From contig JAHIRF010000009.1 of the NCBI GenBank assembly GCA_018818785.1, positions 189,099 to 253,098 on the forward strand: 64,000 nt of DNA. Direction: 5' to 3'. The notes beneath the pieces are model-generated. The model was given only the letters and a program-made list of their open reading frames with translations, did no database searches and was not told where the DNA came from. This stretch comes from Thermoplasmatota archaeon (GTDB lineage Archaea; Thermoplasmatota; Thermoplasmata; UBA10834). Each line of letters begins with the position of its first letter. The first letter of the stretch is position 1. A program made the position numbers and the translations under genes. Shown in pieces: positions 1 to 64,000 of the stretch.

Positions 1-1203
1 CGAGACTATTTTCACTTCGACATGTTGCCGAGAATATCCGGATTGTACGATCAAAAATGGCTGGAGGAGACCGATCTCAAGCATACAGATCCCGGATTCA
101 ATGCGATATTCGTCTCACACATGCATTATGACCATGTCATGCATATGCGGTTCGTCGATGAGGGCATTCCTGCGTATCTCGGATTCGCCGCTGACATTAT
201 CAGACGATCATGGGCCGAAACCAGTCTGGGCAAGATGAACTTCGGGGATAGGGAGTATCACACTTTCAGGACAGGCGACAAGATCAAGGTCGGGTCAATC
301 GAGGTGCACCCCATACATGTCGACCATTCCACACCGGGAGCCTATGGTTTCTTGATACACACATCCGAGGGATGTGTGGTATACACGGGGGATTTCAGGA
401 TGCATGGCCCAAGGAGCGACATGACCGTTGACTTCATGAAGGCGGCTGCTGAGGCCAAACCAGTCGCAATGATATGCGAAGGCACAAGGGTGATGCAGGA
501 AGACCTGAGGGAGAACCTCTCGGAGGACGGAGTCAAGGAGAAGGTGTTAGGTCTGGCCAATAAGGCAAAGGACCTGGCGATTGTCTCATTCTATCCCAAG
601 GATCTCGACCGCATGCGCACCTTCAGAGACATTGCGACCGAGACGGGCCGCAAGTTCGTGGTATCCGCCAAGGTCGCTAATCTTCTGGAGATGTTCCAGT
701 CGGACCCGGGCATAGATGCCCCTGACCCCATGAATGATCCCAACATGCTCGTATACGTGCGCAAGATGGCGAGGCCGGACAAGGTGAGATACGAGAAGAA
801 GTACGTCGATATGCTCGGATCATCAGATCATGTGGTCGATTCGGAGTATGTGCGAAACAACCAGTCGAAGCTCTTGTTCCACACGGACTTCTTCCAGCTT
901 ACAGAGCTAATCGATATCAAGCCGAAGGGCGAGAGCCTGTTCATACGGTCGAAGAGCGAGCCATTCGAGGAGGACGATGTGCAGGAGGAAGTGCTGCAGA
1001 ACTGGATAAGCTGGTACAAGCTGGACTTCCGCCAAGCGCATGCATCCGGCCATGCGGACATGAATGAGGTGTTAGCAGCGATAGACGAGATTTCGCCCGA
1101 AGCGGTCATCCCCATCCATACCGAGCACCCGAGCCTATTCAAAAGATCAAAAGTCAAGGTGATCATCCCAGAAGCGGGGAAGCCGCTTTCAATTTCTGAA
1201 TGA
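1..1203 (+). CDS. MBL-fold beta-CASP (RNase J-like) nuclease, 5' end off window
   Basis: The frame is open from base 1: codons R-D-Y-F-H-F-D precede the first in-frame ATG at 22, so the N-terminus lies beyond the left edge. Counting from that ATG, residues 33-38 are the metallo-beta-lactamase metal motif H-M-H-Y-D-H. Further ligand-type histidines sit in 'VDHSTPG', an aspartate in 'TGDFRM', and the C-terminus has the beta-CASP-type motifs 'ASGHAD' and 'IPIHTEHP'. In the family these mark two-zinc nucleases of the RNase J/CPSF group acting on RNA. Whether this one is a true RNase J orthologue or a related uncharacterised exonuclease cannot be decided here. It stands alone, 126 bp before tdh. 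Confidence 0.8.
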   Translation, partial: RDYFHFDMLPRISGLYDQKWLEETDLKHTDPGFNAIFVSHMHYDHVMHMRFVDEGIPAYLGFAADIIRRSWAETSLGKMNFGDREYHTFRTGDKIKVGSIEVHPIHVDHSTPGAYGFLIHTSEGCVVYTGDFRMHGPRSDMTVDFMKAAAEAKPVAMICEGTRVMQEDLRENLSEDGVKEKVLGLANKAKDLAIVSFYPKDLDRMRTFRDIATETGRKFVVSAKVANLLEMFQSDPGIDAPDPMNDPNMLVYVRKMARPDKVRYEKKYVDMLGSSDHVVDSEYVRNNQSKLLFHTDFFQLTELIDIKPKGESLFIRSKSEPFEEDDVQEEVLQNWISWYKLDFRQAHASGHADMNEVLAAIDEISPEAVIPIHTEHPSLFKRSKVKVIIPEAGKPLSISE

Positions 1204-1329
1204 ATCCTTCGTACACGCGAGACACGTATGTAATATGTTGATGCCATCGGAAGCGATTGATTGTATATTCAAATCGCTTAAGAAGTATAATCCTGGTGTC
1301 TATGCCCAAAAAGGAGCAGTGACCGTCTG

Positions 1330-2397
1330 ATGCATGCGGTGGTTAAGAGGATGAGAGAGCCCGGTGCGGGATTCGAGACCGTGGACAAGCCCTCAGTTGG
1401 CAAAGGGGATGTCCTGGTCGAGATGAAGAGGACCTCCATTTGTGGCACTGATGTACACATATGGGATTGGAATCACTGGGCTCAGAAGCGCGTCAAGACT
1501 CTTCCTATCATCTTCGGTCACGAATTCTGCGGCGAGGTAATTGAAATCGGCGAAGGAGTGACGAAAGTATCCGTGGGTGATCTCGTTTCGGCAGAGACAC
1601 ACATCGTCGATGGCACATGCTATCAGTGCAGGAACGACCGCATGCATATATGCAAGAACATGAAGATACTGGGCGTCGACACTGATGGCGTATTTGCTGA
1701 ATATGTTCGTCTGCCAGAGATGAATGCGATGAAGCTACCGGACGGTGTCGATATCAGCCTCGGTTCTGTGCTAGAACCCCTGGGGAACGCCACCTTCACG
1801 GTTTTCGGAAGCGAATGCGAGGACGATATCAAGGGAAAAAATGTGGTCGTCGCAGGATGCGGACCTATCGGATTGATGGCGATTGCCGTGCTGAAGGTCC
1901 TGGGAGCGGGCAGGGTCATTGCGACGGAGCTGGGCAGCGAAGAGGTGCGCCTCTCCTTGGCCAGGAGTCTTGGAGCAGATGTGGTACTCGACGCATCCAT
2001 GGGCACTGACAGGCTCGTCAAATCTGTCATGGATCACACCGATGGGAACGGTGCGGATGTGGCTCTAGAGATGTCCGGTGCTGCTCCTGCGCTGAAGCAA
2101 GTATTCCAGATGCTGACTCCTGGAGGCAGGGTGTCGATCCTCGGTCTGTATAACGACCCCGTCTCACTGGATATCAATAATGCTATCACTTTCAAGTCAG
2201 CAACGGTCTACGGAATAACCGGCAGAAGGATGTTCAAGACCTGGGACCAGATGCGCGAGATACTCAAGAACGACGATTTCAAGGCTAAGCTTACATCTAT
2301 CATAACGCATACCCTGCCCATAAGGGATATCGAGGAGGGCATGGAACTCATACGCACCAAGCAGGCCGCCAAGGTGTCCCTCGAACCTGAATGGTGA
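1330..2397 (+). CDS. tdh: L-threonine 3-dehydrogenase
   Basis: A medium-chain zinc dehydrogenase of 355 residues, the usual TDH length. It oxidises L-threonine to 2-amino-3-ketobutyrate with NAD+. Visible: catalytic zinc Cys38 ('SICGTD'), His64-Glu65 ('GHEFCG') and the Rossmann glycines 'VAGCGPIG'. The structural-zinc loop has Cys97, Cys100 and Cys108 at family spacing, but the first position is Asp94 instead of Cys. The next gene, 4 bp on, is kbl, which consumes the unstable product, so they form one operon. A TATA-like AT-rich stretch lies around 1276-1290 and an 'aaaggag' at about 1312. The GTG at 1320 reads into a stop, which supports the ATG at 1330. Confidence 0.93.
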   Translation: MHAVVKRMREPGAGFETVDKPSVGKGDVLVEMKRTSICGTDVHIWDWNHWAQKRVKTLPIIFGHEFCGEVIEIGEGVTKVSVGDLVSAETHIVDGTCYQCRNDRMHICKNMKILGVDTDGVFAEYVRLPEMNAMKLPDGVDISLGSVLEPLGNATFTVFGSECEDDIKGKNVVVAGCGPIGLMAIAVLKVLGAGRVIATELGSEEVRLSLARSLGADVVLDASMGTDRLVKSVMDHTDGNGADVALEMSGAAPALKQVFQMLTPGGRVSILGLYNDPVSLDINNAITFKSATVYGITGRRMFKTWDQMREILKNDDFKAKLTSIITHTLPIRDIEEGMELIRTKQAAKVSLEPEW

Positions 2398-2401
2398 GGA
2401 G

Positions 2402-3601
2402 ATGGTGAACCGGAATCCAGTATCTTTCCTTGGGGCAGAGTACGACAAGCTTGTCACGAACGAACTTGATTGGAGGTTGCGAGTCCTTCAGGGTCCAAGC
2501 ACACCGAAGTGTGTGGTTGATGGGAGCAACGTGACGATGCTATGCTCTAACAATTATCTAAATCTCAGCAATCATCCAAAGGTGAAAGATGCCGCAATCG
2601 AGGCTGTAAGATCACATGGTGCAGGCTCCGGATCCGTCAGGCCGATAGCAGGCAATATGGATCTTCATATCGAGCTTGAGCGAAGGCTTGCGGCCTTTAA
2701 GGATGCAGAGGCTTCGTTAGTCTATCAGACCGGATTCGCAGCGAATTCAGGACTCATCCCCCAGCTCGTCGACGAGGGCGATCTGATGATTAGCGACGAG
2801 CTGAATCACGGTAGCATAATAGACGGCGTTCGTCTGTCCAAAGCAGACCGAGCGGTCTATAAGCATTGCGATATGGATGATCTCAGAGAAGTCCTCGAGA
2901 ATGCAGAGATGCACAAACCTTCGTACCGCAGAATCCTCATCATCACAGATGGCGTTTTCAGCATGGACGGAGACGTTGCGCCTCTGGACAAGATCGCGGC
3001 TCTCGCACACGACCATGGCGCGATGGTCTATGTCGATGATGCACACGGAGAGGGTGTGCTAGGCGATGGAGGGAGAGGCATCGTCTCTCATTTCAACCTA
3101 TCAAGGGATGATGTGCATGTCGAGATGGGCACTTTCTCAAAGGCGTTCGGAGTGGTTGGAGGTCATGTCTCAGGTAGCCGTGACCTCGTGAACTTCGCGT
3201 ACAACAAGTCCAGAACATGGCTGTTGAGCGGATCCCATCCACCTGCAGTGGCTGCGGCATGCATAGCTGCCATTGATGTGCTGGAAACCGAGCCAAAGCA
3301 CGTCAAGAACCTCTGGAGAAACACGGAGCGCTTCAGAGAGCAGATGCAGTCTTTGGGGTTTGATACGGGCAAGAGCATGACGCCGATAATCCCGATAATG
3401 GTCGGCGACAGCGGGACGGCGAACCGGTTCAGCGCGAGACTGTACGAACTCGGAGTGTTCGCCCTGCCGATAGTGTTCCCGATGGTGTCCAAGGATGGAG
3501 CCAGGATAAGGACCATCATGAATTCAGGATTGACGGTTCATGACCTTGACCAGGCGATAGCTGCTTTCGAGAAGGTCGGCCGAGAATTGGACATGATCTA
3601 G
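2402..3601 (+). CDS. kbl: 2-amino-3-ketobutyrate CoA ligase (glycine C-acetyltransferase)
   Basis: A PLP enzyme of the alpha-oxoamine synthase family, 399 residues. It cleaves 2-amino-3-ketobutyrate with CoA to glycine and acetyl-CoA. Visible: 'SNNYLNLSNHP' near the N-terminus, 'DDAHGEGVLG' (PLP-ring contacts) and the Schiff-base lysine in 'GTFSKAFGVVGGH'. The gene starts 4 bp after tdh with a 'ggtgagg' Shine-Dalgarno overlapping the tdh end. Together the two convert threonine to glycine plus acetyl-CoA. Its stop overlaps by 4 bp the stop of the convergent zinc-ribbon gene. Other oxoamine synthases (KBL versus 8-amino-7-oxononanoate synthase) look alike; the tdh partner decides the call. Confidence 0.93.
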   Translation: MVNRNPVSFLGAEYDKLVTNELDWRLRVLQGPSTPKCVVDGSNVTMLCSNNYLNLSNHPKVKDAAIEAVRSHGAGSGSVRPIAGNMDLHIELERRLAAFKDAEASLVYQTGFAANSGLIPQLVDEGDLMISDELNHGSIIDGVRLSKADRAVYKHCDMDDLREVLENAEMHKPSYRRILIITDGVFSMDGDVAPLDKIAALAHDHGAMVYVDDAHGEGVLGDGGRGIVSHFNLSRDDVHVEMGTFSKAFGVVGGHVSGSRDLVNFAYNKSRTWLLSGSHPPAVAAACIAAIDVLETEPKHVKNLWRNTERFREQMQSLGFDTGKSMTPIIPIMVGDSGTANRFSARLYELGVFALPIVFPMVSKDGARIRTIMNSGLTVHDLDQAIAAFEKVGRELDMI

Positions 3602-4083
3602 TCTGAGCTGTACTCATCGGATTCATGCTTCTCCACAACGGTCACCTTGAATTCTTCCTTGGGCGTCACGACCTCGAATACGAGAGTGTCCACGATGCCC
3701 TTCTCCTTCAGTGATTGCTGTGGCGGCAGGAGATGGTGTTTCTCAAAGAATATGATGAGCTCATCCTTTCCGTTGTCTCCGAAAGCCTTCTTCATCACTG
3801 CGGGCTTTTTCCAGAAGCTGGAGCCAAGCTTGACGACGGCTCTTCTGCCATCGATGTAGATGATTATCTCTCCGCTTCGTTTCGAGAAGTATTTGTCCCT
3901 GGTGCTGACCGGCACCTCGATCCCTCTGCTGCGGTTCGGTCCTTGCCATATCGTGCACTCGAACGAATCGCCCGCTGCCGAGGTCGGAGCGGCCTCAGGA
4001 GGTCCCTCGGGATGTGTCAGTACCCGACAAGTAGGGCAGAACATCTGGTTCGTCTCTTGTCTGCATCTGTTGCATGTTCTCAT
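3598..4083 (-). CDS. small zinc-ribbon protein, function unknown
   Basis: 161 residues from the ATG at 4083; a GTG at 4095 would add four residues. The N-terminus has one zinc knuckle pair, C-N-R-C and C-P-T-C ten residues apart. A proline/alanine linker follows, then a beta-rich globular region of about 110 residues with 'SRDKYFSKRSGEIIIYIDGRR' near its start that I do not recognise. The C-terminus is acidic. It is convergent with kbl and head-to-head with the flavodoxin gene. A nucleic-acid or protein-binding role is possible from the ribbon but is not shown. Confidence 0.6.
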   Translation of the reverse strand: MRTCNRCRQETNQMFCPTCRVLTHPEGPPEAAPTSAAGDSFECTIWQGPNRSRGIEVPVSTRDKYFSKRSGEIIIYIDGRRAVVKLGSSFWKKPAVMKKAFGDNGKDELIIFFEKHHLLPPQQSLKEKGIVDTLVFEVVTPKEEFKVTVVEKHESDEYSSD

Positions 4084-4201
4084 TCTCCGGCCCACCTATA
4101 GTTTGGGTGAATCATTACATGGTCATCAATCTTTGCACCGGTCCTACGCAAGGGGAATCAAATTATTCTCCAATGACATACCCTCACCGAAGGGTTGCAA
4201 G

Positions 4202-4678
4202 ATGGCTCGCATATTGATCTGCTATTACTCTAGAAGCGGCAACACGAAGAAGATGGCCTATTTGATACAGAAGGGTGCCATGGAGGAAGGGGTCGATGTC
4301 GATACGCTCGATGTCAAGGATGTCAAGATCGACAGTCTACTGGGATATGACGGCATCATACTGGGCTCACCGACATACTATGGTCTTCCGAGTTATCAGA
4401 TAAAGGAGCTGATCGATAAGAGCAACAAGCTCCACGGCAAGCTCGAGGGGAAGGTCGGAGGCGCTTTCTCATCCAGCACGAACATAGGCGGTGGCAACGA
4501 GACCACCGTGCTATCGATCCTGGAATCTTTGTTGATACACGGGATGGTTGTTTGCGGAGACTCGTCAGGCGACCATTACGGGCCCGTATCGATAGAAGAG
4601 CCGGACTCGAGAGTGGAGATAGTGTGCATACGATACGGTAGGCGGGTAGCCACCCTTACGAAGAGACTCCACGGGTGA
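4202..4678 (+). CDS. flavodoxin / NAD(P)H-dependent FMN reductase-like protein
   Basis: 158 residues. It opens with the flavodoxin FMN-phosphate loop 'YYSRSGNTKKMA', followed by 'ILGSPTYYGLPS' and 'GGAFSSSTNIGGGNE', the two FMN-ring loops of flavodoxin/WrbA-type folds. The reading frame is open 340 bp further upstream, but the flavodoxin fold begins exactly at the ATG at 4202 and the upstream part is antisense to the zinc-ribbon gene. Family role: low-potential electron carrier or quinone/FMN reductase in the cytosol. The partner cannot be told from context. Its stop is 4 bp from that of the convergent membrane-protein gene. Confidence 0.85.
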   Translation: MARILICYYSRSGNTKKMAYLIQKGAMEEGVDVDTLDVKDVKIDSLLGYDGIILGSPTYYGLPSYQIKELIDKSNKLHGKLEGKVGGAFSSSTNIGGGNETTVLSILESLLIHGMVVCGDSSGDHYGPVSIEEPDSRVEIVCIRYGRRVATLTKRLHG

Positions 4679-4682
4679 TCGT

Positions 4683-5507
4683 TCAGGCCGAGAACGGGCT
4701 GGAGAATCCAACCCCTTCGAACCCAGATGGGATCTCTCCCGTATTGGCATACTTGTAAAGTGCGGCGACCAGGACTGACTGGGCCGCGGCCTGTATCATT
4801 GCGAGTATCAGCCAGTACACGATTGCGATGACCAATCCCGCGACTGCTCCTGTGAACCCTCCGACGGCAGCACCGATGATTATGAACAGCACTCCGGGAA
4901 GCGCCAGCAACAGGAAGATGATCCCGAGCCCGAGGGTTCCGACGACCGTCTCTCCCCAGCTCTTCCTTATCATGCCCGCGCTCCTCTTCATCGCCGCCCA
5001 TGGGCCGACCTTCTCGTATATGATGACGGGCACGACGAAGTATGTCACGAGAGTCCATGTGATCCCGAGCGCGCCCATGATCAATTTCCCGATGAACCCC
5101 ACCCTCTGCTGGAGCGACCTGATGATAACGCCGACGGTGGCAGCGATGACGGCCCAGAGGAATATCCTGCCTATGTTGTCCATAGCGATCCTCAGACCGT
5201 CCTTCACGGTTGGGTCGCCTCCCTCAAGCCTTATCGTCGCGCATCCGATAATGGCTGCATTGAAGAATATCGACACGAAGTAACTCATCAGATAGAACAT
5301 CGCGAGCCCAGCTAAGAAGAGTATTGTCCCTCCTCCTTCCGCTACGGCGTCGAACCCGATCGAGATGAAGACGCCTCCGATGAAAGATGCTAGCAAGAGT
5401 ATTGTCACTATTCCTGATATGAGTGGGAGCAGCAGGATCTCCTTGTCCTTCTTTATGACCTTGAGACTCAGCTTGGTCAATTTCCATCCGCGCGATATCT
5501 TGCCCAT
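4683..5507 (-). CDS. polytopic membrane protein (DUF6159-like)
   Basis: 274 residues with about six hydrophobic segments, at roughly residues 18-45, 55-83, 105-125, 135-160 and two or three between 185 and 250. The N-terminus 'GWKLTKLSLKVIKKDKEILLLPLISG' and a central 'YFVVPVIIYEK' resemble archaeal and bacterial DUF6159 proteins of unknown function. The frame runs 66 codons upstream, but that extension is Arg-rich and antisense-coding to the TPR gene tail. The ATG at 5507 has a good Shine-Dalgarno (CAGGTGA). It follows the giant TPR gene by 19 bp on the same strand, so the two are probably co-transcribed and the TPR scaffold may act at this membrane protein. Confidence 0.75.
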   Translation of the reverse strand: MGKISRGWKLTKLSLKVIKKDKEILLLPLISGIVTILLLASFIGGVFISIGFDAVAEGGGTILFLAGLAMFYLMSYFVSIFFNAAIIGCATIRLEGGDPTVKDGLRIAMDNIGRIFLWAVIAATVGVIIRSLQQRVGFIGKLIMGALGITWTLVTYFVVPVIIYEKVGPWAAMKRSAGMIRKSWGETVVGTLGLGIIFLLLALPGVLFIIIGAAVGGFTGAVAGLVIAIVYWLILAMIQAAAQSVLVAALYKYANTGEIPSGFEGVGFSSPFSA

Positions 5508-5526
5508 CAAGTCACCTGCATGATCT

Positions 5527-8500
5527 TCACAACCTGAAGAAGTCCGGACCCTTATCCTCCTTCTTCTTCGCCTTCTTCCGAAGTGGAGGGTCCTCCTCTG
5601 ATTCCTCTTCGACATCCGGCTCCTCTTCGTCGATTTCCTCCTCCAACTCCTCGATCTGCTGGCGTGGTTTATGCCTGGGTTTCTTCTCGGCCACGTCCTC
5701 CTCACCGCTCAGGAGCGCATTGCACCTCGGACATCTGTCCGAATTCCTGATGCACTCCCTGCACAGGACCGCCTTGCATTTCTTGCATCTCGTGACCGCA
5801 ACTCCTCCGTGGAAGAGACATCTCCTGCCAACCAGGTCGGATTGCACATCCTCCTCAGACTCCTCCTCGTCCGCCTTCCTGCTCTTTGGCTTCTTCGGGG
5901 TGGGTCTTTCCTCGTGCTCTTCATCGCGCCTTGGAGCGCGTCTGGCGGCCTGTCGCCGAGGTCTCTCCTGCTCCTCTGCAACTTCATCTTCCCTTCCATG
6001 CGTGGCTCGGTCTTCCTGTCGTCCCTGCGGTCTGGCCTGCGCCGCAGATTCGTCATAAGGAACGTATTCCCCGTACCCTTCGTTGACTATGGAACCTATC
6101 CTGATTGACGGGGTCTCGAAACCCGCTCCTTGGAATGTCTGCAATATCATGACGAGCTGCCTAGCTTGATAGACTCCGATGCCCAGATTCCTGATCAATC
6201 CGAGGACATTCTTCTGGTCGTTGGATAGGTCCATCGCCTGTCTGAGCAGCGGGTCGATGCGTGGGTCAGTGACCTTCGCGCTGAAATCGTTCTCCTCGAC
6301 CGCTTGGATGTAGCTGAGCACCCTCTTCGCGCTTGCAATCCTCAGCTCCGGGAAGTTGACCGATATGTCACACAATCGCAATCCGTAGTTGGCAAGGTCC
6401 CTCTTCTCCATCGTGTTGACCAGGATCTCCCTGGATATCCTCTCGAACTTCTCGAAGTCCTCCTTGCTCATCGCGGAAAGGCTGACGGCCTCGCGGCCGC
6501 TCAGGTAGTCCATTACCTCTCCGAGGAAGACGTATGGTACGCCACATACCCTGAACGCTTCCTCCTTGGTGACGGGTCGTCCATGCGTATACTCGAAGTC
6601 CAGGATCGACCTGCAGTAATCCTCGATCTTGGTGCGCCTGATCTCCTCCTCAGCTCGCTTCCTCCCCTCGATCGCCTCTTCGAAGTAGGGGTCTATGCTG
6701 AGTGAATGCTCGAACGCCCTGAGAGCCTGTTCCGGTCTGATAAGCATAAGCAGCGCAGAACCTTTCCTCTTCCACGCTTCCTTGTCGTTGGAGTTCAGGG
6801 CGATTGCGCGGTCGTACGCTCCTATGGCGTCGTCCAGCATCTCCTGCTTCTCAAGCGTGAGTCCCTTGCTCATCCATATCGCGGGATTTGTGCCATCGAT
6901 GTCCAGAGCCCGATCGAAGCAATTGTCGGCTTCAGTGTACCTCTCCAGTTCGAGATATAGCTGGCCGAGACGATACCACGCATTCTTGTCCGTGACGTCC
7001 TGGTCGAGTGCCGTGGAATATGATCGGACCGCCTCCTCCTTCTTGCCCATGGCCTCGCATGCCTTAGCTCTCCCGATATGGACGTCCTTGTCGTTGAGAC
7101 CAAGCTTGATTGCCTCATCGAACGACCCGAGCGATTCGGGCAGCCTGTTGAGCTTCAGGAGGGCCATGCCCATGTACTTGAGGGCGGAGGCATCGCCGGG
7201 CGCCTGACGCCTAGCCTCGTTGAACGAGTCTATGCTCTCATCGAAGCTTCCCAGGCTCGCGAGCGCCCTACCCTTGTTGATGTGGAACTCAGGCACATTA
7301 GGCAGGATTGCAATCGCTTTGTTGAAGTCCTCCAGCGACTCTTTGAATCGTCGGAGTTCGAGATATGCCTTGCCCCTGTTGTTCAGGACATAAGGCTGGC
7401 TTGCGTCAATCTTGACTGCCTGCTCGAAGGCCTCAGCGGCCTGTGCCGGGTTTCCGCAATTGAGAAAAGCCAACCCTTTCTTGTTCCACAGGAAGACGTC
7501 GGTCGGGTCCAGATCCAAGGCCTTTTCGTAGTATGCGATCGCCTTCTCAACCTTCTCGAGATTCTCGAGGGAGCTGGCGCAGTCCGCCATCGCATATTTG
7601 TTCTTCGGGCTCAGGTCCAGTATCCTCATGCATGTCGCAATGATTCCCTCGTCATCCTTGAGTTCCTTGAGCGAGGTCTTCTTGAGTTCCAAAGCTTCGA
7701 GGTCGTCTTTGTCGAGGCCGAGAGCCAGATTGAAGCACGTGAGTGCATCCATCGGTCTCTTCAGCAGTAGCAATGCGCTGCCCTTGCCTATCTGGGTCTC
7801 CTTATCCTTATCGGATATTGCGAGTATCTCATTGCTTGTGTTAACGACTTCCTCATGTCGCTTGAGGGATTTCAGAATGCCGTTCTTCGCCTTGAGTGCC
7901 TCTATGTTCTTGGGTGAGTTGGCAAGTGCCCCATTGTATGCCTCAAGTGCTTCATCGAGGCGTCCCAGTTTGGTGAGGAGCGCCCCCATTTTGAGAGTGA
8001 AATCTGGCTGATATGGATTCCAATGAACCGCTTCCTTCGCGGCCTTCAATGCCTCTTCGGTCCTGTCGAGCCATTCGAGCGCGACCGCTTTGAGGAACAG
8101 GATGTCTGCATCTCTCGGGTCTAGTGTGAGTGCATGATCGTAAGCTGCCAATGCTTGCTCATGGTTCTTCAGCTCGACCAGTGATTGTCCCAGAAACCTG
8201 TAAGCGTTCTTGTCGTGTTGGTCTATGCAAACGCACTTTTGGAGTGATTCGACGGACGATTCGAAATCCTTTGAAAAGTATGCCGATTCGCCTCGGATCC
8301 TCAAGAGCTGAGTGTTGCCAGGATCGAGCGACAAGCCCTGCTTGGCATAATCCATCGCATCCTTATGCTTCTCCGCCCGCTTCAGCATGGAAGTGGCATT
8401 CAGGAATATGTCTATGTTCTTACGATCGTGTTCAAGGGCGATCATATACGCAGCGAGCGCATCGTCTATCTTGTCCTTCTTATCCAGCGCCAGTGCCTTC

Positions 8501-9969
8501 TCGAGGTAGGCCCGTTTATTCTTCGGGTCTGCTCCGATTATCCTGTCGCATGTGCCGATCACGTCGTCCTGTCTGTTCAGGACACTGTAAGCATCTCGGA
8601 GACTCTCCAGGATGTCGAGCTTGTGCGGTGAAGATTTCAGTGCCTTCTCATAGGTCTTGACGGCGTCCTGAGGTTTACCCATCTTCATCTGGCCGATGCC
8701 CTTGTCGTGCATCGCGTCGTAATCTGATGGATCTGCGGAAAGCATCTTGTTGCACCATAAGACGACCTCGGAATACCTGTTGAGCTTCATGAGGCAGTCC
8801 TTCTTGAGATTCATGGCTTCTCTGACCTTGGGCGCAATGGCCAATGATGCCTCTGCGAAGTCGAGGGATTCTGAATATCTGTTGAGCGAGCTCAACGCCT
8901 TCGCTTTGTCCAGCAAAGCTCCGGAATCCTTCGGGTTGAGCACTATGATCCTATCACAGGTCTCGAGTACTTCGACCATATGGTCGCCTTTGAGCAGGGT
9001 CTTTTTCTTGTTGTTGAGGACATTGATGTCGTTCGGATCTATGGCCAGGGCGTTATCGAATGACTTGATGGCCTCGTCGAACATCTTGAGCTCTTCCTGG
9101 ACCACTCCCAATTCGTTCCATATCACCTTGTTCCCGCTGTCTATCTGGATCGCCTTGGAGAAGCTCTTGAGTGCATCATTCTGTCTTCCGATCTTGTGCT
9201 GGACCCTTCCCAGATTGTCCAGGATGAACGCATCGTTCGGGGCCAGCTGGAGCGCCTTCTCGAGCGATTCTATGGCCTGCTCGCTCTTTCCAGCATAATT
9301 GAGTGCTGCAGCAATCCCGATCCAAAGTTCCTTGTCCTTGGGATACACATCGATGGCTGCTCTGTAAGTCCGAGCAGCATCGTCGTACTTGCGCAAGCGC
9401 GTCTGTGCCTGCGCCTTCTTCTTCATCAGTTCGGTTTCCTTGGGTAGGTGCGCGAGTATCTTGTCGTAATTACGTATGATATCTGGTGTAATCTCGATGA
9501 CTTTCCTGTAGCTGGCAATCGCTCCTTCGACATCGTCAGTCGTTTCTTGAGCGTCGCCGAGCATCGACCAGAGATCTGCTGAGTTGGGTGCGGCAGTGAC
9601 AGCCTTCTTCAGCCACTCGATTGCCTCCTCTTTCCTCCCCATCCTAAGTGCGGCTCTCCCTGCGATCCCCATAGCCACTGGGTTCTTGGCGTCCAGCTGT
9701 AATGATACGGTAGCAGCATCGTGTGCTATCTGTGCGTTGTCAAGAATAAGGTACCTCTCGCCAAGCTTTGCGAATGTCACTGAGAAATCGCCGTGCAGCT
9801 TCTCGACGAACACGAGGTTCTCTCTCAGCATGGCGCCTGTCTGATCAAGGATCCCCTTCGCCTCATCCTTGCGGCCACTCTTCTCCAGCGCATCTGCTTT
9901 CTCTATCCCTTTCTCTGCCTTAGAGAGGGTTTTCTTCTCTTTGCTGAGGAACGAATCCAGTAGACCCAA
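5527..9969 (-). CDS. giant TPR-repeat scaffold protein with C-terminal zinc finger
   Basis: 1480 residues. From about residue 50 to 1150 the protein is an almost unbroken array of some thirty 34-residue tetratricopeptide repeats (A-x-x-x-Y-x-x-A, 'LDPxD' turns). About 200 residues of non-repeat helical sequence follow ('EDYCRSILDFEY... EEAFRVCGVPYVF'), then an Arg/Glu-rich linker. A zinc-binding module at residues 1382-1422 has C-x(10)-C-x2-C-x4-C-x2-C-x6-C-x2-C spacing, similar to B-box/RING-like fingers. The tail is very acidic then basic, ending 'DFFRL'. No signal peptide is seen, so it is likely cytosolic. Family knowledge only says TPRs bind proteins; the client is unknown. The membrane-protein gene 19 bp downstream is the best partner candidate. 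Confidence 0.85.
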   Translation of the reverse strand: MGLLDSFLSKEKKTLSKAEKGIEKADALEKSGRKDEAKGILDQTGAMLRENLVFVEKLHGDFSVTFAKLGERYLILDNAQIAHDAATVSLQLDAKNPVAMGIAGRAALRMGRKEEAIEWLKKAVTAAPNSADLWSMLGDAQETTDDVEGAIASYRKVIEITPDIIRNYDKILAHLPKETELMKKKAQAQTRLRKYDDAARTYRAAIDVYPKDKELWIGIAAALNYAGKSEQAIESLEKALQLAPNDAFILDNLGRVQHKIGRQNDALKSFSKAIQIDSGNKVIWNELGVVQEELKMFDEAIKSFDNALAIDPNDINVLNNKKKTLLKGDHMVEVLETCDRIIVLNPKDSGALLDKAKALSSLNRYSESLDFAEASLAIAPKVREAMNLKKDCLMKLNRYSEVVLWCNKMLSADPSDYDAMHDKGIGQMKMGKPQDAVKTYEKALKSSPHKLDILESLRDAYSVLNRQDDVIGTCDRIIGADPKNKRAYLEKALALDKKDKIDDALAAYMIALEHDRKNIDIFLNATSMLKRAEKHKDAMDYAKQGLSLDPGNTQLLRIRGESAYFSKDFESSVESLQKCVCIDQHDKNAYRFLGQSLVELKNHEQALAAYDHALTLDPRDADILFLKAVALEWLDRTEEALKAAKEAVHWNPYQPDFTLKMGALLTKLGRLDEALEAYNGALANSPKNIEALKAKNGILKSLKRHEEVVNTSNEILAISDKDKETQIGKGSALLLLKRPMDALTCFNLALGLDKDDLEALELKKTSLKELKDDEGIIATCMRILDLSPKNKYAMADCASSLENLEKVEKAIAYYEKALDLDPTDVFLWNKKGLAFLNCGNPAQAAEAFEQAVKIDASQPYVLNNRGKAYLELRRFKESLEDFNKAIAILPNVPEFHINKGRALASLGSFDESIDSFNEARRQAPGDASALKYMGMALLKLNRLPESLGSFDEAIKLGLNDKDVHIGRAKACEAMGKKEEAVRSYSTALDQDVTDKNAWYRLGQLYLELERYTEADNCFDRALDIDGTNPAIWMSKGLTLEKQEMLDDAIGAYDRAIALNSNDKEAWKRKGSALLMLIRPEQALRAFEHSLSIDPYFEEAIEGRKRAEEEIRRTKIEDYCRSILDFEYTHGRPVTKEEAFRVCGVPYVFLGEVMDYLSGREAVSLSAMSKEDFEKFERISREILVNTMEKRDLANYGLRLCDISVNFPELRIASAKRVLSYIQAVEENDFSAKVTDPRIDPLLRQAMDLSNDQKNVLGLIRNLGIGVYQARQLVMILQTFQGAGFETPSIRIGSIVNEGYGEYVPYDESAAQARPQGRQEDRATHGREDEVAEEQERPRRQAARRAPRRDEEHEERPTPKKPKSRKADEEESEEDVQSDLVGRRCLFHGGVAVTRCKKCKAVLCRECIRNSDRCPRCNALLSGEEDVAEKKPRHKPRQQIEELEEEIDEEEPDVEEESEEDPPLRKKAKKKEDKGPDFFRL
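5704..5826 (-). other. zinc-finger module of the TPR scaffold
   Basis: The segment encodes residues 1382-1422 of the TPR protein, with seven cysteines and one histidine: C-L-F-H, then C-K-K-C, C-R-E-C and C-P-R-C. This can bind two zinc ions and resembles a B-box or treble-clef finger. It is isolated by charged low-complexity linkers on both sides, as expected of a tethered binding module. Confidence 0.6.
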
Positions 9970-10294
9970 GTGCCATCCATCCTGGCTTTCTTTGCTTAAT
10001 GGTGTGTTTCGTTAAAAGCGTTTCCAGAACGTTCCAACGGTGGCAGGAGATGCATGTATGTTGATTTTATTCTTTTCGTCTGACACAAGCGACGCCATCG
10101 ACATCCGAGCAAAGGTGTTAGTTGTCTGGTCCAGCATCATAAATCTCTAGGTGATTTCATGTGTCGATGCCAAGTGGTGGTCAGACGAATTACACCAGCA
10201 GAATGCGACATACTAGCAAATGCTAAATAGTGGGAATTGATATATGGGAATTCAGCTGACAAATCGTCAGACAAACCACTTGGGATGGGATACA
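9970..10294. other. divergent intergenic region with a 10-bp inverted repeat
   Basis: No convincing gene lies between the TPR gene start and the small ORF. A perfect 10-bp inverted repeat, TTCGTCTGAC at 10075-10084 and GTCAGACGAA at 10180-10189, is separated by 95 bp. A related GTCAGACA occurs near 10267. AT-rich TATA candidates for the rightward genes lie at about 10221-10229 and 10238-10246. The element could be an operator pair or the base of a structured RNA; nothing else is recognised. Confidence 0.4.
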
Positions 10295-10525
10295 ATGAGA
10301 CGCAGGAATGCGGCACAGGCGGTAGTAAACGCCCAGGCGATCGAATGGGTGAAGACCCACACGCTTCAGGACCTTGAGACTCTCGTCAACGAGATGTCTG
10401 GTCTGGGAGAAGATGTCAGGGACATCGTCGAACTGCTGGATGATTTGAAGGCGATCGACCAAGGCCTCCATCCGGAAACGGAGCCAGTTCCTGAGATATG
10501 TGAGTTCGCGGAAATCGCGGGATAG
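10295..10525 (+). CDS. small acidic protein, function unknown
   Basis: 76 residues from the ATG at 10295 ('MRRRNAAQAVVNAQ'). An in-frame ATG at 10244 would add 17 residues but lies at the predicted TATA/transcription start, so the shorter form is preferred. The body is helical and acidic ('LQDLETLVNEMSGLGEDVRDIVELLDDL'), with no recognised domain. It is followed immediately by a second small ORF, suggesting a two-gene transcript. Confidence 0.4.
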   Translation: MRRRNAAQAVVNAQAIEWVKTHTLQDLETLVNEMSGLGEDVRDIVELLDDLKAIDQGLHPETEPVPEICEFAEIAG

Positions 10526-10534
10526 GTGGACACA

Positions 10535-10726
10535 ATGTTCAGAACCAGGAAACTAAAGCAACAGAGTAACGAGTTCGCAGAATCATGCGATCCAATGGAA
10601 CAACACAGAAGAACGCTAGAGTTTCATCCACATTGCTTGGTGCCGCAATTGGCATTGGCAGAGGCTCGGAGATTCGACGACGCCTACGCCCTTGCCCGCA
10701 CACCTATCTATGGAGACGGCGAGTAA
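10535..10726 (+). CDS. small protein, function unknown
   Basis: 63 residues from the ATG at 10535, with an 'aggtgg' Shine-Dalgarno five bases upstream. A GTG at 10526, directly after the stop of the preceding small ORF, is an alternative start. The sequence is polar with a C-terminal helix ('LALAEARRFDDAYALARTP') and has no known motif. It is supported only by position and ribosome binding site, so it could be spurious. Confidence 0.3.
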   Translation: MFRTRKLKQQSNEFAESCDPMEQHRRTLEFHPHCLVPQLALAEARRFDDAYALARTPIYGDGE

Positions 10727-10785
10727 AGTCTAGTGGTGCACGCTCATACGCTGTACGATCAGACGGAAACCCACAGGGTCGAGAG

Positions 10786-10898
10786 TGCAGGTGCCGGGAT
10801 TCGAACCCGGGCCGTTGGCTTTCGTCCCTCTCCAATTTTGTTTTCTTCATTGGAGCAGTTGGAAGGCCAAAATCCTAACCAGACTAGATTACACCTGC
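10786..10898 (-). tRNA. tRNA-Gly(UCC) with 39-nt intron
   Basis: Read on the minus strand: acceptor GCAGGTG pairs with CACCTGC, the D stem is ATCT/GGAT, the anticodon stem TTGGC/GCCAA encloses loop CTTCCAA (anticodon UCC), and the T arm is CCGGG-TTCGAAT-CCCGG. Discriminator is A and CCA is not encoded. The anticodon loop is interrupted after position 37 by an intron at 10821-10859, the canonical archaeal site cut at a bulge-helix-bulge by the splicing endonuclease. Exons are 10860-10898 and 10786-10820. RtcB, encoded at 56826-58280, is the expected ligase. Confidence 0.93.
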
Positions 10899-11043
10899 TT
10901 GAGTCGAGGAAACACATTCTTTGATAAATACGTTTATATCCCAACACGTGGCCCTTCTCGGATGCGCTCACCCCTCTTTTTTGTCGAGATTCATCCGATC
11001 AAGGGTCCGTATGTCTTGCTTTCATGCGCAAAGCTAATAACGC

Positions 11044-13914
11044 TTGGCGCGAGTCAGATATCTGGTCAGGTGGAGCTTGTCTAGACTTGGTACATCGAAT
11101 TTCAGGATACCTGCACTTGCGCTCTGCGCCCTGGTCCTTACAGCTGCAATATTGGTTGGGAGTGCACAACCTTCATCGGAATCCACGATTTCATCAGTAG
11201 GGGATGCGCTGAATTCCGCATACGTCGCCATAGGTGATTCGGGAATCCCGTTGCGTTTCGCCGAAGATGATGATGTCGCAAAACTAAGAGCCGCAGCCGA
11301 GATGATGCCATCCTCTTCAGGCACGGTTGCCGTGATCGATGGTCATGGCACTGGCCTCGTAGCTCCATCAGCTGAATATCTGGAGAGCCTGGAAGGACGC
11401 CTGGTGGTCTTGGATGAGTCTGCATATTCTCTCGAGGTTCTTCCGACATCCATCGACCTTTCGGCCAGATCGACCTTCCCAATCGTCGGGGATCAGGCGG
11501 CACAGGGTTCTTGCTCAGCTTGGGCAGGGACGTATTACGCCTATGGTTTCTTGGAGGCGGAGGACAACGGTTGGACCGATGCAAGTCTGGGGAACCCGGA
11601 ACATCTGATCTCACCTGCGTGGACATACAATATGGTCAACGGCGGTCGTGATTCTGGATCATGGGTCGATCTGAACATGGATGTTATACGCGATTGGGGT
11701 GTCGCTACCATGGCTACGATGCCCTATGATGATTCCGACTACGCGAGCTGGGGGTCCGAGGATGCATTCCGGGAAGCTCCTTTGCACAGAGCGTTTGAGG
11801 TCGGATACATCAGTTATGCTGGATCGTCGACCATCGATGCGATAAAGCAGATGGTGAATGACGGTGTTCCCGTGACATTTGGTTTTGATGCAAACCAATT
11901 CATTCCTGCATTCTCTGATGGCAACTTCATCATATCTTCGGCTGAATACTCGTCCCTAAGTCTGAATCATGCACAGACGATCGTCGGTTACGATGAGAGC
12001 ATCTCCGATGATGGTGACAATGGTGCATTCAGGGTGGTCAATTCCTGGGGTGCCGGATGGGGTGATGATGGATACTATTGGATGACATTCGATGCGATCG
12101 AGGAGTTGGGCACACTCGGCATTCTGGATGCGAACTTCATAGTCGATATCGCAGATTATTCACCGACCCTCCTGGCAGTCTGGCAATTCGATGAGTCTCC
12201 ATCGAGAGTTGCTACAACCAGCCTCTCCATCGGGGATGTGACCGTTCTTGATACTAAGGTCCCCTATTTCGAGCCAGACATGAGCAATGAATATCCGACT
12301 TTCATGTGTATGGACATCTCGGAGTTCGAAGACTTCTATCCGGATACTTCCGATAGCTTCGGACTCTCCATCGGATCCTCACCAGGCAAGTCGGCCGTAT
12401 CATCATTCAAGGTCGAGCGTTACGAATCATCATATGTCCCAGGCATTGCTTCGCAGTCCTCGGGACAGTCGCCAGGCGTACCTTGTGCGACACCTGCCTC
12501 TGTGGTCGTCGAGTTTCCATATTATTCGCCGATTGCCACCAACGATGCGCTGGATATCTATGATGTGACTGCGACAGGGAGCGGTTCCGCAGAATGGGTT
12601 GCCATCAATCATGAATTTAATGTCGACGGAGATTCGCTCCAGAGTGGGAATGTTGGTGATTCTAGCAGTTCCTCGTTCGCGATCACGGTCATCGGTCCTG
12701 CAGACATATCTTTTGACTGGAAGGTGTCCTCTCAATCCAATTTGGACTGGCTCAGTTTCGAGATCGAGGGGATGGGCGTGACTGACAGGATAAGCGGATC
12801 TGTCGATTGGGCCACGGAGGAATACTCTCTCGGTTCAGGTGAATTCGACATCCGATGGACCTACTCGAAAGACGGGTCTGGTAGCGGCCTCGATGACTGT
12901 GGATGGATAGACGATCTGGTGATCTCATCCGTCGCTCCATCGCCCCCGTCAATATCCCTGGAAGCGTCCTATTCGGCTCTATACAACGAGCCATTCTCGA
13001 TAACACCACTTGAGGTCCAGCACGCGATCGGTACGGATGTGCTCGTATGGTATGACTGGGGAGACGGATTCCCGTTGACGATGGGAGATCCACTGTCTGA
13101 TTTCTCCGCGTCACATGTGTATCTGTCCGTTAGATCATTCGAGCTAATGGCGTTTATCGATGACGCCGAGGGTAATAATGTCAGCGCGAGTGCGACAGTC
13201 TCAGTGGACGAATCCAACATGAAACCGCAGGTACTGTCGATTGAGCACACGCCTGCGAGCGCGTATTACGAACCGGACTCTACTGTATGGTTCAATGTCA
13301 CGGCCTCCGATGCGGAGGGTGATGAGATGATCCTCTCCGTCGATTTCGCAGATGGCACTTCCATCGAGGCGTTCTCAGTGGATGTGGACCCCGGTATCTC
13401 AGCTCGGATAGGGTTCTCACATGTCTTCTCAATCGCTTCTGATGAGCCCTATGTGGTTGAAGTGACGGTCTCTGACGCGTCCGAACACTACGACGATGAC
13501 TGGGACTCTGCGACGACCCCCGTGCTCATAAACAGTGCGCCCGAAGCACAACTGGAAATAGTATCTGTCGATTTGCAGACGGGCATCGAGATAGAGTTCG
13601 ACGCTTCGTCGTCGACGGATGCAGAGACCCCAGTTGGCGAACTGCTCGTCCGCTGGGATTGGGAGGGCGACGGCATATGGGACACCGAGAAATCATCAGA
13701 GCTGACCGTCATACACTCCTACTCATATCCTGGGACATACACGATCAAAATCGAGATAACTGATGGTGCGGGTCTGTGCAGCATCGTCACGAATGATATC
13801 ACAATAACAGGAGATCCAATACCTGAATTCTCGAGCATGCTGATGCCTGTCATCGCAATTCTCGCCATCGTCATCATGGTTGCTTGGAACGGCCGCAGAA
13901 CGCGAAAGAATTGA
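11044..13914 (+). CDS. secreted papain-like (C1A) cysteine peptidase with PKD-type domains and IPEFS C-terminal anchor
   Basis: 956 residues from a TTG at 11044; the exact start is uncertain. A basic N-terminus and a hydrophobic stretch (about residues 20-42) form a signal peptide. The peptidase domain has oxyanion Gln154, nucleophile Cys157 ('GSCSAW'), His309 ('NHAQTIVGYD') and Asn333 ('VVNSWGAGWGDDGY'), a full papain triad. Low-complexity beta domains follow, with PKD-like repeats ('WYDWGDG', 'WDWEGDG', 'HSYSYPGTYTIKIEITD') between about 650 and 920. The tail is I-P-E-F-S, a hydrophobic helix and a basic end, shared with two other genes here. Role inferred: breakdown of external protein at the cell surface. 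Confidence 0.92.
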   Translation: MARVRYLVRWSLSRLGTSNFRIPALALCALVLTAAILVGSAQPSSESTISSVGDALNSAYVAIGDSGIPLRFAEDDDVAKLRAAAEMMPSSSGTVAVIDGHGTGLVAPSAEYLESLEGRLVVLDESAYSLEVLPTSIDLSARSTFPIVGDQAAQGSCSAWAGTYYAYGFLEAEDNGWTDASLGNPEHLISPAWTYNMVNGGRDSGSWVDLNMDVIRDWGVATMATMPYDDSDYASWGSEDAFREAPLHRAFEVGYISYAGSSTIDAIKQMVNDGVPVTFGFDANQFIPAFSDGNFIISSAEYSSLSLNHAQTIVGYDESISDDGDNGAFRVVNSWGAGWGDDGYYWMTFDAIEELGTLGILDANFIVDIADYSPTLLAVWQFDESPSRVATTSLSIGDVTVLDTKVPYFEPDMSNEYPTFMCMDISEFEDFYPDTSDSFGLSIGSSPGKSAVSSFKVERYESSYVPGIASQSSGQSPGVPCATPASVVVEFPYYSPIATNDALDIYDVTATGSGSAEWVAINHEFNVDGDSLQSGNVGDSSSSSFAITVIGPADISFDWKVSSQSNLDWLSFEIEGMGVTDRISGSVDWATEEYSLGSGEFDIRWTYSKDGSGSGLDDCGWIDDLVISSVAPSPPSISLEASYSALYNEPFSITPLEVQHAIGTDVLVWYDWGDGFPLTMGDPLSDFSASHVYLSVRSFELMAFIDDAEGNNVSASATVSVDESNMKPQVLSIEHTPASAYYEPDSTVWFNVTASDAEGDEMILSVDFADGTSIEAFSVDVDPGISARIGFSHVFSIASDEPYVVEVTVSDASEHYDDDWDSATTPVLINSAPEAQLEIVSVDLQTGIEIEFDASSSTDAETPVGELLVRWDWEGDGIWDTEKSSELTVIHSYSYPGTYTIKIEITDGAGLCSIVTNDITITGDPIPEFSSMLMPVIAILAIVIMVAWNGRRTRKN

Positions 13915-13916
13915 AC

Positions 13917-13935
13917 CCCCTCAGTACAGGAGGGG
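13917..13935 (+). terminator. hairpin after the peptidase gene
   Basis: CCCCTC and GAGGGG form a 6-bp stem around a 7-nt loop, beginning 3 bp after the peptidase stop and before the oppositely oriented tRNA-Pro. There is no strong T run, so it may be a transcript end or stabiliser rather than an intrinsic terminator. Confidence 0.4.
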
Positions 13936-13967
13936 ATACGTTCATGGATATCGACTTAGAATTGGAG

Positions 13968-14041
13968 TGGGGTAGGTCGGATTTGAACCGACGGTCACGT
14001 GGTCCCGAACCACGGATCATACCAAGCTAGACCACTACCCC
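13968..14041 (-). tRNA. tRNA-Pro(CGG)
   Basis: Minus strand, 74 nt, no intron. Acceptor GGGGTAG/CTACCCC, anticodon stem CGTGG/CCACG with loop TTCGGGA (anticodon CGG), T arm CGTCGG-TTCAAAT-CCGAC. Discriminator is A and CCA is not encoded. Confidence 0.93.
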
Positions 14042-14236
14042 GGTACATGGTGGACGGTCTGGGGATAACAGAAGGGCCCTTATATATCTATAATGCGGAA
14101 CCCGAATTCTGTTCTCTACACGCGCAAATGAGGGGGCCATTGCAATGATTCATCAGTACGTCGGGTACAGGCCTCCTGCGTTCTGTTAATCTTCCAGTCA
14201 CCGCGCGGGGCGCTCCTTGCACAGGATAATCGTCTA

Positions 14237-14271
14237 TTGCCGTTAAGTAGGTACGGCAAACTATAAGTACC
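14237..14271 (+). promoter_or_regulatory. promoter and candidate operator of the mevalonate cluster
   Basis: Two interleaved inverted repeats, each with an 11-bp spacer, surround the core promoter: TTGCCG (14237-14242) with CGGCAA (14254-14259), and GGTAC (14250-14254) with GTACC (14267-14271). The TATA-like CTATAAG sits at 14261-14267, about 28 bp before the HTH-gene ATG, implying a leaderless transcript. Because the first gene encodes a DNA-binding regulator, autoregulation is a reasonable inference. Confidence 0.5.
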
Positions 14272-14291
14272 GACATTCAGCTCCATGGATT

Positions 14292-14975
14292 ATGCGGGAC
14301 CAAGTGAGGGAGAAGATCGCAGGAGAAATCTGCCTCTCTGAGGAGCCTGGCAGAACGATACGCAAGTGGCGCGAACAATTCAATATTTCTCAGCAGGACC
14401 TATCCAAGCACCTAGGGGTTTCACCTTCCGTGATAAGCGATTACGAGGCCGGAAGAAGGAAATCGCCAGGGATTGCGACCATCAGAAAGATCGTCGACGC
14501 CTTCCTGGGGATCGACGAGAAGACTGGCGGGTCGATCCTCAAGCAGTACTCGCTCGCCGCTAAAACCGAATCGATAATCGCGATAAAGGAGTTCTCCGTC
14601 GAGGTCCTCGCATCGGAACTGGTCGACAAGTTGAAGGGCGAGAACCTCACGCCGGCCATATCCCTGAACAAGCACATCCACGGGTTCACTATCATCGATA
14701 GCATAAGAGCCATCACGACTCTCAGCTCGTTCGATTACCTCAAGATCTATGGCTGGAGCAGTCAGAGGGCGCTCGTGTTCACGGGCGTCAGGTTCGGCCG
14801 GTCACCGATGATCGCCATCAGGGCCCATCCGCTCAAGCCTGCGCTGGTCGTTTATCAGAAGCCGGAGCAGGTTGACGAGCTTGCGGTGAGGCTTGCGGAG
14901 CTGGAGGGCATTCCTCTCGTGAGGACGGAACTGCCAGCTAGTGAACTGGTCGAGATACTCCAATCGCTAGGATGA
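14292..14975 (+). CDS. HTH (XRE-type) transcriptional regulator of the mevalonate cluster
   Basis: 227 residues. Residues ~20-75 are a Cro/C1-type helix-turn-helix ('[29 protein letters not shown]'; the recognition helix holds the second half). A C-terminal domain of about 140 residues is of the type found in archaeal regulators next to HMG-CoA synthase. It is first of four genes; the next starts 16 bp on. Family context suggests it senses something in isoprenoid synthesis, but the ligand is unknown. The dyads at 14237-14271 in its promoter are plausible targets. The start is fixed by the TATA box 28 bp upstream. Confidence 0.85.
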
Positions 14976-14991
14976 TGGAGGCTGGATTCAG

Positions 14992-16044
14992 ATGGAAGTA
15001 GGAATCGTGAGTTATGGAGCATACGTCCCACGCTACAGGATCAAGCCGGAAGAGATTGGTAGAGTTTGGGGCACAGATGGTATTGCGATGGGAAAGGGCC
15101 TGATGATATTCAGCAAATCGGTCCCTGGGCCGGATGAAGACACCATCACGATCTCCGTGGAAGCCGCCAGGAACATGATGAGACGTGTGGACGTCGACCC
15201 TAAGGACATAGGGGCCATCTATGTCGGTTCGGAATCCCATCCATACGCTGTGAAACCCTCAGGAACGATTGTCGCTGAAGCGATCGAAGCGTCCCCAGAG
15301 CTGACGGTGGCGGACTTTGAGTTCGCGTGCAAGGCGGGTACGGCCGCCATTCAGACCTGTATGGGTCTGGTTGGCTCAGGCATGATGAAGTACGGCGTGG
15401 CCATCGGTGCGGATACCTCTCAGGGAGCGCCCGGCGACGCGCTCGAGTACTCTGCATCCGCTGGCGGCGCGGCGCACATGATCGGAGCTGAAAAGATCAT
15501 CGCGAGGATAGATCACACATATTCTTACACGACCGATACGCCTGATTTCTGGAGGCGTGAGGGTCAGATGTACCCGAGCCATGGTGGAAGGTTCACAGGG
15601 GAGCCTGCTTACTTCAAGCATATAGTGAGCTGTGCTAGGGGCCTGATGAAGAAGGCTGGTACGACCCCGGACGACTATGCTCATGCCGTGTTCCACCAGC
15701 CGAACGGCAAGTTCCCCACAAGGGTGGCGAAGCAGATGGGCTTCACCGAGGCGCAAGGCAAACTCGGCCTGATTGTCCCTCATATCGGGAACACCTACTC
15801 TGGGGCGGTGCCGCTAGGATTGGCTGCTATCTTGGATGAGGCGAAGCCGGGAGACCGCATCTTCGCCATAGCATACGGCTCTGGCGCTGGCTCCGATGGT
15901 TTCGATATGACAGTCACTGACGAGATATCGACTTTCAAACGGGATCGCGCGCCCACGGTGAAGGAGCAGATCGCCAATCCGAAGTACCTCGATTACGCCA
16001 CCTATGCGAAATTCAGAGGCAAGATAACTCTCGGGAGGGGATGA
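14992..16044 (+). CDS. hydroxymethylglutaryl-CoA synthase
   Basis: 350 residues, typical archaeal HMGS length. It condenses acetyl-CoA and acetoacetyl-CoA to HMG-CoA, the committed step toward mevalonate and archaeal ether lipids. Visible: nucleophile Cys113 ('FACKAGTAA'), His235 ('FHQPNGKFP') and an acidic '[12 protein letters not shown]' loop, all matching the family, so the enzyme looks active. It overlaps the thiolase gene by the ATGA motif, indicating tight translational coupling. In archaea the three proteins HMGS, thiolase and DUF35 are known to form one complex that passes acetoacetyl-CoA directly; the same three genes lie here in that order. Confidence 0.95.
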
Positions 16045-17213
16045 ACATGAGAAGGGTCGCAGTCATCGGTGTTGGGGACACGAAGTTCGGGGAACTATGG
16101 GACGCTTCCTTCAGGGACATAGGTATACGGGCAGGTCTAGCCGCAGTCGAGGATGCGAAGATATCCGCGGAGATGATAGATGCGGTGTTCGTCGGAAACA
16201 TGTCTGCTGGCAGATTCATCGAGCAGGAGCACATAGGCGCGTTGATCGCAGACTATGCGGGACTTGCAAGAGATCATATCCCTGCTACCAGGGTGGAGGC
16301 AGCTGGAGCATCCGGTGGACTCGCCCTCAGGCAAGGCTTCATGGCGGTTGCGTCCGGGCTTCATGATATCGTCGTAGTCGGTGGTGCCGAGAAGATGATG
16401 GATGTCAGCGACATCGCATCCTCGATGATCCAATCCTCCGCATCGGACCAGGAATGGGAGACGGAGCTGGGTGCCACTTTCGCGAGCCTTCACGCCCTGA
16501 TAGCGAGAAGACACATGCATGAGTACGGCACGACCAGGGAGCAGCTCGCGGATGTCGCGGTGAAAAACCACAAGAACGGTTCGCTCAATCCGAAGGCTCA
16601 GTTCCAGAGGGAGATCAACAGGGATGTAGTCCTCAGGTCGCCGCTAGTGGCGGACCCGTTGCGCGTATTCGACTGCTCTCCCAGCTCAGATGGCGCGGCA
16701 GCGGTCGTACTATGTCCGTTGGACGATGCGAAGAAGTATGTGGAGACCCCGGTCGAGATCATAGGTTCGGGACAGGCGAGCGACACTCTAGCCCTCCATC
16801 ACAGGCGTGACATACTCACCATGGACGCCACGAGGATAGCCGCGAAGAAGGCGTTCAAGAGAGCAGGTCTTGAGCAGAAGGATGTCCAATTGGCAGAAGT
16901 CCATGACAACTTCACGATAAGCGAGATACTCGCGATAGAGGATCTCGGGTTCTTCAAGAAAGGCGAGGGTGGAAAGGCGACCGAGGATGGCAGGACCGCA
17001 CTCGATGGAGAGATCGCCATCAACACCTCAGGAGGTCTGAAGGCCAGGGGCGACCCGATTGGCGCCACGGGTCTTGCGCAGGCAGTCGAGGTCGTGACCC
17101 AGCTGAGAGGAGTGGCTGGGAAGCGACAGGTCAAGGATGCGTCGGTCGGTCTGACCCACAACGTCGGAGGGACTGGCGCGACTGTGATAGTACACATTTT
17201 CAGGAGGTCTTGA
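16041..17213 (+). CDS. thiolase-family protein of the HMGS complex, catalytic Cys and His replaced
   Basis: 390 residues, colinear with archaeal acetyl-CoA acetyltransferases (SCP2-thiolase-like). Known members use a Cys in a 'C-A/G-S-G' motif and a His in 'G-H-P-x-G-A-T-G'. Here the first motif reads E-A-A-G-A-S-G-G, with Gly89 (codon GGA, 16305-16307) at the Cys position. The second reads G-D-P-I-G-A-T-G, with Asp338 (codon GAC, 17052-17054) at the His position. A third motif is H-D-N-F-T instead of the frequent H-D-C-F. The frame is intact and the C-terminal '[10 protein letters not shown]' is present. By fold it is a thiolase; by residues it probably cannot do Claisen chemistry. A scaffolding role, with another thiolase supplying acetoacetyl-CoA, is inference. 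Confidence 0.85.
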
Positions 17214-17215
17214 GG

Positions 17216-17632
17216 ATGGCGACAGCACCCAGATTCTGGAGGCAGAACCCTAGCCGGTACAATCTGATCGGGATAAAGTGCAACAGCTGCGGCAAGAACT
17301 ACTTCCCGCCCAGGGCTATCTGTCCGGTCTGCCACAGGAAGAGCGTTGGCAAGATCGAGCCGTTGAAGTTCAAGGGCGAAGGTGCCATATTCTCGTTCTC
17401 CGAGGTGCACGAAGGGATCGATGAGAAGGCTACGCTGAAGCCGTACCTCGTGGCCATGGTGGAACTCGACGAGGGTCCGAAGATCACCGGCCAGGTGATC
17501 GACTGTGACGCCTGCGACCTCAAGATAGGGGCCAGGGTCCGCACCGTGCTCAGAAAGCTCAGTGAGGAAGGGTCCGCGGGCGTCATCCATTATGGATACA
17601 AGTTCGTGCCCGTGCGCGATAAGAAGGAATGA
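17216..17632 (+). CDS. DUF35 zinc-ribbon/OB-fold protein of the HMGS complex
   Basis: 138 residues from the ATG at 17216, chosen because AGGAGGT at 17202-17208 is 7 bp upstream; a TTG at 17210 is too close. The N-terminal rubredoxin-like ribbon has C-N-S-C and C-P-V-C. The OB-fold follows ('GEGAIFSFSEVHEG', 'PYLVAMVELDEGPKITGQV'). In archaea this protein bridges thiolase and HMG-CoA synthase and helps bind CoA. It begins 2 bp after the thiolase stop. If the thiolase here is inactive, the bridging role is the part of the complex still expected to work. Confidence 0.9.
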   Translation: MATAPRFWRQNPSRYNLIGIKCNSCGKNYFPPRAICPVCHRKSVGKIEPLKFKGEGAIFSFSEVHEGIDEKATLKPYLVAMVELDEGPKITGQVIDCDACDLKIGARVRTVLRKLSEEGSAGVIHYGYKFVPVRDKKE

Positions 17633-17692
17633 GCCGTTAGTTTAAGGTGCACACATGCTCATCACTGCAGCACATCACCTGGCGGTCTTGAG

Positions 17693-19246
17693 ATGATAAA
17701 AAACGCGAATGAGGGCACTGGCTCTGTGGTCATCGATGGTAACAGTCTTACCATCGAGAAAGTCGTGAGGGTAGCTAGAGGGTTCACTCCTGTTCAAATC
17801 GGGGAAGAATCCCGGAACAGGATGATCTCCAGCAGGAAAGCGCTCGAGAAACTCGTCGAGACGGGAGCGACGATATATGCCGTGAATACGGGCGTCGGGG
17901 ACCTGGTCAACGCCAGGATATCCAAGAAGGACCTGAAATCGCTCCAGCTCAATCTCCTCCGCAGTCATGCCTGTGGTGTGGGCGAGAGATACCCGGTCGA
18001 GGTCTCCCGTGCGATAATGTTGCTTCGGGCCAATGCGCTGTCCAAAGGTTTCTCAGGCATAAGGCCTGACCTGCCAGAGATGCTGTCCAAGATGCTGAAC
18101 GCCAAGGTGCATCCATTGATACCACGTCAAGGCTCGGTGGGAGCGAGCGGGGATCTCACGATACTCGCACACCTGGGACTGGTCATGGTTGGCGAGGGCG
18201 AGGCTGATGCCGGGAACGGCCCGGAACCTGGGATCGATGCTCTTGGCAGACGGGGTTTGGAGCCTATCTCTCTCGAGCCTAAAGAGGCGATATCCATAAT
18301 CAACGGGACGCAAGCGATGGGTGGCATCGGCGCGCTCGCCGTCAATGACGCATCCACTCTCGTCGACAATTCGCAGATAGCCGCTGCTATGTCCCTAGAG
18401 GCTCTCAAGGGCACATCGATGGCGTTCGATCCTCGTATATCCAAGGTGAGGCCTCATCCCGGCCAGGTGCGGGTCTCTGGGAACATGGTGTCGATGCTGC
18501 AAGGTAGCGAGATCATGCTGTCCCACAAGCATTGTTCGAAGGTCCAGGACGCGTACACGCTCAGATGCATCCCGCAGGTGATAGGGGCCAGTCTCGAAGC
18601 GATCTGGTATGCTGACGATGTGATAAGCGTGGAGCTGAATTCCGCTACTGACAACCCGTTGTTCTTCCCGGAGGACGGATCGGTCATCTCTGGCGGCAAC
18701 TTCCATGGGCAACCATTGGCCTTGGCCATGGATTTCCTGGGTCTTGCGGTGCATGAGCTGGGAAGCTATTCCGAGAGACGTGTGGCACGTCTGGTCGATC
18801 ACAAACTGAGCGGCCTTCCTCCATTCCTGACTAAGCACGGTGGGGTCAGCTCCGGCATGATGGTGCCGCAGTATGTCGCAGCATCCATTGTATCCGAGAA
18901 CAAAGTCCTGGTGCATCCGGCGTCCGCGAGCTCCATCCCTACCAGTGCCAACCAGGAGGACTTCAACAGCATGGGTACGATCGCTGCATGGAAGGCAAGG
19001 ACGATCGTGGAGAACGTCAGCAGGGTGGTCGCAATCGAGATGATTGCTGCTGCGCAGGCGCTCGATTTCATCTCCGCATCTCCCAGTGCACCCGTACAGG
19101 AGGTCCGGTCATTGCTCAGATCCAAGGTGTCCAGGCTGGACAAGGACCGATCACTATCGGAAGACATCGAATCTGTCGCCCGCATGATATTGGATGGTGT
19201 GTTCGTCGATACGGTCGAACACACATGCGGATTTCAGAGGGCATGA
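17693..19246 (+). CDS. hutH: histidine ammonia-lyase
   Basis: 517 residues. It removes ammonia from L-histidine to give urocanate. The MIO cofactor forms from A151-S152-G153 in 'GSVGASGDL'. The catalytic Tyr is Y62 ('IYAVNTGVGD'), and the Ser-His pair in 'LLRSHACGVGE' is that of histidine rather than phenylalanine or tyrosine lyases. It lies 60 bp after the DUF35 gene but is probably a separate transcript. The matching formimino-transfer genes are 8 kb away on the other strand; urocanase and imidazolonepropionase are not in the window. Confidence 0.9.
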   Translation: MIKNANEGTGSVVIDGNSLTIEKVVRVARGFTPVQIGEESRNRMISSRKALEKLVETGATIYAVNTGVGDLVNARISKKDLKSLQLNLLRSHACGVGERYPVEVSRAIMLLRANALSKGFSGIRPDLPEMLSKMLNAKVHPLIPRQGSVGASGDLTILAHLGLVMVGEGEADAGNGPEPGIDALGRRGLEPISLEPKEAISIINGTQAMGGIGALAVNDASTLVDNSQIAAAMSLEALKGTSMAFDPRISKVRPHPGQVRVSGNMVSMLQGSEIMLSHKHCSKVQDAYTLRCIPQVIGASLEAIWYADDVISVELNSATDNPLFFPEDGSVISGGNFHGQPLALAMDFLGLAVHELGSYSERRVARLVDHKLSGLPPFLTKHGGVSSGMMVPQYVAASIVSENKVLVHPASASSIPTSANQEDFNSMGTIAAWKARTIVENVSRVVAIEMIAAAQALDFISASPSAPVQEVRSLLRSKVSRLDKDRSLSEDIESVARMILDGVFVDTVEHTCGFQRA

Positions 19247-19305
19247 TGCGGCGATAGGTTGAATTCCGAGGAAGTATTACGCAGCCATCTCGAAGGGGGT
19301 ATGAC

Positions 19306-20700
19306 ATGGAGGATCTCGCACAGAAGACGATCGAGCACGCCACAGGTCTGGGAGCCCAGTTCGCAGATCTTCGAATTGAGGATTCCCAAGGAACGAACAT
19401 CGTCGTCATGGACGGCAAGACGAAGACCGTGACTGCTCGTCTTTCGAAGGGATGTGGCGTACGTGCATTCGTGGGTGGAGCTTGGGGATTTTCTGTCACC
19501 AACGACCTCTCATTGAAATCTCTGCGGCTGGCTGCCGAATCGGCGGTCAGAATGGCGAAGGTCGCCGAGAGTCGTGCCAAGATCAAGTTCGAGATCGAAT
19601 GCGGAAAGGCCGAACACGCTACCGAGGTCTATCGATGCGACGAGAGACCTGGTGAGATCTCAGTCGAGGAGAAAGTAGGATTCGTAATGGATCTGGACAA
19701 GTCGATGAAATCCATCAATCCCAAGATCACGAGTACCAATGCTAGATACGACGACTTCGAGGGGATTCGTATCGTTGCGAACTCGTTCGGGACACTTCTC
19801 CGGACGGAGGACACCTGGACTCTGGGTGCGTGTTCTGCCTGGGCTAAGGATGGCGAGGTGATCCAGAGAGGGCATCATTCAGTCGGCTCCGTGGGTGGTT
19901 ATGAACTGATGCGCCAGGAGGACTCGATCGCCATCGGGAGGACCGCAGCTGAACAGGCTCTGCGTCTTTTGGACTCCAAGCCGGCGCCGGCGGGTAAATT
20001 CACTTGCATACTTGATAATGTGATGACTGGCCTACTCGCACACGAAGCCTTCGGTCATGCATGCGAGGCCGATGCCATACTGCAGGGCGCTTCCGTGCTC
20101 GAAGGACGGATCGGGGAGAAGGTGGCGAGTGATGAGATATCTCTGATTGATGATCCTCGGGTCGAGGGTTCGTTCGGATATTTCTCGTATGACTGGGAAG
20201 GGGTGCCGTCATCGAAGCATGTGCTCATCGAGAACGGTATCCTGAAAGGATTCTTGCACAACCTCGAGACTAGTAGCAGAATGGGCATCCCCCCGAATGG
20301 ATCGGCTAGATCTGAGAATTATGGCAGCCCTCCGATCATACGGATGAGCAACACATACATCGCGGGCGGCGATTGGGACAGGGAGGAGCTGATCAGGGAC
20401 ACTCCAGACGGCCTGCTGATCAAGGGTGCACAATATGGCTACGTCGAGCCATCCAAAGGACAGTTCATGTTCAAGTGCGACGAGGCATATGAGATCGTGA
20501 AGGGTGAGTTGGGGCAGAGATACAGGGACGCATCCCTCTCCGGCGTGATCTTGGAGGTCTTGGGGCATGTGTCTGGTCTGGCCAATGATTTCAAGATGAC
20601 CGATCCTGGATATTGCGGGAAGCACGGCCAATCCGCGCGGACCACCGATGGTGGGCCGCACATGAGGATAGACGAGGTCGTTGTCGGAGGACTTACTTAG
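19306..20700 (+). CDS. tldD: TldD, zinc metallopeptidase subunit
   Basis: 464 residues of the TldD/PmbA family. The metal motif H246-E-A-F-G-H251 (HExxxH) and following 'ACEAD' identify the catalytic TldD subunit. TldD pairs with TldE (PmbA) to form a barrel-shaped protease that digests unfolded peptides. The next gene, starting 11 bp on, is the TldE partner. An 'aaggggg' precedes the ATG at 19306. Likely a housekeeping peptide-clearing or peptide-maturing pair in the cytosol; the substrate here is unknown. Confidence 0.92.
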   Translation: MEDLAQKTIEHATGLGAQFADLRIEDSQGTNIVVMDGKTKTVTARLSKGCGVRAFVGGAWGFSVTNDLSLKSLRLAAESAVRMAKVAESRAKIKFEIECGKAEHATEVYRCDERPGEISVEEKVGFVMDLDKSMKSINPKITSTNARYDDFEGIRIVANSFGTLLRTEDTWTLGACSAWAKDGEVIQRGHHSVGSVGGYELMRQEDSIAIGRTAAEQALRLLDSKPAPAGKFTCILDNVMTGLLAHEAFGHACEADAILQGASVLEGRIGEKVASDEISLIDDPRVEGSFGYFSYDWEGVPSSKHVLIENGILKGFLHNLETSSRMGIPPNGSARSENYGSPPIIRMSNTYIAGGDWDREELIRDTPDGLLIKGAQYGYVEPSKGQFMFKCDEAYEIVKGELGQRYRDASLSGVILEVLGHVSGLANDFKMTDPGYCGKHGQSARTTDGGPHMRIDEVVVGGLT

Positions 20701-20711
20701 GAGGCGATGAT

Positions 20712-22061
20712 ATGACTTTGGCATATCTATCTGAGGAGACGGTCAAGGCAGTCATGAGGCTAGGCGCTGACGAATGCGATGTTATTGTCGCTCAGACCAA
20801 TTCCATATCCGTCGAGATCGAAAGGGGTTCCGTGAAGCAGGCGAGCTCGTCAATCGACCCTGGTGTTGGCATCCGCGCGATCAGCGGCGGCTCCTCTGGA
20901 TTCGCCTTCTGCACCGACCATGAACCAGCATCGATCAAGAAGACCGCCGAACTGGCAGTCTCCCTCGCAAAGTCTGGCACTGCAGACACCGACTTCAGAG
21001 GTCTGCCACACCCATCCAAACCAAAGACCATATCTGGGCTGTTCGACCCCAAGGTCGCGGATATGACGCCCGATGCAGGTGTAGAGATGATCTCGCGAGT
21101 CGCGGATGTGACCGGAGACGACAAGAGGATCACATCCGTCATGGCGGGTCTAGGGATGTCCGTTTGCCGAGTCTCCCTTGCGAATAGCCATGGGCTGGTG
21201 GCCGAACAGGAGCTGTCTTCGTTCGATGTATTCGCTGAGGCAGTGGCTCACTCAAATTCGACCATGTTCTCAGGGTTCGATGGTTCTTCTTCACGCCGTC
21301 TGGATCTCAGCCAGTTGGACAGCGCCGGCCTTAGTGCCAGAGAGCATGCGATAAACGGCCTCCGACAGACCAAGATCGAGACAGGTGATTACGCAATCGT
21401 GGTCGATCCGCTCGCTGCCGGAATGATACTGGCTGACGCGATTGGTGGAGGGACGAACGCCGAAGCTGTTCAGCGCAAACGGAGCTATCTCACGGGAAAG
21501 ATGGGTCAGATGATCGGGTCCGAATCTATCACGATAGTGGATGATCCACTGCTGCAATGGGCGGTGGGGAGCACATCGTTCGACGGAGAGGGTACAGCCG
21601 CGAGGCCGACGACTCTGGTTGATTCCGGTCGCCTATCCTCGTACCTATATGATTCGTATACTGCTGGAAAAGACTCGGTCGAGAGCACAGGCAATTCATC
21701 CCGAGGCGGTGCAGTGTGGAGTTACAGACACCCGCCATCGATATCCACATCCAACCTGGTTGTCAAGAATGGTAGCTCGAGCATGGACGAGATGATCAAG
21801 GAGAGCGACGGGGGCGTCTACCTGAGGGTCACCTTCGACCACCCGAACCTTGCCACAGGCGAGTTCTCTGGATTGATGATGGAGAGCTATGTCATAGAGG
21901 ATGGCGCGCTGGGGCCATCGATTCGGCAATCAACCGTCGGAATAGGTCTGATAGAACTGCTCTCGCGGATCGACATGATCGGCCGGGAGAGCAAGGACTA
22001 CTTCGGGGTAAGGACGCCGGCGTTCAGAATATCCAATGCCAGGGTTGCAGGTTCGGCCTAG
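20712..22061 (+). CDS. pmbA: TldE/PmbA, non-catalytic partner of TldD
   Basis: 449 residues from the ATG at 20712, with GGAGG at 20700-20704 seven bases upstream. The 33-codon upstream extension overlaps tldD and is not needed. It shares the TldD fold ('YAIVVDPLAAGMILADAIGGG', 'GEGTAARPTTLVDSG') but lacks HExxxH, as PmbA/TldE subunits do. Its stop overlaps the stop of the convergent giant coiled-coil gene by 4 bp. Confidence 0.92.
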   Translation: MTLAYLSEETVKAVMRLGADECDVIVAQTNSISVEIERGSVKQASSSIDPGVGIRAISGGSSGFAFCTDHEPASIKKTAELAVSLAKSGTADTDFRGLPHPSKPKTISGLFDPKVADMTPDAGVEMISRVADVTGDDKRITSVMAGLGMSVCRVSLANSHGLVAEQELSSFDVFAEAVAHSNSTMFSGFDGSSSRRLDLSQLDSAGLSAREHAINGLRQTKIETGDYAIVVDPLAAGMILADAIGGGTNAEAVQRKRSYLTGKMGQMIGSESITIVDDPLLQWAVGSTSFDGEGTAARPTTLVDSGRLSSYLYDSYTAGKDSVESTGNSSRGGAVWSYRHPPSISTSNLVVKNGSSSMDEMIKESDGGVYLRVTFDHPNLATGEFSGLMMESYVIEDGALGPSIRQSTVGIGLIELLSRIDMIGRESKDYFGVRTPAFRISNARVAGSA

Positions 22062-25000
22062 AATGAGAACTTCTGTGAACAGACGGGGCATTGTCCAGTT
22101 CGCTTGGCGCAGGTGAGATGCAGGCTGCTCCCGCATCTGCATGTGACGATCTCGAATCCTGACTTGACCCTGCCCTGACAATGAGCGCACTTGGTCGTTT
22201 GAGTTGCGTGGCCAACTGTGTATGGAGGACCGGCAGAGAAGACGCTCACCTTTCCATCTAACTCGAAGTTCAGGAGGCTACCGTCGAAGTGCCGCTTGCA
22301 GGTGATGTTCACCCTTATCGGCAACTCTCCTGACGCATGAGGGACTATCCTGGCCCTGACCAATATGTCTGTATCGGGGTTCAGGCTTCCGATCCTGGGG
22401 GCGTCCACAGCTTCGAACTGTCCCGATAACTGCATCGTGACCTCCTTTGCCAGGACATTACCGATGTTCTTGAGTGTGATGTCGACTTCCCCCTCAGCAT
22501 CCTCCTGAAGCCCGGACGAGTCTATAGTCCCAGTGATATCCGGGGAATGTGATTCTATGGTACTCTTCGCTGAATCGAGGGCTTCTGCGACGAACTCGAT
22601 TGCAGAATCGTAGTCCTTGTCCCTCTCCAAGTCCGCGAGTGCGAGCAATCTCGCCGATTCGCCTGTCGATGCTCCGATTCTCTTCAATATCTCTATGGCG
22701 CTTTCCGCGGCTATCGATATGTCTATGAATTTCTTGTGCGAGTCCTCGACTCCGAGGATCCTCTGGTCTGCTTCCATGAGGAGTTGGAACGCCTCCGAGG
22801 TGTTGTTCTCGCTCGTAACTTGCTGTGCCTGGTCCAGGAGTTCCTCGATCGAACGCACGGAGGCTCCTGAATCCCTCAAAGGCTGGAGTCTCTCGCGGAC
22901 GTCTGACACAAGGTTAGCGAGCTTCTTCTCGATGAGTCCTTCAGCAGTGGTCCTGCATGAGATCGCCTGCTGAAACGCGAAGTCCCACAATTTCTCTGAG
23001 AACGATGTTCTGGCGACTTCCATCAAATCCTCGCAAGACTTGACGTTGAGGCCCATCGACTTCGCCTTGAATATCAAATCGTTGTTCTCTTCCATTATGT
23101 TGTTTATTGAGCCCTCGAATAATTGCAGAGCCATTTCTGAGCATCTCGTCAAGGCTCCCATGCATCTCCTGAAATCGTGCGCGGCCAGATATCCCTGCGC
23201 TTCGGTGAGGATTCTTTCGCACGCACCTGTGTCGATGCCGACCTTCTTCAGTCGGTCGACCTGTTCTCTGACCGAGCTCAGTTCGATCCTCGAACTGTCC
23301 ATGTTCTCCCTGATCAGATGGATCTCGTCGCCGCTCTCGATCGACTTCGCTAGAGCGTCGACATACTTGCCCTCAGAGAGCAGCATCTCCGCCTCATTCA
23401 CAAGTTGCTCTATCTCGGGGGCGCTTATCCCGTCTTCGGCCGCCTCCAAAAGCTTCATGCGTGCCATTTCGACTGCCCTGGTGCTGATCTCCTTCTGCAG
23501 CTCAGCCTTCTCCATCTCGGCCTCGCAATTCATCGCAAGTTTCAGCGCATCCTGGAACCGGTCCTCGTTGAAAGCGTGGATTCCATCGGCGACACATCGT
23601 TCTGCCATCCCGACAGAGACGCCCTCGTTCGCAGCCTTTTCCACACGGTCCTTGAACTTCTCGAGGGTGTTCCAGATCGTGTTCCTAGTGACTTCGGTCG
23701 ACGATTCAGATGATTTCTTTGAGAGCTCGAGAGCAATCGCGTATTGATGACGGGTCAATGCCTCGACGGCCTGATCCAGGAGTTCCCTGGCCTGGCCTAC
23801 ATCCATGTCGAGTGTCTCGGCGTTCTTGAGGTTGCCTCGCGCAACCTTGATCTCGACCGCTGCCTTGGAGCTCAAGTTCTTTATCTGGTCAATGTCGTTC
23901 GTGGCCGAATCGATGCATCTGAGTGCCTCGGCATAATCTCCTGTCTTCCATAGGACGACCGCCTTCTCCGCGAGAGTCTCTGGATCCTTAGTATCCACTC
24001 CGACATTCTTGGCATCAGTCAGCAACCTCTGGAGTTCCTTGATCATCTCTGATACGCCATCTGCCGTCTTCTGGCGGACAATGTCTTCACACCGTTTCGC
24101 GACGGCGAGTGCTTGATCATATTCCTTCTTCTTCATCAGATCCTTGGCTTGCCCCAGCATCTCTCGGCTTTCAGACATGTCGATCTCGTATGACTGGGCG
24201 AGTTCGATGCTCTCCTTGGAGGTGAGTATGAACTTGGCGGCTAGATACATGGCCAGCTTCTTCTCGGCCTCCTCGGTCAGCGAATCAAGCAGCCTCTCTG
24301 ATTCGTCGAAATCGCTGTCCTGGAAGTATCTCTTCGCGAGTCCGAGTTCCTTGGCTTGATCGGTGACATCGGCCTTGCTCCTCTGCGCCTCCTCGACGAG
24401 GTCCTCGGCTCCTCGTATCTTCTCCTTTATTCCGTCATATCTCCTGATCTTATCCTCCAGGGACGACCTGGTCTCTGAAATCAGGGAATTGGCTCCATCA
24501 TAATCCTTCTCTTCGAACTTGGCACGAGCATCTTTTATTGCGGTTTTCGCTTCGTTGACGCTGATTCCTATCGACTTTGCCTCTTCGAGGAAGTCTTTGA
24601 TGCCCGAGAATTTTGCCTGCAGCAGTCTAGTGATCATCTCATCCGCATTCGAGATGACTCCCCTCGTGGTCGCAGAAGCGTCCTCGTACACTTTCTTCTC
24701 GATGGATCCCTTGGCCCTCGTGATGAGAATCTCCAGGTCCGAGGGGTCTCCTCCGAACTGTCTGACCTTGTTCATCTTCTCATCCGCAACCGCTATCAGT
24801 CTGTCACACACATCTTTCCCCACAGTCTCTATCCTCTGCTGTGCCTCTTTGAGGAGTTCGTATGATCTTTCGAATGATTGCTCCGATAGTCTGAGGCGTG
24901 AATCGGAGATTGTCTCTACGACATCCGCGACCGCCTCTCTGTCTGAGAAGCTCTTGACGAATTCGTCGATGTTGTGTAACCTGTCACTCAATACCCTCGT

Positions 25001-26569
25001 GATTGCGGCGCTGGCAGCTTCGATGCTCAAGTTGGAGAGTCTCACGCTCTCTGGGATTGCCTCGTTGGCCATGGAGGACAACGCCCTCTGGAGCAACCCC
25101 TCAGCCTCCGTGATATCCGCGCCCATCTGCTTTCCCAGCTTGACCGTCTTGTCCGTCTTATCGATCGTGTCCAGGGTCCTGTCGTAAGCCGCTTTCCTGG
25201 CCTCGGTCAATCCTCGCTTGGCGAGTTCCAATGTCTTTTCGAAGTCTCTTGACTCGAATGATCTCTTTGTTTCGGCGAGGACCTCTTTGACCGACAAGAT
25301 TTCCGAACCTATGTCCTCTGCGAATTTGATCTCCTTTGTCAGCTCGACCAATTCGTCTCTGGCGTTGGTGAATACCTCGAGAGCAGTGTCGATCTCCTTC
25401 TCACTCTGCTGCGCGTATTTCATCGCATCCTCGAATTTGCGCTGTCTCAGGTTGTCCCTGGCCGTGTTGAGGAGCGTGAATGGCTTGCTCATGTCCACGC
25501 CGATCTTTTTAGCGAGGACGAATCGGTCCTTGGCCTTGGCTATGACCTCGAGGACTGACTTGAACTGCATGTCCCGGACCTTTTCATTTGCCGAGGTCAA
25601 GGCGTTGAGCGCCTCGATGTACTTCTTGTCCTTCATCGCAATGTGAGCCTGATCGAGGATGTCCTGAGGGACTTCGACGTCTTCGCCCACACCCTTGAGC
25701 GTCTTGATGCCTTCCCTGACTTCTTTGATGATGTCCTGGAACTTGGCGCTTATAGCATTCTCGCCCTCGGACTCCGCCCTCTTGGCGTATGATAGTGAAT
25801 CTTTGAACCGCAGCGATCCTAAGGCGGTTTTCGATTTCTCAATGTGGCTGGTGACCCTGGACATGTCCGCCTGCAGTTCCTCCCCAGCGGTGACCAGCTC
25901 CTCGCCTCTCGCTATCGTCGCGTTGATCTGTGCCCTGATGTTATCTCCAGCTCCCTCAAGTGCCTCGCGGACGTTCGTCAATCCCTGTTCGTAATCCTGC
26001 TTCTCGAGAGCGCTCTTCCCCTGGGCGAGAAGATCTTCGAACAGACTGACATCGTCGCCCATCTCTTTGGATTGGATTATGATCTCCTGTGCCTGTGAGA
26101 GTAACTCTGAGAAATGCTCATGTAGCGACCTTTCAGCGGCATCATATGCGCTCTTGGCGCTCTTCATCGCGTTTTCAAGGTCGTCCTTCATAACGAACTT
26201 CTTGCTCTCCTCGAGCATCTCCAAAGCGCCCTTCGCTTCGGCTACTGGTATCTGGCCAGCGGTGACAAGCGATTCTGCTGAATCTGCCACCTCACCTATC
26301 CGTTTAATAAAAGCGGTCTTGGACTCCTCAGTTGCCTTCTGTATGTATCCGAGTGCTGATTCGTATTCCTTGGAATCCATCGCGGCATTGTACTGTGCCA
26401 GTACCTTGTTGGCTTCTGATAGATCTGTGTCGTTCTCCTGGCAGAGTTCTAAGAATGATTGGAGCTTCTCGAAATCCTTTTCAGCTCTCCCTCGATTTCG
26501 GGTCGCCTCCTTTGCTCGTTCCTCCAGTTGCTTTGCTAGCTGGAGGCTCTTGAGATAGTTACCTGCCAC
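22058..26569 (-). CDS. giant helical-repeat/coiled-coil protein with beta-sandwich and RING-like C-terminus
   Basis: 1503 residues. Residues 1 to ~1330 are a helical array of ~35-45-residue repeats of the form 'A-K-x-x-G-x-D-x-S-x-A-x-x-L-L-x-x-A-x-x-x-L-x-x-x-x-Y-x-x-A-L'. They are rich in Glu, Lys and Ala and predicted to form long coiled coils. A beta-sandwich-like domain follows (~1345-1450, 'GEVDITLKNIGNVLAKEVTMQL'). The end is a zinc module from residue 1461, C-x2-C-x11-C-x-C-x4-H-x2-C-x6-C-x2-C, similar to RING/treble-clef fingers. There is no signal peptide or membrane segment, so it is probably a cytosolic filament or scaffold. The family is not recognised. An AT-rich TATA candidate lies at about 26636-26646. 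Confidence 0.8.
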   Translation of the reverse strand: MAGNYLKSLQLAKQLEERAKEATRNRGRAEKDFEKLQSFLELCQENDTDLSEANKVLAQYNAAMDSKEYESALGYIQKATEESKTAFIKRIGEVADSAESLVTAGQIPVAEAKGALEMLEESKKFVMKDDLENAMKSAKSAYDAAERSLHEHFSELLSQAQEIIIQSKEMGDDVSLFEDLLAQGKSALEKQDYEQGLTNVREALEGAGDNIRAQINATIARGEELVTAGEELQADMSRVTSHIEKSKTALGSLRFKDSLSYAKRAESEGENAISAKFQDIIKEVREGIKTLKGVGEDVEVPQDILDQAHIAMKDKKYIEALNALTSANEKVRDMQFKSVLEVIAKAKDRFVLAKKIGVDMSKPFTLLNTARDNLRQRKFEDAMKYAQQSEKEIDTALEVFTNARDELVELTKEIKFAEDIGSEILSVKEVLAETKRSFESRDFEKTLELAKRGLTEARKAAYDRTLDTIDKTDKTVKLGKQMGADITEAEGLLQRALSSMANEAIPESVRLSNLSIEAASAAITRVLSDRLHNIDEFVKSFSDREAVADVVETISDSRLRLSEQSFERSYELLKEAQQRIETVGKDVCDRLIAVADEKMNKVRQFGGDPSDLEILITRAKGSIEKKVYEDASATTRGVISNADEMITRLLQAKFSGIKDFLEEAKSIGISVNEAKTAIKDARAKFEEKDYDGANSLISETRSSLEDKIRRYDGIKEKIRGAEDLVEEAQRSKADVTDQAKELGLAKRYFQDSDFDESERLLDSLTEEAEKKLAMYLAAKFILTSKESIELAQSYEIDMSESREMLGQAKDLMKKKEYDQALAVAKRCEDIVRQKTADGVSEMIKELQRLLTDAKNVGVDTKDPETLAEKAVVLWKTGDYAEALRCIDSATNDIDQIKNLSSKAAVEIKVARGNLKNAETLDMDVGQARELLDQAVEALTRHQYAIALELSKKSSESSTEVTRNTIWNTLEKFKDRVEKAANEGVSVGMAERCVADGIHAFNEDRFQDALKLAMNCEAEMEKAELQKEISTRAVEMARMKLLEAAEDGISAPEIEQLVNEAEMLLSEGKYVDALAKSIESGDEIHLIRENMDSSRIELSSVREQVDRLKKVGIDTGACERILTEAQGYLAAHDFRRCMGALTRCSEMALQLFEGSINNIMEENNDLIFKAKSMGLNVKSCEDLMEVARTSFSEKLWDFAFQQAISCRTTAEGLIEKKLANLVSDVRERLQPLRDSGASVRSIEELLDQAQQVTSENNTSEAFQLLMEADQRILGVEDSHKKFIDISIAAESAIEILKRIGASTGESARLLALADLERDKDYDSAIEFVAEALDSAKSTIESHSPDITGTIDSSGLQEDAEGEVDITLKNIGNVLAKEVTMQLSGQFEAVDAPRIGSLNPDTDILVRARIVPHASGELPIRVNITCKRHFDGSLLNFELDGKVSVFSAGPPYTVGHATQTTKCAHCQGRVKSGFEIVTCRCGSSLHLTCAKRTGQCPVCSQKFSF
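22061..22189 (-). other. RING-like zinc module of the giant coiled-coil protein
   Basis: This encodes the last 43 residues, from 'CAHCQGRV' to 'CPVCSQKF', with seven cysteines and one histidine able to bind two zincs in a cross-brace. Similar C-x-C-G-x3-H-x2-C / C-P-x-C patterns occur in archaeal proteins of unknown role. Whether it works as a ubiquitin-like ligase finger or only as a structural or binding module cannot be told. Confidence 0.55.
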
Positions 26570-26650
26570 GATGAACCGGGCTCCTCGTACCTAGCATGGG
26601 CGGGGGGTTTGCTGGCACAGCCTATATGACATGTTACCATTTTATTTGAC

Positions 26651-26710
26651 GGTCTTAAAGGTATCGCTGTCTCTATCAATAATGATACGTCCGTACGGAT
26701 TTCTAAGACC
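26651..26710. promoter_or_regulatory. nested inverted repeats between two gene blocks
   Basis: GGTCTTA (26651-26657) pairs with TAAGACC (26704-26710). Inside it GTATC (26661-26665) pairs with GATAC (26684-26688), and a perfect 10-bp palindrome TCCGTACGGA lies at 26690-26699. The element is 7 bp past the end of the formimino-THF genes and upstream of the promoter of the giant coiled-coil gene, both on the minus strand. As RNA it would fold as a multi-arm structure. It could be a transcript end, a regulatory RNA domain or a protein-binding site. Confidence 0.4.
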
Positions 26711-26717
26711 AGCAAGC

Positions 26718-27341
26718 TTAAAGGCTCTGAGGTCGGAGTCTCTTGAGGGCGCTCTCACGCATGTCCTCGGCGGCTCTCAGGAGTGACGAGACCTCGGCCT
26801 CCCTCCGTGATCTGTACTCGCCGTCCTCGCATGATGCCAGGTTGATCCGGACATTGGCTGCCGCGCCTCTCAGACCGGCTTCCGCGAGCTCTATGGCGAC
26901 CTCCACATCTGAGGACGCGCTCCTGATCCCTCTCTGGGCGACTATCTTCGATATCCTCAGGAGCTGGAGGCAGTTCCTAGCAGTTTCCATGGGTATGTCG
27001 GTGGCATTCCTGACGGCAGGATCGCGGGCCGCAAGGACTTCTTTCTCATCCGTCATCTCCCTCGTTCGTCTGAAGACGGCCGCCAGTTCAGAATATGCCT
27101 CTGAATCCTTGACAGAGAGATCCAAGAGCTTGTCTCTGAGGTGTTCCGCATTGGTCTTCTCCTCCAGCAGCGCTGGCCAGTGGTCCTCCAGCTTCCGACT
27201 CTTAAGACTGATCCCACAGACCATGACCAGCAGGGAGGCGCTCATGGATCCCGCCGCGGCGGATGCGGTGCCACCTCCTGGCGCCGGCCGATCCGAGGAT
27301 AGGTCGTTGCAGAACGCCCTCAGCTCTTCCAGAGTATTCAA
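26718..27341 (-). CDS. fchA: formimidoyltetrahydrofolate cyclodeaminase
   Basis: 207 residues, the normal size of the stand-alone enzyme (the C-terminal half of eukaryotic FTCD). It converts 5-formimino-THF to 5,10-methenyl-THF and ammonia. The N-terminal 'PAPGGGTASAAAGSMSASL' and helical body match the family. Its start overlaps the end of the formiminotransferase gene by 4 bp, so both steps are made together. The pair implies tetrahydrofolate as a one-carbon carrier in this archaeon. Confidence 0.9.
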   Translation of the reverse strand: MNTLEELRAFCNDLSSDRPAPGGGTASAAAGSMSASLLVMVCGISLKSRKLEDHWPALLEEKTNAEHLRDKLLDLSVKDSEAYSELAAVFRRTREMTDEKEVLAARDPAVRNATDIPMETARNCLQLLRISKIVAQRGIRSASSDVEVAIELAEAGLRGAAANVRINLASCEDGEYRSRREAEVSSLLRAAEDMRESALKRLRPQSL

Positions 27342-28237
27342 CCCCAGATCCTCCTTTCAAGAACCTGGTTGCTGGCGAAATTGCCCATCTTCAGGAACCT
27401 TGCGGCAAGGTCGCAGACGGCATCGAGCGGTATCAGGCCGATTATCTCACTCTCTTCCACCTCGACGCCATGCGCTTCCGCTTCCTTCTTGACTTCCATG
27501 AACACCTTCGATATCGGGGTGACAGTATAGTCTGTGAGGTTCATGGATACCTGCACCATCTTCTTCTCCTTGAGCATGAATCCGAGTGCCTTGACATGGG
27601 GTATGCCCCCGCTGCTGGCCCTGATCTTCTTCGCGATGGCCTTCGCGACTTCTATGTCCTCCGTCTTGAGGTTCACATTGAACGCTATGAGGGGCATGCG
27701 CGCCCCTACTGCCGTCGCACCTGCCGTCGGATGCACCTTTCTGGGGCCGTAATCTGGATACCTTGAATCGTCCGTGAGTATGGCCTCCTTCAAGCCCTCG
27801 AACTGTCCTCTCCGGACATTCTCCAGGTTGGTTCTCTCAGGGCGTTTGGCCGCGGCCTCGTACATGTATACCGGTATCTGCAGGTCCTTGCCGATGCGCG
27901 CGCCCACAATGTTCGCCACCTCAACGCAGTCCGCGATAGTGGCTCCTGAGATCGGGACGAACGGAAGCACATCCAATGCACCCATCCTCGGGTGCTCTCC
28001 CTTGTGCTTGGTGAGGTCTATATGCTCGGATGCGGCCCTAGCCGCCCTGAATGAGCTCTCCTGGACACTCTCCTTGTTGCCCGTGAATGTGACTACGCTC
28101 CTATTGTGGTCAGCGTCCATCTCCACATCGAGAACCTTGGTCCCTGGAACAGAACGGATCGAATGGACTATGTTGTCAATGACTCTCTTCCTGCGTCCTT
28201 CGCTGAAGTTAGGAACGCATTCTATGATGGATGCCAT
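27338..28237 (-). CDS. ftcD: glutamate formimidoyltransferase
   Basis: 299 residues from the ATG at 28237 ('MASIIECVPNFSEGRR'). A GTG at 28255 lies at or before the transcription start expected from the TATA box at 28273-28282, so the ATG is preferred. Visible family motifs: 'VPNFSEGR' at the N-terminus, 'DADHNRSVVTFTG' and 'HPRMGALDVLPFVPI'. It moves the formimino group of N-formimino-glutamate, the product of histidine breakdown, to THF, releasing glutamate. It works with the cyclodeaminase just downstream and, by pathway, with HutH at 17693. Confidence 0.92.
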   Translation of the reverse strand: MASIIECVPNFSEGRRKRVIDNIVHSIRSVPGTKVLDVEMDADHNRSVVTFTGNKESVQESSFRAARAASEHIDLTKHKGEHPRMGALDVLPFVPISGATIADCVEVANIVGARIGKDLQIPVYMYEAAAKRPERTNLENVRRGQFEGLKEAILTDDSRYPDYGPRKVHPTAGATAVGARMPLIAFNVNLKTEDIEVAKAIAKKIRASSGGIPHVKALGFMLKEKKMVQVSMNLTDYTVTPISKVFMEVKKEAEAHGVEVEESEIIGLIPLDAVCDLAARFLKMGNFASNQVLERRIWG

Positions 28238-28272
28238 GTCAATCGGACCGTTCACGTGAATTGACTAGGTAG

Positions 28273-28282
28273 CTTTTATAAT
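28273..28282 (-). promoter_or_regulatory. TATA box of the formimino-THF operon
   Basis: On the minus strand ATTATAAAAG is a near-ideal archaeal TATA box, placing transcription start near 28250 with about a 13-nt leader to the ATG at 28237. Confidence 0.7.
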
Positions 28283-28308
28283 ACACCATCGTTCGTTTCA
28301 GACGGCTT

Positions 28309-28830
28309 TCACTTTTTCAGAATGTCCACTGCAGCGACCTTCTCGAGTATGATCTCCGATGGGTTCCTGCTGCCTATGGTTGCCTGCTCCCGCTCGGAGA
28401 CCCCATACTTGGCGAGCCTTTCTGATGAGACGTCCTCCGCGAGAGGTTCCATTGGTTCCCAGCCCTTTTCGGATATGATCTCTGGTCCTGATAGTTGCGC
28501 GATCACGATTCTTGTCGTATCCTCAGTCACCGACATCTTGTCAATCGCACCGCTTAGCTGTCTCTGGCCAGAAGCATATAGCAATGTCTCCATGGCGAGC
28601 GAATCCGCGGAGTTCCTTTTCTCATCGATAGCCTTCCGGGCATGATATGCAGCGCTACTCATGTGATCCTTTCCGAAGACCATGTCCGCATCTAAGACGA
28701 GTACCTCAGCCCCTATCGATCTGGCCTTCTCGAGAATCATTCCCATATCCTCCTTGGCCCGTCCTAGCTCGGTCCTGGCGACCCAAACGGAGGTATCCAT
28801 GGTCTTGCGCATAATTCCCCTCCTCATCAT
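28309..28830 (-). CDS. cgi121: KEOPS complex subunit Cgi121
   Basis: 173 residues. The core 'HMSSAAYHARKAI', 'SLAMETLLYASGQRQLSGAIDKMSV' and the 'VIAQLSG' strand match archaeal Cgi121 (TPRKB), which binds tRNA for the KEOPS complex that makes t6A at position 37. The ATG at 28830 directly abuts the Hel308 stop; internal ATGs at residues 7 and 11 are possible. The hel308-cgi121 pair is a recurring euryarchaeal arrangement. The other KEOPS subunits (Kae1, Bud32, Pcc1) are not in the window. Confidence 0.85.
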   Translation of the reverse strand: MMRRGIMRKTMDTSVWVARTELGRAKEDMGMILEKARSIGAEVLVLDADMVFGKDHMSSAAYHARKAIDEKRNSADSLAMETLLYASGQRQLSGAIDKMSVTEDTTRIVIAQLSGPEIISEKGWEPMEPLAEDVSSERLAKYGVSEREQATIGSRNPSEIILEKVAAVDILKK

Positions 28831-31005
28831 CTATCTGAAATCCACGAGGGAGCGCTGTCCGTCCTCGGTCAGCGCGGGCATGGTGGGATCCGTCTGTCCC
28901 AGCTGATCCTTGATCGCCCTCGCGACAGCTTCCCCAATCGTCGGTATCTGCTTAAGCCTGTCGTAGCTCGTGTTCCTAATATCCTCGATCGATTTGATAC
29001 CTCGTGCGTGGAGAGCGCGGGCGCGTACCCGCCCCAACCCTCTGAGATGGACGAGGTCCAGCAGTTCAGGGAGGATGCCGTACTTGATCCTCACGACGAT
29101 CTCCTCGCATTGATTCCGCGCGTCCTTGTTGAACAGTTCTGATAATCTTCTCATGGAGTGAGCGAGCCATTCAGCCATCTCGACCTTGTTCCTTATGTCC
29201 CCGGGTCCGATCCCGAACTTGTCCGCTATCTCGTTCTCGTGGACCTCGGATGACCAGTCGAGGATGAGTTTCGCGGTCTTGAGCTCCGAGAGGAATCCCT
29301 CGTACAGAGAGAGGTCGGTGGGCGGATCGAATATCAGCTGGTCCTGGACCTCGTTTAGTAACTCCTCCGTCCATTCATAATCGGATTTCCTGAGATACAG
29401 TAGAGGCATGTCTGGAACAGAGCATATGGCGTGCAGGAGTCCGAAGGTTGGTCCCCCCTTGTACTTCTCCAATGCATCCCGCATTATTATCGCCGACTTC
29501 GGGTCTATATAGAGGTCGCTGACCCTCTTACCGAACTGGGTCGCTCTGAGGACCCCGTCCTCGTCCGCGACCATTCCCTCCTCCTTCAGGAACTCGAGGA
29601 TTAGTTCGATGGTCTCGCTCAAGTACGGCGTATCCATCTGGTGTGAGAGGAATGTTCTGCCGAAGAACGACTCCAGCTCTTCGAGCGTCCTCACATCGCT
29701 GGTAGCGATGAGTGCGAGCAGATGGGACCGCATTGCGGGCTCGGTCCCGAGCTTCGAGAATATGCTCTCGCTCTCGCCCAGGAGGTAATTGTCCATGAGC
29801 AAGTATCGTTCTTCCTCGTCCCTTGCGATGAGGATGGCCTCACCATAAGGGTCGAACCTGGGCCGCCCGGCCCTTCCGCACATCTGTCTGACCTCGAGGA
29901 CTGGGAGCGAGGCATATCCCACATTGGCATCGAACCTACGCAGGTCCCTCACAACGACGGTCCTTGCGGGCAGATTGATGCCTGCGGCGAGTGTCGGGGT
30001 GGCGACTATGCATCCTAGCAGACCTTCCCTGAATGCTGATTCGACGATCCGTCTCTGGGATGAAGTCAGCCCTGCATGATGGAACGAACATCCGTTACGT
30101 ATGCACCTTCCGAGCCTCGCTCCCATCGTGGTGGGCTCTTCTTGTTCCCCCACCATCCTCCTGGATATCTGCAATAGCCCGTCAGCGACCCGTGGTCTGA
30201 GTGCCTTGGTGAGCTTGCCCAGCTCCAGCGCGAGCGACTCGCATGACCTCCTGGTGTTGACGAACACCAGGCATTGTCCTCCGCCTTTGATCGCGTTCTT
30301 GACTATCTCTCTGACAGGGGACTCATCCTTTTCGAGCTTCCTCTTGGAATTGTCCGTGAAGAAGATCTCACCGTCGACGTAGACTCCCTCTCTGAGAGGC
30401 ACAGGTCTCCAATCGCTGGTCACTAGCTTGGCATCGAGCCAATCTGAGAGTTCATCGGCGTTCTTTATGGTCGCGGATAGAGCAATCAGCTGGGCCCTTG
30501 AGTTGAATGTCCTGAACTTTGCGAGGATGACTTCCAATGTCGGCCCTCTCTCAGGGTCGTTCAGTAGATGTACCTCGTCTGCCACGACCACCGACAACTG
30601 GTCGATCCACTTCGTCCTGTGCCTGAGCAAGGAGTCAGCCTTCTCCGAGGTTGCGATCACTATGTCATACCTCTGGAGCTTGGGGTCGACCTCATCATAA
30701 TCGCCGGTCGATTCAGCCACGGTTATTCCAAGGTCAGAGAACTTCGACAGGTCGTCGTACTTCTCGGAAGCGAGCGCCTTGAGCGGCACCACGTACAATG
30801 CCTTGCCTCCTTTCAGAACGGCCTGCAGTATGGCCAGGTACGCGACGAGGCTCTTCCCAGATGCAGTCGGCACGGCAAGTACTAGATTGTCTCCTCTGAG
30901 AGCCGGGACCATGGCCTCTTCTTGTGGCGGATACAGCTCTGTGATCCCCTGCTCTTGGAGTTTCTTTGTTATCCTCGGGTCCAAACCCAGCTCTTCTATC
31001 ATCAT
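28831..31005 (-). CDS. hel308: ATP-dependent DNA helicase Hel308
   Basis: 724 residues, superfamily 2 (Ski2-like) 3'-5' helicase acting on stalled replication forks. Visible: Q-motif region 'LYPPQEEAM', Walker A 'VPTASGKS' at residues 45-52, DEVH at 143-146, 'LSATIKNADE', 'FHHAGLTSSQRR' and 'QMCGRAGRPRFDPYGEA'. A winged-helix/ratchet region and a C-terminal helix-hairpin-helix ('LVHLRGLGRVRARALHARG') follow. The ATG at 31005 lies below a TATA box at 31049-31060. It is co-transcribed with cgi121 and divergent from lonB. Confidence 0.95.
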   Translation of the reverse strand: MMIEELGLDPRITKKLQEQGITELYPPQEEAMVPALRGDNLVLAVPTASGKSLVAYLAILQAVLKGGKALYVVPLKALASEKYDDLSKFSDLGITVAESTGDYDEVDPKLQRYDIVIATSEKADSLLRHRTKWIDQLSVVVADEVHLLNDPERGPTLEVILAKFRTFNSRAQLIALSATIKNADELSDWLDAKLVTSDWRPVPLREGVYVDGEIFFTDNSKRKLEKDESPVREIVKNAIKGGGQCLVFVNTRRSCESLALELGKLTKALRPRVADGLLQISRRMVGEQEEPTTMGARLGRCIRNGCSFHHAGLTSSQRRIVESAFREGLLGCIVATPTLAAGINLPARTVVVRDLRRFDANVGYASLPVLEVRQMCGRAGRPRFDPYGEAILIARDEEERYLLMDNYLLGESESIFSKLGTEPAMRSHLLALIATSDVRTLEELESFFGRTFLSHQMDTPYLSETIELILEFLKEEGMVADEDGVLRATQFGKRVSDLYIDPKSAIIMRDALEKYKGGPTFGLLHAICSVPDMPLLYLRKSDYEWTEELLNEVQDQLIFDPPTDLSLYEGFLSELKTAKLILDWSSEVHENEIADKFGIGPGDIRNKVEMAEWLAHSMRRLSELFNKDARNQCEEIVVRIKYGILPELLDLVHLRGLGRVRARALHARGIKSIEDIRNTSYDRLKQIPTIGEAVARAIKDQLGQTDPTMPALTEDGQRSLVDFR

Positions 31006-31048
31006 TCTATGTTGCCTTCCAGGTCCCAGATCCGGACCCCCTTGATTC

Positions 31049-31060
31049 CAGGTTTTATAT
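31049..31060 (-). promoter_or_regulatory. TATA box of hel308-cgi121
   Basis: On the minus strand AAGTATATAAAA sits about 45-55 bp before the hel308 ATG, predicting a leader of some 20-25 nt. The divergent lonB promoter is likely the CTTATTTA at about 31161-31168. Confidence 0.6.
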
Positions 31061-31207
31061 ACTTATGGCACGCCCTACAGTAAGTGCGTGCGGTCTTCAG
31101 CACTGCTAATGGTTCCGATGTACTGGCTTGCGCAACAACCTCAGGACTCACGGCGCAACGCTTATTTAGCACCGACCTAATAGCTTCGACTGATACTGGT
31201 GCGGCCG

Positions 31208-33187
31208 ATGGCAGACCGAAATTCTAAGGGCTCAGACTTGGGCCTTCCTGACATTGAAGATTGGGTCAAATCTCAGACCTTCGAGACCACAGCCGATATA
31301 AAGATACCTCCGAAGCTCGTGGATCAGGTACTCGGACAAGAGGATGCGGTTAAGATAATCCGAAAGGCCGCTGAGCAGAAGCGGCATGTTATCCTGATCG
31401 GCGATCCCGGCACGGGCAAATCCATGCTCGCGCGTTCGATGGTCGATTTCCTTCCCAATGGGGAACTGCAGGACGTCATAGGGTATCACAACCCCGAAGA
31501 CCCCAACGAACCGAAGATACGACTGGTGCCCGCTGGGAAGGGCAGAGAGATCGTCCAGGCACAGAAACTCGAGGCGGAACAGAAGAAGGCGCAGAAGAGT
31601 TCATGGATATTCGGCTTGATGTTCATGTTCGTGGCGATGTCCGCGGTCATGTGGCTCTGGACCAAGGACGCGACGCTCCTGTTGATCGGTATAATCGGCG
31701 CTTTCCTGCTCTTCATGATATTCAGATACACTGGTCAGCGAAAGGAAATGCTGATGGTTCCTAAACTCCTGATATCTCATCGGCCAGATGAACCGCCGCC
31801 GTTCATAGATGCGACGGGTGCACATGCAGGTTCGCTGCTTGGAGACGTGAAACACGATCCGTTCCAGAGTGGCGGACTCGAGACCCCTGCGCACGAAAGA
31901 CTTGAGCCGGGCGCCATCCACAAGGCGAGCAAAGGTGTCCTGTTCATTGACGAGATAAACCTGTTGAGGATAGAGAGCCAGCAGAGCCTTCTGACCGCCC
32001 TGCAAGAGGGCGAGTTCAGCATACTCGGACAGAGCGAGAGGAGCTCAGGCGCGATGGTCAAGAGCGAGCCTGCCCCTTGCGATTTCATTCTGGTGGCAGC
32101 AGGGAACCTCGACGCAGTGTCTGGAATGCATCCAGCTCTCCGGTCGAGGATACGAGGTTATGGTTATGAGGTTTTCATGCGCAGCACCATGTCCGATACT
32201 GAGGCGAACCGCGATAATCTTCTCAGGTTCGTTGCGCAGGAGGTCACCAAGGACAAGAAGATACCTCACTTCAGCAAAGGGGCCGTCGCGGAGATCATTC
32301 GCGAGGCGCAGAGGCGTGCAGGCAGAAGAGGCATGCTGACATTGAGGTTGAGGGAGCTAGGGGGTCTCGTCAGAGTTGCAGGTGACATCGCGACTGAGCG
32401 CGGAGACAGCGTAGTCGAGGCACTCCACGTGTCCGAAGCGAAGAACATCGCACGCTCCCTGGAGCAGCAGGTCACCGACAGGGCTGTCGAACGCAGAAAG
32501 GACTACAAGACCTCTCTCACGGAGGGGTCGGTGATCGGAATAGTCAATGGATTGGCCGTATTGAACTCGGATTCCTCCTTGGCGGAGTATTCCGGCATCG
32601 TCACTCCGATCGTGGCCGAGGTGACGCCCGCCCAGAACAGGGAGGGTGGCAAGATCATAGCGACAGGAAAGCTCGGCGAGATAGCCCGGGAATCGGTACA
32701 GAACGTTTCCGCCCTCATCAAGAAGTACACTGGCGAGGACATCAGCAATCATGACATCCATGTCCAGTTCATAGGCACATATGACGGCATAGAGGGCGAT
32801 AGCGCGTCGATAGCCGTGGCTACCGCAGTGATATCCGCGTTCGAGGAGATCGAGGTCGACCAGACTGTGGCCATGACCGGGAGCCTGAGCGTAAGAGGTC
32901 AGGTCCTTCCAGTCGGTGGGGTCACTGCGAAGATAGAGGCAGCTGCCGAGATGGGTCTGAAGAAGGTCCTGATACCTGAGCAGAACATGCGAGATGTGCT
33001 GCTCGAGGACAGATACATCGACAAGATCGAGGTCATCCCTGTACGCGTCCTGAACGATGTATTGGTTCATGCGTTGGTGGGCGCAAGGAAGGAAGGCTTG
33101 CTCAAGAAGCTAGCATTGCTGGTCGCAGGAAAACACGGCCCGAAAACCGCTAGCGTGGCCGCCTCCGATCGGCCAGTAGTCAATTGA
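31208..33187 (+). CDS. lonB: membrane-anchored ATP-dependent protease LonB
   Basis: 659 residues from the ATG at 31208; a GTG at 31199 would add three. Counting from the GTG: Walker A 'GDPGTGKS' at 68-75, and two transmembrane helices at about 133-178 inserted in the AAA domain, the hallmark of archaeal LonB. Then Walker B '[10 protein letters not shown]' and the protease domain with the Ser in 'EGDSASIA' and Lys in '[10 protein letters not shown]', forming the Ser-Lys dyad. It degrades unfolded and regulatory proteins at the inner face of the membrane. The nadM start is 15 bp downstream, suggesting co-transcription. Confidence 0.95.
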
Positions 33188-33202
33188 TGGGGGTTCTTTA
33201 TT

Positions 33203-33742
33203 GTGCGGGGGCTTGTGATCGGGCGATTTCAGCCGTTTCACAAGGGCCATCAGGCAGCGATTCGCGAAGCGTTGACCAAGTGTGACGACCTCATTGTCGT
33301 GATTGGCAGCGCGGAATTGTCACACACATCCGAGAATCCGTTCACGGCGGGAGAAAGATATCAGATGCTCCTATCCTCTTTCACCGAGGACGAACGTCCC
33401 CGAATCCATATCATACCTGTTCGGGATGTGAATAGGTATGCAGCATGGGTCAACCATGTGGAATCATATGTTCCTCCGTTCGACTTCGTGTTCTCCAACA
33501 GTGAACTCACAAGGTCTCTGTTCTCGGCGGCGGGGTATGAGTCGAGAAAGACCAAGAGTTACAACTCGAAGCACTATTCTGGGACGGAGATACGCCGGAG
33601 GATCGCCGCAGGTGAGAAATGGAACCATCTGGTCCCATCGACCGTGGCCCAGATGATCGAGGGACTCGACGGTCACCAGAGGTTGCTGGATGCCGGAATG
33701 TGCACGCGTAAGAGGCCCCGGGACGGTAGGAATGCTCGCTGA
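33203..33742 (+). CDS. nadM: nicotinamide-nucleotide adenylyltransferase
   Basis: 179 residues, archaeal NadM type. It joins NMN and ATP to give NAD+. The nucleotidyltransferase signature 'GRFQPFHKGHQ' (G-x-F-x-P-x-H-x-G-H) starts at residue 7, and the C-terminal 'SGTEIRRRI' matches the ISSTxxR-type motif. The start is a GTG directly before R-G-L-V-I-G-R, with a G-rich stretch upstream. It follows lonB by 15 bp and overlaps pncC by 11 bp, so NAD synthesis genes ride in one operon. Confidence 0.93.
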   Translation: MRGLVIGRFQPFHKGHQAAIREALTKCDDLIVVIGSAELSHTSENPFTAGERYQMLLSSFTEDERPRIHIIPVRDVNRYAAWVNHVESYVPPFDFVFSNSELTRSLFSAAGYESRKTKSYNSKHYSGTEIRRRIAAGEKWNHLVPSTVAQMIEGLDGHQRLLDAGMCTRKRPRDGRNAR

Positions 33743-34205
33743 AGAACTTGGACAAGTGCTGAGATCAAAGGGGCTCACGTTGTCCACTGCTGAATCGTGC
33801 ACTGGCGGGAAGATGGGTGACATGATAACCGCTGTACCTGGAAGTAGCGATTACTACCTCGGTGGCGTCATATCATACAGCGACGATGCGAAGGCGAGCA
33901 TCCTGTCTGTCGATCCGGAATTGATCGTTTCGAGGGGCGCTGTCAGCGATGAGGTCGCCGTACAGATGGCTCGAGGCTGCATGGAGAGATTCTCCTCGGA
34001 TGTGGCAATATCGACGACTGGGATCGCTGGTCCGACAGGCGGGACGCCGACGAAGCCCGTGGGTCTGGTATTCATATGCGTGTGCTCGGACAAGGCATCG
34101 GTGTGCACTCGCAACTTATTCATCGGAGATCGCGAAGATGTACGGGTCCAGTCCACAGAGGCCGCTCTCAGGATGACCCTCGAGTTCGTGTGCGCGCACC
34201 ACTAG
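33732..34205 (+). CDS. pncC: CinA C-terminal domain protein, nicotinamide-nucleotide amidase
   Basis: 157 residues from the ATG at 33732. It is the stand-alone CinA C-terminal domain: 'TAESCTGG' (nucleophilic Ser region), 'GGVISYSDDAKASIL' (Lys), 'STTGIAGPTGGTPTKPVG' (phosphate loop). The family deamidates NMN to NaMN, recycling NMN. Overlap with nadM, which uses NMN, supports a pyridine-nucleotide role: one enzyme adenylates NMN and the other diverts it. Confidence 0.88.
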   Translation: MLAEELGQVLRSKGLTLSTAESCTGGKMGDMITAVPGSSDYYLGGVISYSDDAKASILSVDPELIVSRGAVSDEVAVQMARGCMERFSSDVAISTTGIAGPTGGTPTKPVGLVFICVCSDKASVCTRNLFIGDREDVRVQSTEAALRMTLEFVCAHH

Positions 34206-34312
34206 ACTGCATGTACACGCGCGGTGGAGTGTATGGCTCTAGAGTCTACTGGCATATGTCGACATCTCCAAAAGCTTCATTATCGCAAACATGCATGCGA
34301 TGATTCGTTCTC

Positions 34313-35158
34313 ATGTCAGAAGGGGATGTGCAGAGGATACCTACGGGTGTTGCCGATTTCGACTCGATACTCGGCGGCGGTCTTCCAGCAGGCTCAGTAG
34401 TACTGTTGCTGAGCGATGTTGGCGGTGGCGGTCATGAATTCGCGCTCACATCCGCCGCAAAGATCGGGATCGTGAAGGAGTTTCCCGAGACGCGGTCGTT
34501 CATGCTTGGGCACGCTGGAAAGGCAGGCGTACTTCCGGAGAAGTTGAACTACATAACATTCTCTCGGTCCAAGGAAGACATCCTGCGGGAGGTCAAACTA
34601 TCATTCAACAGGGATTTCTTCGAGTCTCTGTCATCGGGCCTGATGTTCAAGGATTTTTCAAAGGGCTATTTCATGAGGACCGTCGTTCCCACAGCATGGA
34701 CCGGCTCCGAGGACGGCGACCTCTTCTCTGAGCTGAAGGTCGACAACTTGCTGGAATCGTTGGTCAACTTCCTGGACTCCAACGCCCCCAATAGCCTCAT
34801 CATCATAGATTCTTTGACAGACCTGATTGTTTCAGAGACGATCAAGTTCGAAGATGTCGTGTCATTGTTGAAAGGGATACAGAGGATGGCGAAGAAGTGG
34901 GAGGCCGTCTTCTACATCATCCTCACGGATGAGATACTCGACAAACGCCGCCAGCAGATGGTGGTCGACAGCGTCGATGGTGTACTCAAGTTCGAATGGT
35001 CGAAGTACCATCATACGTCCAAGCGACAGAGGTACTTGTATGTGGAGAAATTCACGAGTGTGCTGGCGCACCTGGACCAGGAGAGGATTGCCAGGTTTGC
35101 GACGCTCATAACTTCGCAGAGTGGCTTCGTCGTGATAAATACTGAACGAGTCGGGTGA
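34313..35158 (+). CDS. KaiC/RecA-like protein with degenerate Walker A (putative pseudo-ATPase)
   Basis: 281 residues. The N-terminus 'RIPTGVADFDSILGGGLPAGSVVLLLSD' is the standard KaiC-family opening. The P-loop then reads 'SDVGGGGHEFALTSA': the G-K-[ST] triplet is absent. The later strand 'NSLIIIDSLTDLI' (Walker B-like) is kept. It overlaps by 4 bp the GTG of an intact KaiC-like gene, so the two are probably partners, the first perhaps a regulatory subunit. A TATA-like CTTCATTATC lies about 30 bp upstream. Confidence 0.75.
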   Translation: MSEGDVQRIPTGVADFDSILGGGLPAGSVVLLLSDVGGGGHEFALTSAAKIGIVKEFPETRSFMLGHAGKAGVLPEKLNYITFSRSKEDILREVKLSFNRDFFESLSSGLMFKDFSKGYFMRTVVPTAWTGSEDGDLFSELKVDNLLESLVNFLDSNAPNSLIIIDSLTDLIVSETIKFEDVVSLLKGIQRMAKKWEAVFYIILTDEILDKRRQQMVVDSVDGVLKFEWSKYHHTSKRQRYLYVEKFTSVLAHLDQERIARFATLITSQSGFVVINTERVG

Positions 35159-35163
35159 TCTGG

Positions 35164-35865
35164 ATGTCTGATAACAGGGTTAAGACCGGTGTGGATGGGC
35201 TCGATGAGATGTTGCAGGGTGGCTTCCCAGAGAATCACATAGTCGTACTCATGGGTTCCTTCGGGACCGGGAAGACCACATTCGGTCTCCAGTACCTGAT
35301 TGAGGGCCTCAAGAACGGTGAGTCCTGCATGTTCATCTCACTCGAGGAGGACCGAGAATCCATAACAAAGAACGCGGCATCGTATGGTTGGAACTTGGAG
35401 AAGGCCATCGAGACGAAGAAGTTGGGCCTGTTCAAGCTCGAGCCTTCGGATGCCAAGACGACGGTAACACGGATCAAGAGCGACCTCCCGAAGTTCATCA
35501 AGACCTTCGGCGCGAAGAGGGTCGTGATTGATTCCGTCTCACTGCTCAACATGATGTTCACAGACGATACGGAGCGTCGCTCCAACCTCTTCAACCTATG
35601 CCAGCTCCTCAGGAGCACGGGCGCGACCGCCCTATTGACCGCCGAGGTCCGGGACGACAACCCTCGCTCATCGAGGGACGGTCTCGCGGAGTACACAGCG
35701 GACGGCGTGGTCCTGCTGCAATCGGACGAGAACAGAGACGGCGGAGAGGTGCAGCTCACGATCAGGGTGCTCAAGATGCGCCGGACGAGCCATTCCCGAC
35801 GTGTGAAGCCCTATTCGATATCTGACAAGGGCATAACCGTGCACGCCGGAGCGGACGTGTTCTAG
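35164..35865 (+). CDS. KaiC-like RecA-superfamily ATPase
   Basis: 233 residues from the ATG at 35164; a GTG at 35155 overlapping the previous stop would add three. Opening 'KTGVDGLDEMLQGGFPENHIVVLMG', Walker A 'GSFGTGKTT' intact, 'CMFISLEED' and Walker B 'KRVVIDSVSLL'. It is a single-domain KaiC homologue of the type widespread in archaea, where few have known clients; signalling and motility are known roles for some. Coupled translation with the degenerate upstream copy is the main clue. Confidence 0.85.
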   Translation: MSDNRVKTGVDGLDEMLQGGFPENHIVVLMGSFGTGKTTFGLQYLIEGLKNGESCMFISLEEDRESITKNAASYGWNLEKAIETKKLGLFKLEPSDAKTTVTRIKSDLPKFIKTFGAKRVVIDSVSLLNMMFTDDTERRSNLFNLCQLLRSTGATALLTAEVRDDNPRSSRDGLAEYTADGVVLLQSDENRDGGEVQLTIRVLKMRRTSHSRRVKPYSISDKGITVHAGADVF

Positions 35866-35875
35866 ATTCAGCTCA

Positions 35876-37087
35876 TCAATGACCCAGCTCGCCGTGTATG
35901 ACTTCGCCCAGCCGTCGTATTCCTTCGGTTATCTTTTCGTTCGACGGGTACGTGAAGTTCAGCCTCATCGTGCTGAATCCGTCGCTGGGGTTCGGGAAGA
36001 ACGCCTTCCCGGAAACGAACGCGACCTTCCTTTTCAGGGCTTTTTCCAAGAGATCGGGTGATTGCATGCCGTCAGGAAGTGTGGCCCACAGGAACATGCC
36101 GCCTTCAGGCTCCGTCCACCTGACGCTGTCGGGCACGGACTCGTGCATGGCGTCAAGCATCAATCGCAGCTTCTCTCCATAGACCTTCTTTATGTGCTCG
36201 ATTTGTCTGTCCATGTGTTTGCGGACCATATACTCATGAGCTATGGCTTGGCCCAGGACGCTCGTGCACACATCGGTCGATTGCTTGGCTATGATCATCT
36301 TTTTGAGTATGCCTGGATCAGCCACGGCCCAGCCGACCCTCAGCCCAGGTGCGAGGACCTTGGAGAAAGTGCTCGTGAATATGACTCTGCCCTCATCGTC
36401 GAAGGTCTTCAGAGCCGGTAGATGGTCACCGACGTACCTCAGCTCGCCATATGGGTCGTCCTCCAATATCACGAAATCGTATTCGGAAGCCATGTCTACG
36501 AGCCTCTTCCTGTTCTTCGTGGGCATCGTGACCCCTGACGGGTTCTGGAAGTTCGGGAGGACGTAGACCAGTTTTGGGTGATTGCCCTCTCCCGCCAACT
36601 TCTTCATCCTTTCCTCGAAGATGTCCATGCGCATGTTCTGATCATCGATCGGTATTGCCTCATACGATGCCTGGTAGGTGTTGAACCCCGTAAGTGCAGC
36701 AAGGTAGGTCGGTGCAGAGACGACGATCGTATCCTTGGGATTGACGAACACCTTGCCGGATAGATCGATCACCTGCTGGGATCCGCTGACAACCAGGATA
36801 TTGTCCGTGGTCACATCCATCCCCTTGGAGGCCATTCTGCTGGCGATGGATTCTCTCAAGGGCGCGTATCCTTCGGTTATTCCATATTGGAGGATCTGGT
36901 CACCGTTCATTTCCAGAACGTCTTTGACGATATCCTTGATTATCTCCACAGGGAATGTCTCAGCGCTCGGAAGACCCCCGGCAAATGAGATCATATCCGG
37001 CATCTGGAGTAGTTTCAGCAGTTCCCTCACATCGGATGCCTTCATCTGTTTAGCTCGCTCGGAGAAGTGGTGTGAGAAATCCGCCAT
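35876..37087 (-). CDS. PLP-dependent aminotransferase, class I (LysN/KAT-like)
   Basis: 403 residues, fold-type I. 'ISFAGGLPSAETFP' near residue 35, 'SAPTYLAAL', 'EDDPYGELRY' (PLP Asp) and Schiff-base Lys in 'STFSKVLAPGLRVGW' place it among 2-aminoadipate/aromatic/branched-chain aminotransferases of thermophiles and archaea. The substrate cannot be read from sequence. An AT-rich TATA at 37123-37134 on the minus strand gives a short leader to the ATG at 37087. It is divergent from purC and ends 11 bp from the convergent KaiC gene. Confidence 0.9.
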   Translation of the reverse strand: MADFSHHFSERAKQMKASDVRELLKLLQMPDMISFAGGLPSAETFPVEIIKDIVKDVLEMNGDQILQYGITEGYAPLRESIASRMASKGMDVTTDNILVVSGSQQVIDLSGKVFVNPKDTIVVSAPTYLAALTGFNTYQASYEAIPIDDQNMRMDIFEERMKKLAGEGNHPKLVYVLPNFQNPSGVTMPTKNRKRLVDMASEYDFVILEDDPYGELRYVGDHLPALKTFDDEGRVIFTSTFSKVLAPGLRVGWAVADPGILKKMIIAKQSTDVCTSVLGQAIAHEYMVRKHMDRQIEHIKKVYGEKLRLMLDAMHESVPDSVRWTEPEGGMFLWATLPDGMQSPDLLEKALKRKVAFVSGKAFFPNPSDGFSTMRLNFTYPSNEKITEGIRRLGEVIHGELGH

Positions 37088-37166
37088 TTCAATTGCCTCG
37101 TTGATCCACTAATCGATGCGTCACCCTTTAATAATTTTGAAATTACAGTCACGTTTAGCTTCAGCA

Positions 37167-37188
37167 GACAACCGGTACAACCGTTGTC
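37167..37188. promoter_or_regulatory. dyad between divergent aminotransferase and purC promoters
   Basis: GACAAC (37167-37172) and GTTGTC (37183-37188) form an inverted repeat with a 10-bp spacer, which also holds a direct repeat of ACAACCG. It lies between the two TATA boxes (about 37123-37134 minus, 37214-37221 plus), so one bound protein could affect both genes. Confidence 0.35.
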
Positions 37189-37251
37189 AGTGTCGCAGAC
37201 CAGCACCACAAGCATTAAAAACAACTATTCCCTACAACGCACTTGGCCAAC

Positions 37252-38154
37252 ATGAAGCTGATACGTCAAGGAAAGGTGAAAGATGTCTACGAAGTCGATG
37301 CGCATACGCTCGAGTTCGTATTCTCAGACAAGATCAGCGTGTTCGATAAGATCATTCCATCTCTTATACCTCAAAAGGGTGAGACACTCTGCAGGACGAG
37401 CGCCTTCTGGTTCCAGATAGCACGTTCGTGCGGGGTCAAGACCCATTTCAGAGAGCTCATACCGCCCAATAGGATGCGTGTTCAGCAGGTTCGGGTCCTT
37501 CAGCCATCGAAGCTCACCAGGAAGACGACTAACTGTCTGATACCTCTCGAGGTGATCTGCAGATACTACGTGGCTGGATCCATGTGGGACAGGATCCGCA
37601 ATGGCGAGATCAAGCCTAGCAAGCTCGGGTTCAAAGGCAACAAGGAGATCAAGTACGGCGACAAGTTGCCAGAACCATATGTGGAAGTCACCACGAAGCT
37701 CGAGAAGGTCGATAGGCTGCTAACGAAGAATGATGCGATGAAGATCGCGAGCATATCGACCGGGGAATACGCACGGATCGTCGAATCCGCCCTGTTGCTG
37801 GATGAGCGGATAGCGGAAGAGGTCGAGAAGAGGGACCTCATACATGTGGATGGCAAGAAGGAGTACGCATTCGACGAGAATCGCGAACTCATGGTCATAG
37901 ATTCATACGGCACCGCCGATGAGGACCGTTGGTGGGATTGGAACGATTACTCAAAAGGCGAGTTCATCGAACTCAGCAAGGAGAACGTCCGTCAATACTA
38001 TCGCGAGAAGGGGTATTATCCGAAGCTCGTCGAAGCGAGGAAACACGGCAAACCCGAGCCGAAGATGCCTTCGCTGCCCGCAGAGAAGATAAAGGAGATA
38101 TCTGAGCTCTACATCGATATGTTTGAGAGGATTACCGGCGAGAGCTACAGGTAG
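37252..38154 (+). CDS. purC: SAICAR synthetase
   Basis: 300 residues from the ATG at 37252; a TTG at 37243 would add three. It joins aspartate to CAIR in purine synthesis. 'LIRQGKVKDVYEVD' is the classic N-terminus, with 'FSDKISVFDKIIPSLIPQKGE' next and 'EVICRYYVAGSMWDRI' in the middle. The TATA-like ATTAAAAA at 37214-37221 is about 35 bp before the ATG. A slightly long C-terminus ('LVEARKHGKPEPKMPSLP') is of the long archaeal/eukaryotic type. No other pur gene is adjacent. Confidence 0.93.
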   Translation: MKLIRQGKVKDVYEVDAHTLEFVFSDKISVFDKIIPSLIPQKGETLCRTSAFWFQIARSCGVKTHFRELIPPNRMRVQQVRVLQPSKLTRKTTNCLIPLEVICRYYVAGSMWDRIRNGEIKPSKLGFKGNKEIKYGDKLPEPYVEVTTKLEKVDRLLTKNDAMKIASISTGEYARIVESALLLDERIAEEVEKRDLIHVDGKKEYAFDENRELMVIDSYGTADEDRWWDWNDYSKGEFIELSKENVRQYYREKGYYPKLVEARKHGKPEPKMPSLPAEKIKEISELYIDMFERITGESYR

Positions 38155-38213
38155 TGGTCGCATGTATGTGACAGGCGACTTATTAGTTGTCTGACATTTC
38201 GAGGTGCTCTGAG

Positions 38214-38699
38214 ATGGATGTCCAAGGCATAGATGAGTTCATGCGTTATCTGAAGGCAAAATATGACGATAGCGAACGCAAGGATGAGTGGCGTGCGCTC
38301 AGTGGCCGGGACCATGTTTCATCCAATTACGACACTTTCATCCTGACTGACCAGAAGATCTTCCAGATAAAATCGAAGGAGATATCCTCCAAGGACACGG
38401 TCGCGATCGCGCGCGAGGTCGGCGGAGCATCCCCAGACATGGTCGAGATGATCCAAGGTGGTGCACCCGTGCCTCTCAATGTCATATCGAGGGCGCAGAA
38501 CGCCTCTGCAGTGATCATGTTCGGGATGCAACAGTACTCTTCGGACATAACCGACGTCTTCCGTCGTGAGTATTATGGGTCAAAGCAGGACGATTTGAAG
38601 GCGGAGCTGGACCACAACGTCAAGAACCTGTTGCAGCGTCCCGAGTACAAATCCGTGTACCGGAGCATGCGCCGCGATCGGGATTCCTATTTTGCCTAG
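38214..38699 (+). CDS. conserved-looking protein, function unknown
   Basis: 161 residues from the ATG at 38214, preceded by 'gaggtgctctgag'. No signal peptide, membrane segment or recognised motif. Codon use matches its neighbours and the protein is a mix of strands and helices, acidic at the start ('MDVQGIDEFMRYLKAKYDDSE') and basic at the end. It starts 59 bp after purC on the same strand and may share its transcript. Confidence 0.55.
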   Translation: MDVQGIDEFMRYLKAKYDDSERKDEWRALSGRDHVSSNYDTFILTDQKIFQIKSKEISSKDTVAIAREVGGASPDMVEMIQGGAPVPLNVISRAQNASAVIMFGMQQYSSDITDVFRREYYGSKQDDLKAELDHNVKNLLQRPEYKSVYRSMRRDRDSYFA

Positions 38700-38787
38700 G
38701 TGTGGTAAATCCAGCTATCTCATCAACTCTGATTGAAAATAGTAAAATGGAGTTTAACCGCTCGTTTGAGCGGCATAGGTTTTTGAT

Positions 38788-40089
38788 TTACGTCATCTTC
38801 CCATCGAGGTATTGCTGGTATCCGCCCAGATCCATTAGGCCGTGGCCTGACAGATTGAACGCTATTACCTTCTCCTCGTTGTTCTTCTTCGCCTCGAGGG
38901 CAAGGTCGATGGCCGCCTTGATGGCGTGACTTGCCTCGGGCGCGGGTATGATGCCTTCTGCCCTAGCAAACATGGCCGCTGCATCGAACACTTCCTTCTG
39001 TTGGTAGGCGACTGGTTTCACCACCTTCGATTTCACCAGCGCGCTCACTGTGGGTGCCGCACCATGGTATCTCAATCCTCCCGCATGGATGGGCGATGGC
39101 ACGAAATCGTGACCCAGCGTGTACATCAGGAGAAGCGGCGTCATTCCAGCGGTGTCGCCGAAATCGTATTCGAACTTGCCGTTGGTGAGTGTCGGTACGA
39201 CCGTCGGTTCCACTGCGATGAATTCGGTGTCCATCTTCCCTTTCAGTTTCTGTGCGATGAACGGGAATGTGAACCCTGCGAAGTTCGATCCTCCTCCAAC
39301 GCACCCGATGAGGTAGTCCGGTTTCTCTCCGAGCTTCTGGAACTGAAGAATCGCTTCCTGTCCGATTATAGTCTGGTGAAGCATCACGTGGTTCAGGACG
39401 CTTCCAAGGCTGTACTTCGCCTTTCCGTCCTTCACACATGTCTCGAGCGCCTCGCTGATAGCTATCCCGAGGGATCCTGGATGATTCGGATCCTGGCCGA
39501 GGAGCTTTTTACCGAACTCAGTCAAGTTGCTGGGCGATGGATGCACATCCGCACCAAACAACCGTATCATCTCTCGCCTGTATGGCTTCTGATCGTAACT
39601 GGCCCTGACCATGAAGACTTCGCACTCGAGTCCGAAATAGTTGGTGGCCATCGCAAGCGCGGTACCCCATTGGCCAGCGCCAGTCTCGGTAGTGAGTTTC
39701 GTTACACCTTCCTTCATGTTGTAGTAGACCTGCGCGAGGGCGGTATTGGTCTTATGACTGCCTGCAGGGCTTAGATCCTCTCTCTTGAAGTATATCTTGG
39801 CCGGAGTCTTCAGTGCCTCCTCCAGTCTGATAGCTCTCTGGAGTGGACTCGGCCGGTTTATGTGCATGTACGATTGCAGCACCTCATCGGGGATGTCGAT
39901 GTATCTCTCGGACGACATCTCCTGCGTTATGAGCGCTTTCGGGAAGATCGGTTCTAGATCCGATGGCTTGATCGGCTGCTTGGTGGCAGGGTTCAATGGC
40001 GGAGCTAGCGGCTCAGGCAGGTCTGGCAATATGTTGTACCATTTCTTCGGCATCTCTTCGGGTGTTAATTCAGTCCTCACAGGTCTCAA
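38788..40089 (-). CDS. trpB2: tryptophan synthase beta-like PLP enzyme TrpB2
   Basis: 433 residues, the longer TrpB2 class common in archaea. PLP lysine in '[18 protein letters not shown]' and the phosphate loop '[12 protein letters not shown]' are clear. '[24 protein letters not shown]' at the N-terminus is the TrpB2-type extension. TrpB2 makes tryptophan from indole and serine, or acts without a TrpA partner; no trpA or other trp gene is near. TATA-like 'ACTATATATC' for the plus strand and its complement occur around 40124-40134. The start is the ATG at 40089. Confidence 0.92.
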
Positions 40090-40185
40090 GGTACCCCTCC
40101 GTACATGGAATTGGAGTGCCCGTACACTATATATCTTTTGCGCGCATCAATGTACAGATATGCACTCGAGTTGTATTACTGGCGG

Positions 40186-41160
40186 TCACTTGAGATAAAC
40201 CAATCTCGCGAGCCTGTGGTCCCATATCCAATCGTCCTCCGTCTGAGCGTCGCGCCGTCTGGATATCATATAATCTATCTTGGCATCGGTATCGTCAGCT
40301 TCATGGACCACCAACGCCTCTGGCATCATCGGATCTACGGGCGAACCCCACTCCTTCTTCCCGTGGTGGGATAGCAGGACATGTCGCAGTTTCATGCGGA
40401 GATCATTTGGGAACCCATCTATCTTCGATATGTGCGAAACCAGCTCTTCGTCGCCGATGGCGATATGTCCGAGCAGGTTGCCTTCGTGGGTCTGGTTGAT
40501 ATGGGTCGTGGTCTTGAAACTCCTGACCTTTCCGATGTCGTGGAGCAGAGCGCCTGTTATGACAAGGTCCTTGTCCAGCTCAGGGTGTTGCCGCGCGAGA
40601 TGAATGCAGGTCTCGGTGACATTCAGAGTGTGATGGAGCAGTCCTCCGAACGCCGCCGAGTGAAGCTGGATAGATGCGGGACATGCGGAGAATTCCTTCA
40701 TGAACGCGGGCTCCTGAAAGAATGATTGCAGCAACTCCCTCATGTGCGGTTCCTCGACCTGTAGGACGATGGTGAACAATCTGGTATTCAACTCTTCGAT
40801 TCCGTCGATGGTCGGTATTAGGGACGATATCTCATACTTGTCCTCTGCCAGAACAGCTATGCTCCCTCCGTTCTTCTTGCTAACCGATATCTCGACCTGA
40901 CCCCTGTAATCCGAGACATCGCCGGATATGCTGACCACATCGTCTCTGTCAAAGGATTCGTGCAGCTTCTGCACAGAACCTTTGTCATCGTCCCCCCAAT
41001 ACTTGATCGTTATCTGGCCCGTCCTGTCCGCTGCCCTGAACTCGAACATGTTGCCATACCTGTACTCGGTGACTGGTTTCTTGTACGCCACAGAAAAGTA
41101 ACTCTCGACCTTCTCGCCCGGCTTAAGCTCCTTGATCATCCTCTTGCTCTGCTTATCCAT
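40186..41160 (-). CDS. OB-fold plus HD-domain protein (YhaM-type 3'-5' exoribonuclease-like)
   Basis: 324 residues from the ATG at 41160; the frame is open 56 codons further but without homologous-looking sequence. Residues ~10-110 form an OB-fold nucleic-acid-binding domain ('VESYFSVAYKKPVTEYRYGNMFEFRAADRTG' region). The HD domain follows: 'GGLLHHTLNVTET', 'GALLHDIGKV', 'LRHVLLSHHGKKEWGSPV', 'ALVVHEADDTDAKID', with all metal-binding His/Asp kept. The same order is found in YhaM exoribonucleases. RNA rather than DNA as substrate is inferred from family. Confidence 0.82.
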   Translation of the reverse strand: MDKQSKRMIKELKPGEKVESYFSVAYKKPVTEYRYGNMFEFRAADRTGQITIKYWGDDDKGSVQKLHESFDRDDVVSISGDVSDYRGQVEISVSKKNGGSIAVLAEDKYEISSLIPTIDGIEELNTRLFTIVLQVEEPHMRELLQSFFQEPAFMKEFSACPASIQLHSAAFGGLLHHTLNVTETCIHLARQHPELDKDLVITGALLHDIGKVRSFKTTTHINQTHEGNLLGHIAIGDEELVSHISKIDGFPNDLRMKLRHVLLSHHGKKEWGSPVDPMMPEALVVHEADDTDAKIDYMISRRRDAQTEDDWIWDHRLARLVYLK

Positions 41161-41481
41161 GGTTTCCCGCTTCCTTCGGTCTTCGTGGGCTATGGGCATC
41201 GGAGTGTATACCTTTTTCATGAATGATGGGCCGAAAGCCCTGCCCCCGAGCTGACAGACTGCAGTATGCTCAATCGCCGTCCCCGCATCCATCATGCCCG
41301 TTACAGGGCAGAGCTGTCGACGCCACACACTCTATGCAATCATTGCGTGGTTCACCACGGTTGGCACTACCTGTAAGGTACCATGCAGAATTGTGTTCCT
41401 CGGATCGGAAAAAATTGATGCGCACTGGCCCCTCACCCCCAGAGACCTAGTGCAAGATGTTTCTGTTCCCTCTTTCTGTAC
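41161..41481. other. intergenic region without recognised gene
   Basis: 321 bp between the OB-HD gene start and the ribonucleotide reductase stop. Open frames here are short and lack ribosome sites. A probable terminator hairpin of the reductase is at 41409-41453; the rest is GC-rich, and I see no RNA gene. Confidence 0.4.
41409..41453 (-). terminator. stem-loop and T-run after the ribonucleotide reductase
   Basis: On the minus strand GCACT-A-GG pairs with CC-AGTGC (7 bp with one bulged A) around a G-rich loop. ATCAATTTTTT follows. It starts about 28 bp past the reductase stop, the expected place for an intrinsic-type terminator. Confidence 0.55.
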
Positions 41482-44400
41482 TCACCAGCATCGGGAATAG
41501 CCGCAGGTCCTGCATACGACGCATCCCTCGACATATTCCACCATGCTCCCGCACTCAGGGCATTCAGGACAGACATCACCCTTGTCCACATGATTCTGCT
41601 TGCCCGTTTCAGGTTGTTGTGCCAAGGCAATCTGCTGGTCGACCTTCGACACCTCGAGGTCCTTGACGAACCTCTCAAGTGATTTAGCGACCGCATCGCT
41701 ACACGACAGCACCATCCCTCCTGGCTGCCATAGCGGGGAAGGGCACCTTATCCCCCTGAGCTGCTTTATTATCGACTCCGGGTCTATGCCCGAGCGGAGA
41801 GCAAGGGAGATCAACCTCCCTATCGCCTCCGATTGGGATGCGGTACAACCTCCAGATTTGCCCATCTGTGTGAATACCTCACATAATCCATTCTCGTCGA
41901 CATTGATCGTGATGTATAGGTGGCCACAGCCAGTCTCCATCCTCTGGGTGGTCCCCCGGGTCACAGATGGTCTGGCCCGCGGCACCTTCGATTGGTCATC
42001 GTCTCCGAGTCCATCGTTCTCGATCGTGTCCGTGGTCCCATCGCCGCCCACGCTCAGAACCTGGTCTTCTCTGCTGCCATACCTGTATACGGTGACGCCT
42101 TTGCATCCGAGCTCGTAGGCTCGCATATAGACGTTCTCGACGTCCTTGGGCGTTGCCTCGGCTGGGAAGTTGACTGTCTTGGATACTGCGTTGTCGGTGT
42201 GGTCCTGGAACGCGCCCTGCATCTTGATGTGCCATTCAGGGGAGATATCCAATGCGGTCACGAACACCCTCTGAACATCCTCGGGCACGCCACGCACGTC
42301 CTTCAGAGACCCTTTCGCGGCGATCTCTTTCATGAGATCTTCGGAGTAGAATCCTCTTCCCTGGGCCATCGCTTCGAATATCGGGTTCACTTCCGGCAGT
42401 ATGTCTCTGTCCATCACATTGCGCACATATGCCACGGCGAAGATGGGCTCGACACCGCTCGATGCTCCTGATATGATGCTTATCGTGCCCGTCGGAGCGA
42501 TGGTCGTCACCGTCGCGTTCCTGATCCTTTCATATCTCTGCTTCAATGTGCTCCCTGGGAAGTTCGGGAAGCTTCCCCTTTCGACGGCGAGGGCGACTGA
42601 AGCCTTGTGTCCTTCATCATTGATGAATTTCATTATCTTTCGCCCTAGATCGAGTGCCTCATTCGAGTCGTAGGGTATGCCCATTATCAGGAGCATGTCC
42701 GCGAATCCCATGACTCCCAGGCCGATCTTCCTGTTCCCTTTCGTCATATCTGCTATCTGTGGGAGTGGATACTTGTTCACATCTATGACATCGTCGAGGA
42801 ATCGGGCTGACCAGTGGACCAGGTCTCTGAGTTTCTCGAAATCAACCACCTGCTTTCCATCCTTGGTGGCGATGATCCTGGCAAGGTTGATCGACCCGAG
42901 ATTGCACGATTCGTAGGGCAGCAGTGGCTGTTCCCCGCACGGGTTCGTGCTCTCTATCTCCCCAATGTCAGGTGTGGGATTATCCCTGTTCATCCTGTCT
43001 ATGAACACGATGCCTGGTTCCCCATTCCTCCAGGCCATGTTGACTATCATATCGAATATCTTCCTCGCTCTGATCCTTGAAACGACCTCTTTTGTCCTAG
43101 GGTTCAGGAGATCGTAGTCGGTGTCCTTCACCACCGCATCCATGAACTTGTCTGTCAGGGCGACCGAGATGTTGAAGTTCGTGAGTTTGGTACTGTCTTT
43201 CTTGCTGGTTATGAACGAGAGTATGTCTGGGTGGTCTACGCGGAGAATCCCCATGTTGGCTCCGCGTCGGGTGCCTCCCTGCTTTATGGTCTCGGTAGCG
43301 GCATTGAACACTTCCATGAACGATATCGGGCCGCTGGAGACACCCGCGGTGCTCTTGACCGAGTCACTGGCGGGTCTCAACCTCGAGAAACTGAATCCTG
43401 TTCCTCCACCGCTGTTATGTGAGACGAACCCATTGGCAAGATATGAGTGTCTTCCTGGGACTGTCAGATCGACGACTCCCCTCTTCCCGGCAGGAACGAT
43501 GTCCTTCACCTTCACGAGGAAGTATCCTTGGTCGTCCGGCTCCTCGTGGCCGCAATTCATGCTGCCGAGCTCTTTCTCCATGCTTTCCGGATCAATCTCG
43601 TTGAGCCTCTTCGTCAAAACCATGGAATCGAAGCCAATCTTCTCCTTGAAAACCTCAAGGCCCGATTTGGTGCATATCGTCAATCGCTCTTTCTTCCCTA
43701 TCGTAGGGACGCCTATGTAGAACAGAATGACCTGGATCTGTGATGCGAGCTTATGTGATATGAGATCGACACTGATCACACCGTTGGGTGATATCCATCC
43801 ACGTTCGCTGAAAGTGCGGCTGAGGAACTCGCACATCGCAGCCTCATCTGCCTTGACTGCCTGTTCATCAACACCGAATTTTGCAAGCTGCAGGATGTCC
43901 TGTGGTACTTCGACCTCGATTCCACCGAGCCATCCACCCAGCTTCATAACTGCGTTGGTCCCTTCTGATATCTGGCCGATCTTTCGCCAGTGGAAATCCC
44001 CTTCGTCGGTTTTCACCATGATCTTATGAAGTGCAGTGCCTGTTATGCAGTAACCCTCTTCAGTTTCTAATGTGAATGTCTCCTGAACGCCATTGGAATG
44101 CTTGGATTCTACAAGGTCCATGCCCTCGTGCGTCTCAATCCAGGTGCCAGGCTCTATGGTTCCGAGCATCCTGCACCCTGCGTCTGTCATGACGAGCGTT
44201 TCGGGAACGAGGCATTTGTGGATTAAGGCGGTGTATTTGATCGCATCGAAGATCTCCTCCATCGAATCTCCTATCGGGAGGACGAAGCACGCAGATAATT
44301 GGCCGAGATCCCTTCCTGCGTTCATGAGTGTCGGGCTGTTGGGTACGAACTCTAGCCTGGCCATCATCTCGTAGAATTTGGATGCTATCTTGTCGACATC

Positions 44401-44643
44401 TGCATCGCTCTTGCCGTAATTCTTCTCTGCTGAGGCGATGGCTCTAGCAACTCTCTCGAACAATCCTCTGGGAGTCTCTGTTGTATTACCCTTGTCATCC
44501 TTGCGCAGATATCTCCTCTCGAGAACAGTTTTTGCATTGGAGGTTATCTGTGGTTCGAGATCCCATCCTGAGTCTGTCGACAGTCGTCTGTTCATGGACG
44601 ATGCGGCAGAATCTCCTTGTTGATGCGTGGGTGTACTTGACAT
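41482..44643 (-). CDS. nrdJ: adenosylcobalamin-dependent (class II) ribonucleotide reductase with intein
   Basis: 1053 residues from the ATG at 44643 (GAGAGG Shine-Dalgarno upstream; a GTG at 44667 is possible), about 786 after intein removal. It reduces nucleotides to deoxynucleotides using B12. Visible: 'EFVPNSPTLMNAGRDLGQLSACFVLP', 'TRRGANMGILRVDHPDI', 'NPCGEQPLLPYESCNLGSINLARI', 'TIAPTGTISIISGASSGVEPIF', then a TSCPD domain ('GCGHLYITINVDENG') and a C-terminal Cys pair region ('CPECPECGSMVEYVEGCVVCRTCGYSRCW') that shuttles electrons. The intein splits K from S-G-G-G-T-G-F. Being B12-dependent, it works with or without oxygen. Confidence 0.95.
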   Translation of the reverse strand: MSSTPTHQQGDSAASSMNRRLSTDSGWDLEPQITSNAKTVLERRYLRKDDKGNTTETPRGLFERVARAIASAEKNYGKSDADVDKIASKFYEMMARLEFVPNSPTLMNAGRDLGQLSACFVLPIGDSMEEIFDAIKYTALIHKCLVPETLVMTDAGCRMLGTIEPGTWIETHEGMDLVESKHSNGVQETFTLETEEGYCITGTALHKIMVKTDEGDFHWRKIGQISEGTNAVMKLGGWLGGIEVEVPQDILQLAKFGVDEQAVKADEAAMCEFLSRTFSERGWISPNGVISVDLISHKLASQIQVILFYIGVPTIGKKERLTICTKSGLEVFKEKIGFDSMVLTKRLNEIDPESMEKELGSMNCGHEEPDDQGYFLVKVKDIVPAGKRGVVDLTVPGRHSYLANGFVSHNSGGGTGFSFSRLRPASDSVKSTAGVSSGPISFMEVFNAATETIKQGGTRRGANMGILRVDHPDILSFITSKKDSTKLTNFNISVALTDKFMDAVVKDTDYDLLNPRTKEVVSRIRARKIFDMIVNMAWRNGEPGIVFIDRMNRDNPTPDIGEIESTNPCGEQPLLPYESCNLGSINLARIIATKDGKQVVDFEKLRDLVHWSARFLDDVIDVNKYPLPQIADMTKGNRKIGLGVMGFADMLLIMGIPYDSNEALDLGRKIMKFINDEGHKASVALAVERGSFPNFPGSTLKQRYERIRNATVTTIAPTGTISIISGASSGVEPIFAVAYVRNVMDRDILPEVNPIFEAMAQGRGFYSEDLMKEIAAKGSLKDVRGVPEDVQRVFVTALDISPEWHIKMQGAFQDHTDNAVSKTVNFPAEATPKDVENVYMRAYELGCKGVTVYRYGSREDQVLSVGGDGTTDTIENDGLGDDDQSKVPRARPSVTRGTTQRMETGCGHLYITINVDENGLCEVFTQMGKSGGCTASQSEAIGRLISLALRSGIDPESIIKQLRGIRCPSPLWQPGGMVLSCSDAVAKSLERFVKDLEVSKVDQQIALAQQPETGKQNHVDKGDVCPECPECGSMVEYVEGCVVCRTCGYSRCW
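43414..44214 (-). other. intein in nrdJ, 267 residues, endonuclease decayed
   Basis: Starts with Cys1 ('CLVPETLVMTDAG') and ends 'ANGFVSHN', followed by Ser+1 of the host. Block B has T60-x-x-H63 ('GTALH'), and block F is 'DLTVPGRHSYLANGF', so all splicing residues are present. The middle (about 43612-43827) resembles only the second half of a LAGLIDADG endonuclease: 'FLSRTFSERGWISPNG' stands where 'FLxGLFxADGxVxxNG' is expected, with the catalytic Asp gone, then 'LASQIQVILFYIGVPT' and 'VFKEKIGF'. It should splice but not home. Confidence 0.88.
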
Positions 44644-44718
44644 CCGGTCCCTCTCTTGAATTACCACTCTCTGTCTGCTGTGGAATGCACCGCTTGATAG
44701 CCTTGCCCCTCACTATAC

Positions 44719-44742
44719 GGAGAGAAGGCGATGCCTTTCTCC
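44719..44742 (-). promoter_or_regulatory. strong dyad at the ribonucleotide reductase promoter
   Basis: GGAGAGAAGGC (44719-44729) and GCCTTTCTCC (44733-44742) form a 10-bp stem with one bulged G and a 3-nt centre. On the minus strand a TATA-like GTAAATAATC sits just upstream (about 44748-44757), so the dyad covers the expected start of transcription, about 75-100 bp before the nrdJ ATG. It is either an operator or a leader hairpin. Confidence 0.5.
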
Positions 44743-44759
44743 TCAATGATTATTTACGA

Positions 44760-45105
44760 GAGGCGAAAAGCCTTGCTGCTGCGTGCAGACTAGGCAATCT
44801 GCTAACATGATTTAAAGAAGTTTTCAAACACGACCTGATAACATATTTCCCACTTGTTCCACTCCAGACTATGCATATAATTATCGGATTTGTTACCAGG
44901 TGTATTATCAATGAGCTGCACCAGTTGTCTTTGAATCACTGAATCATTACGGAAACTTCTCCATAATTGTAATAACAGGGTGAATCCGTGATTTCCAGTG
45001 AACTGCTCATTATGCTCTCTCATGTACATTCGTGCGATTCGGATGGTTTGAATATGAATATCTCGTTTACGTCGCTTGCGTCGGCAAATATCCGAGGTTG
45101 ACTCA
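44760..45105. other. AT-rich intergenic stretch, no recognised gene
   Basis: About 350 bp between the nrdJ promoter and moaD, clearly richer in A/T than the flanking genes. A minus-strand frame (44802 to about 45030, from an M-Y-M-R-E-H start) could encode about 75 residues, but it has no ribosome site I trust and no recognised motif. No tRNA or rRNA is seen. It may be a decayed insertion. Confidence 0.35.
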
Positions 45106-45351
45106 ATGAAGATCAAGGTGAAGTTATTTGCATCCTTCAGGGAGATTGTCGGATCTAAGGATGAGGACATCGAAGTTCCTGAGGGGGCAACTGTCAAGGA
45201 CCTCCTCGATACTTATATCGCTAGATTCCCTAAACTTGAGCGCTACAGGGAGCATATCATCCTCTCAGTGAACAAAGAATATGGCGCCCCTGCAAAGATC
45301 CTGAGTGACGGAGATGAAGTCTCATTCCTTCCGCCCGTAAGTGGGGGCTAG
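45106..45351 (+). CDS. MoaD/ThiS-like beta-grasp protein (possible SAMP)
   Basis: 81 residues from the ATG at 45106. Pattern 'MKIKVKLFASFREIVGSKDEDIEVPEGATVKDLL' and 'DGDEVSFLPPVSGG' with the C-terminal Gly-Gly is that of MoaD (small subunit of molybdopterin synthase) and of archaeal ubiquitin-like modifiers (SAMPs). The GG end is activated by an E1-like adenylase. No moaE, moeB/ubaA or other molybdopterin gene lies in the window, so sulfur carrier and protein modifier are both open. Confidence 0.85.
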   Translation: MKIKVKLFASFREIVGSKDEDIEVPEGATVKDLLDTYIARFPKLERYREHIILSVNKEYGAPAKILSDGDEVSFLPPVSGG

Positions 45352-45458
45352 TCAGTAGTCGTTTTATTTGAGGGAATCAGCATATATACCATTCCGTAAT
45401 CATGTCCTAGCAACTCGAATACATCGTACTAGCGAACTCTCTATGAGGAGATATCTGC

Positions 45459-47186
45459 ATGGCACTGAAAGGAGGATCGGCCCTATCCATATCGTTGCTG
45501 TCAATTTCATTCATGATCGCGGGTGCATTCATCACACTCGTACCCGGACCGGTCGAAGCTTCAATCAACGACTCATTGGCTGCTGGACCGCCCTTGTACT
45601 ATGATTATAGGAATTACGCTGAAGTCAAAGCGATCCTCGAAGGCACGGAATCGGACCATTCTGAGATTGCAATGGTTGTCGATATCGGTGATTCGTGGGA
45701 GACGATGGAGGGTATCGCTGATAGAGACATACTCGCAATCAAGATCTCAGACAACGTAGCGATCGATGAGGATGAACCAGAAGTCTTGATAATGTCGCTT
45801 CACCACGCCAGAGAATGGTCGACACATGAGACCACGTTGGCGATAATCGAGAACCTCACAGATGAGTACGGTTCAGACACTCGCATCAGCTGGCTCGTGG
45901 ACAACAGGGAGATATGGATTATTCCTGTCGTGAACCCTGATGGACTGGACTACTCCCTCCTGAACGATGACATGTGGCGGAAGAACCGTCGAAATAACCT
46001 CGATGGCACTTACGGAGTCGACCTGAACAGGAATTATCCTGGTTCCGAGAACGGCGATCCTCTAGGTGCCTGGGGTGGCGTAGGAACCTCGTCCGACACC
46101 TCAAGCGACCTATATTGCGGCGAATATGCTTTCTCCGAGCCGGAGACGCAGGCGATACGAGATCTAGTGCTCTCTCATGATTTCCAGATCGCATTCGATT
46201 TCCACTCCTATGGCGATGATGTGGCGTGGCCATGGGGTTATACCCTGGATCCCGCTGAGGATGATGACGACCTTGAGCGGATAGGAATCGAGCTAGCAGC
46301 CCTCAATGGGTATGATGCGGTTCAATCCTCTGAGATATACCCTACTACTGGCGACTCGCTTGATTGGCTGTATGGCGGCGCGGACGTCTATTCATTCCTA
46401 TTCGAAATAGGTCATCAATTCAACCCTGACTTGGAGAGCGATGTTCTGGGCATACTAAGCGAGAATGTGCCACCTGCCCTATTGGGCATTGAGATTGCAG
46501 GCGATCGGGAGGAGCGGGCGTTCAGTATCATCCATTCATCTCTCACGGATTCAGTATCCGATCCCTATGGTTTTGTCGTGACTGCTGAAATCACTGCAGA
46601 CAGAGGACTCGGTTCGGATGCGGTAGAATTGGTCTACAGGGTGGACGGTGGAGCATGGACTGGCATTCCGATGGCCAGTTCGGACCCGACCTACAGGTAT
46701 CTTGGCAACATCCCATCTCAGACCTCCGGAAGCGAAGTCGAATATTACATATTGGCGTCCGACCTCAGTGGTGTGGAGTTGATGAGTCCTCGATACTCTC
46801 CATATGATGTGTATTCATTCAGCGTGCTTCCATCATCTGATCCTCCAGTGGCGGATGCGGGCACTGACCAGATGGTCTCCGTCGGCGCGATGGTTACATT
46901 CGACGCCTCTGGCACCATCAGCGATGAGCCGATCGCGAGCTACACGTGGACTTTCACATACAATGGCTCGGAAGTCGTACTTACCGGAGAGTCACCCACA
47001 TTCCGCTTCTGGTCTGAAGGGGCATATATCGTCGTGCTGAACGTGACAGACGAGTCCGGCAGCTATGATTTGGATTCGGCCACGATTACCGTATCGACGG
47101 AAGCAATCCCTGAATTCTCAACGATTCTCGTGCCCGTGCTTGCGATCGTCGCTCTATTCGTGATCATTCGAGCGAGACGGCCTTGA
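45459..47186 (+). CDS. secreted M14 zinc carboxypeptidase with PKD domain and IPEFS C-terminal anchor
   Basis: 575 residues. Signal peptide at 5-33. The peptidase domain has zinc ligands H116-A-R-E119 and H249 ('FDFHSYG'), substrate-binding 'VDLNRNYP' and general base E315 ('SFLFEIGHQF'): a complete carboxypeptidase A-type site. Residues ~345-460 form a beta domain, then a PKD-like domain (~465-545, 'DAGTDQMVSVGAMVTFDASGT' start). The tail is I-P-E-F-S plus a hydrophobic helix ending 'IRARRP', as in the papain-like peptidase. Role inferred: trimming peptides outside the cell. It overlaps the convergent UPF0179 gene by 23 bp. Confidence 0.93.
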   Translation: MALKGGSALSISLLSISFMIAGAFITLVPGPVEASINDSLAAGPPLYYDYRNYAEVKAILEGTESDHSEIAMVVDIGDSWETMEGIADRDILAIKISDNVAIDEDEPEVLIMSLHHAREWSTHETTLAIIENLTDEYGSDTRISWLVDNREIWIIPVVNPDGLDYSLLNDDMWRKNRRNNLDGTYGVDLNRNYPGSENGDPLGAWGGVGTSSDTSSDLYCGEYAFSEPETQAIRDLVLSHDFQIAFDFHSYGDDVAWPWGYTLDPAEDDDDLERIGIELAALNGYDAVQSSEIYPTTGDSLDWLYGGADVYSFLFEIGHQFNPDLESDVLGILSENVPPALLGIEIAGDREERAFSIIHSSLTDSVSDPYGFVVTAEITADRGLGSDAVELVYRVDGGAWTGIPMASSDPTYRYLGNIPSQTSGSEVEYYILASDLSGVELMSPRYSPYDVYSFSVLPSSDPPVADAGTDQMVSVGAMVTFDASGTISDEPIASYTWTFTYNGSEVVLTGESPTFRFWSEGAYIVVLNVTDESGSYDLDSATITVSTEAIPEFSTILVPVLAIVALFVIIRARRP

Positions 47187-47589
47187 GGCTCTTCCCCAAG
47201 GGGCATTTGAGGTCATTGTCGATCGAGATTATCTTGAACCTTGTGCCATCCACTGTACCTGGTGGTCTGCACATCCTATAGTTGGGGCATCCGACCTGGC
47301 CGCAATCGACCGCTTCGTAGGTCACCGTAGACCCTTGCAGCGCAGCTCTTGATGGTATCGCAGCTCTTGATGGTATCCTCTCGACTTCGACAACACGGAC
47401 GCCTCCCTCGTGGACCTTGCACTCATGGCGGACATTCCTGATGTCCGTTATCCTATACCATCTGTTTTCATCGAGGTGGAAACAGACATTCTTCACTTTG
47501 CAATCCCTGCATTCGGCAAGGGGACCACCGAAGACGAATTCGAAACCTCTCTTGCATTGAAGCTCTCCGACAACTGTGACCAGTACCAT
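47164..47589 (-). CDS. UPF0179 family cysteine-rich protein
   Basis: 141 residues from the ATG at 47589 (GGAAGG eight bases upstream; a GTG at 47598 is less well placed). The family is archaeal, of unknown function, with conserved cysteines: 'PLAECRDCKVKNVCFHL', 'CGQVGCPNYRMCRPPG' and 'KCPLGK' suggest metal or iron-sulfur binding. Residues around 'RIPSRAAIPSRAALQG' hold a perfect six-residue duplication from an 18-bp tandem repeat. It follows the G1P dehydrogenase gene by 16 bp on the same strand. Confidence 0.85.
   Translation of the reverse strand: MVLVTVVGELQCKRGFEFVFGGPLAECRDCKVKNVCFHLDENRWYRITDIRNVRHECKVHEGGVRVVEVERIPSRAAIPSRAALQGSTVTYEAVDCGQVGCPNYRMCRPPGTVDGTRFKIISIDNDLKCPLGKSLKAVSLE
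47342..47377. repeat. 18-bp in-frame tandem duplication in UPF0179 gene
   Basis: GCAGCTCTTGATGGTATC occurs twice in direct, perfect tandem (47342-47359 and 47360-47377). It adds six residues (I-P-S-R-A-A twice) in a loop between the two cysteine clusters. Perfect identity suggests a recent slippage event. Confidence 0.9.
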
Positions 47590-47605
47590 ATCCGACACCC
47601 TTCCA

Positions 47606-48670
47606 TCATATCACTTTAGTTATTGACGCGAGGCGTTCCGCCGCGTCGGGTGTCAATCCCCTATCTCCGAGAATGGTGTACCTGTCCTTCCTTATTTCGT
47701 GCGCGTGCACGAGAGCTTCTATTATCTGCTCGCTGGTTACCCCCAGATCCTTGGCGTTGGTGGGAGCACCTATGCTCAGGAGGGCGTCTCGTGTTCTCTG
47801 CCAATTCCCTCCATGAAGGTACATCATCATGATTGACCCGACACCGCACTGCTCCCCATGGAGAGCCTTGCCCGGCGCGATTTTATCGAGAACGTGTGAG
47901 AACATGTGCTCTGACCCGCTGGTGGGTCTGGACGAACCCGCTACGGACATCGAAACGCCAGAGATTATGATTGGCCTGATGGCAATCCACACGCTCTCTT
48001 CGAGGTTGGGTTTGATCATTGCCGCGTTCTCGATGATTGATTCTGCAGCGTATTTGGCGAGATTGGCCGCGCTTGAGCTGAAGCTCTCGCTTCTGAGCCT
48101 TTGCGCGAGCTCCCAGTCCAGGATAGCAGCGGTGTTCGATATGACATCCGCACATCCGGATGCCAAGAGCCTGTAGGGCGCTCTGAATATCAATGAAGTG
48201 TCTGCAACGACTCCCATAGGGACGCTGGCGTTCAATGATAGCGAATTCCCGTCGTCCTTGATCGACGCTCTAGGACTTGCGATGCCGTCGTGGGAAGCAG
48301 ACGTCGGAACACTGAGGAACGGCACTTTGAGGTTGAAGGATGCGATCTTCGCTAGGTCGATCTTGCTCCCGCCACCGACTCCGAGTAGGAAGCCTGCTTT
48401 GACATCCTTGGCTACTTCCTCGACCTTCACGATGTTCGTCCGGCTTGCCTCACCTGTGACGATCCTGTGCACTTCATACTTAGCAGATGACAGGATGTCC
48501 TCGACCTGCTTGGCTGCTATGGCGCCCGTGGTCTGACCCGTGACTATGAGGGCAGTGTCTTTCAGCTCGAACCCTTCGCACATGGTACCTATCTCTTCCA
48601 CTACGCCGTGGCCCGCGAGCACCTGCCGGGGAAAGTTCATTGCCCTTGCCTTGGTAAAGCTTTCCAACAT
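47606..48670 (-). CDS. egsA: sn-glycerol-1-phosphate dehydrogenase
   Basis: 354 residues from the ATG at 48670. It reduces dihydroxyacetone phosphate to G1P, the backbone of archaeal ether lipids. Visible: 'GVGGGSKIDLAKI' (NAD loop), 'PTSASHDGIASPRASI' (zinc Asp), 'TSGSEHMFSHVLD' and 'LHGEQCGVGS' (zinc His), all standard. It is the clearest archaeal marker in the window. UPF0179 follows on the same strand. Lipid synthesis from here connects with the mevalonate cluster at 14-17.6 kb. Confidence 0.95.
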   Translation of the reverse strand: MLESFTKARAMNFPRQVLAGHGVVEEIGTMCEGFELKDTALIVTGQTTGAIAAKQVEDILSSAKYEVHRIVTGEASRTNIVKVEEVAKDVKAGFLLGVGGGSKIDLAKIASFNLKVPFLSVPTSASHDGIASPRASIKDDGNSLSLNASVPMGVVADTSLIFRAPYRLLASGCADVISNTAAILDWELAQRLRSESFSSSAANLAKYAAESIIENAAMIKPNLEESVWIAIRPIIISGVSMSVAGSSRPTSGSEHMFSHVLDKIAPGKALHGEQCGVGSIMMMYLHGGNWQRTRDALLSIGAPTNAKDLGVTSEQIIEALVHAHEIRKDRYTILGDRGLTPDAAERLASITKVI

Positions 48671-48777
48671 CCTTGCGCACAACCTTCTCCTAATATGTCG
48701 GTCCTGTTCTTCAACTTATCGGTTTGTATATGTGTCCTAGAATATTTATGCCAGTAAGCGCGCACCTGTCGGGTAGT

Positions 48778-49140
48778 TCATGGGGGAGATAATCTTTCCA
48801 TCTTCTCGATCAGGTCATCCATCCTGAATGGTTTGGGCAGGAACTCTGCTGCTCCTGCGTCCCGCGCCTCCGCCTCAACCATCACATCCGCGCTCACAAA
48901 GACGATCTTCTGCTTGGGATTCTCCCTCATTATCTCCTTTGTGGCCTCGACGCCGTTCATCACTGGCATCCTATGATCCATTATTATCACATCCGGCTTC
49001 TCTGGCGCCGAGCTATATTTTCTGACGCCCTCCTCGCCGTCGAATGCAGTTATCATGACCTTGTATCCTCTGAGCTGAAGTATGTCCCTGTACAGCTCGA
49101 CGATGAATAGCTCATCGTCAACGATCATGACGCTAGTCAT
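48778..49140 (-). CDS. single-domain response regulator (CheY-like receiver)
   Basis: 120 residues from the ATG at 49140. Acidic pair D8-D9, phospho-acceptor D55 ('IIMDHRMPVMNG'), Ser in 'VSAD' and Lys103 ('LPKPF') are all present, and there is no output domain. It overlaps the histidine-kinase gene by 8 bp, so kinase and receiver are translated together. The downstream target is not visible; a protein-protein output is likely. Confidence 0.92.
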   Translation of the reverse strand: MTSVMIVDDELFIVELYRDILQLRGYKVMITAFDGEEGVRKYSSAPEKPDVIIMDHRMPVMNGVEATKEIMRENPKQKIVFVSADVMVEAEARDAGAAEFLPKPFRMDDLIEKMERLSPP

Positions 49141-49852
49141 GAGTATCACTCATCCTCAGGATCAATGTGAAAGTGCATCCTGATCCATTCTCGGCCACAG
49201 TCATCTCGAGTCGACCTCCGAGTGCCTTTGCCATGGTTCCAGCGAAATAGATGCCTGATATGCGCACGATCTTGGACAAGTCCTCAGATGAGGATATGTC
49301 CGTGAGATCCTTCACGATCATCGTCGGCATGTTCATATCCGACGCTCTAATGCATATACGCCAGCATGGCATATCCGCCACGACATCCTTCTGTGAATCA
49401 ATCTTGATCGATATCTCTTCATTCTTGCTCAGATGCACGATGTTCATGAGTAGGCTGTCGAACAGTTCGTCCGCGTATGTCCCTGCAGGGACAGTGGTGT
49501 CCTCAGCAATGTCTGAAGAATCGACATTGATCCGTCTGTCCAAGAACAATCCCTGGAGCTTGGCTGCGGATTGCTCTATCATCTGCTTCAAATCCACATC
49601 CGGTAGTTTGCGCTCGCTGATGTCCCTGATCGACATGAGCGTCTTCATGTTGTCGACAAGAATCGATGAGGTCCTTATCTGAGATGCCGCCCTCATCGCG
49701 TATTTCTTTGTCTTCTCGCCAGCAGCAGGGGATGATAAGATGAGTTCAAGATAACTCAGGACTGCCTGGTTGCTGTTCTGAATATCGTGACCGAGCAGGT
49801 CCATGAAAATCGAAAGACCGCTCGAACTCTTCTCAATATCCTCTCTGATCAA
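49133..49852 (-). CDS. histidine kinase without sensor domain
   Basis: 239 residues from a TTG at 49852, with GGAGAGG seven bases upstream. The dimerisation helix carries the phospho-His in 'LLGHDIQNSNQAVLSYLEL' (near residue 21). The ATPase domain keeps an N-box-like 'DSLLMNIVHLSKNEE', but the G1 'D-x-G-x-G' is not evident ('RASDMNMPTM'). The C-terminal 'GIYFAGTMAKALGGRLEM... GSGCTFTLIL' is typical. There is no PAS, GAF or membrane segment, so input must come from a partner. Paired with the receiver gene. Confidence 0.85.
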   Translation of the reverse strand: MIREDIEKSSSGLSIFMDLLGHDIQNSNQAVLSYLELILSSPAAGEKTKKYAMRAASQIRTSSILVDNMKTLMSIRDISERKLPDVDLKQMIEQSAAKLQGLFLDRRINVDSSDIAEDTTVPAGTYADELFDSLLMNIVHLSKNEEISIKIDSQKDVVADMPCWRICIRASDMNMPTMIVKDLTDISSSEDLSKIVRISGIYFAGTMAKALGGRLEMTVAENGSGCTFTLILRMSDTHD

Positions 49853-49951
49853 GGTTGAACCTCTCCAACGGGCTCCTGGGCACGGTAAAAAGGGTGTTGC
49901 ACCTTATGAAGGTTTGTGAGTTGCTACGATTGGTGAGAATGAGGTGACAAT

Positions 49952-50767
49952 TTACGATTCATTTGATTGTGGGCCATTCCCATGGTCGAAATCGTCCAAA
50001 GTGACCTTTGGAGGTCTCTCGGCCTCCTGCGCTCCCTCGGACACCCATTTCCAATAATTCCTCGGGAGTCGGTCGACCAGATATCGTGGATCCCTCTTAG
50101 ATTCCACATTCTTGGGGTTGAGAATGATTGTCCAGTACCTTCTTGCATCCTTCCTTGTCTGTTTCTCAGGGAATCTGTTCCTCGAATCGATAACTATGTC
50201 GTCATGTACGAGGATGTGGACATCCTCCTTTCCCACGATCGCAATCTTGTATCCCGGTCTTCTCATCGCTTGATACCTCAACACAAGATCCGTTATCTCA
50301 TGTTCGAAACTGCCCCGACCGATCAGGGTCTTGGCCTTTTCATCCTCTTCGAACGATATGACTCCCCTCGCTCTCCTGAACTCGCCTGAGACCCGCCGGA
50401 TGCGGTCCTTCATCTCCTTTGCTTCGGGTGAGCTCTGAGATAGGTATGCCCTAGTCCCGGACGATTCTATCTGGGATAGGATATTGAATATCAGGAAATA
50501 CCTATCTGGCGTGTTGAACCGAGTTGCCCAGAAGATCTCGTCCTCGATGATTTCATACAGCTTAACATCCTCTAGGAAATCCATGCCTCCGAACTTCTCC
50601 TTGAATTCGGTGTAGATGCCGTCATAGTCGATCGTGTCTGCATCCAGAGTCTCCTCGAAGAAGAACTGTTTCCTGGAATCGTCTAGGACAGGTTTGGCGT
50701 TGTGGACCCTGCTCGCAAGATGGGCGGTTATGACTGATCTGGGCGACTGTCGGAACAAGACTAGCAT
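49952..50767 (-). CDS. DUF4130-like protein
   Basis: 271 residues from the ATG at 50767, chosen because a TATA-like CTTATATC lies about 40-46 bp upstream (50806-50813), inside a longer open frame that reaches 50833. 'IRRVSGEFRRARGVISFEED', then 'RYWTIILNPKNVESKRDP' and 'LPRNYWKWVSEG' resemble the DUF4130 family, whose bacterial members sit next to a radical-SAM/uracil-glycosylase-like DNA-repair protein. No such partner is seen here. The function is unknown; DNA metabolism is a family-based guess. Confidence 0.6.
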   Translation of the reverse strand: MLVLFRQSPRSVITAHLASRVHNAKPVLDDSRKQFFFEETLDADTIDYDGIYTEFKEKFGGMDFLEDVKLYEIIEDEIFWATRFNTPDRYFLIFNILSQIESSGTRAYLSQSSPEAKEMKDRIRRVSGEFRRARGVISFEEDEKAKTLIGRGSFEHEITDLVLRYQAMRRPGYKIAIVGKEDVHILVHDDIVIDSRNRFPEKQTRKDARRYWTIILNPKNVESKRDPRYLVDRLPRNYWKWVSEGAQEAERPPKVTLDDFDHGNGPQSNES

Positions 50768-51327
50768 GGACTCTGGACCCAGGCGAATTATATGCAATTC
50801 CTGATATAAGCTTTGGCCATGCTGTCCTCTCATCGATTGATACCGTGTAGAACGGACAAAATATCCACGTACCGATGTTGTATGTAATGATGAAGGATGG
50901 TCTCTTGGGATTGAACACTACGAATCGCTCTCATGAGGGTGCTATTCCTGATGGAGTTAGAGAATCTTCCTGGCGAGGTCATGAGACCGGATGGAAAAGT
51001 CACCGAACCCCTATGCCTGGATTCCTTCAGAGATGAAGGCGCATCGCGGACACATTGGCCATGGTTCTCGATGATGACGTGGATGTAGTGATGTGCACGC
51101 GGGAATGAGGTGGAAGCAGTTGCCATGAGTGCAACTAGGGGCAATCCATTTTGCATGGGGACCGTCTGAAGCTCACAGGCGATATGTATTGCGAGGATGA
51201 GCGACGGAAGAACAGTCCCGTAATCAACCATGATGCTGATGTCCCGCTCCAAGCCTGATTAGTGGGGAACCCTTTTTAATCCGGATGTCAAAAAGGCTAT
51301 CTAGCAAGTACGTAATCGGAAGAATGC
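50768..51327. other. intergenic region without recognised gene
   Basis: About 560 bp between two divergent genes. The longest open frame (minus, 50830-51252) shows no domain or ribosome site and crosses the promoter of the DUF4130-like gene. Box C-like ATGATGA occurs near 50887 and 51070, but no terminal stem was found. TATA-like CTTTTTAAT at about 51271-51279 probably serves the TPR gene. Confidence 0.4.
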
Positions 51328-53445
51328 TTGAGACAGGAGATACAGAGGACGCTGGAGCCCACCAGAAGGCTTTCCGCCTCCTACATGTTCGAACAGGCCA
51401 ATGTCGCATACGATGCAGGCGAGTACTCTCGGGCTCTGATGCTCTTCGAGCAAGCGCGTTCGTCGGGCCTCGAGACCGAGGTGGTTTACAACAATAGAGG
51501 GGCTGCCCTCGATGCGATCGGTCGCTGTGAGGACGCTGCTCGTAGCTACAGATATGCCATTCACCTGGCGCCGGAATACGAGCTTGCATGGCACAACCTG
51601 GGGAACTGTTTCTATTCGAGGAGTCTATATCGCGAAGCAGCAAAATGCTATGAGCGGGCCTCATCTCTTGATAAGTCTAGGTGGCAGAACGTCTATGGTC
51701 TGGCGAGCTCGCACATACGGCTCGGACGCAAACGACGTGCGAGGGCTATCTCAGCGCGCCTCGTCTCCCTCGCAGATGACAACGTGGATGCTCTGTTGGC
51801 CGCAGCCGAACTCTATGTGGATATGGAGAATTACGATGAAGCCATCGCATTGTGCGAGAGATGTCTGCAGATCCAGCCGGGGTCATCAAAGGCGATGACA
51901 ATCATCGGCTCCGCATACCACGAAGGGGGCGAGTACTTGAAGGCCATCGGGGCCTTTGAGACCGCTCTGAAGGGCACACCCAATGACAAGGAACTGCTGA
52001 ACAATCTTGGATACACATACTTCTGTTCCGGTCAATTGGCCCGGGCGATGGAATGCTTTGATAAAGCGATCGAGATCGATCCCACTTACAAGCCTGCTTG
52101 GTACAACAAGGGTTACGCCCTTCACGGCGCGGATAGGTTGTCCCAAGCGGTCGAATGCTATGCCCGGGCGATCGAGATAGATGCAAACGACCGGGTGCTG
52201 TGGAACAATCTCGGAAATGCCCTATACAACCTTGGACGGTTCTCGGAGTCCATACCGAAGTTCGTAGAGGCGATACGGGTGGACCCAGGATACGAGATCG
52301 CGTGGAACAACATCGGGAACGCGTTCGAGAAGGTCGGCCTATGGGAGAAAGCGATCCACTTCCATGACAGGGCACTCGAACTGAGGCCAGGTTTCGATTA
52401 TGCGCTCTATGCCAAGGGCGTGTGCAAATCGATGATTGGCCACCCCGAGGAAGGATTCGATTTGATAACCGCGTCATTGGAGATAAATCCAGACTACGAC
52501 GAAGCGTGGAAAGCGCTCTCGAAAGTAGCTCAGGACCTTGGACGATTGGATGAGGCGATCGAGGCGATCGATGAATCCCTATCAGTCAATCCTGGCTTCG
52601 GGGATGGATGGGCCGAAAAGGGCGACCTTCTCTCAGCCATGGGCGAACTTGAAGGCGCCAATATAGCATATGTGAACGCTCTGAGGAGCCTGCCGATGAG
52701 ATCGATGGAATCTCAGAACGAGATCACCTCGATCATCACCCGCGTCAAGGTGCTCAATCGTCTGGGGATGTATCAGGAAGCCTTGTCCGTCCTGGAGGAT
52801 GCCGTTCTGATGGGGATCAGGGACCCCTCCGTGCTTAGAAGATTGCTCGATGTGCGTTGTATCCTCGATGACTTCGTGCTGCCTGCAGAGGTGGACGCTG
52901 CAATCCGGTCAGTGGACGACGTCTTTGTACAAACGGCGCTGTGCAGCTACTTCATACATGGAGGGCGGTTGGGAGTCGCCAGAGAAGTGATGACTCGGCT
53001 TGAAATGATGGATGTGCCTCATCATGACCATATCCTATTGAGTGCGAGGCTACTCGATGCGGAGGGCGATTCGACGGATGCGATCTCGCTGTTGTCCCGT
53101 GAGAGCGAACTCTCGCCTGACATGCATAAGCTGCTCGGGGAGATCGCGGAACGCTCTGGGAAGCTGCAGATGGCCATGAAGTCCTATTCGAAGGCATTGG
53201 ATGCGATTCCATCTGATTATGTGACCGCGGTATCCCTGGCCCGTGTATCGTCTCTCCTCAAGGATCATGACTCCGCCATTGATGCTTCTCTCATTGCGTC
53301 GGGTATCGACGGGGACGAGCCAGAACCTTACAGGATACGGGCTGAAGCCTATGCCGCCCTTGGGAAGACGGGCAAAGCGGCGGTCGCCTTGGTGGAGGCG
53401 GAATCCCGCATACGGGACGACGACCGAGGGAGGTCGAATCGATGA
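51328..53445 (+). CDS. TPR-repeat protein
   Basis: 705 residues from a TTG at 51328; an ATG at 51385 ('MFEQANVAYDAGEYSRA') is the other plausible start. About 17 tetratricopeptide repeats run through nearly the whole chain, strongest between residues 20 and 420 ('AWHNLGNCFYSRSLYREAAKCYERA', 'AWYNKGYALHGADRLSQA' type). No signal peptide, so cytosolic adaptor. It overlaps the next gene (PUA protein) by ATGA, linking it to an RNA-binding protein. Confidence 0.88.
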   Translation: MRQEIQRTLEPTRRLSASYMFEQANVAYDAGEYSRALMLFEQARSSGLETEVVYNNRGAALDAIGRCEDAARSYRYAIHLAPEYELAWHNLGNCFYSRSLYREAAKCYERASSLDKSRWQNVYGLASSHIRLGRKRRARAISARLVSLADDNVDALLAAAELYVDMENYDEAIALCERCLQIQPGSSKAMTIIGSAYHEGGEYLKAIGAFETALKGTPNDKELLNNLGYTYFCSGQLARAMECFDKAIEIDPTYKPAWYNKGYALHGADRLSQAVECYARAIEIDANDRVLWNNLGNALYNLGRFSESIPKFVEAIRVDPGYEIAWNNIGNAFEKVGLWEKAIHFHDRALELRPGFDYALYAKGVCKSMIGHPEEGFDLITASLEINPDYDEAWKALSKVAQDLGRLDEAIEAIDESLSVNPGFGDGWAEKGDLLSAMGELEGANIAYVNALRSLPMRSMESQNEITSIITRVKVLNRLGMYQEALSVLEDAVLMGIRDPSVLRRLLDVRCILDDFVLPAEVDAAIRSVDDVFVQTALCSYFIHGGRLGVAREVMTRLEMMDVPHHDHILLSARLLDAEGDSTDAISLLSRESELSPDMHKLLGEIAERSGKLQMAMKSYSKALDAIPSDYVTAVSLARVSSLLKDHDSAIDASLIASGIDGDEPEPYRIRAEAYAALGKTGKAAVALVEAESRIRDDDRGRSNR

Positions 53446-53975
53446 CCGAGCTTCGCTTCAGGAAGAGGCACAGGATGAGGCTAAAGGAGATCGAGTCCTT
53501 GGCCACTCGACTGAAAGAGATTCTGGGCACAGAGGTTTTCGGTCCACTGGACACCGTTGACATGGCCGAATGCCCGGAATACGATGTGGTGTTAGTGGAC
53601 GGCAAGATCTTATCGATCGTTTCGCAGGGCGAGCCATTTCTCACGGTGAGGGGATTACTGGTCTACCCCGCGACAAAGCGATACATAACGGTTGATATGG
53701 GCGCTGTCAAATTCGTGGCGAACGGTGCGGATGTAATGGGCCCAGGGGTCGTGGAGGTCGACCCTGGTATAGTTGAAGGGGATTTCGTTTGGATACGCGA
53801 CATCCGAAACAAGCGACCCCTCGCGATCGGCAAGGCGTTGGTCTCTGCAGAAACCATCATGCGCAAGGAGAAGGGGAAGGTGGCATCCTCACTGCATTAC
53901 GTGGGTGACAAGCTATGGGCGTTGGATGAGCCGAAGGAAGAGACTGCTGATATGCCCGAGGACGAGCCTGCTTAA
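53442..53975 (+). CDS. PUA-domain RNA-binding protein (MCT-1/Tma20-like)
   Basis: 177 residues. The C-terminal half has the PUA domain ('YITVDMGAVKFVANGADVMGPGV', 'GDFVWIRDIRNKRPLAIGKALVSAETI'), preceded by an N-terminal domain starting 'FRKRHRMRLKEI'. Archaeal proteins of this form resemble eukaryotic MCT-1/Tma20, which act with the ribosome and tRNA. It is translationally coupled to the TPR gene (ATGA overlap). The acidic tail 'EETADMPEDEPA' is disordered. Confidence 0.85.
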   Translation: MTELRFRKRHRMRLKEIESLATRLKEILGTEVFGPLDTVDMAECPEYDVVLVDGKILSIVSQGEPFLTVRGLLVYPATKRYITVDMGAVKFVANGADVMGPGVVEVDPGIVEGDFVWIRDIRNKRPLAIGKALVSAETIMRKEKGKVASSLHYVGDKLWALDEPKEETADMPEDEPA

Positions 53976-54057
53976 TAGTCCTATGAAGATGTCATGAACG
54001 CGGTCAATCCCTTTAGGATTGACATCAAAGACTCGGTGTCTGGCCATGCCTGGCAAG

Positions 54058-54065
54058 CTTTATAT
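54058..54065 (+). promoter_or_regulatory. TATA box of sepF
   Basis: CTTTATAT at 54058-54065 predicts transcription start near 54087, about 14 nt before the TTG start. A GAGGGA Shine-Dalgarno at about 54089-54094 lies within that leader. Confidence 0.6.
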
Positions 54066-54100
54066 CCGAACAAGGTGATTACTCGCTAGAGGGATGCATC

Positions 54101-54496
54101 TTGACGATTTTGAAGAAGAAGCCATTCTCCGGCGCTCCGGACTCGGAGCAGAAGGAGATGATTGGAGCAGAACAATATATTGATCTCACTGAGATGGTGT
54201 TCGAGGACGAGGGATTGATGGATTCTGATGGTGCCAAGACACTTGTCAAGGTGGGAGAGATGTTCCGATATGAGGATTTGTCAAGCCTGACGAGTCAGGT
54301 CTATGCCGGGCACATAGTCATCATAGACTACACCTCGATTGCCAATGACGACCTGACAATGAAACGCCTCACAGCCGAGCTGAAGAACGTCTCTCGAGAC
54401 GTCGGTGGGGATGTGGCTGGTGTCGGTAAGAACCTGCTCATGGCGACTCCGCGCGGAGTCAAGATCGACCGGAATAAGATTCGTGGCGGCTTCTGA
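54101..54496 (+). CDS. sepF: cell-division protein SepF
   Basis: 131 residues from a TTG with GAGGGA about seven bases upstream. In archaea SepF anchors FtsZ to the membrane. Conserved core: 'VKVGEMFRYEDLSSLTSQVYAGHIVIIDYTSIANDD', 'RLTAELKNVSRDVGGDVAGVGKNLLMATPRGVKIDRNKIRGG'. The N-terminus 'MTILKKKPF' fits a short membrane-binding helix. Its presence implies FtsZ-based division; ftsZ itself is not in the window. It is convergent with a KaiC-like gene. Confidence 0.92.
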   Translation: MTILKKKPFSGAPDSEQKEMIGAEQYIDLTEMVFEDEGLMDSDGAKTLVKVGEMFRYEDLSSLTSQVYAGHIVIIDYTSIANDDLTMKRLTAELKNVSRDVGGDVAGVGKNLLMATPRGVKIDRNKIRGGF

Positions 54497-54595
54497 ACCG
54501 GACCTGCAGTCTCAATAAACATGATGGGATGCTCAATGGACCCGTCGTGGTGCTGGAGCTGATGCACAGTCTCATCAAGTTGTTCGCTGCCGACA

Positions 54596-55321
54596 TCATT
54601 CGCTGATGGGTGGTGTAGCCGAGAACCTTCCATCCTTGTACAGCAACGTCAGATAGCCGTGATGGATCTTGGAATGTCTCAGCTTGACCGCTCTCATCCT
54701 GAGCTGAACATCGGTCTCACCAACATCCACAAACTTCAGAAGGAATGCCCCATCTGCGAGGAAGTCCTCGTTGTACGGTCCGAATGAAAGACCGTTCTGC
54801 TGCGTCTCTGATATCAGGATGGTCGTGACTCCCAACCTCTTCAGGAAGCCAAAGAAGTGGAACAGCTCTTGTCTTGGATTCGGTATCGCTGCGAGGGAGT
54901 ATATCGCGGTGAGTGAGTCGATCACCACGATCTCGACGCCCTCGTTCTCGACCTTCTTCTTCAGGTACTCCTTCAGTATCTTGAACCAATCTCGGCCGAC
55001 ATCCGCATCGGTGTGTTCCAGTCTGAGCTTGCCGATGTCAACTATAAAGAACTTGTTCTCATCGACGGTTCCGAGGCCGAGCATCTCCATCGCGCTCAGG
55101 AGACTCTCCTTGCTCTCTTCGATGCTGATATAGAGTACATTGACGCCCTTCTTGCGAACATTGCTGTATAGCAGATTCACTGCGATCGATGATTTCATCG
55201 TTCCCGGCGTGCCCGCCAGCAGAACCACATGGCCCTTCTTGATGCCGCCACCTATCTTGCTGTCGAAGCCATCTATGTATGTCTGAACCCTGTCATCACT
55301 AACGTTGGCGCCGAACTCCAT
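54596..55321 (-). CDS. KaiC-like RecA-superfamily ATPase
   Basis: 241 residues. 'YIDGFDSKIGGGIKKGHVVLLAGTPGTMKSS' gives the opening and an intact Walker A (G-x-x-G-x-x-K-S-S); Walker B is 'VEIVVIDSLTAIYSL'. The ATG at 55321 has a perfect AAGGAGG nine bases upstream. The third KaiC-family gene here, and the only one standing alone. Its 3' end faces sepF 99 bp away; no functional link is shown. Confidence 0.88.
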   Translation of the reverse strand: MEFGANVSDDRVQTYIDGFDSKIGGGIKKGHVVLLAGTPGTMKSSIAVNLLYSNVRKKGVNVLYISIEESKESLLSAMEMLGLGTVDENKFFIVDIGKLRLEHTDADVGRDWFKILKEYLKKKVENEGVEIVVIDSLTAIYSLAAIPNPRQELFHFFGFLKRLGVTTILISETQQNGLSFGPYNEDFLADGAFLLKFVDVGETDVQLRMRAVKLRHSKIHHGYLTLLYKDGRFSATPPISE

Positions 55322-55461
55322 ATGCGATGCCTCCTTGCGGCGAAAAGCCCATGTTAAAAATGTGTGTCCCTCTTAAAAGAGTTTGGCCCTCAATATCATT
55401 TTTAATAATGGTGCATCGGTTGACAAACCGTGAGATATCTGATTTCCTTGTGAATTGGTTT

Positions 55462-55498
55462 GATAGCATTGTTGCTATCTACTCAACCATTATATCTC
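55462..55498 (+). promoter_or_regulatory. operator-like dyad and TATA box of the HD phosphohydrolase gene
   Basis: GATAGCA (55462-55468) and TGCTATC (55473-55479) form a perfect 7-bp inverted repeat around 4 bp, directly upstream of TATA-like TTATAT (55490-55495). A second dyad CGGTT-N4-AACCG lies at 55417-55430. The TATA box is 26 bp before the GTG at 55519. Confidence 0.5.
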
Positions 55499-55518
55499 AT
55501 GAAGATGTGTTAGCGACA

Positions 55519-56829
55519 GTGGTCGAATACAAGATAATCCGGGATTCGGTACATGGTAGCATCAAGGTCGACGGTTGTTTCTTGCCGCTAGCGTCGACAC
55601 CAGAGCTTCAGAGATTGCACAATATCCACCAGCTCGGCCTAGCATACCTCGTCTATCCTGGTGCCAATCACACGCGTTTCGAGCACTCGCTGGGAACATT
55701 CCATGTGGCTGGACGGATATGTTCGTCCCTCAACCTGGACCGTATCGAATCGCTCATGGTCCAAGCTGCAGCGCTTCTGCATGACATTGGTCATCTTCCC
55801 TATTCACATACATTCGAGATGGTCCTCCACGAACAGTTCGGTGTTGACCACGCCGAGATATCCCGGCGGCTCATTCGTGGGGAGGATTCCGTCCTTTCCG
55901 ATGAGGAGCGGTCCATCCTCGGCAAGCATGCGTCAGTTCCTGAAGCGTTGGAGGCGATGTCGCTCAACCCAAAGGATGTGGCAGGTCTGTTGGATGGCCA
56001 GCACGCATTGAAGCAATCTTCGCGCACTCTCGAGAAACACGAATCACAGGCTCACTTCAATACAAAGCGTTACCTTTCACAGATTGTCAGTGGAACAGTA
56101 GATTCCGACCAGCTCGACTACCTCGTACGAGATGCACATTACACCGGGGTAGCTTACGGCGTGATAGACATCGACCGGCTCGTCGAGACCTTCGACATAT
56201 ACAATGGCGATCTGGTGATCGATAAGAGCGGCCTGAGCGCGGTCGAGGGCATGCTGGTCGCGCGAGCTCTCATGTTTTCGTCTGTCTACTACCACAAGAC
56301 CGTGAGGATACCGGAGCTCATGCTCGCGAAAGCGGTGGAACTCTTGGGTAAGGACGCAATCGATCATATACATCGGATGACGGATGCTGGATTGCTCGCA
56401 TATCTGGAGTCGCAGGGTGGATATTCACGCGAGATAGCGACCTGTCTCAAGTATCGGAAACTGTACAAGCGCGCCTATGCGATGGCTGTCACGGACGTGT
56501 GTGATGAGGATTGGTTGAAGATAGATGAACTGGGCAACGTTGGACGACGCAGAGCTGTCGAGGCGGAGATAGCTCGAAGGGCTGGGATCCCATCTGGCAA
56601 TGTGATAATGGATGTTCCTTCAACCGAACTCCCCCTCACAGAGCCGCGGATATCCCTAATGGATGTCCGCATCCTTGACGGCAAGCGTGTGCGACTCCTG
56701 CCCAGGATGAGTTCGATCTCCTCCTCGCTGCAATTCCGAAGGGCTCATGACTGGGCAGTCATGGTGGCGTGTCCTGAGAAGGACAAGGCGAAAGTGTCCA
56801 AAGCTGCGCAGAAAGTGCTCGGCCTCTAA
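55519..56829 (+). CDS. HD-superfamily phosphohydrolase (SAMHD1/dGTPase-like)
   Basis: 436 residues from a leaderless GTG at 55519 ('[19 protein letters not shown]'), fixed by the TATA box 26 bp upstream; the frame stays open 190 bp before it, but that stretch is AT-rich promoter sequence. The metal motif is H...HD...D: '[20 protein letters not shown]', '[19 protein letters not shown]', '[21 protein letters not shown]'. The family hydrolyses dNTPs or related nucleotides; the exact substrate is unknown. Its end overlaps rtcB (convergent) by 4 bp. Confidence 0.88.
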
Positions 56830-58280
56830 CCCTTCATCACGCCGATCGGTCGAAGACGGGCTACCAGCCTCGATATGCCCGCACCATCGGCCACGCGGAC
56901 CACGTCGTCCACATTCTTATAGGCTCCAGGCGCTTCCTCGATGATGCCTTCCTTCGAGGCGGCTCTGATGTACACCCCTCGGTCCTCGAGCTCTTGGATC
57001 ACTCCTTTCGATGTGAACTTCCTTGTCGCAGCGCTCCTGGACATCAACCTACCAGCCCCGTGGCATGTCGACCCGAATGTCTCGGCCATAGCCTGTGCCG
57101 TGCCCGCGAGGACATAGCTCGAGCTTCCCATGTCTCCTGGAATAAGAACTGGCTGCCCGAATGACCTGTACTTCGCAGGCACTTCGTCTCTACTGCTATC
57201 GAAAGCCCTGGTAGCTCCCTTGCGGTGGACATATACCATTTTTCGCAGTCCATCGATCTGATGCTCCTCCAGCTTGCATATGTTGTGGGCGACATCATAG
57301 ACGCATCTCATCCCCATATCCTCCGCGCTCCTGCCCAGGGATGTCTCGAACGATTCCCTGAGCCAGTGGAGTATGAGCTGCCGGTTCGCCCAAGCGTAGT
57401 TCGCGGCTGCACTCATGGCCGCGAAGCAATCCCGTCCCTCCTGCGAGTTCACGGGGGCACATGCTAGCTGCCTATCTGGAACCACGATTTTGTATTTCCT
57501 GATCGCATTCTCCATCACTCGGATGTAATCGCTTGCGATCTGGTGCCCGCATCCTCTGGAGCCTGAGTGTATGCTGATCATGATCTGGTCAATGGAATCG
57601 ATTCCGAAGCATCTGGCTGCCTGTTCATCGAAGATCTGGTCGACCCTCTGTATCTCGAGGAAGTGGTTGCCTCCCCCCAGCGTCCCCAGTTGGGGCGCAC
57701 CCCTCTGTTTCGCCTTCTGATCGACCTTCGATGAGTCGGCGGTCTTCATGCAGCCGTTCTCTTCGCTGGTCTCGATATCCTCTTGCCATCCGTAACCCTG
57801 AGACACCGCCCATTTTGCACCATTGTCTAGGACGTCATCTATCTGACTGCCCGTCAGTCGCAGCTTCCCCTTCTCGCCGACGCCTGATGGGACATTGTCG
57901 AAGATAGTGTCTATGAGGTTCTTCCTCTTGTCTCGGATTTCCTCGAACCTTAGATCCGTTCTGACGAGCTTGACACCACAATTGATATCGTATCCTATGC
58001 CTCCAGGTGATATCACGCCCGTCTCAGAATCGAATGCCGCGACCCCGCCGATAGGGAACCCATACCCCCAATGAATATCCGGCATGGCGAGGGAATTGCC
58101 TACGATCCCTGGTAGACAGGCCACATTCGCAGCCTGCTCCAGTGCATTGTCAGCGGTCACGGATTTTATCAGCTTATCATCCGAGAATATGATCGCGGAG
58201 GTTGACATGCACTGCTTGAAAGTCTTGGGGATTTCGTACCTGAACTCATCTATCTTGATTATTGGTCCCGTCCAGGGCAT
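56826..58280 (-). CDS. rtcB: RNA-splicing ligase RtcB
   Basis: 484 residues, the normal intein-free length. It joins 2',3'-cyclic phosphate or 3'-phosphate to 5'-OH RNA ends with GTP and is the archaeal tRNA ligase. Visible: metal Cys101 ('[12 protein letters not shown]'), '[12 protein letters not shown]', '[11 protein letters not shown]', '[13 protein letters not shown]' and the guanylated His in '[11 protein letters not shown]'. Minus-strand TATA-like TTAATATAC lies about 35 bp upstream. The intron-containing tRNA-Gly at 10786 is an expected substrate. Confidence 0.96.
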
Positions 58281-58434
58281 TCAGATTCACCTTGGTCTTT
58301 CACAAGGACCGCCGTATATTAACGTTGCGAGTTCAGTCTGCAGATCGATCATGGATCGTTTGTCATGTCGATCAAGGTACACATGTACATCCCGTGTCGG
58401 GTTTTTTGGGGACTGGAACGTGTATCAGACGATT

Positions 58435-58446
58435 GCTATATATATG
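58435..58446 (+). promoter_or_regulatory. TATA box of the large zinc-ribbon surface protein gene
   Basis: GCTATATATATG is a strong archaeal TATA box; transcription start would be near 58466, leaving a leader of about 88 nt, longer than most here. GAGGTGAT at 58541-58548 is the ribosome binding site. Confidence 0.6.
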
Positions 58447-58553
58447 CTGGACCGCACTTACAGCCATATTGATTCCAGTTCAGACTGGCATGCATCGACC
58501 TCCCGTTCCAAGGGGGGTACTTTGAAGATTACAATTGATCGAGGTGATGGGGA

Positions 58554-61500
58554 TTGTCCGAAGAACAAGAGATACATTGTCCGTTGTGCGGTAAGAAAGT
58601 GCCTTCTGATGCGGACAAGTGCCCCTCCTGTTCCACGCAGATTGAGACCATAATGGCCAAACGTAATCTGGAACGGGTCATAGAGCGAAGGGTGATGCGT
58701 AGGGTCAAGAAAGCTCAGAAGGATGAGCTCATGACTCCAGAAGTCCCGAATGCGCCGATCCCTGAGGTCAAGGTATCCTGTCCTGGATGTGGTATGGATC
58801 TTGTTGGTTCTGAGGTGAAGTGTCCTCGATGTGGAGTACCTCTTGGGACTGGAGGAGAGATGATCGAGTGCCCTGAATGCGGTGCTCAGATGGCTGTCGG
58901 GATTTCATCGTGTCCCAGCTGTGGGGTCGGGTTCGAAGAGCCCGTGGGAGAATCCGCGGCAGCACCTGATGTCGGAGCCGAGGCGGTTGTCGCACCGGTC
59001 GAAGGGCCGGAAGCCATCTCGACGGACGAGCCCGAACCTGTTGTTGCCGAGGCGGCGCCAGGCGCAGTCACCGCGGTGCCATACGAGACATCGTCGGGTG
59101 GCCGAGGATTGACGAACGGTCGGGGTGCGATAAACGGGACGGGTCTCGTCAATGGGACGGGAATGATAAACGGGACAGGCCTGGTCAATGGAACGGGGAT
59201 GATAAACGGCAACAAGACCGAACCGCACCCACCATCATCATCCCGACGGCGGCCTAGAGGCATCGCGAGATGGCAGTTCCTTGCAGTACTAGTCGCCCTC
59301 GTTATCATCATCCCGACATTCATCTACATATCATACGCGAAGGACTCGGGACCTTATGAGATAGACGGTGATTTCGGAGACTGGGACGATTCGAATCTGT
59401 ACTCCATGACCACTCTCACATCCACACCTCTCACATCCATAGACGGCTGGTCCGTAGGGGTCGATGGCACCCGCATTTTCTTCTATGTCTCCGCATCAAA
59501 TGACATCATGTCCACCACTGCGGTGGAGAGCATATTCCTATTCGTGGACTCCGACGGGAACGATGATACTGGATATTCGGTCGAAGGAATTGGCGCAGAC
59601 TACTTCCTCGAAGTCGATGGCTGGAATGACAGTGTCCAATCGTCATCCTTGTCGCACTACGACATCAACGGGGACCAATACGATTGGAGTTCCTGGGTGA
59701 ACCACGGCGGGGTGGCTCATCGGCTCAATGGTCATGAGCTGGAAGCGGGAGCCGATCTGCAGATTGCGCTATCGGAGAGCGCTTCCTTCGTGCTCTACTC
59801 GCAGGATCAGCTTGAGAGGTCTGCCGTCAGCAATCAGGTGCCGATATCCGGAGGCGTTCTCATCGTGACTCAGGAATTGTCATCCTCTGTTTCGCTATCG
59901 GGCATACTGCCCCAGTCATCTTCGGCTGCTCTATTGACGCTTACATTCGAGTGCGAGGGTGCAGATGGCGTGGTCGAGCAGGTGACACCCGTGTATACGG
60001 GTATCTCTGCACCTTCAGCATCGATCGCGTCATTCTCTCTATCCGCCGGTGAGACACATGTGGAGCACATATATGTGAACGCGACCGCGCTGTCTGACGG
60101 ACATTTCGTGTCCGCGATGGTGACAGACGATGCCATATCGAGCTCGTTCTCCAAGGTGATAGTGAACGGATATGCTGCGAGGGCATACGTGGGATCTGCG
60201 CCATCAGTTGTGTACATCGACGGTGCGTTCGGGGACTGGTACCTGAGGACCGCATCCGATGTGGACACAATCCCGATCGTGAACCCCAATATCGATGTGA
60301 CTGAAGTCGGGGTCTTCAACACGACGTCTTCTTCATCATTTTACATTAAAGTCGATGGCGAGATGTGCGCAGGGGCATACGTGCCTGCGCTGCGTGGTAA
60401 GCCTGTCCCCGGAAGTGGTTCGGTCGTTCCATCTGAAAGAAGGACTGCCGAGGACATCCTCCGGATATACATCGACAGTGATCTGTCCGCCTCCACTGGA
60501 TACCTCATGTCTGTCGAATCTAAGGTGATCGGCGCGGATTACATGATCGAGATCCGAGGGCTCTTCGGCGAGATAAACTCCAAGTCGGTCTTCCGTTACA
60601 TGTCTAACAGCTGGTCGACAGTCAGTGCGACCGTGAATGCTGCGATGGATTCCCAACGACTTGAGGTCGGTGTGCTCGCATCCGTCATCAATGGTGGCGA
60701 AGGACTCGATTTCATCATCGAGACGACCGATTGGAACCATAGACAGGATATCGTAGGTCTCGACTCCGCGACGATGCTCGCGTTGACGGGTGGTATCGCA
60801 CTCACTGCAGGCACGAAGAGCTGGGTAGTCCAATCGTCAATTGGCTCTGCTGCGACGGCCATGTCCTATCAACGCAAGCTGTTCTACGACGGCACCAACT
60901 TCTGGAGCCTATATTGGGATGGATCGAACACGACCTATGAGTACAGTAGCGATGGCGGGCAGACCTGGACGAACCTCGGCAAGGTGTTCGCGCGTGATCG
61001 CATGAATGAGGTGAGTCTGTGGTATGACAGTGCGAATCAGATTGTGTATGTCGTGGGCGATAATGCGACCAGGTCAAGGGTCGTCTATGCTCGACAGGGT
61101 ACAGTGAACCCAGGAATTCCTAGCATATCTTGGGGCACTGAAGTCACGATCCCGGACGTTTCAACGTTACAGTGCGCCGATAAGAACACATTCATCTGCA
61201 AGGATTCAATATCTGGATATATCTGGGTCGTATCCGTCTCGTTGACGCAGACTTCTCCCAGTGACAAGTACAATGCCCGACTCATGCGTAGCGATAACGT
61301 CGGTAGTCTCAGTGGCGCTTGGTCGCAAAGAACTACAATACTCGGTGGCAGCGGTTCAAGCAATGGCGATATACTGGCGACACTCATCCCCTGCACGCCT
61401 GGATCCGGAGAACTCATCTGGGTGATCTACTCCTATGATGGTATTGTCGAGTCAAGAACTCATGACGGAACGTTCATTTCAACCTCAACAACAATCTATG

Positions 61501-62060
61501 CTGCAGGAGCCAGTGTGCTCAATACGGTGAACGCACCTCCTTCGGCCGTCACCGATAGTAATGGTGTGGCGCATGTGATCTTCGGGTCCGGCCATATGTA
61601 TGCTGGTACATGGAAAGCACACATCCTCTATACATATAGCTTGGATGTCGACGAGTGGTCAACTCCGATCACGCTGAACGCGTCCACGCTCGTCGCAGCC
61701 AGTTCATATGCGCATAGAAGCCCCACTTTGTCATTGGACTCCAGTACTGGCAACCTGTATGCGATGTGGCTCGAGGATACATCGAACCAGGTGCAGATCA
61801 AGAAGAATGTGAGCGGCACATGGACTTCAGTATCGATCCCCCAGAACTCATATGCGAAATATTACCTCACCTCGATATACAGCGCTCCAGGCGAATCGTA
61901 CATCTGCTGTCAATGGACTCAGGATACTTCTGGCACATATGAGGTCATATTCGAGAAGATACCGGAGTTCTCGGAGATCGTTGTGCCCGTGTTCTTCATG
62001 ATGATGGTGTTCGTCGTTGGGTATCGTCATCGCTCTAGAATGCCAAAAGATAAATCGTAG
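58554..62060 (+). CDS. membrane-spanning protein: cytosolic zinc ribbons, NGTG linker, surface beta domains, IPEFS tail
   Basis: 1168 residues from a TTG with GAGGTGAT upstream. Order: zinc ribbon at ~9-30 (C-P-L-C, C-P-S-C), a helical basic segment, two more ribbons at ~75-125, an acidic Ala/Pro linker, the NGTG repeat at ~184-222, a basic patch and one transmembrane helix (~240-262). Next are two similar beta domains opening 'IDGDFGDWDD' and 'IDGAFGDWYL', then BNR/sialidase-like repeats with an Asp box ('SSDGGQTW'). The end is I-P-E-F-S plus a hydrophobic helix and basic tail. The topology puts ribbons inside and beta domains outside, anchored at both ends. No catalytic site is recognised. 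Confidence 0.85.
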   Translation: MSEEQEIHCPLCGKKVPSDADKCPSCSTQIETIMAKRNLERVIERRVMRRVKKAQKDELMTPEVPNAPIPEVKVSCPGCGMDLVGSEVKCPRCGVPLGTGGEMIECPECGAQMAVGISSCPSCGVGFEEPVGESAAAPDVGAEAVVAPVEGPEAISTDEPEPVVAEAAPGAVTAVPYETSSGGRGLTNGRGAINGTGLVNGTGMINGTGLVNGTGMINGNKTEPHPPSSSRRRPRGIARWQFLAVLVALVIIIPTFIYISYAKDSGPYEIDGDFGDWDDSNLYSMTTLTSTPLTSIDGWSVGVDGTRIFFYVSASNDIMSTTAVESIFLFVDSDGNDDTGYSVEGIGADYFLEVDGWNDSVQSSSLSHYDINGDQYDWSSWVNHGGVAHRLNGHELEAGADLQIALSESASFVLYSQDQLERSAVSNQVPISGGVLIVTQELSSSVSLSGILPQSSSAALLTLTFECEGADGVVEQVTPVYTGISAPSASIASFSLSAGETHVEHIYVNATALSDGHFVSAMVTDDAISSSFSKVIVNGYAARAYVGSAPSVVYIDGAFGDWYLRTASDVDTIPIVNPNIDVTEVGVFNTTSSSSFYIKVDGEMCAGAYVPALRGKPVPGSGSVVPSERRTAEDILRIYIDSDLSASTGYLMSVESKVIGADYMIEIRGLFGEINSKSVFRYMSNSWSTVSATVNAAMDSQRLEVGVLASVINGGEGLDFIIETTDWNHRQDIVGLDSATMLALTGGIALTAGTKSWVVQSSIGSAATAMSYQRKLFYDGTNFWSLYWDGSNTTYEYSSDGGQTWTNLGKVFARDRMNEVSLWYDSANQIVYVVGDNATRSRVVYARQGTVNPGIPSISWGTEVTIPDVSTLQCADKNTFICKDSISGYIWVVSVSLTQTSPSDKYNARLMRSDNVGSLSGAWSQRTTILGGSGSSNGDILATLIPCTPGSGELIWVIYSYDGIVESRTHDGTFISTSTTIYAAGASVLNTVNAPPSAVTDSNGVAHVIFGSGHMYAGTWKAHILYTYSLDVDEWSTPITLNASTLVAASSYAHRSPTLSLDSSTGNLYAMWLEDTSNQVQIKKNVSGTWTSVSIPQNSYAKYYLTSIYSAPGESYICCQWTQDTSGTYEVIFEKIPEFSEIVVPVFFMMMVFVVGYRHRSRMPKDKS
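59105..59213 (+). repeat. NGTG/NGRG tandem repeat
   Basis: Encodes 'RGLTNGRGAING' followed by alternating 'TGLVNGTGMING' units. At DNA level two 36-bp units (59142-59177 and 59178-59213) are near-identical, with third-position differences. The Gly-Asn-Thr repeat lies between the acidic linker and the transmembrane helix, on the cytosolic side. Confidence 0.85.
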
Positions 62061-62126
62061 ATTAACGTCATAGTCGCAATCACGCCGTATTCAATGATTA
62101 AATAACGGAGATGCTATCTCGTGTTA

Positions 62127-62948
62127 ATGATGGCTGAGGGGACAAAGGACATCTTTCTAAGCTGTTTCAAATGCGGAAGGATCGTTAGGTCCAGAGACGG
62201 CGAGTGCCCGCGATGCGGGCTCAAGTTCGGACCTGGTACCCTCTTCGAATGCCCGTTCTGCTCTGGCCTGATTTGGCGCAATGCCACTCAGTGTTCCGCT
62301 TGCGGGATTGACCTGACCGAATTCTCGGAGAGTGTGTTGAGGACCAGCTCAGGATTCGACATGGATTCGTTCGTTGACAATATCATCAGCACAGAGCTTG
62401 AGCAGCTCAAATCGACGATTCGTCGAGTGGCGTGTCCGGGCTGTGGTCTGATGATCAGGGGGGATGAAGAAAAATGTCCGCGATGCGATCTGCCGTTGGA
62501 GGAAGCAAAGGTAGATTGTCCCGTGTGCGGTGAGAAGATATCCATATCTGCGAAATCATGCTCGGGCTGTCAGGCAGTCTTCGAGGAGCTTCCAGAAATG
62601 AAGCCCGTACTTGAGACACTATCGGAGGAACTTCCAGCCGTCGAGGCGCAATCTGCGCTGGATGCGCTGCTGGTGGAAGAGCCGCCACCTGCTATTGTGC
62701 CTGCAAAACCCCGATCAAGGGTCAGGACGACCAAGAAGATACGGAAGATTGTCAAACCGGTCAAGAAACCCGTACCAAAGCGCGCGAAGCCGAAGAAGAA
62801 ACCCGGACCGAAGAGGGTTGCATCGAAGCCGATGAAAAAATCATCAAAGAAGTCCGTGAAGAAGAAGGCACCTGCGAAGAATGTCTCCAAGAAACCAGTG
62901 AAGAAGAAATCCGCAAAGAAGAAACCGACGAAATCGAAGAGAAGATGA
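62127..62948 (+). CDS. zinc-ribbon protein with lysine-rich histone-H1-like tail
   Basis: 273 residues from the ATG at 62127, which is 26 bp after the TATA-like GATTAAATAA (62096-62105), so probably leaderless; a GTG at 62121 is possible. Four C-x2-C-type zinc knuckle groups occur in residues ~12-65 and ~100-155 ('CFKCGRI', 'CPRCGLKF', 'CPFCSGL', 'CPGCGLM', 'CPVCGEK'). The last ~80 residues are almost all Lys, Pro, Arg, Ser and Ala ('KKKPGPKRVASKPMKKSSKK'), like a histone H1 tail and suited to bind DNA or RNA. Function unknown. It lies 66 bp after the large surface protein gene. Confidence 0.8.
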   Translation: MMAEGTKDIFLSCFKCGRIVRSRDGECPRCGLKFGPGTLFECPFCSGLIWRNATQCSACGIDLTEFSESVLRTSSGFDMDSFVDNIISTELEQLKSTIRRVACPGCGLMIRGDEEKCPRCDLPLEEAKVDCPVCGEKISISAKSCSGCQAVFEELPEMKPVLETLSEELPAVEAQSALDALLVEEPPPAIVPAKPRSRVRTTKKIRKIVKPVKKPVPKRAKPKKKPGPKRVASKPMKKSSKKSVKKKAPAKNVSKKPVKKKSAKKKPTKSKRR

Positions 62949-62995
62949 AGTTATCGGTTCTTCCCTGAATCAGATCATAGGCTGTCTGGGAACGG

Positions 62996-63004
62996 ATTAA
63001 ATAT
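62996..63004 (+). promoter_or_regulatory. TATA box of the third zinc-ribbon gene
   Basis: ATTAAATAT is centred 26 bp before the ATG at 63026, so the mRNA is probably leaderless. This gives the gene its own promoter despite the tandem arrangement. Confidence 0.65.
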
Positions 63005-63025
63005 CTGCAGTCTGATGATGTATCG

Positions 63026-63391
63026 ATGACCGAGAACCCCGCGCCCGTGTTCATTCTGGCATGCATCGCATGTGGAAAGACGGTATCTGGGGTCGAGAAG
63101 AGTTGTCCGAGGTGCGGCGCATCTTTTGATGAAGTCCGGTTCGAATGCCCGTTCTGCGGAGAATTGGTATTGCTGGACAGCTCAAAATGCGGGGCTTGTG
63201 GAACCGAGTTCTCTGTGTTTGCGGAATCAGTGGACGAGAATTCTTCCGTCGTTCTAGATGGTCCCGAGAATGATGTCTCGGAGGCACAGGGACCCGACAT
63301 CATGGAATACGAATGCCCTGCGTGTGGGAAACCTGTATCCGCGAACGATAATGAATGCCCTAACTGTGGGGCGAAATTCTCCGAAGGATAA
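63026..63391 (+). CDS. small multi-zinc-ribbon protein
   Basis: 121 residues. Three double-knuckle ribbons: 'CIACGKTV...CPRCGASF' (~13-33), 'CPFCGEL...CGACGTEF' (~41-60) and 'CPACGKP...CPNCGAKF' (~97-118), separated by an acidic linker. The middle pair closely resembles the second ribbon of the preceding gene, suggesting duplication within the cluster. No other domain; probably an adaptor. The ATG is fixed by the TATA box 26 bp upstream. Confidence 0.78.
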   Translation: MTENPAPVFILACIACGKTVSGVEKSCPRCGASFDEVRFECPFCGELVLLDSSKCGACGTEFSVFAESVDENSSVVLDGPENDVSEAQGPDIMEYECPACGKPVSANDNECPNCGAKFSEG

Positions 63392-63404
63392 TGGGCGAGA
63401 TTGG

Positions 63405-63479
63405 TGGGGCCGGGACCGGGAATTGAACCCGGGTCAAGGGATCCACAGTCCCCAAGGATACCATTACCCCACCCCGGCC
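63405..63479 (-). tRNA. tRNA-His(GUG) with encoded G-1 and CCA
   Basis: Minus strand. Acceptor GCCGGGG/TCCCGGC, anticodon stem GGGGA/TCCCT with loop CTGTGGA (anticodon GUG), T arm CCGGG-TTCAATT-CCCGG. The extra 5' G (position -1, needed by HisRS) is genomically encoded opposite discriminator C73, and CCA is encoded at 63405-63407, unlike the other two tRNAs here. No intron. Confidence 0.93.
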
Positions 63480-63628
63480 ATATTTCGCCTCCATGATATT
63501 TCCATACATAAAGCTTGTCACAGTGAGGTTCTGTATAGTTATCGGGTGGTGTTGTTGATGGTGCCTTTTCCGATGCCACACATATCTCGCCGATCGCATG
63601 TATAATATGCATGTAGTCATGGAGGTGA

Positions 63629-64000
63629 TATGCCCATGGCCAGATGCTTTCTTCGATGCTCCACAGGGCGGCGGTCGTGCTCGAGGACCTGAATGGGATA
63701 ACCGGGCTGAAGCGCGGCAAGTCGCTCAACAGACAGTTGAGTTCGTGGCCTCGGAGGAAGCTGCATAGCATCATCGAATACAAGGCAGCCTGGAAAGGTG
63801 TGCCAGTCATCAAAGTCGACCCATACAACAGCAGCAGGAGGTGCCCGATATGTGGGAGGATAAAACATTCCCGAATGGGCGCCGAGTTCGAGTGTGAGAG
63901 CGGTTGGCGTGCGGACAGGCATGTCAAAGCCGGCATAAACCTGCTGCAGACAGCCTTCCCAGAAGGGATGGCAGGGGGCTTACGGTTCAGCCCCGGCGCG
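63629..64000 (+). pseudogene. TnpB (IS605 OrfB-like) C-terminal remnant, runs off window
   Basis: Frame opens after a stop at 63626 with no good start and continues to the edge. 'AVVLEDLNGITG' matches the RuvC-II Glu motif, 'SLNRQLSSWPRRKLHSIIEYKA' and 'VDPYNSSRRCPICGR' match the region before and at the zinc finger, and 'WRADRHVKAGINLL' carries the RuvC-III Asp. The N-terminal half with RuvC-I is missing. The second zinc pair reads C-E-S-G-W where C-x-x-C-G is usual, so one Cys is lost. It lies 149 bp from tRNA-His. A transposon relic rather than an active nuclease. Confidence 0.8.

Follow-up and report, generated by a model that had tools for sequence, protein, structure and literature searches.

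A widespread variant of the archaeal HMG-CoA synthase complex with a thiolase subunit predicted to be catalytically dead

In the 64,000-nucleotide stretch of Thermoplasmatota DNA analysed here (the window), a thiolase that has lost its catalytic residues is encoded between an intact HMG-CoA synthase (HMGS) and a DUF35 protein, and thiolases of the same kind are found in most genomes of the class and in much of the phylum. We take this to be a real and widespread variant of a known complex, in which HMGS would have a catalytically dead thiolase as its partner. The variant is undescribed as far as the open literature goes: no inactive HMGS-operon thiolase from Thermoplasmata or Methanomassiliicoccales was found there, which is weak evidence as it covers open papers only. 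Archaeal lipid synthesis is described as opening with a channelling complex that carries out its first committed steps, the thiolase feeding HMGS. Should this thiolase be inactive in the greater part of the phylum, including the Methanomassiliicoccales methanogens, the channelling model would fail there; the annotations 'acetyl-CoA acetyltransferase' and 'thiolase domain-containing protein' would be misleading, and the gene to which metabolic models assign this step would be the wrong one. The clade would also offer an extensive natural experiment on the reasons for which multi-enzyme complexes retain dead subunits.

The three genes (trio A) are adjacent on the forward strand, as in the archaeal HMGS/thiolase/DUF35 complex, downstream of a gene for a helix-turn-helix regulator (14292..14975, forward strand; Pfam HTH_3, 2.5e-13). 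The HMGS gene (14992..16044) scores 578 bits against TIGR00748 (cut-off 353) and 510 bits against chain I of 6esq. It ends in a four-base overlap (ATGA) with the start of the SCP2-type thiolase gene (16041..17213), at whose stop codon begins the DUF35 gene (17210..17632, with a TTG start at 17210 or an ATG start at 17216), which encodes a zinc ribbon and an OB fold (PF12172 and PF01796 matches). The original prediction had described an intact thiolase gene followed by DUF35 and coupled to an HMGS that seemed active because Cys113 is kept. This description holds: the thiolase frame runs uninterrupted over 390 codons, and alignment identifies in HMGS not only Cys113 (codon 15328..15330) but also the catalytic Glu81 and His235, all three being kept in the orthologues, so that HMGS is predicted to be active. 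Histidine ammonia-lyase and formiminotransferase/cyclodeaminase genes (17693-19246 and 26718-28255) place histidine degradation near the trio. Elsewhere in the window, two reverse-strand open reading frames, 22058-26569 (1503 aa) and 62761-63936 (391 aa), have no Pfam match, and the large chain of ribonucleotide reductase (41482-44667, reverse strand) carries a probable intein (PF14890, residues 195-418, 33.1 bits, just under the cut-off).

By sequence family and fold, the window thiolase is an archaeal SCP2-type acetoacetyl-CoA thiolase: it scores 573 bits against PRK06064 (cut-off 420), and its top PDB match in a phmmer search is 6esq, the thiolase/HMGS complex of M. thermolithotrophicus (372 bits). 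Against the curated equivalog NF053570 it reaches 585, under the cut-off of 600. None of the three residues expected of an active thiolase is present. Gly89 (GGA, 16305..16307), in the context VEAAGASGG, lies opposite the nucleophile Cys85 of the CxSG motif, and Asp338 (GAC, 17052..17054), in the context GDPIGATG, lies opposite His336 of the GHP motif. Both replacements had been proposed from the sequence, and the alignment with 6esq confirms them; it adds a third that had been missed, the HDCF motif reading HDNF at residues 288-291, with Asn290 (16908..16910) opposite the acid/base Cys286 and His288 kept. By residue content only, the protein would therefore be unable to produce acetoacetyl-CoA and channel it to HMGS. 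Within the window's family, all full-length orthologues, from 16 other genomes, have Gly and Asp at these positions, and both sister-family genomes (2/2) have the Gly; the closest named relative shares 87% thiolase identity with the window.

The loss of the catalytic residues has relaxed neither the selection on the gene nor, in the model, the fold. Indeed, dN/dS calculated by the Nei-Gojobori method on seven genomes of one genus is 0.066 for the dead thiolase, 0.062 for HMGS and 0.19 for DUF35, values that are rough as dS exceeds 1 for most genes. The thiolase gene is under strong purifying selection, equal to that on its HMGS partner. The AlphaFold2 model of the window thiolase (pLDDT 91.5, pTM 0.93, with the lowest confidence at residues 51-70 and 121-150) superimposes on 6esq_A with a Z score of 64.8 and an rmsd of 1.1 A over 383 residues, at 48% identity over the model, showing that the predicted fold is kept despite the residue losses.

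To count the losses, the HMGS-operon thiolase was read from 148 genomes of the class, and paralogous thiolases outside HMGS operons (L118-L136, L302, L303, L307, L312, L444-L447, L450-L452) were excluded. The nucleophile is missing in 138 of the 148, its position being occupied by G in 114, S in 12, D in 4, T in 4, E in 2, A in 1 and N in 1; the Cys-bearing genomes of the class belong only to families f5 (1 genome), f11 (2) and f14 (7). Elsewhere in the phylum, 30 genomes of other classes lack the Cys and 31 have it. The loss, which the original prediction placed 'in this lineage', is thus present there but is not restricted to it. Among 80 named genomes, Methanomassiliicoccales, Methanomassiliicoccus and Saliniplasma are Cys-less and three named Thermoplasmata (L164, L182, L183) have the Cys, while the Cys, HDCF and GHP are all kept in the outgroups Methanoregula, Methanolinea, Methanocellales, Methanothrix, Methanospirillum and Archaeoglobi. 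Beside the Cys-less thiolases, the Glu, Cys and His of HMGS are retained in essentially every complete HMGS read, a survey that covers the loci at which the operon was read together with the thiolase gene, some of them holding a partial HMGS gene.

Across the clade the three catalytic sites show about 30 residue combinations. Since so many different residues occur at the nucleophile position, it is not bound to a single chemistry. Within subclades the replacing residues are conserved, the Gly/Asn/Asp triad being constant in families f1, f2, f20, f29 and f30, which could reflect a specific role. In a tree of 122 thiolases, built with the catalytic columns removed, the Cys state changes at least five times: a single large clade (support 83) lacks the Cys, as does a group of f18 and f31, and the Cys-less f26 lies beside the Cys-bearing f14. 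Of 123 columns fixed in the Cys-bearing relatives, 65 stay fixed in the Cys-less ones; the strongest changes include C85, H336, A84, V338 and F287. Three individual observations belong here. A Cys two residues past the lost nucleophile (GACG) is clade-conserved at L067, L068, L070, L071 and L074 (families f19, f23, f24 and f27). The operon thiolase at L394 (genome G306, f41) has both Cys residues and GNP in place of GHP, in a genome with a classical thiolase, and is possibly a half-dead intermediate, to judge from its sequence. Finally, three f20 genomes that are 94-99% complete (G090, G191, G219) give no operon-thiolase match and have a classical thiolase, which counts against the structural reading given below.

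The original prediction had suggested looking for a second, canonical thiolase. The window's genome holds two others, both with full catalytic sets: thiolase B, described below, and P0002 (G000:C12:81037-82212, minus strand), a classical acetyl-CoA C-acetyltransferase (TIGR01930; compare Clostridium ThlA, 4N44) with VCGSG, HNEAF, GHPIG and CLGGG. P0002 lies outside the operon, belongs to a different thiolase subfamily (23% identity in the best alignment with a trio thiolase) and probably supplies the organism's acetoacetyl-CoA. Its dN/dS is 0.087, determined as above. Genes of this type are present in 229 of 250 class genomes. In the class, a classical thiolase accompanies 128 Cys-less operon thiolases and is missing beside 10; for the Cys-bearing ones the figures are 1 and 9. 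In the other classes they are 28 and 2 (Cys-less) and 12 and 19 (Cys-bearing). Taken together, 156/168 Cys-less and 13/41 Cys-bearing genomes have the classical enzyme, as do 97/100 of the Cys-less genomes that are at least 90% complete; it was found in 0/27 of one set of Cys-bearing genomes (24 of them outside Thermoplasmata) and in 0/7 f14 genomes. Because genomes with a dead subunit nearly always carry it, the separate classical thiolase is the most likely source of acetoacetyl-CoA, as far as gene content can indicate.

Strict exclusion between a Cys-bearing subunit and a classical thiolase had been predicted beforehand for the other classes; its Cys-less half held and its Cys-bearing half failed, the Cys being kept alongside a classical thiolase in genomes of f44, f41, f48, f50 and f38. 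Given the total of 13 such genomes among 41 Cys-bearing ones, the relation is one-way: where the subunit is dead, a classical thiolase accompanies it as a rule, but possession of a classical thiolase does not entail the loss. A gain followed later by a loss would produce this very pattern, and f44, G029 and G315, whose two thiolases both show complete catalytic residues in the parts read, look like living intermediates. The association is not proven statistically, as the changes in the tree, at least five in number, include only two well-supported independent pairs. The classical gene adjoins TiaS, and usually also an M20 hydrolase, at 42 of 67 loci (f1, f6, f20, f29, f30), a fixed place which marks it as long established. 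Within f7 the gene stands with those for enoyl-CoA hydratase, 3-hydroxyacyl-CoA dehydrogenase, ETF and acyl-CoA dehydrogenase, and may be catabolic there; a linkage to the f7 mevalonate operon, about 11 kb away, was rejected since the gene sits inside this beta-oxidation cluster. In two drafts that are 96% complete (G175, G183) the dead thiolase is the sole PF00108 protein, which may reflect assembly gaps or another source of acetoacetyl-CoA.

We consider it probable that the thiolase is a pseudoenzyme retained as a structural subunit of the HMGS complex. An ancestor would have acquired, or would have possessed beforehand, a classical bacterial-type acetyl-CoA C-acetyltransferase, which allowed acetoacetyl-CoA to be produced outside the complex, and the complex-bound thiolase would then have lost its chemistry. 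The protein itself would not have been dispensable, because in the solved complex the CoA site is formed by residues of thiolase, HMGS and DUF35 together. CoA is bound there at the interface of all three proteins (PMC6392133, PMC12329534, PMC6996347), the acetoacetyl chain moves between the active sites without release (PMC6392133, PMC12329534) and DUF35 has a scaffolding role (PMC6392133, PMC12329534, PMC6996347). HMGS would need the three-protein interface for its assembly or for CoA binding, the dead thiolase being kept for that purpose, and acetoacetyl-CoA from the separate thiolase would enter HMGS from solution via the old shared site. Thiolase-to-HMGS channelling would thus have been abandoned and the channelling architecture kept. 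The suggestion that the subunit is a scaffold, with acetoacetyl-CoA made elsewhere, had been part of the original prediction; the class-wide loss, the purifying selection and the near-constant presence of a classical thiolase support it, and from them we infer the scaffold role itself.

Trio A can be compared with several characterized systems. The archaeal complex of Vogeli et al. 2018, as described in PMC6392133 and PMC12329534, has the same three genes, the same fold and an intact HMGS site; trio A differs from it in the C to G, C to N and H to D changes of the thiolase and in being accompanied by a classical thiolase encoded elsewhere. A precedent for the retention of a dead subunit is the PhlACB acyltransferase: in this enzyme of Pseudomonas (5M3K), likewise built of thiolase, HMGS-like and DUF35 subunits, one catalytic subunit is dead yet needed: PhlA, the HMGS-like subunit, lacks Cys and Glu and is required for a functional complex (PMC6392133). 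There, however, the thiolase PhlC is live, so that trio A is the reverse. A further archaeal relative, the thiolase-like protein ST0096 of Sulfolobus tokodaii (4YZO; 42% identity), has Ser at the Cys position of CASG but differs in keeping the His of GHP.

The residue losses could also have been read as a sequencing or alignment error. This is refuted, practically beyond doubt, by the recurrence of these residues in independently assembled genomes of the family, by the invariant neighbours that anchor the alignment and by the 1.1 A superposition on 6esq; a random error had already been judged unlikely from the two replacements first seen. It is also highly improbable that the gene is decaying or is selfishly retained through translational coupling: the four-base overlap with HMGS and the DUF35 start at the thiolase stop codon would suit this idea, but it is already contradicted by a dN/dS equal to that of HMGS, by the lack of frame breaks in full-length orthologues and by its retention in about 40 families spread over the phylum. 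A working thiolase with another nucleophile, either Ser91 or a displaced Cys, is very unlikely. The GACG families do offer a Cys two residues on, but the window thiolase has Ser91 there, just as active thiolases do, and it lacks the acid/base Cys and the GHP His as well.

New chemistry on CoA esters, such as retro-aldol cleavage, decarboxylation or hydrolysis, has precedents. The steroid aldolases Ltp2-ChsH2 and Sal-Shy (6OK1, 9MYR) and the trypanosomal SLP (5AB4-7) share the thiolase fold and lack the nucleophilic Cys, which is Gly in Sal, and the first two have a DUF35 partner like that of the window trio (PMC12329534); the conservation of the Gly/Asn/Asp triad in five families and the retention of His288 in most could be taken in the same sense. 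These proteins are nevertheless active aldolases without an HMGS partner, and they depart from the window thiolase in the Tyr of their YDxF/Y-type motif (YDHF/YDCY), which is His in HDNF. The gene, moreover, lies in the HMGS operon in every family whose flanks were read. The original prediction had left room for another chemistry; the variety of residues that fill the lost sites across the clade speaks against it, and we regard it as unlikely.

One more reading concerns a second trio. At L035:6292-8924 (G000:C9), the window's genome encodes thiolase B, an HMGS-like protein and DUF35 (trio B), and the same trio was seen at loci L026-L034 and L037-L042, being present in most genomes of the family. 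Thiolase B keeps CASG, HDCF and GHP, whereas in 15 of 15 readable copies of the HMGS-like protein Glu is replaced by Thr, Cys by Thr or Ser, and His by Gln; trio B thereby fits the PhlACB pattern. Its dN/dS values, subject to the same roughness, are 0.059 (thiolase B) and 0.096 (HMGS-like B). Trios A and B are mirror images, and they occur together in 14 of the 16 other family genomes having a full-length trio A thiolase. It is conceivable, albeit improbable, that the window's family builds one hetero-oligomer that includes the dead thiolase of A and the dead HMGS-like protein of B, so that the live enzymes, thiolase B and HMGS A, channel together. The two trios occupy separate loci, however, and are only 29% (HMGS), 48% (thiolase) and 38% (DUF35) identical, and no trio B was seen in most Cys-less genomes outside the family. 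A mixed complex cannot account for the class-wide loss. More broadly, the reciprocal losses might mean that the two trios assemble together, or that they are complementary specialised forms of a single ancestral channelling machine, the dead subunits serving regulation or CoA binding; to this idea we give a rather small chance. On the 3' side of trio B in the window's genome lie a pair of CoA-transferase subunit genes and a class-III aminotransferase gene, with a divergent lysine 2,3-aminomutase gene; these neighbours suggest a catabolic acyl-CoA role for trio B, which seems likelier than a mixed complex with trio A.
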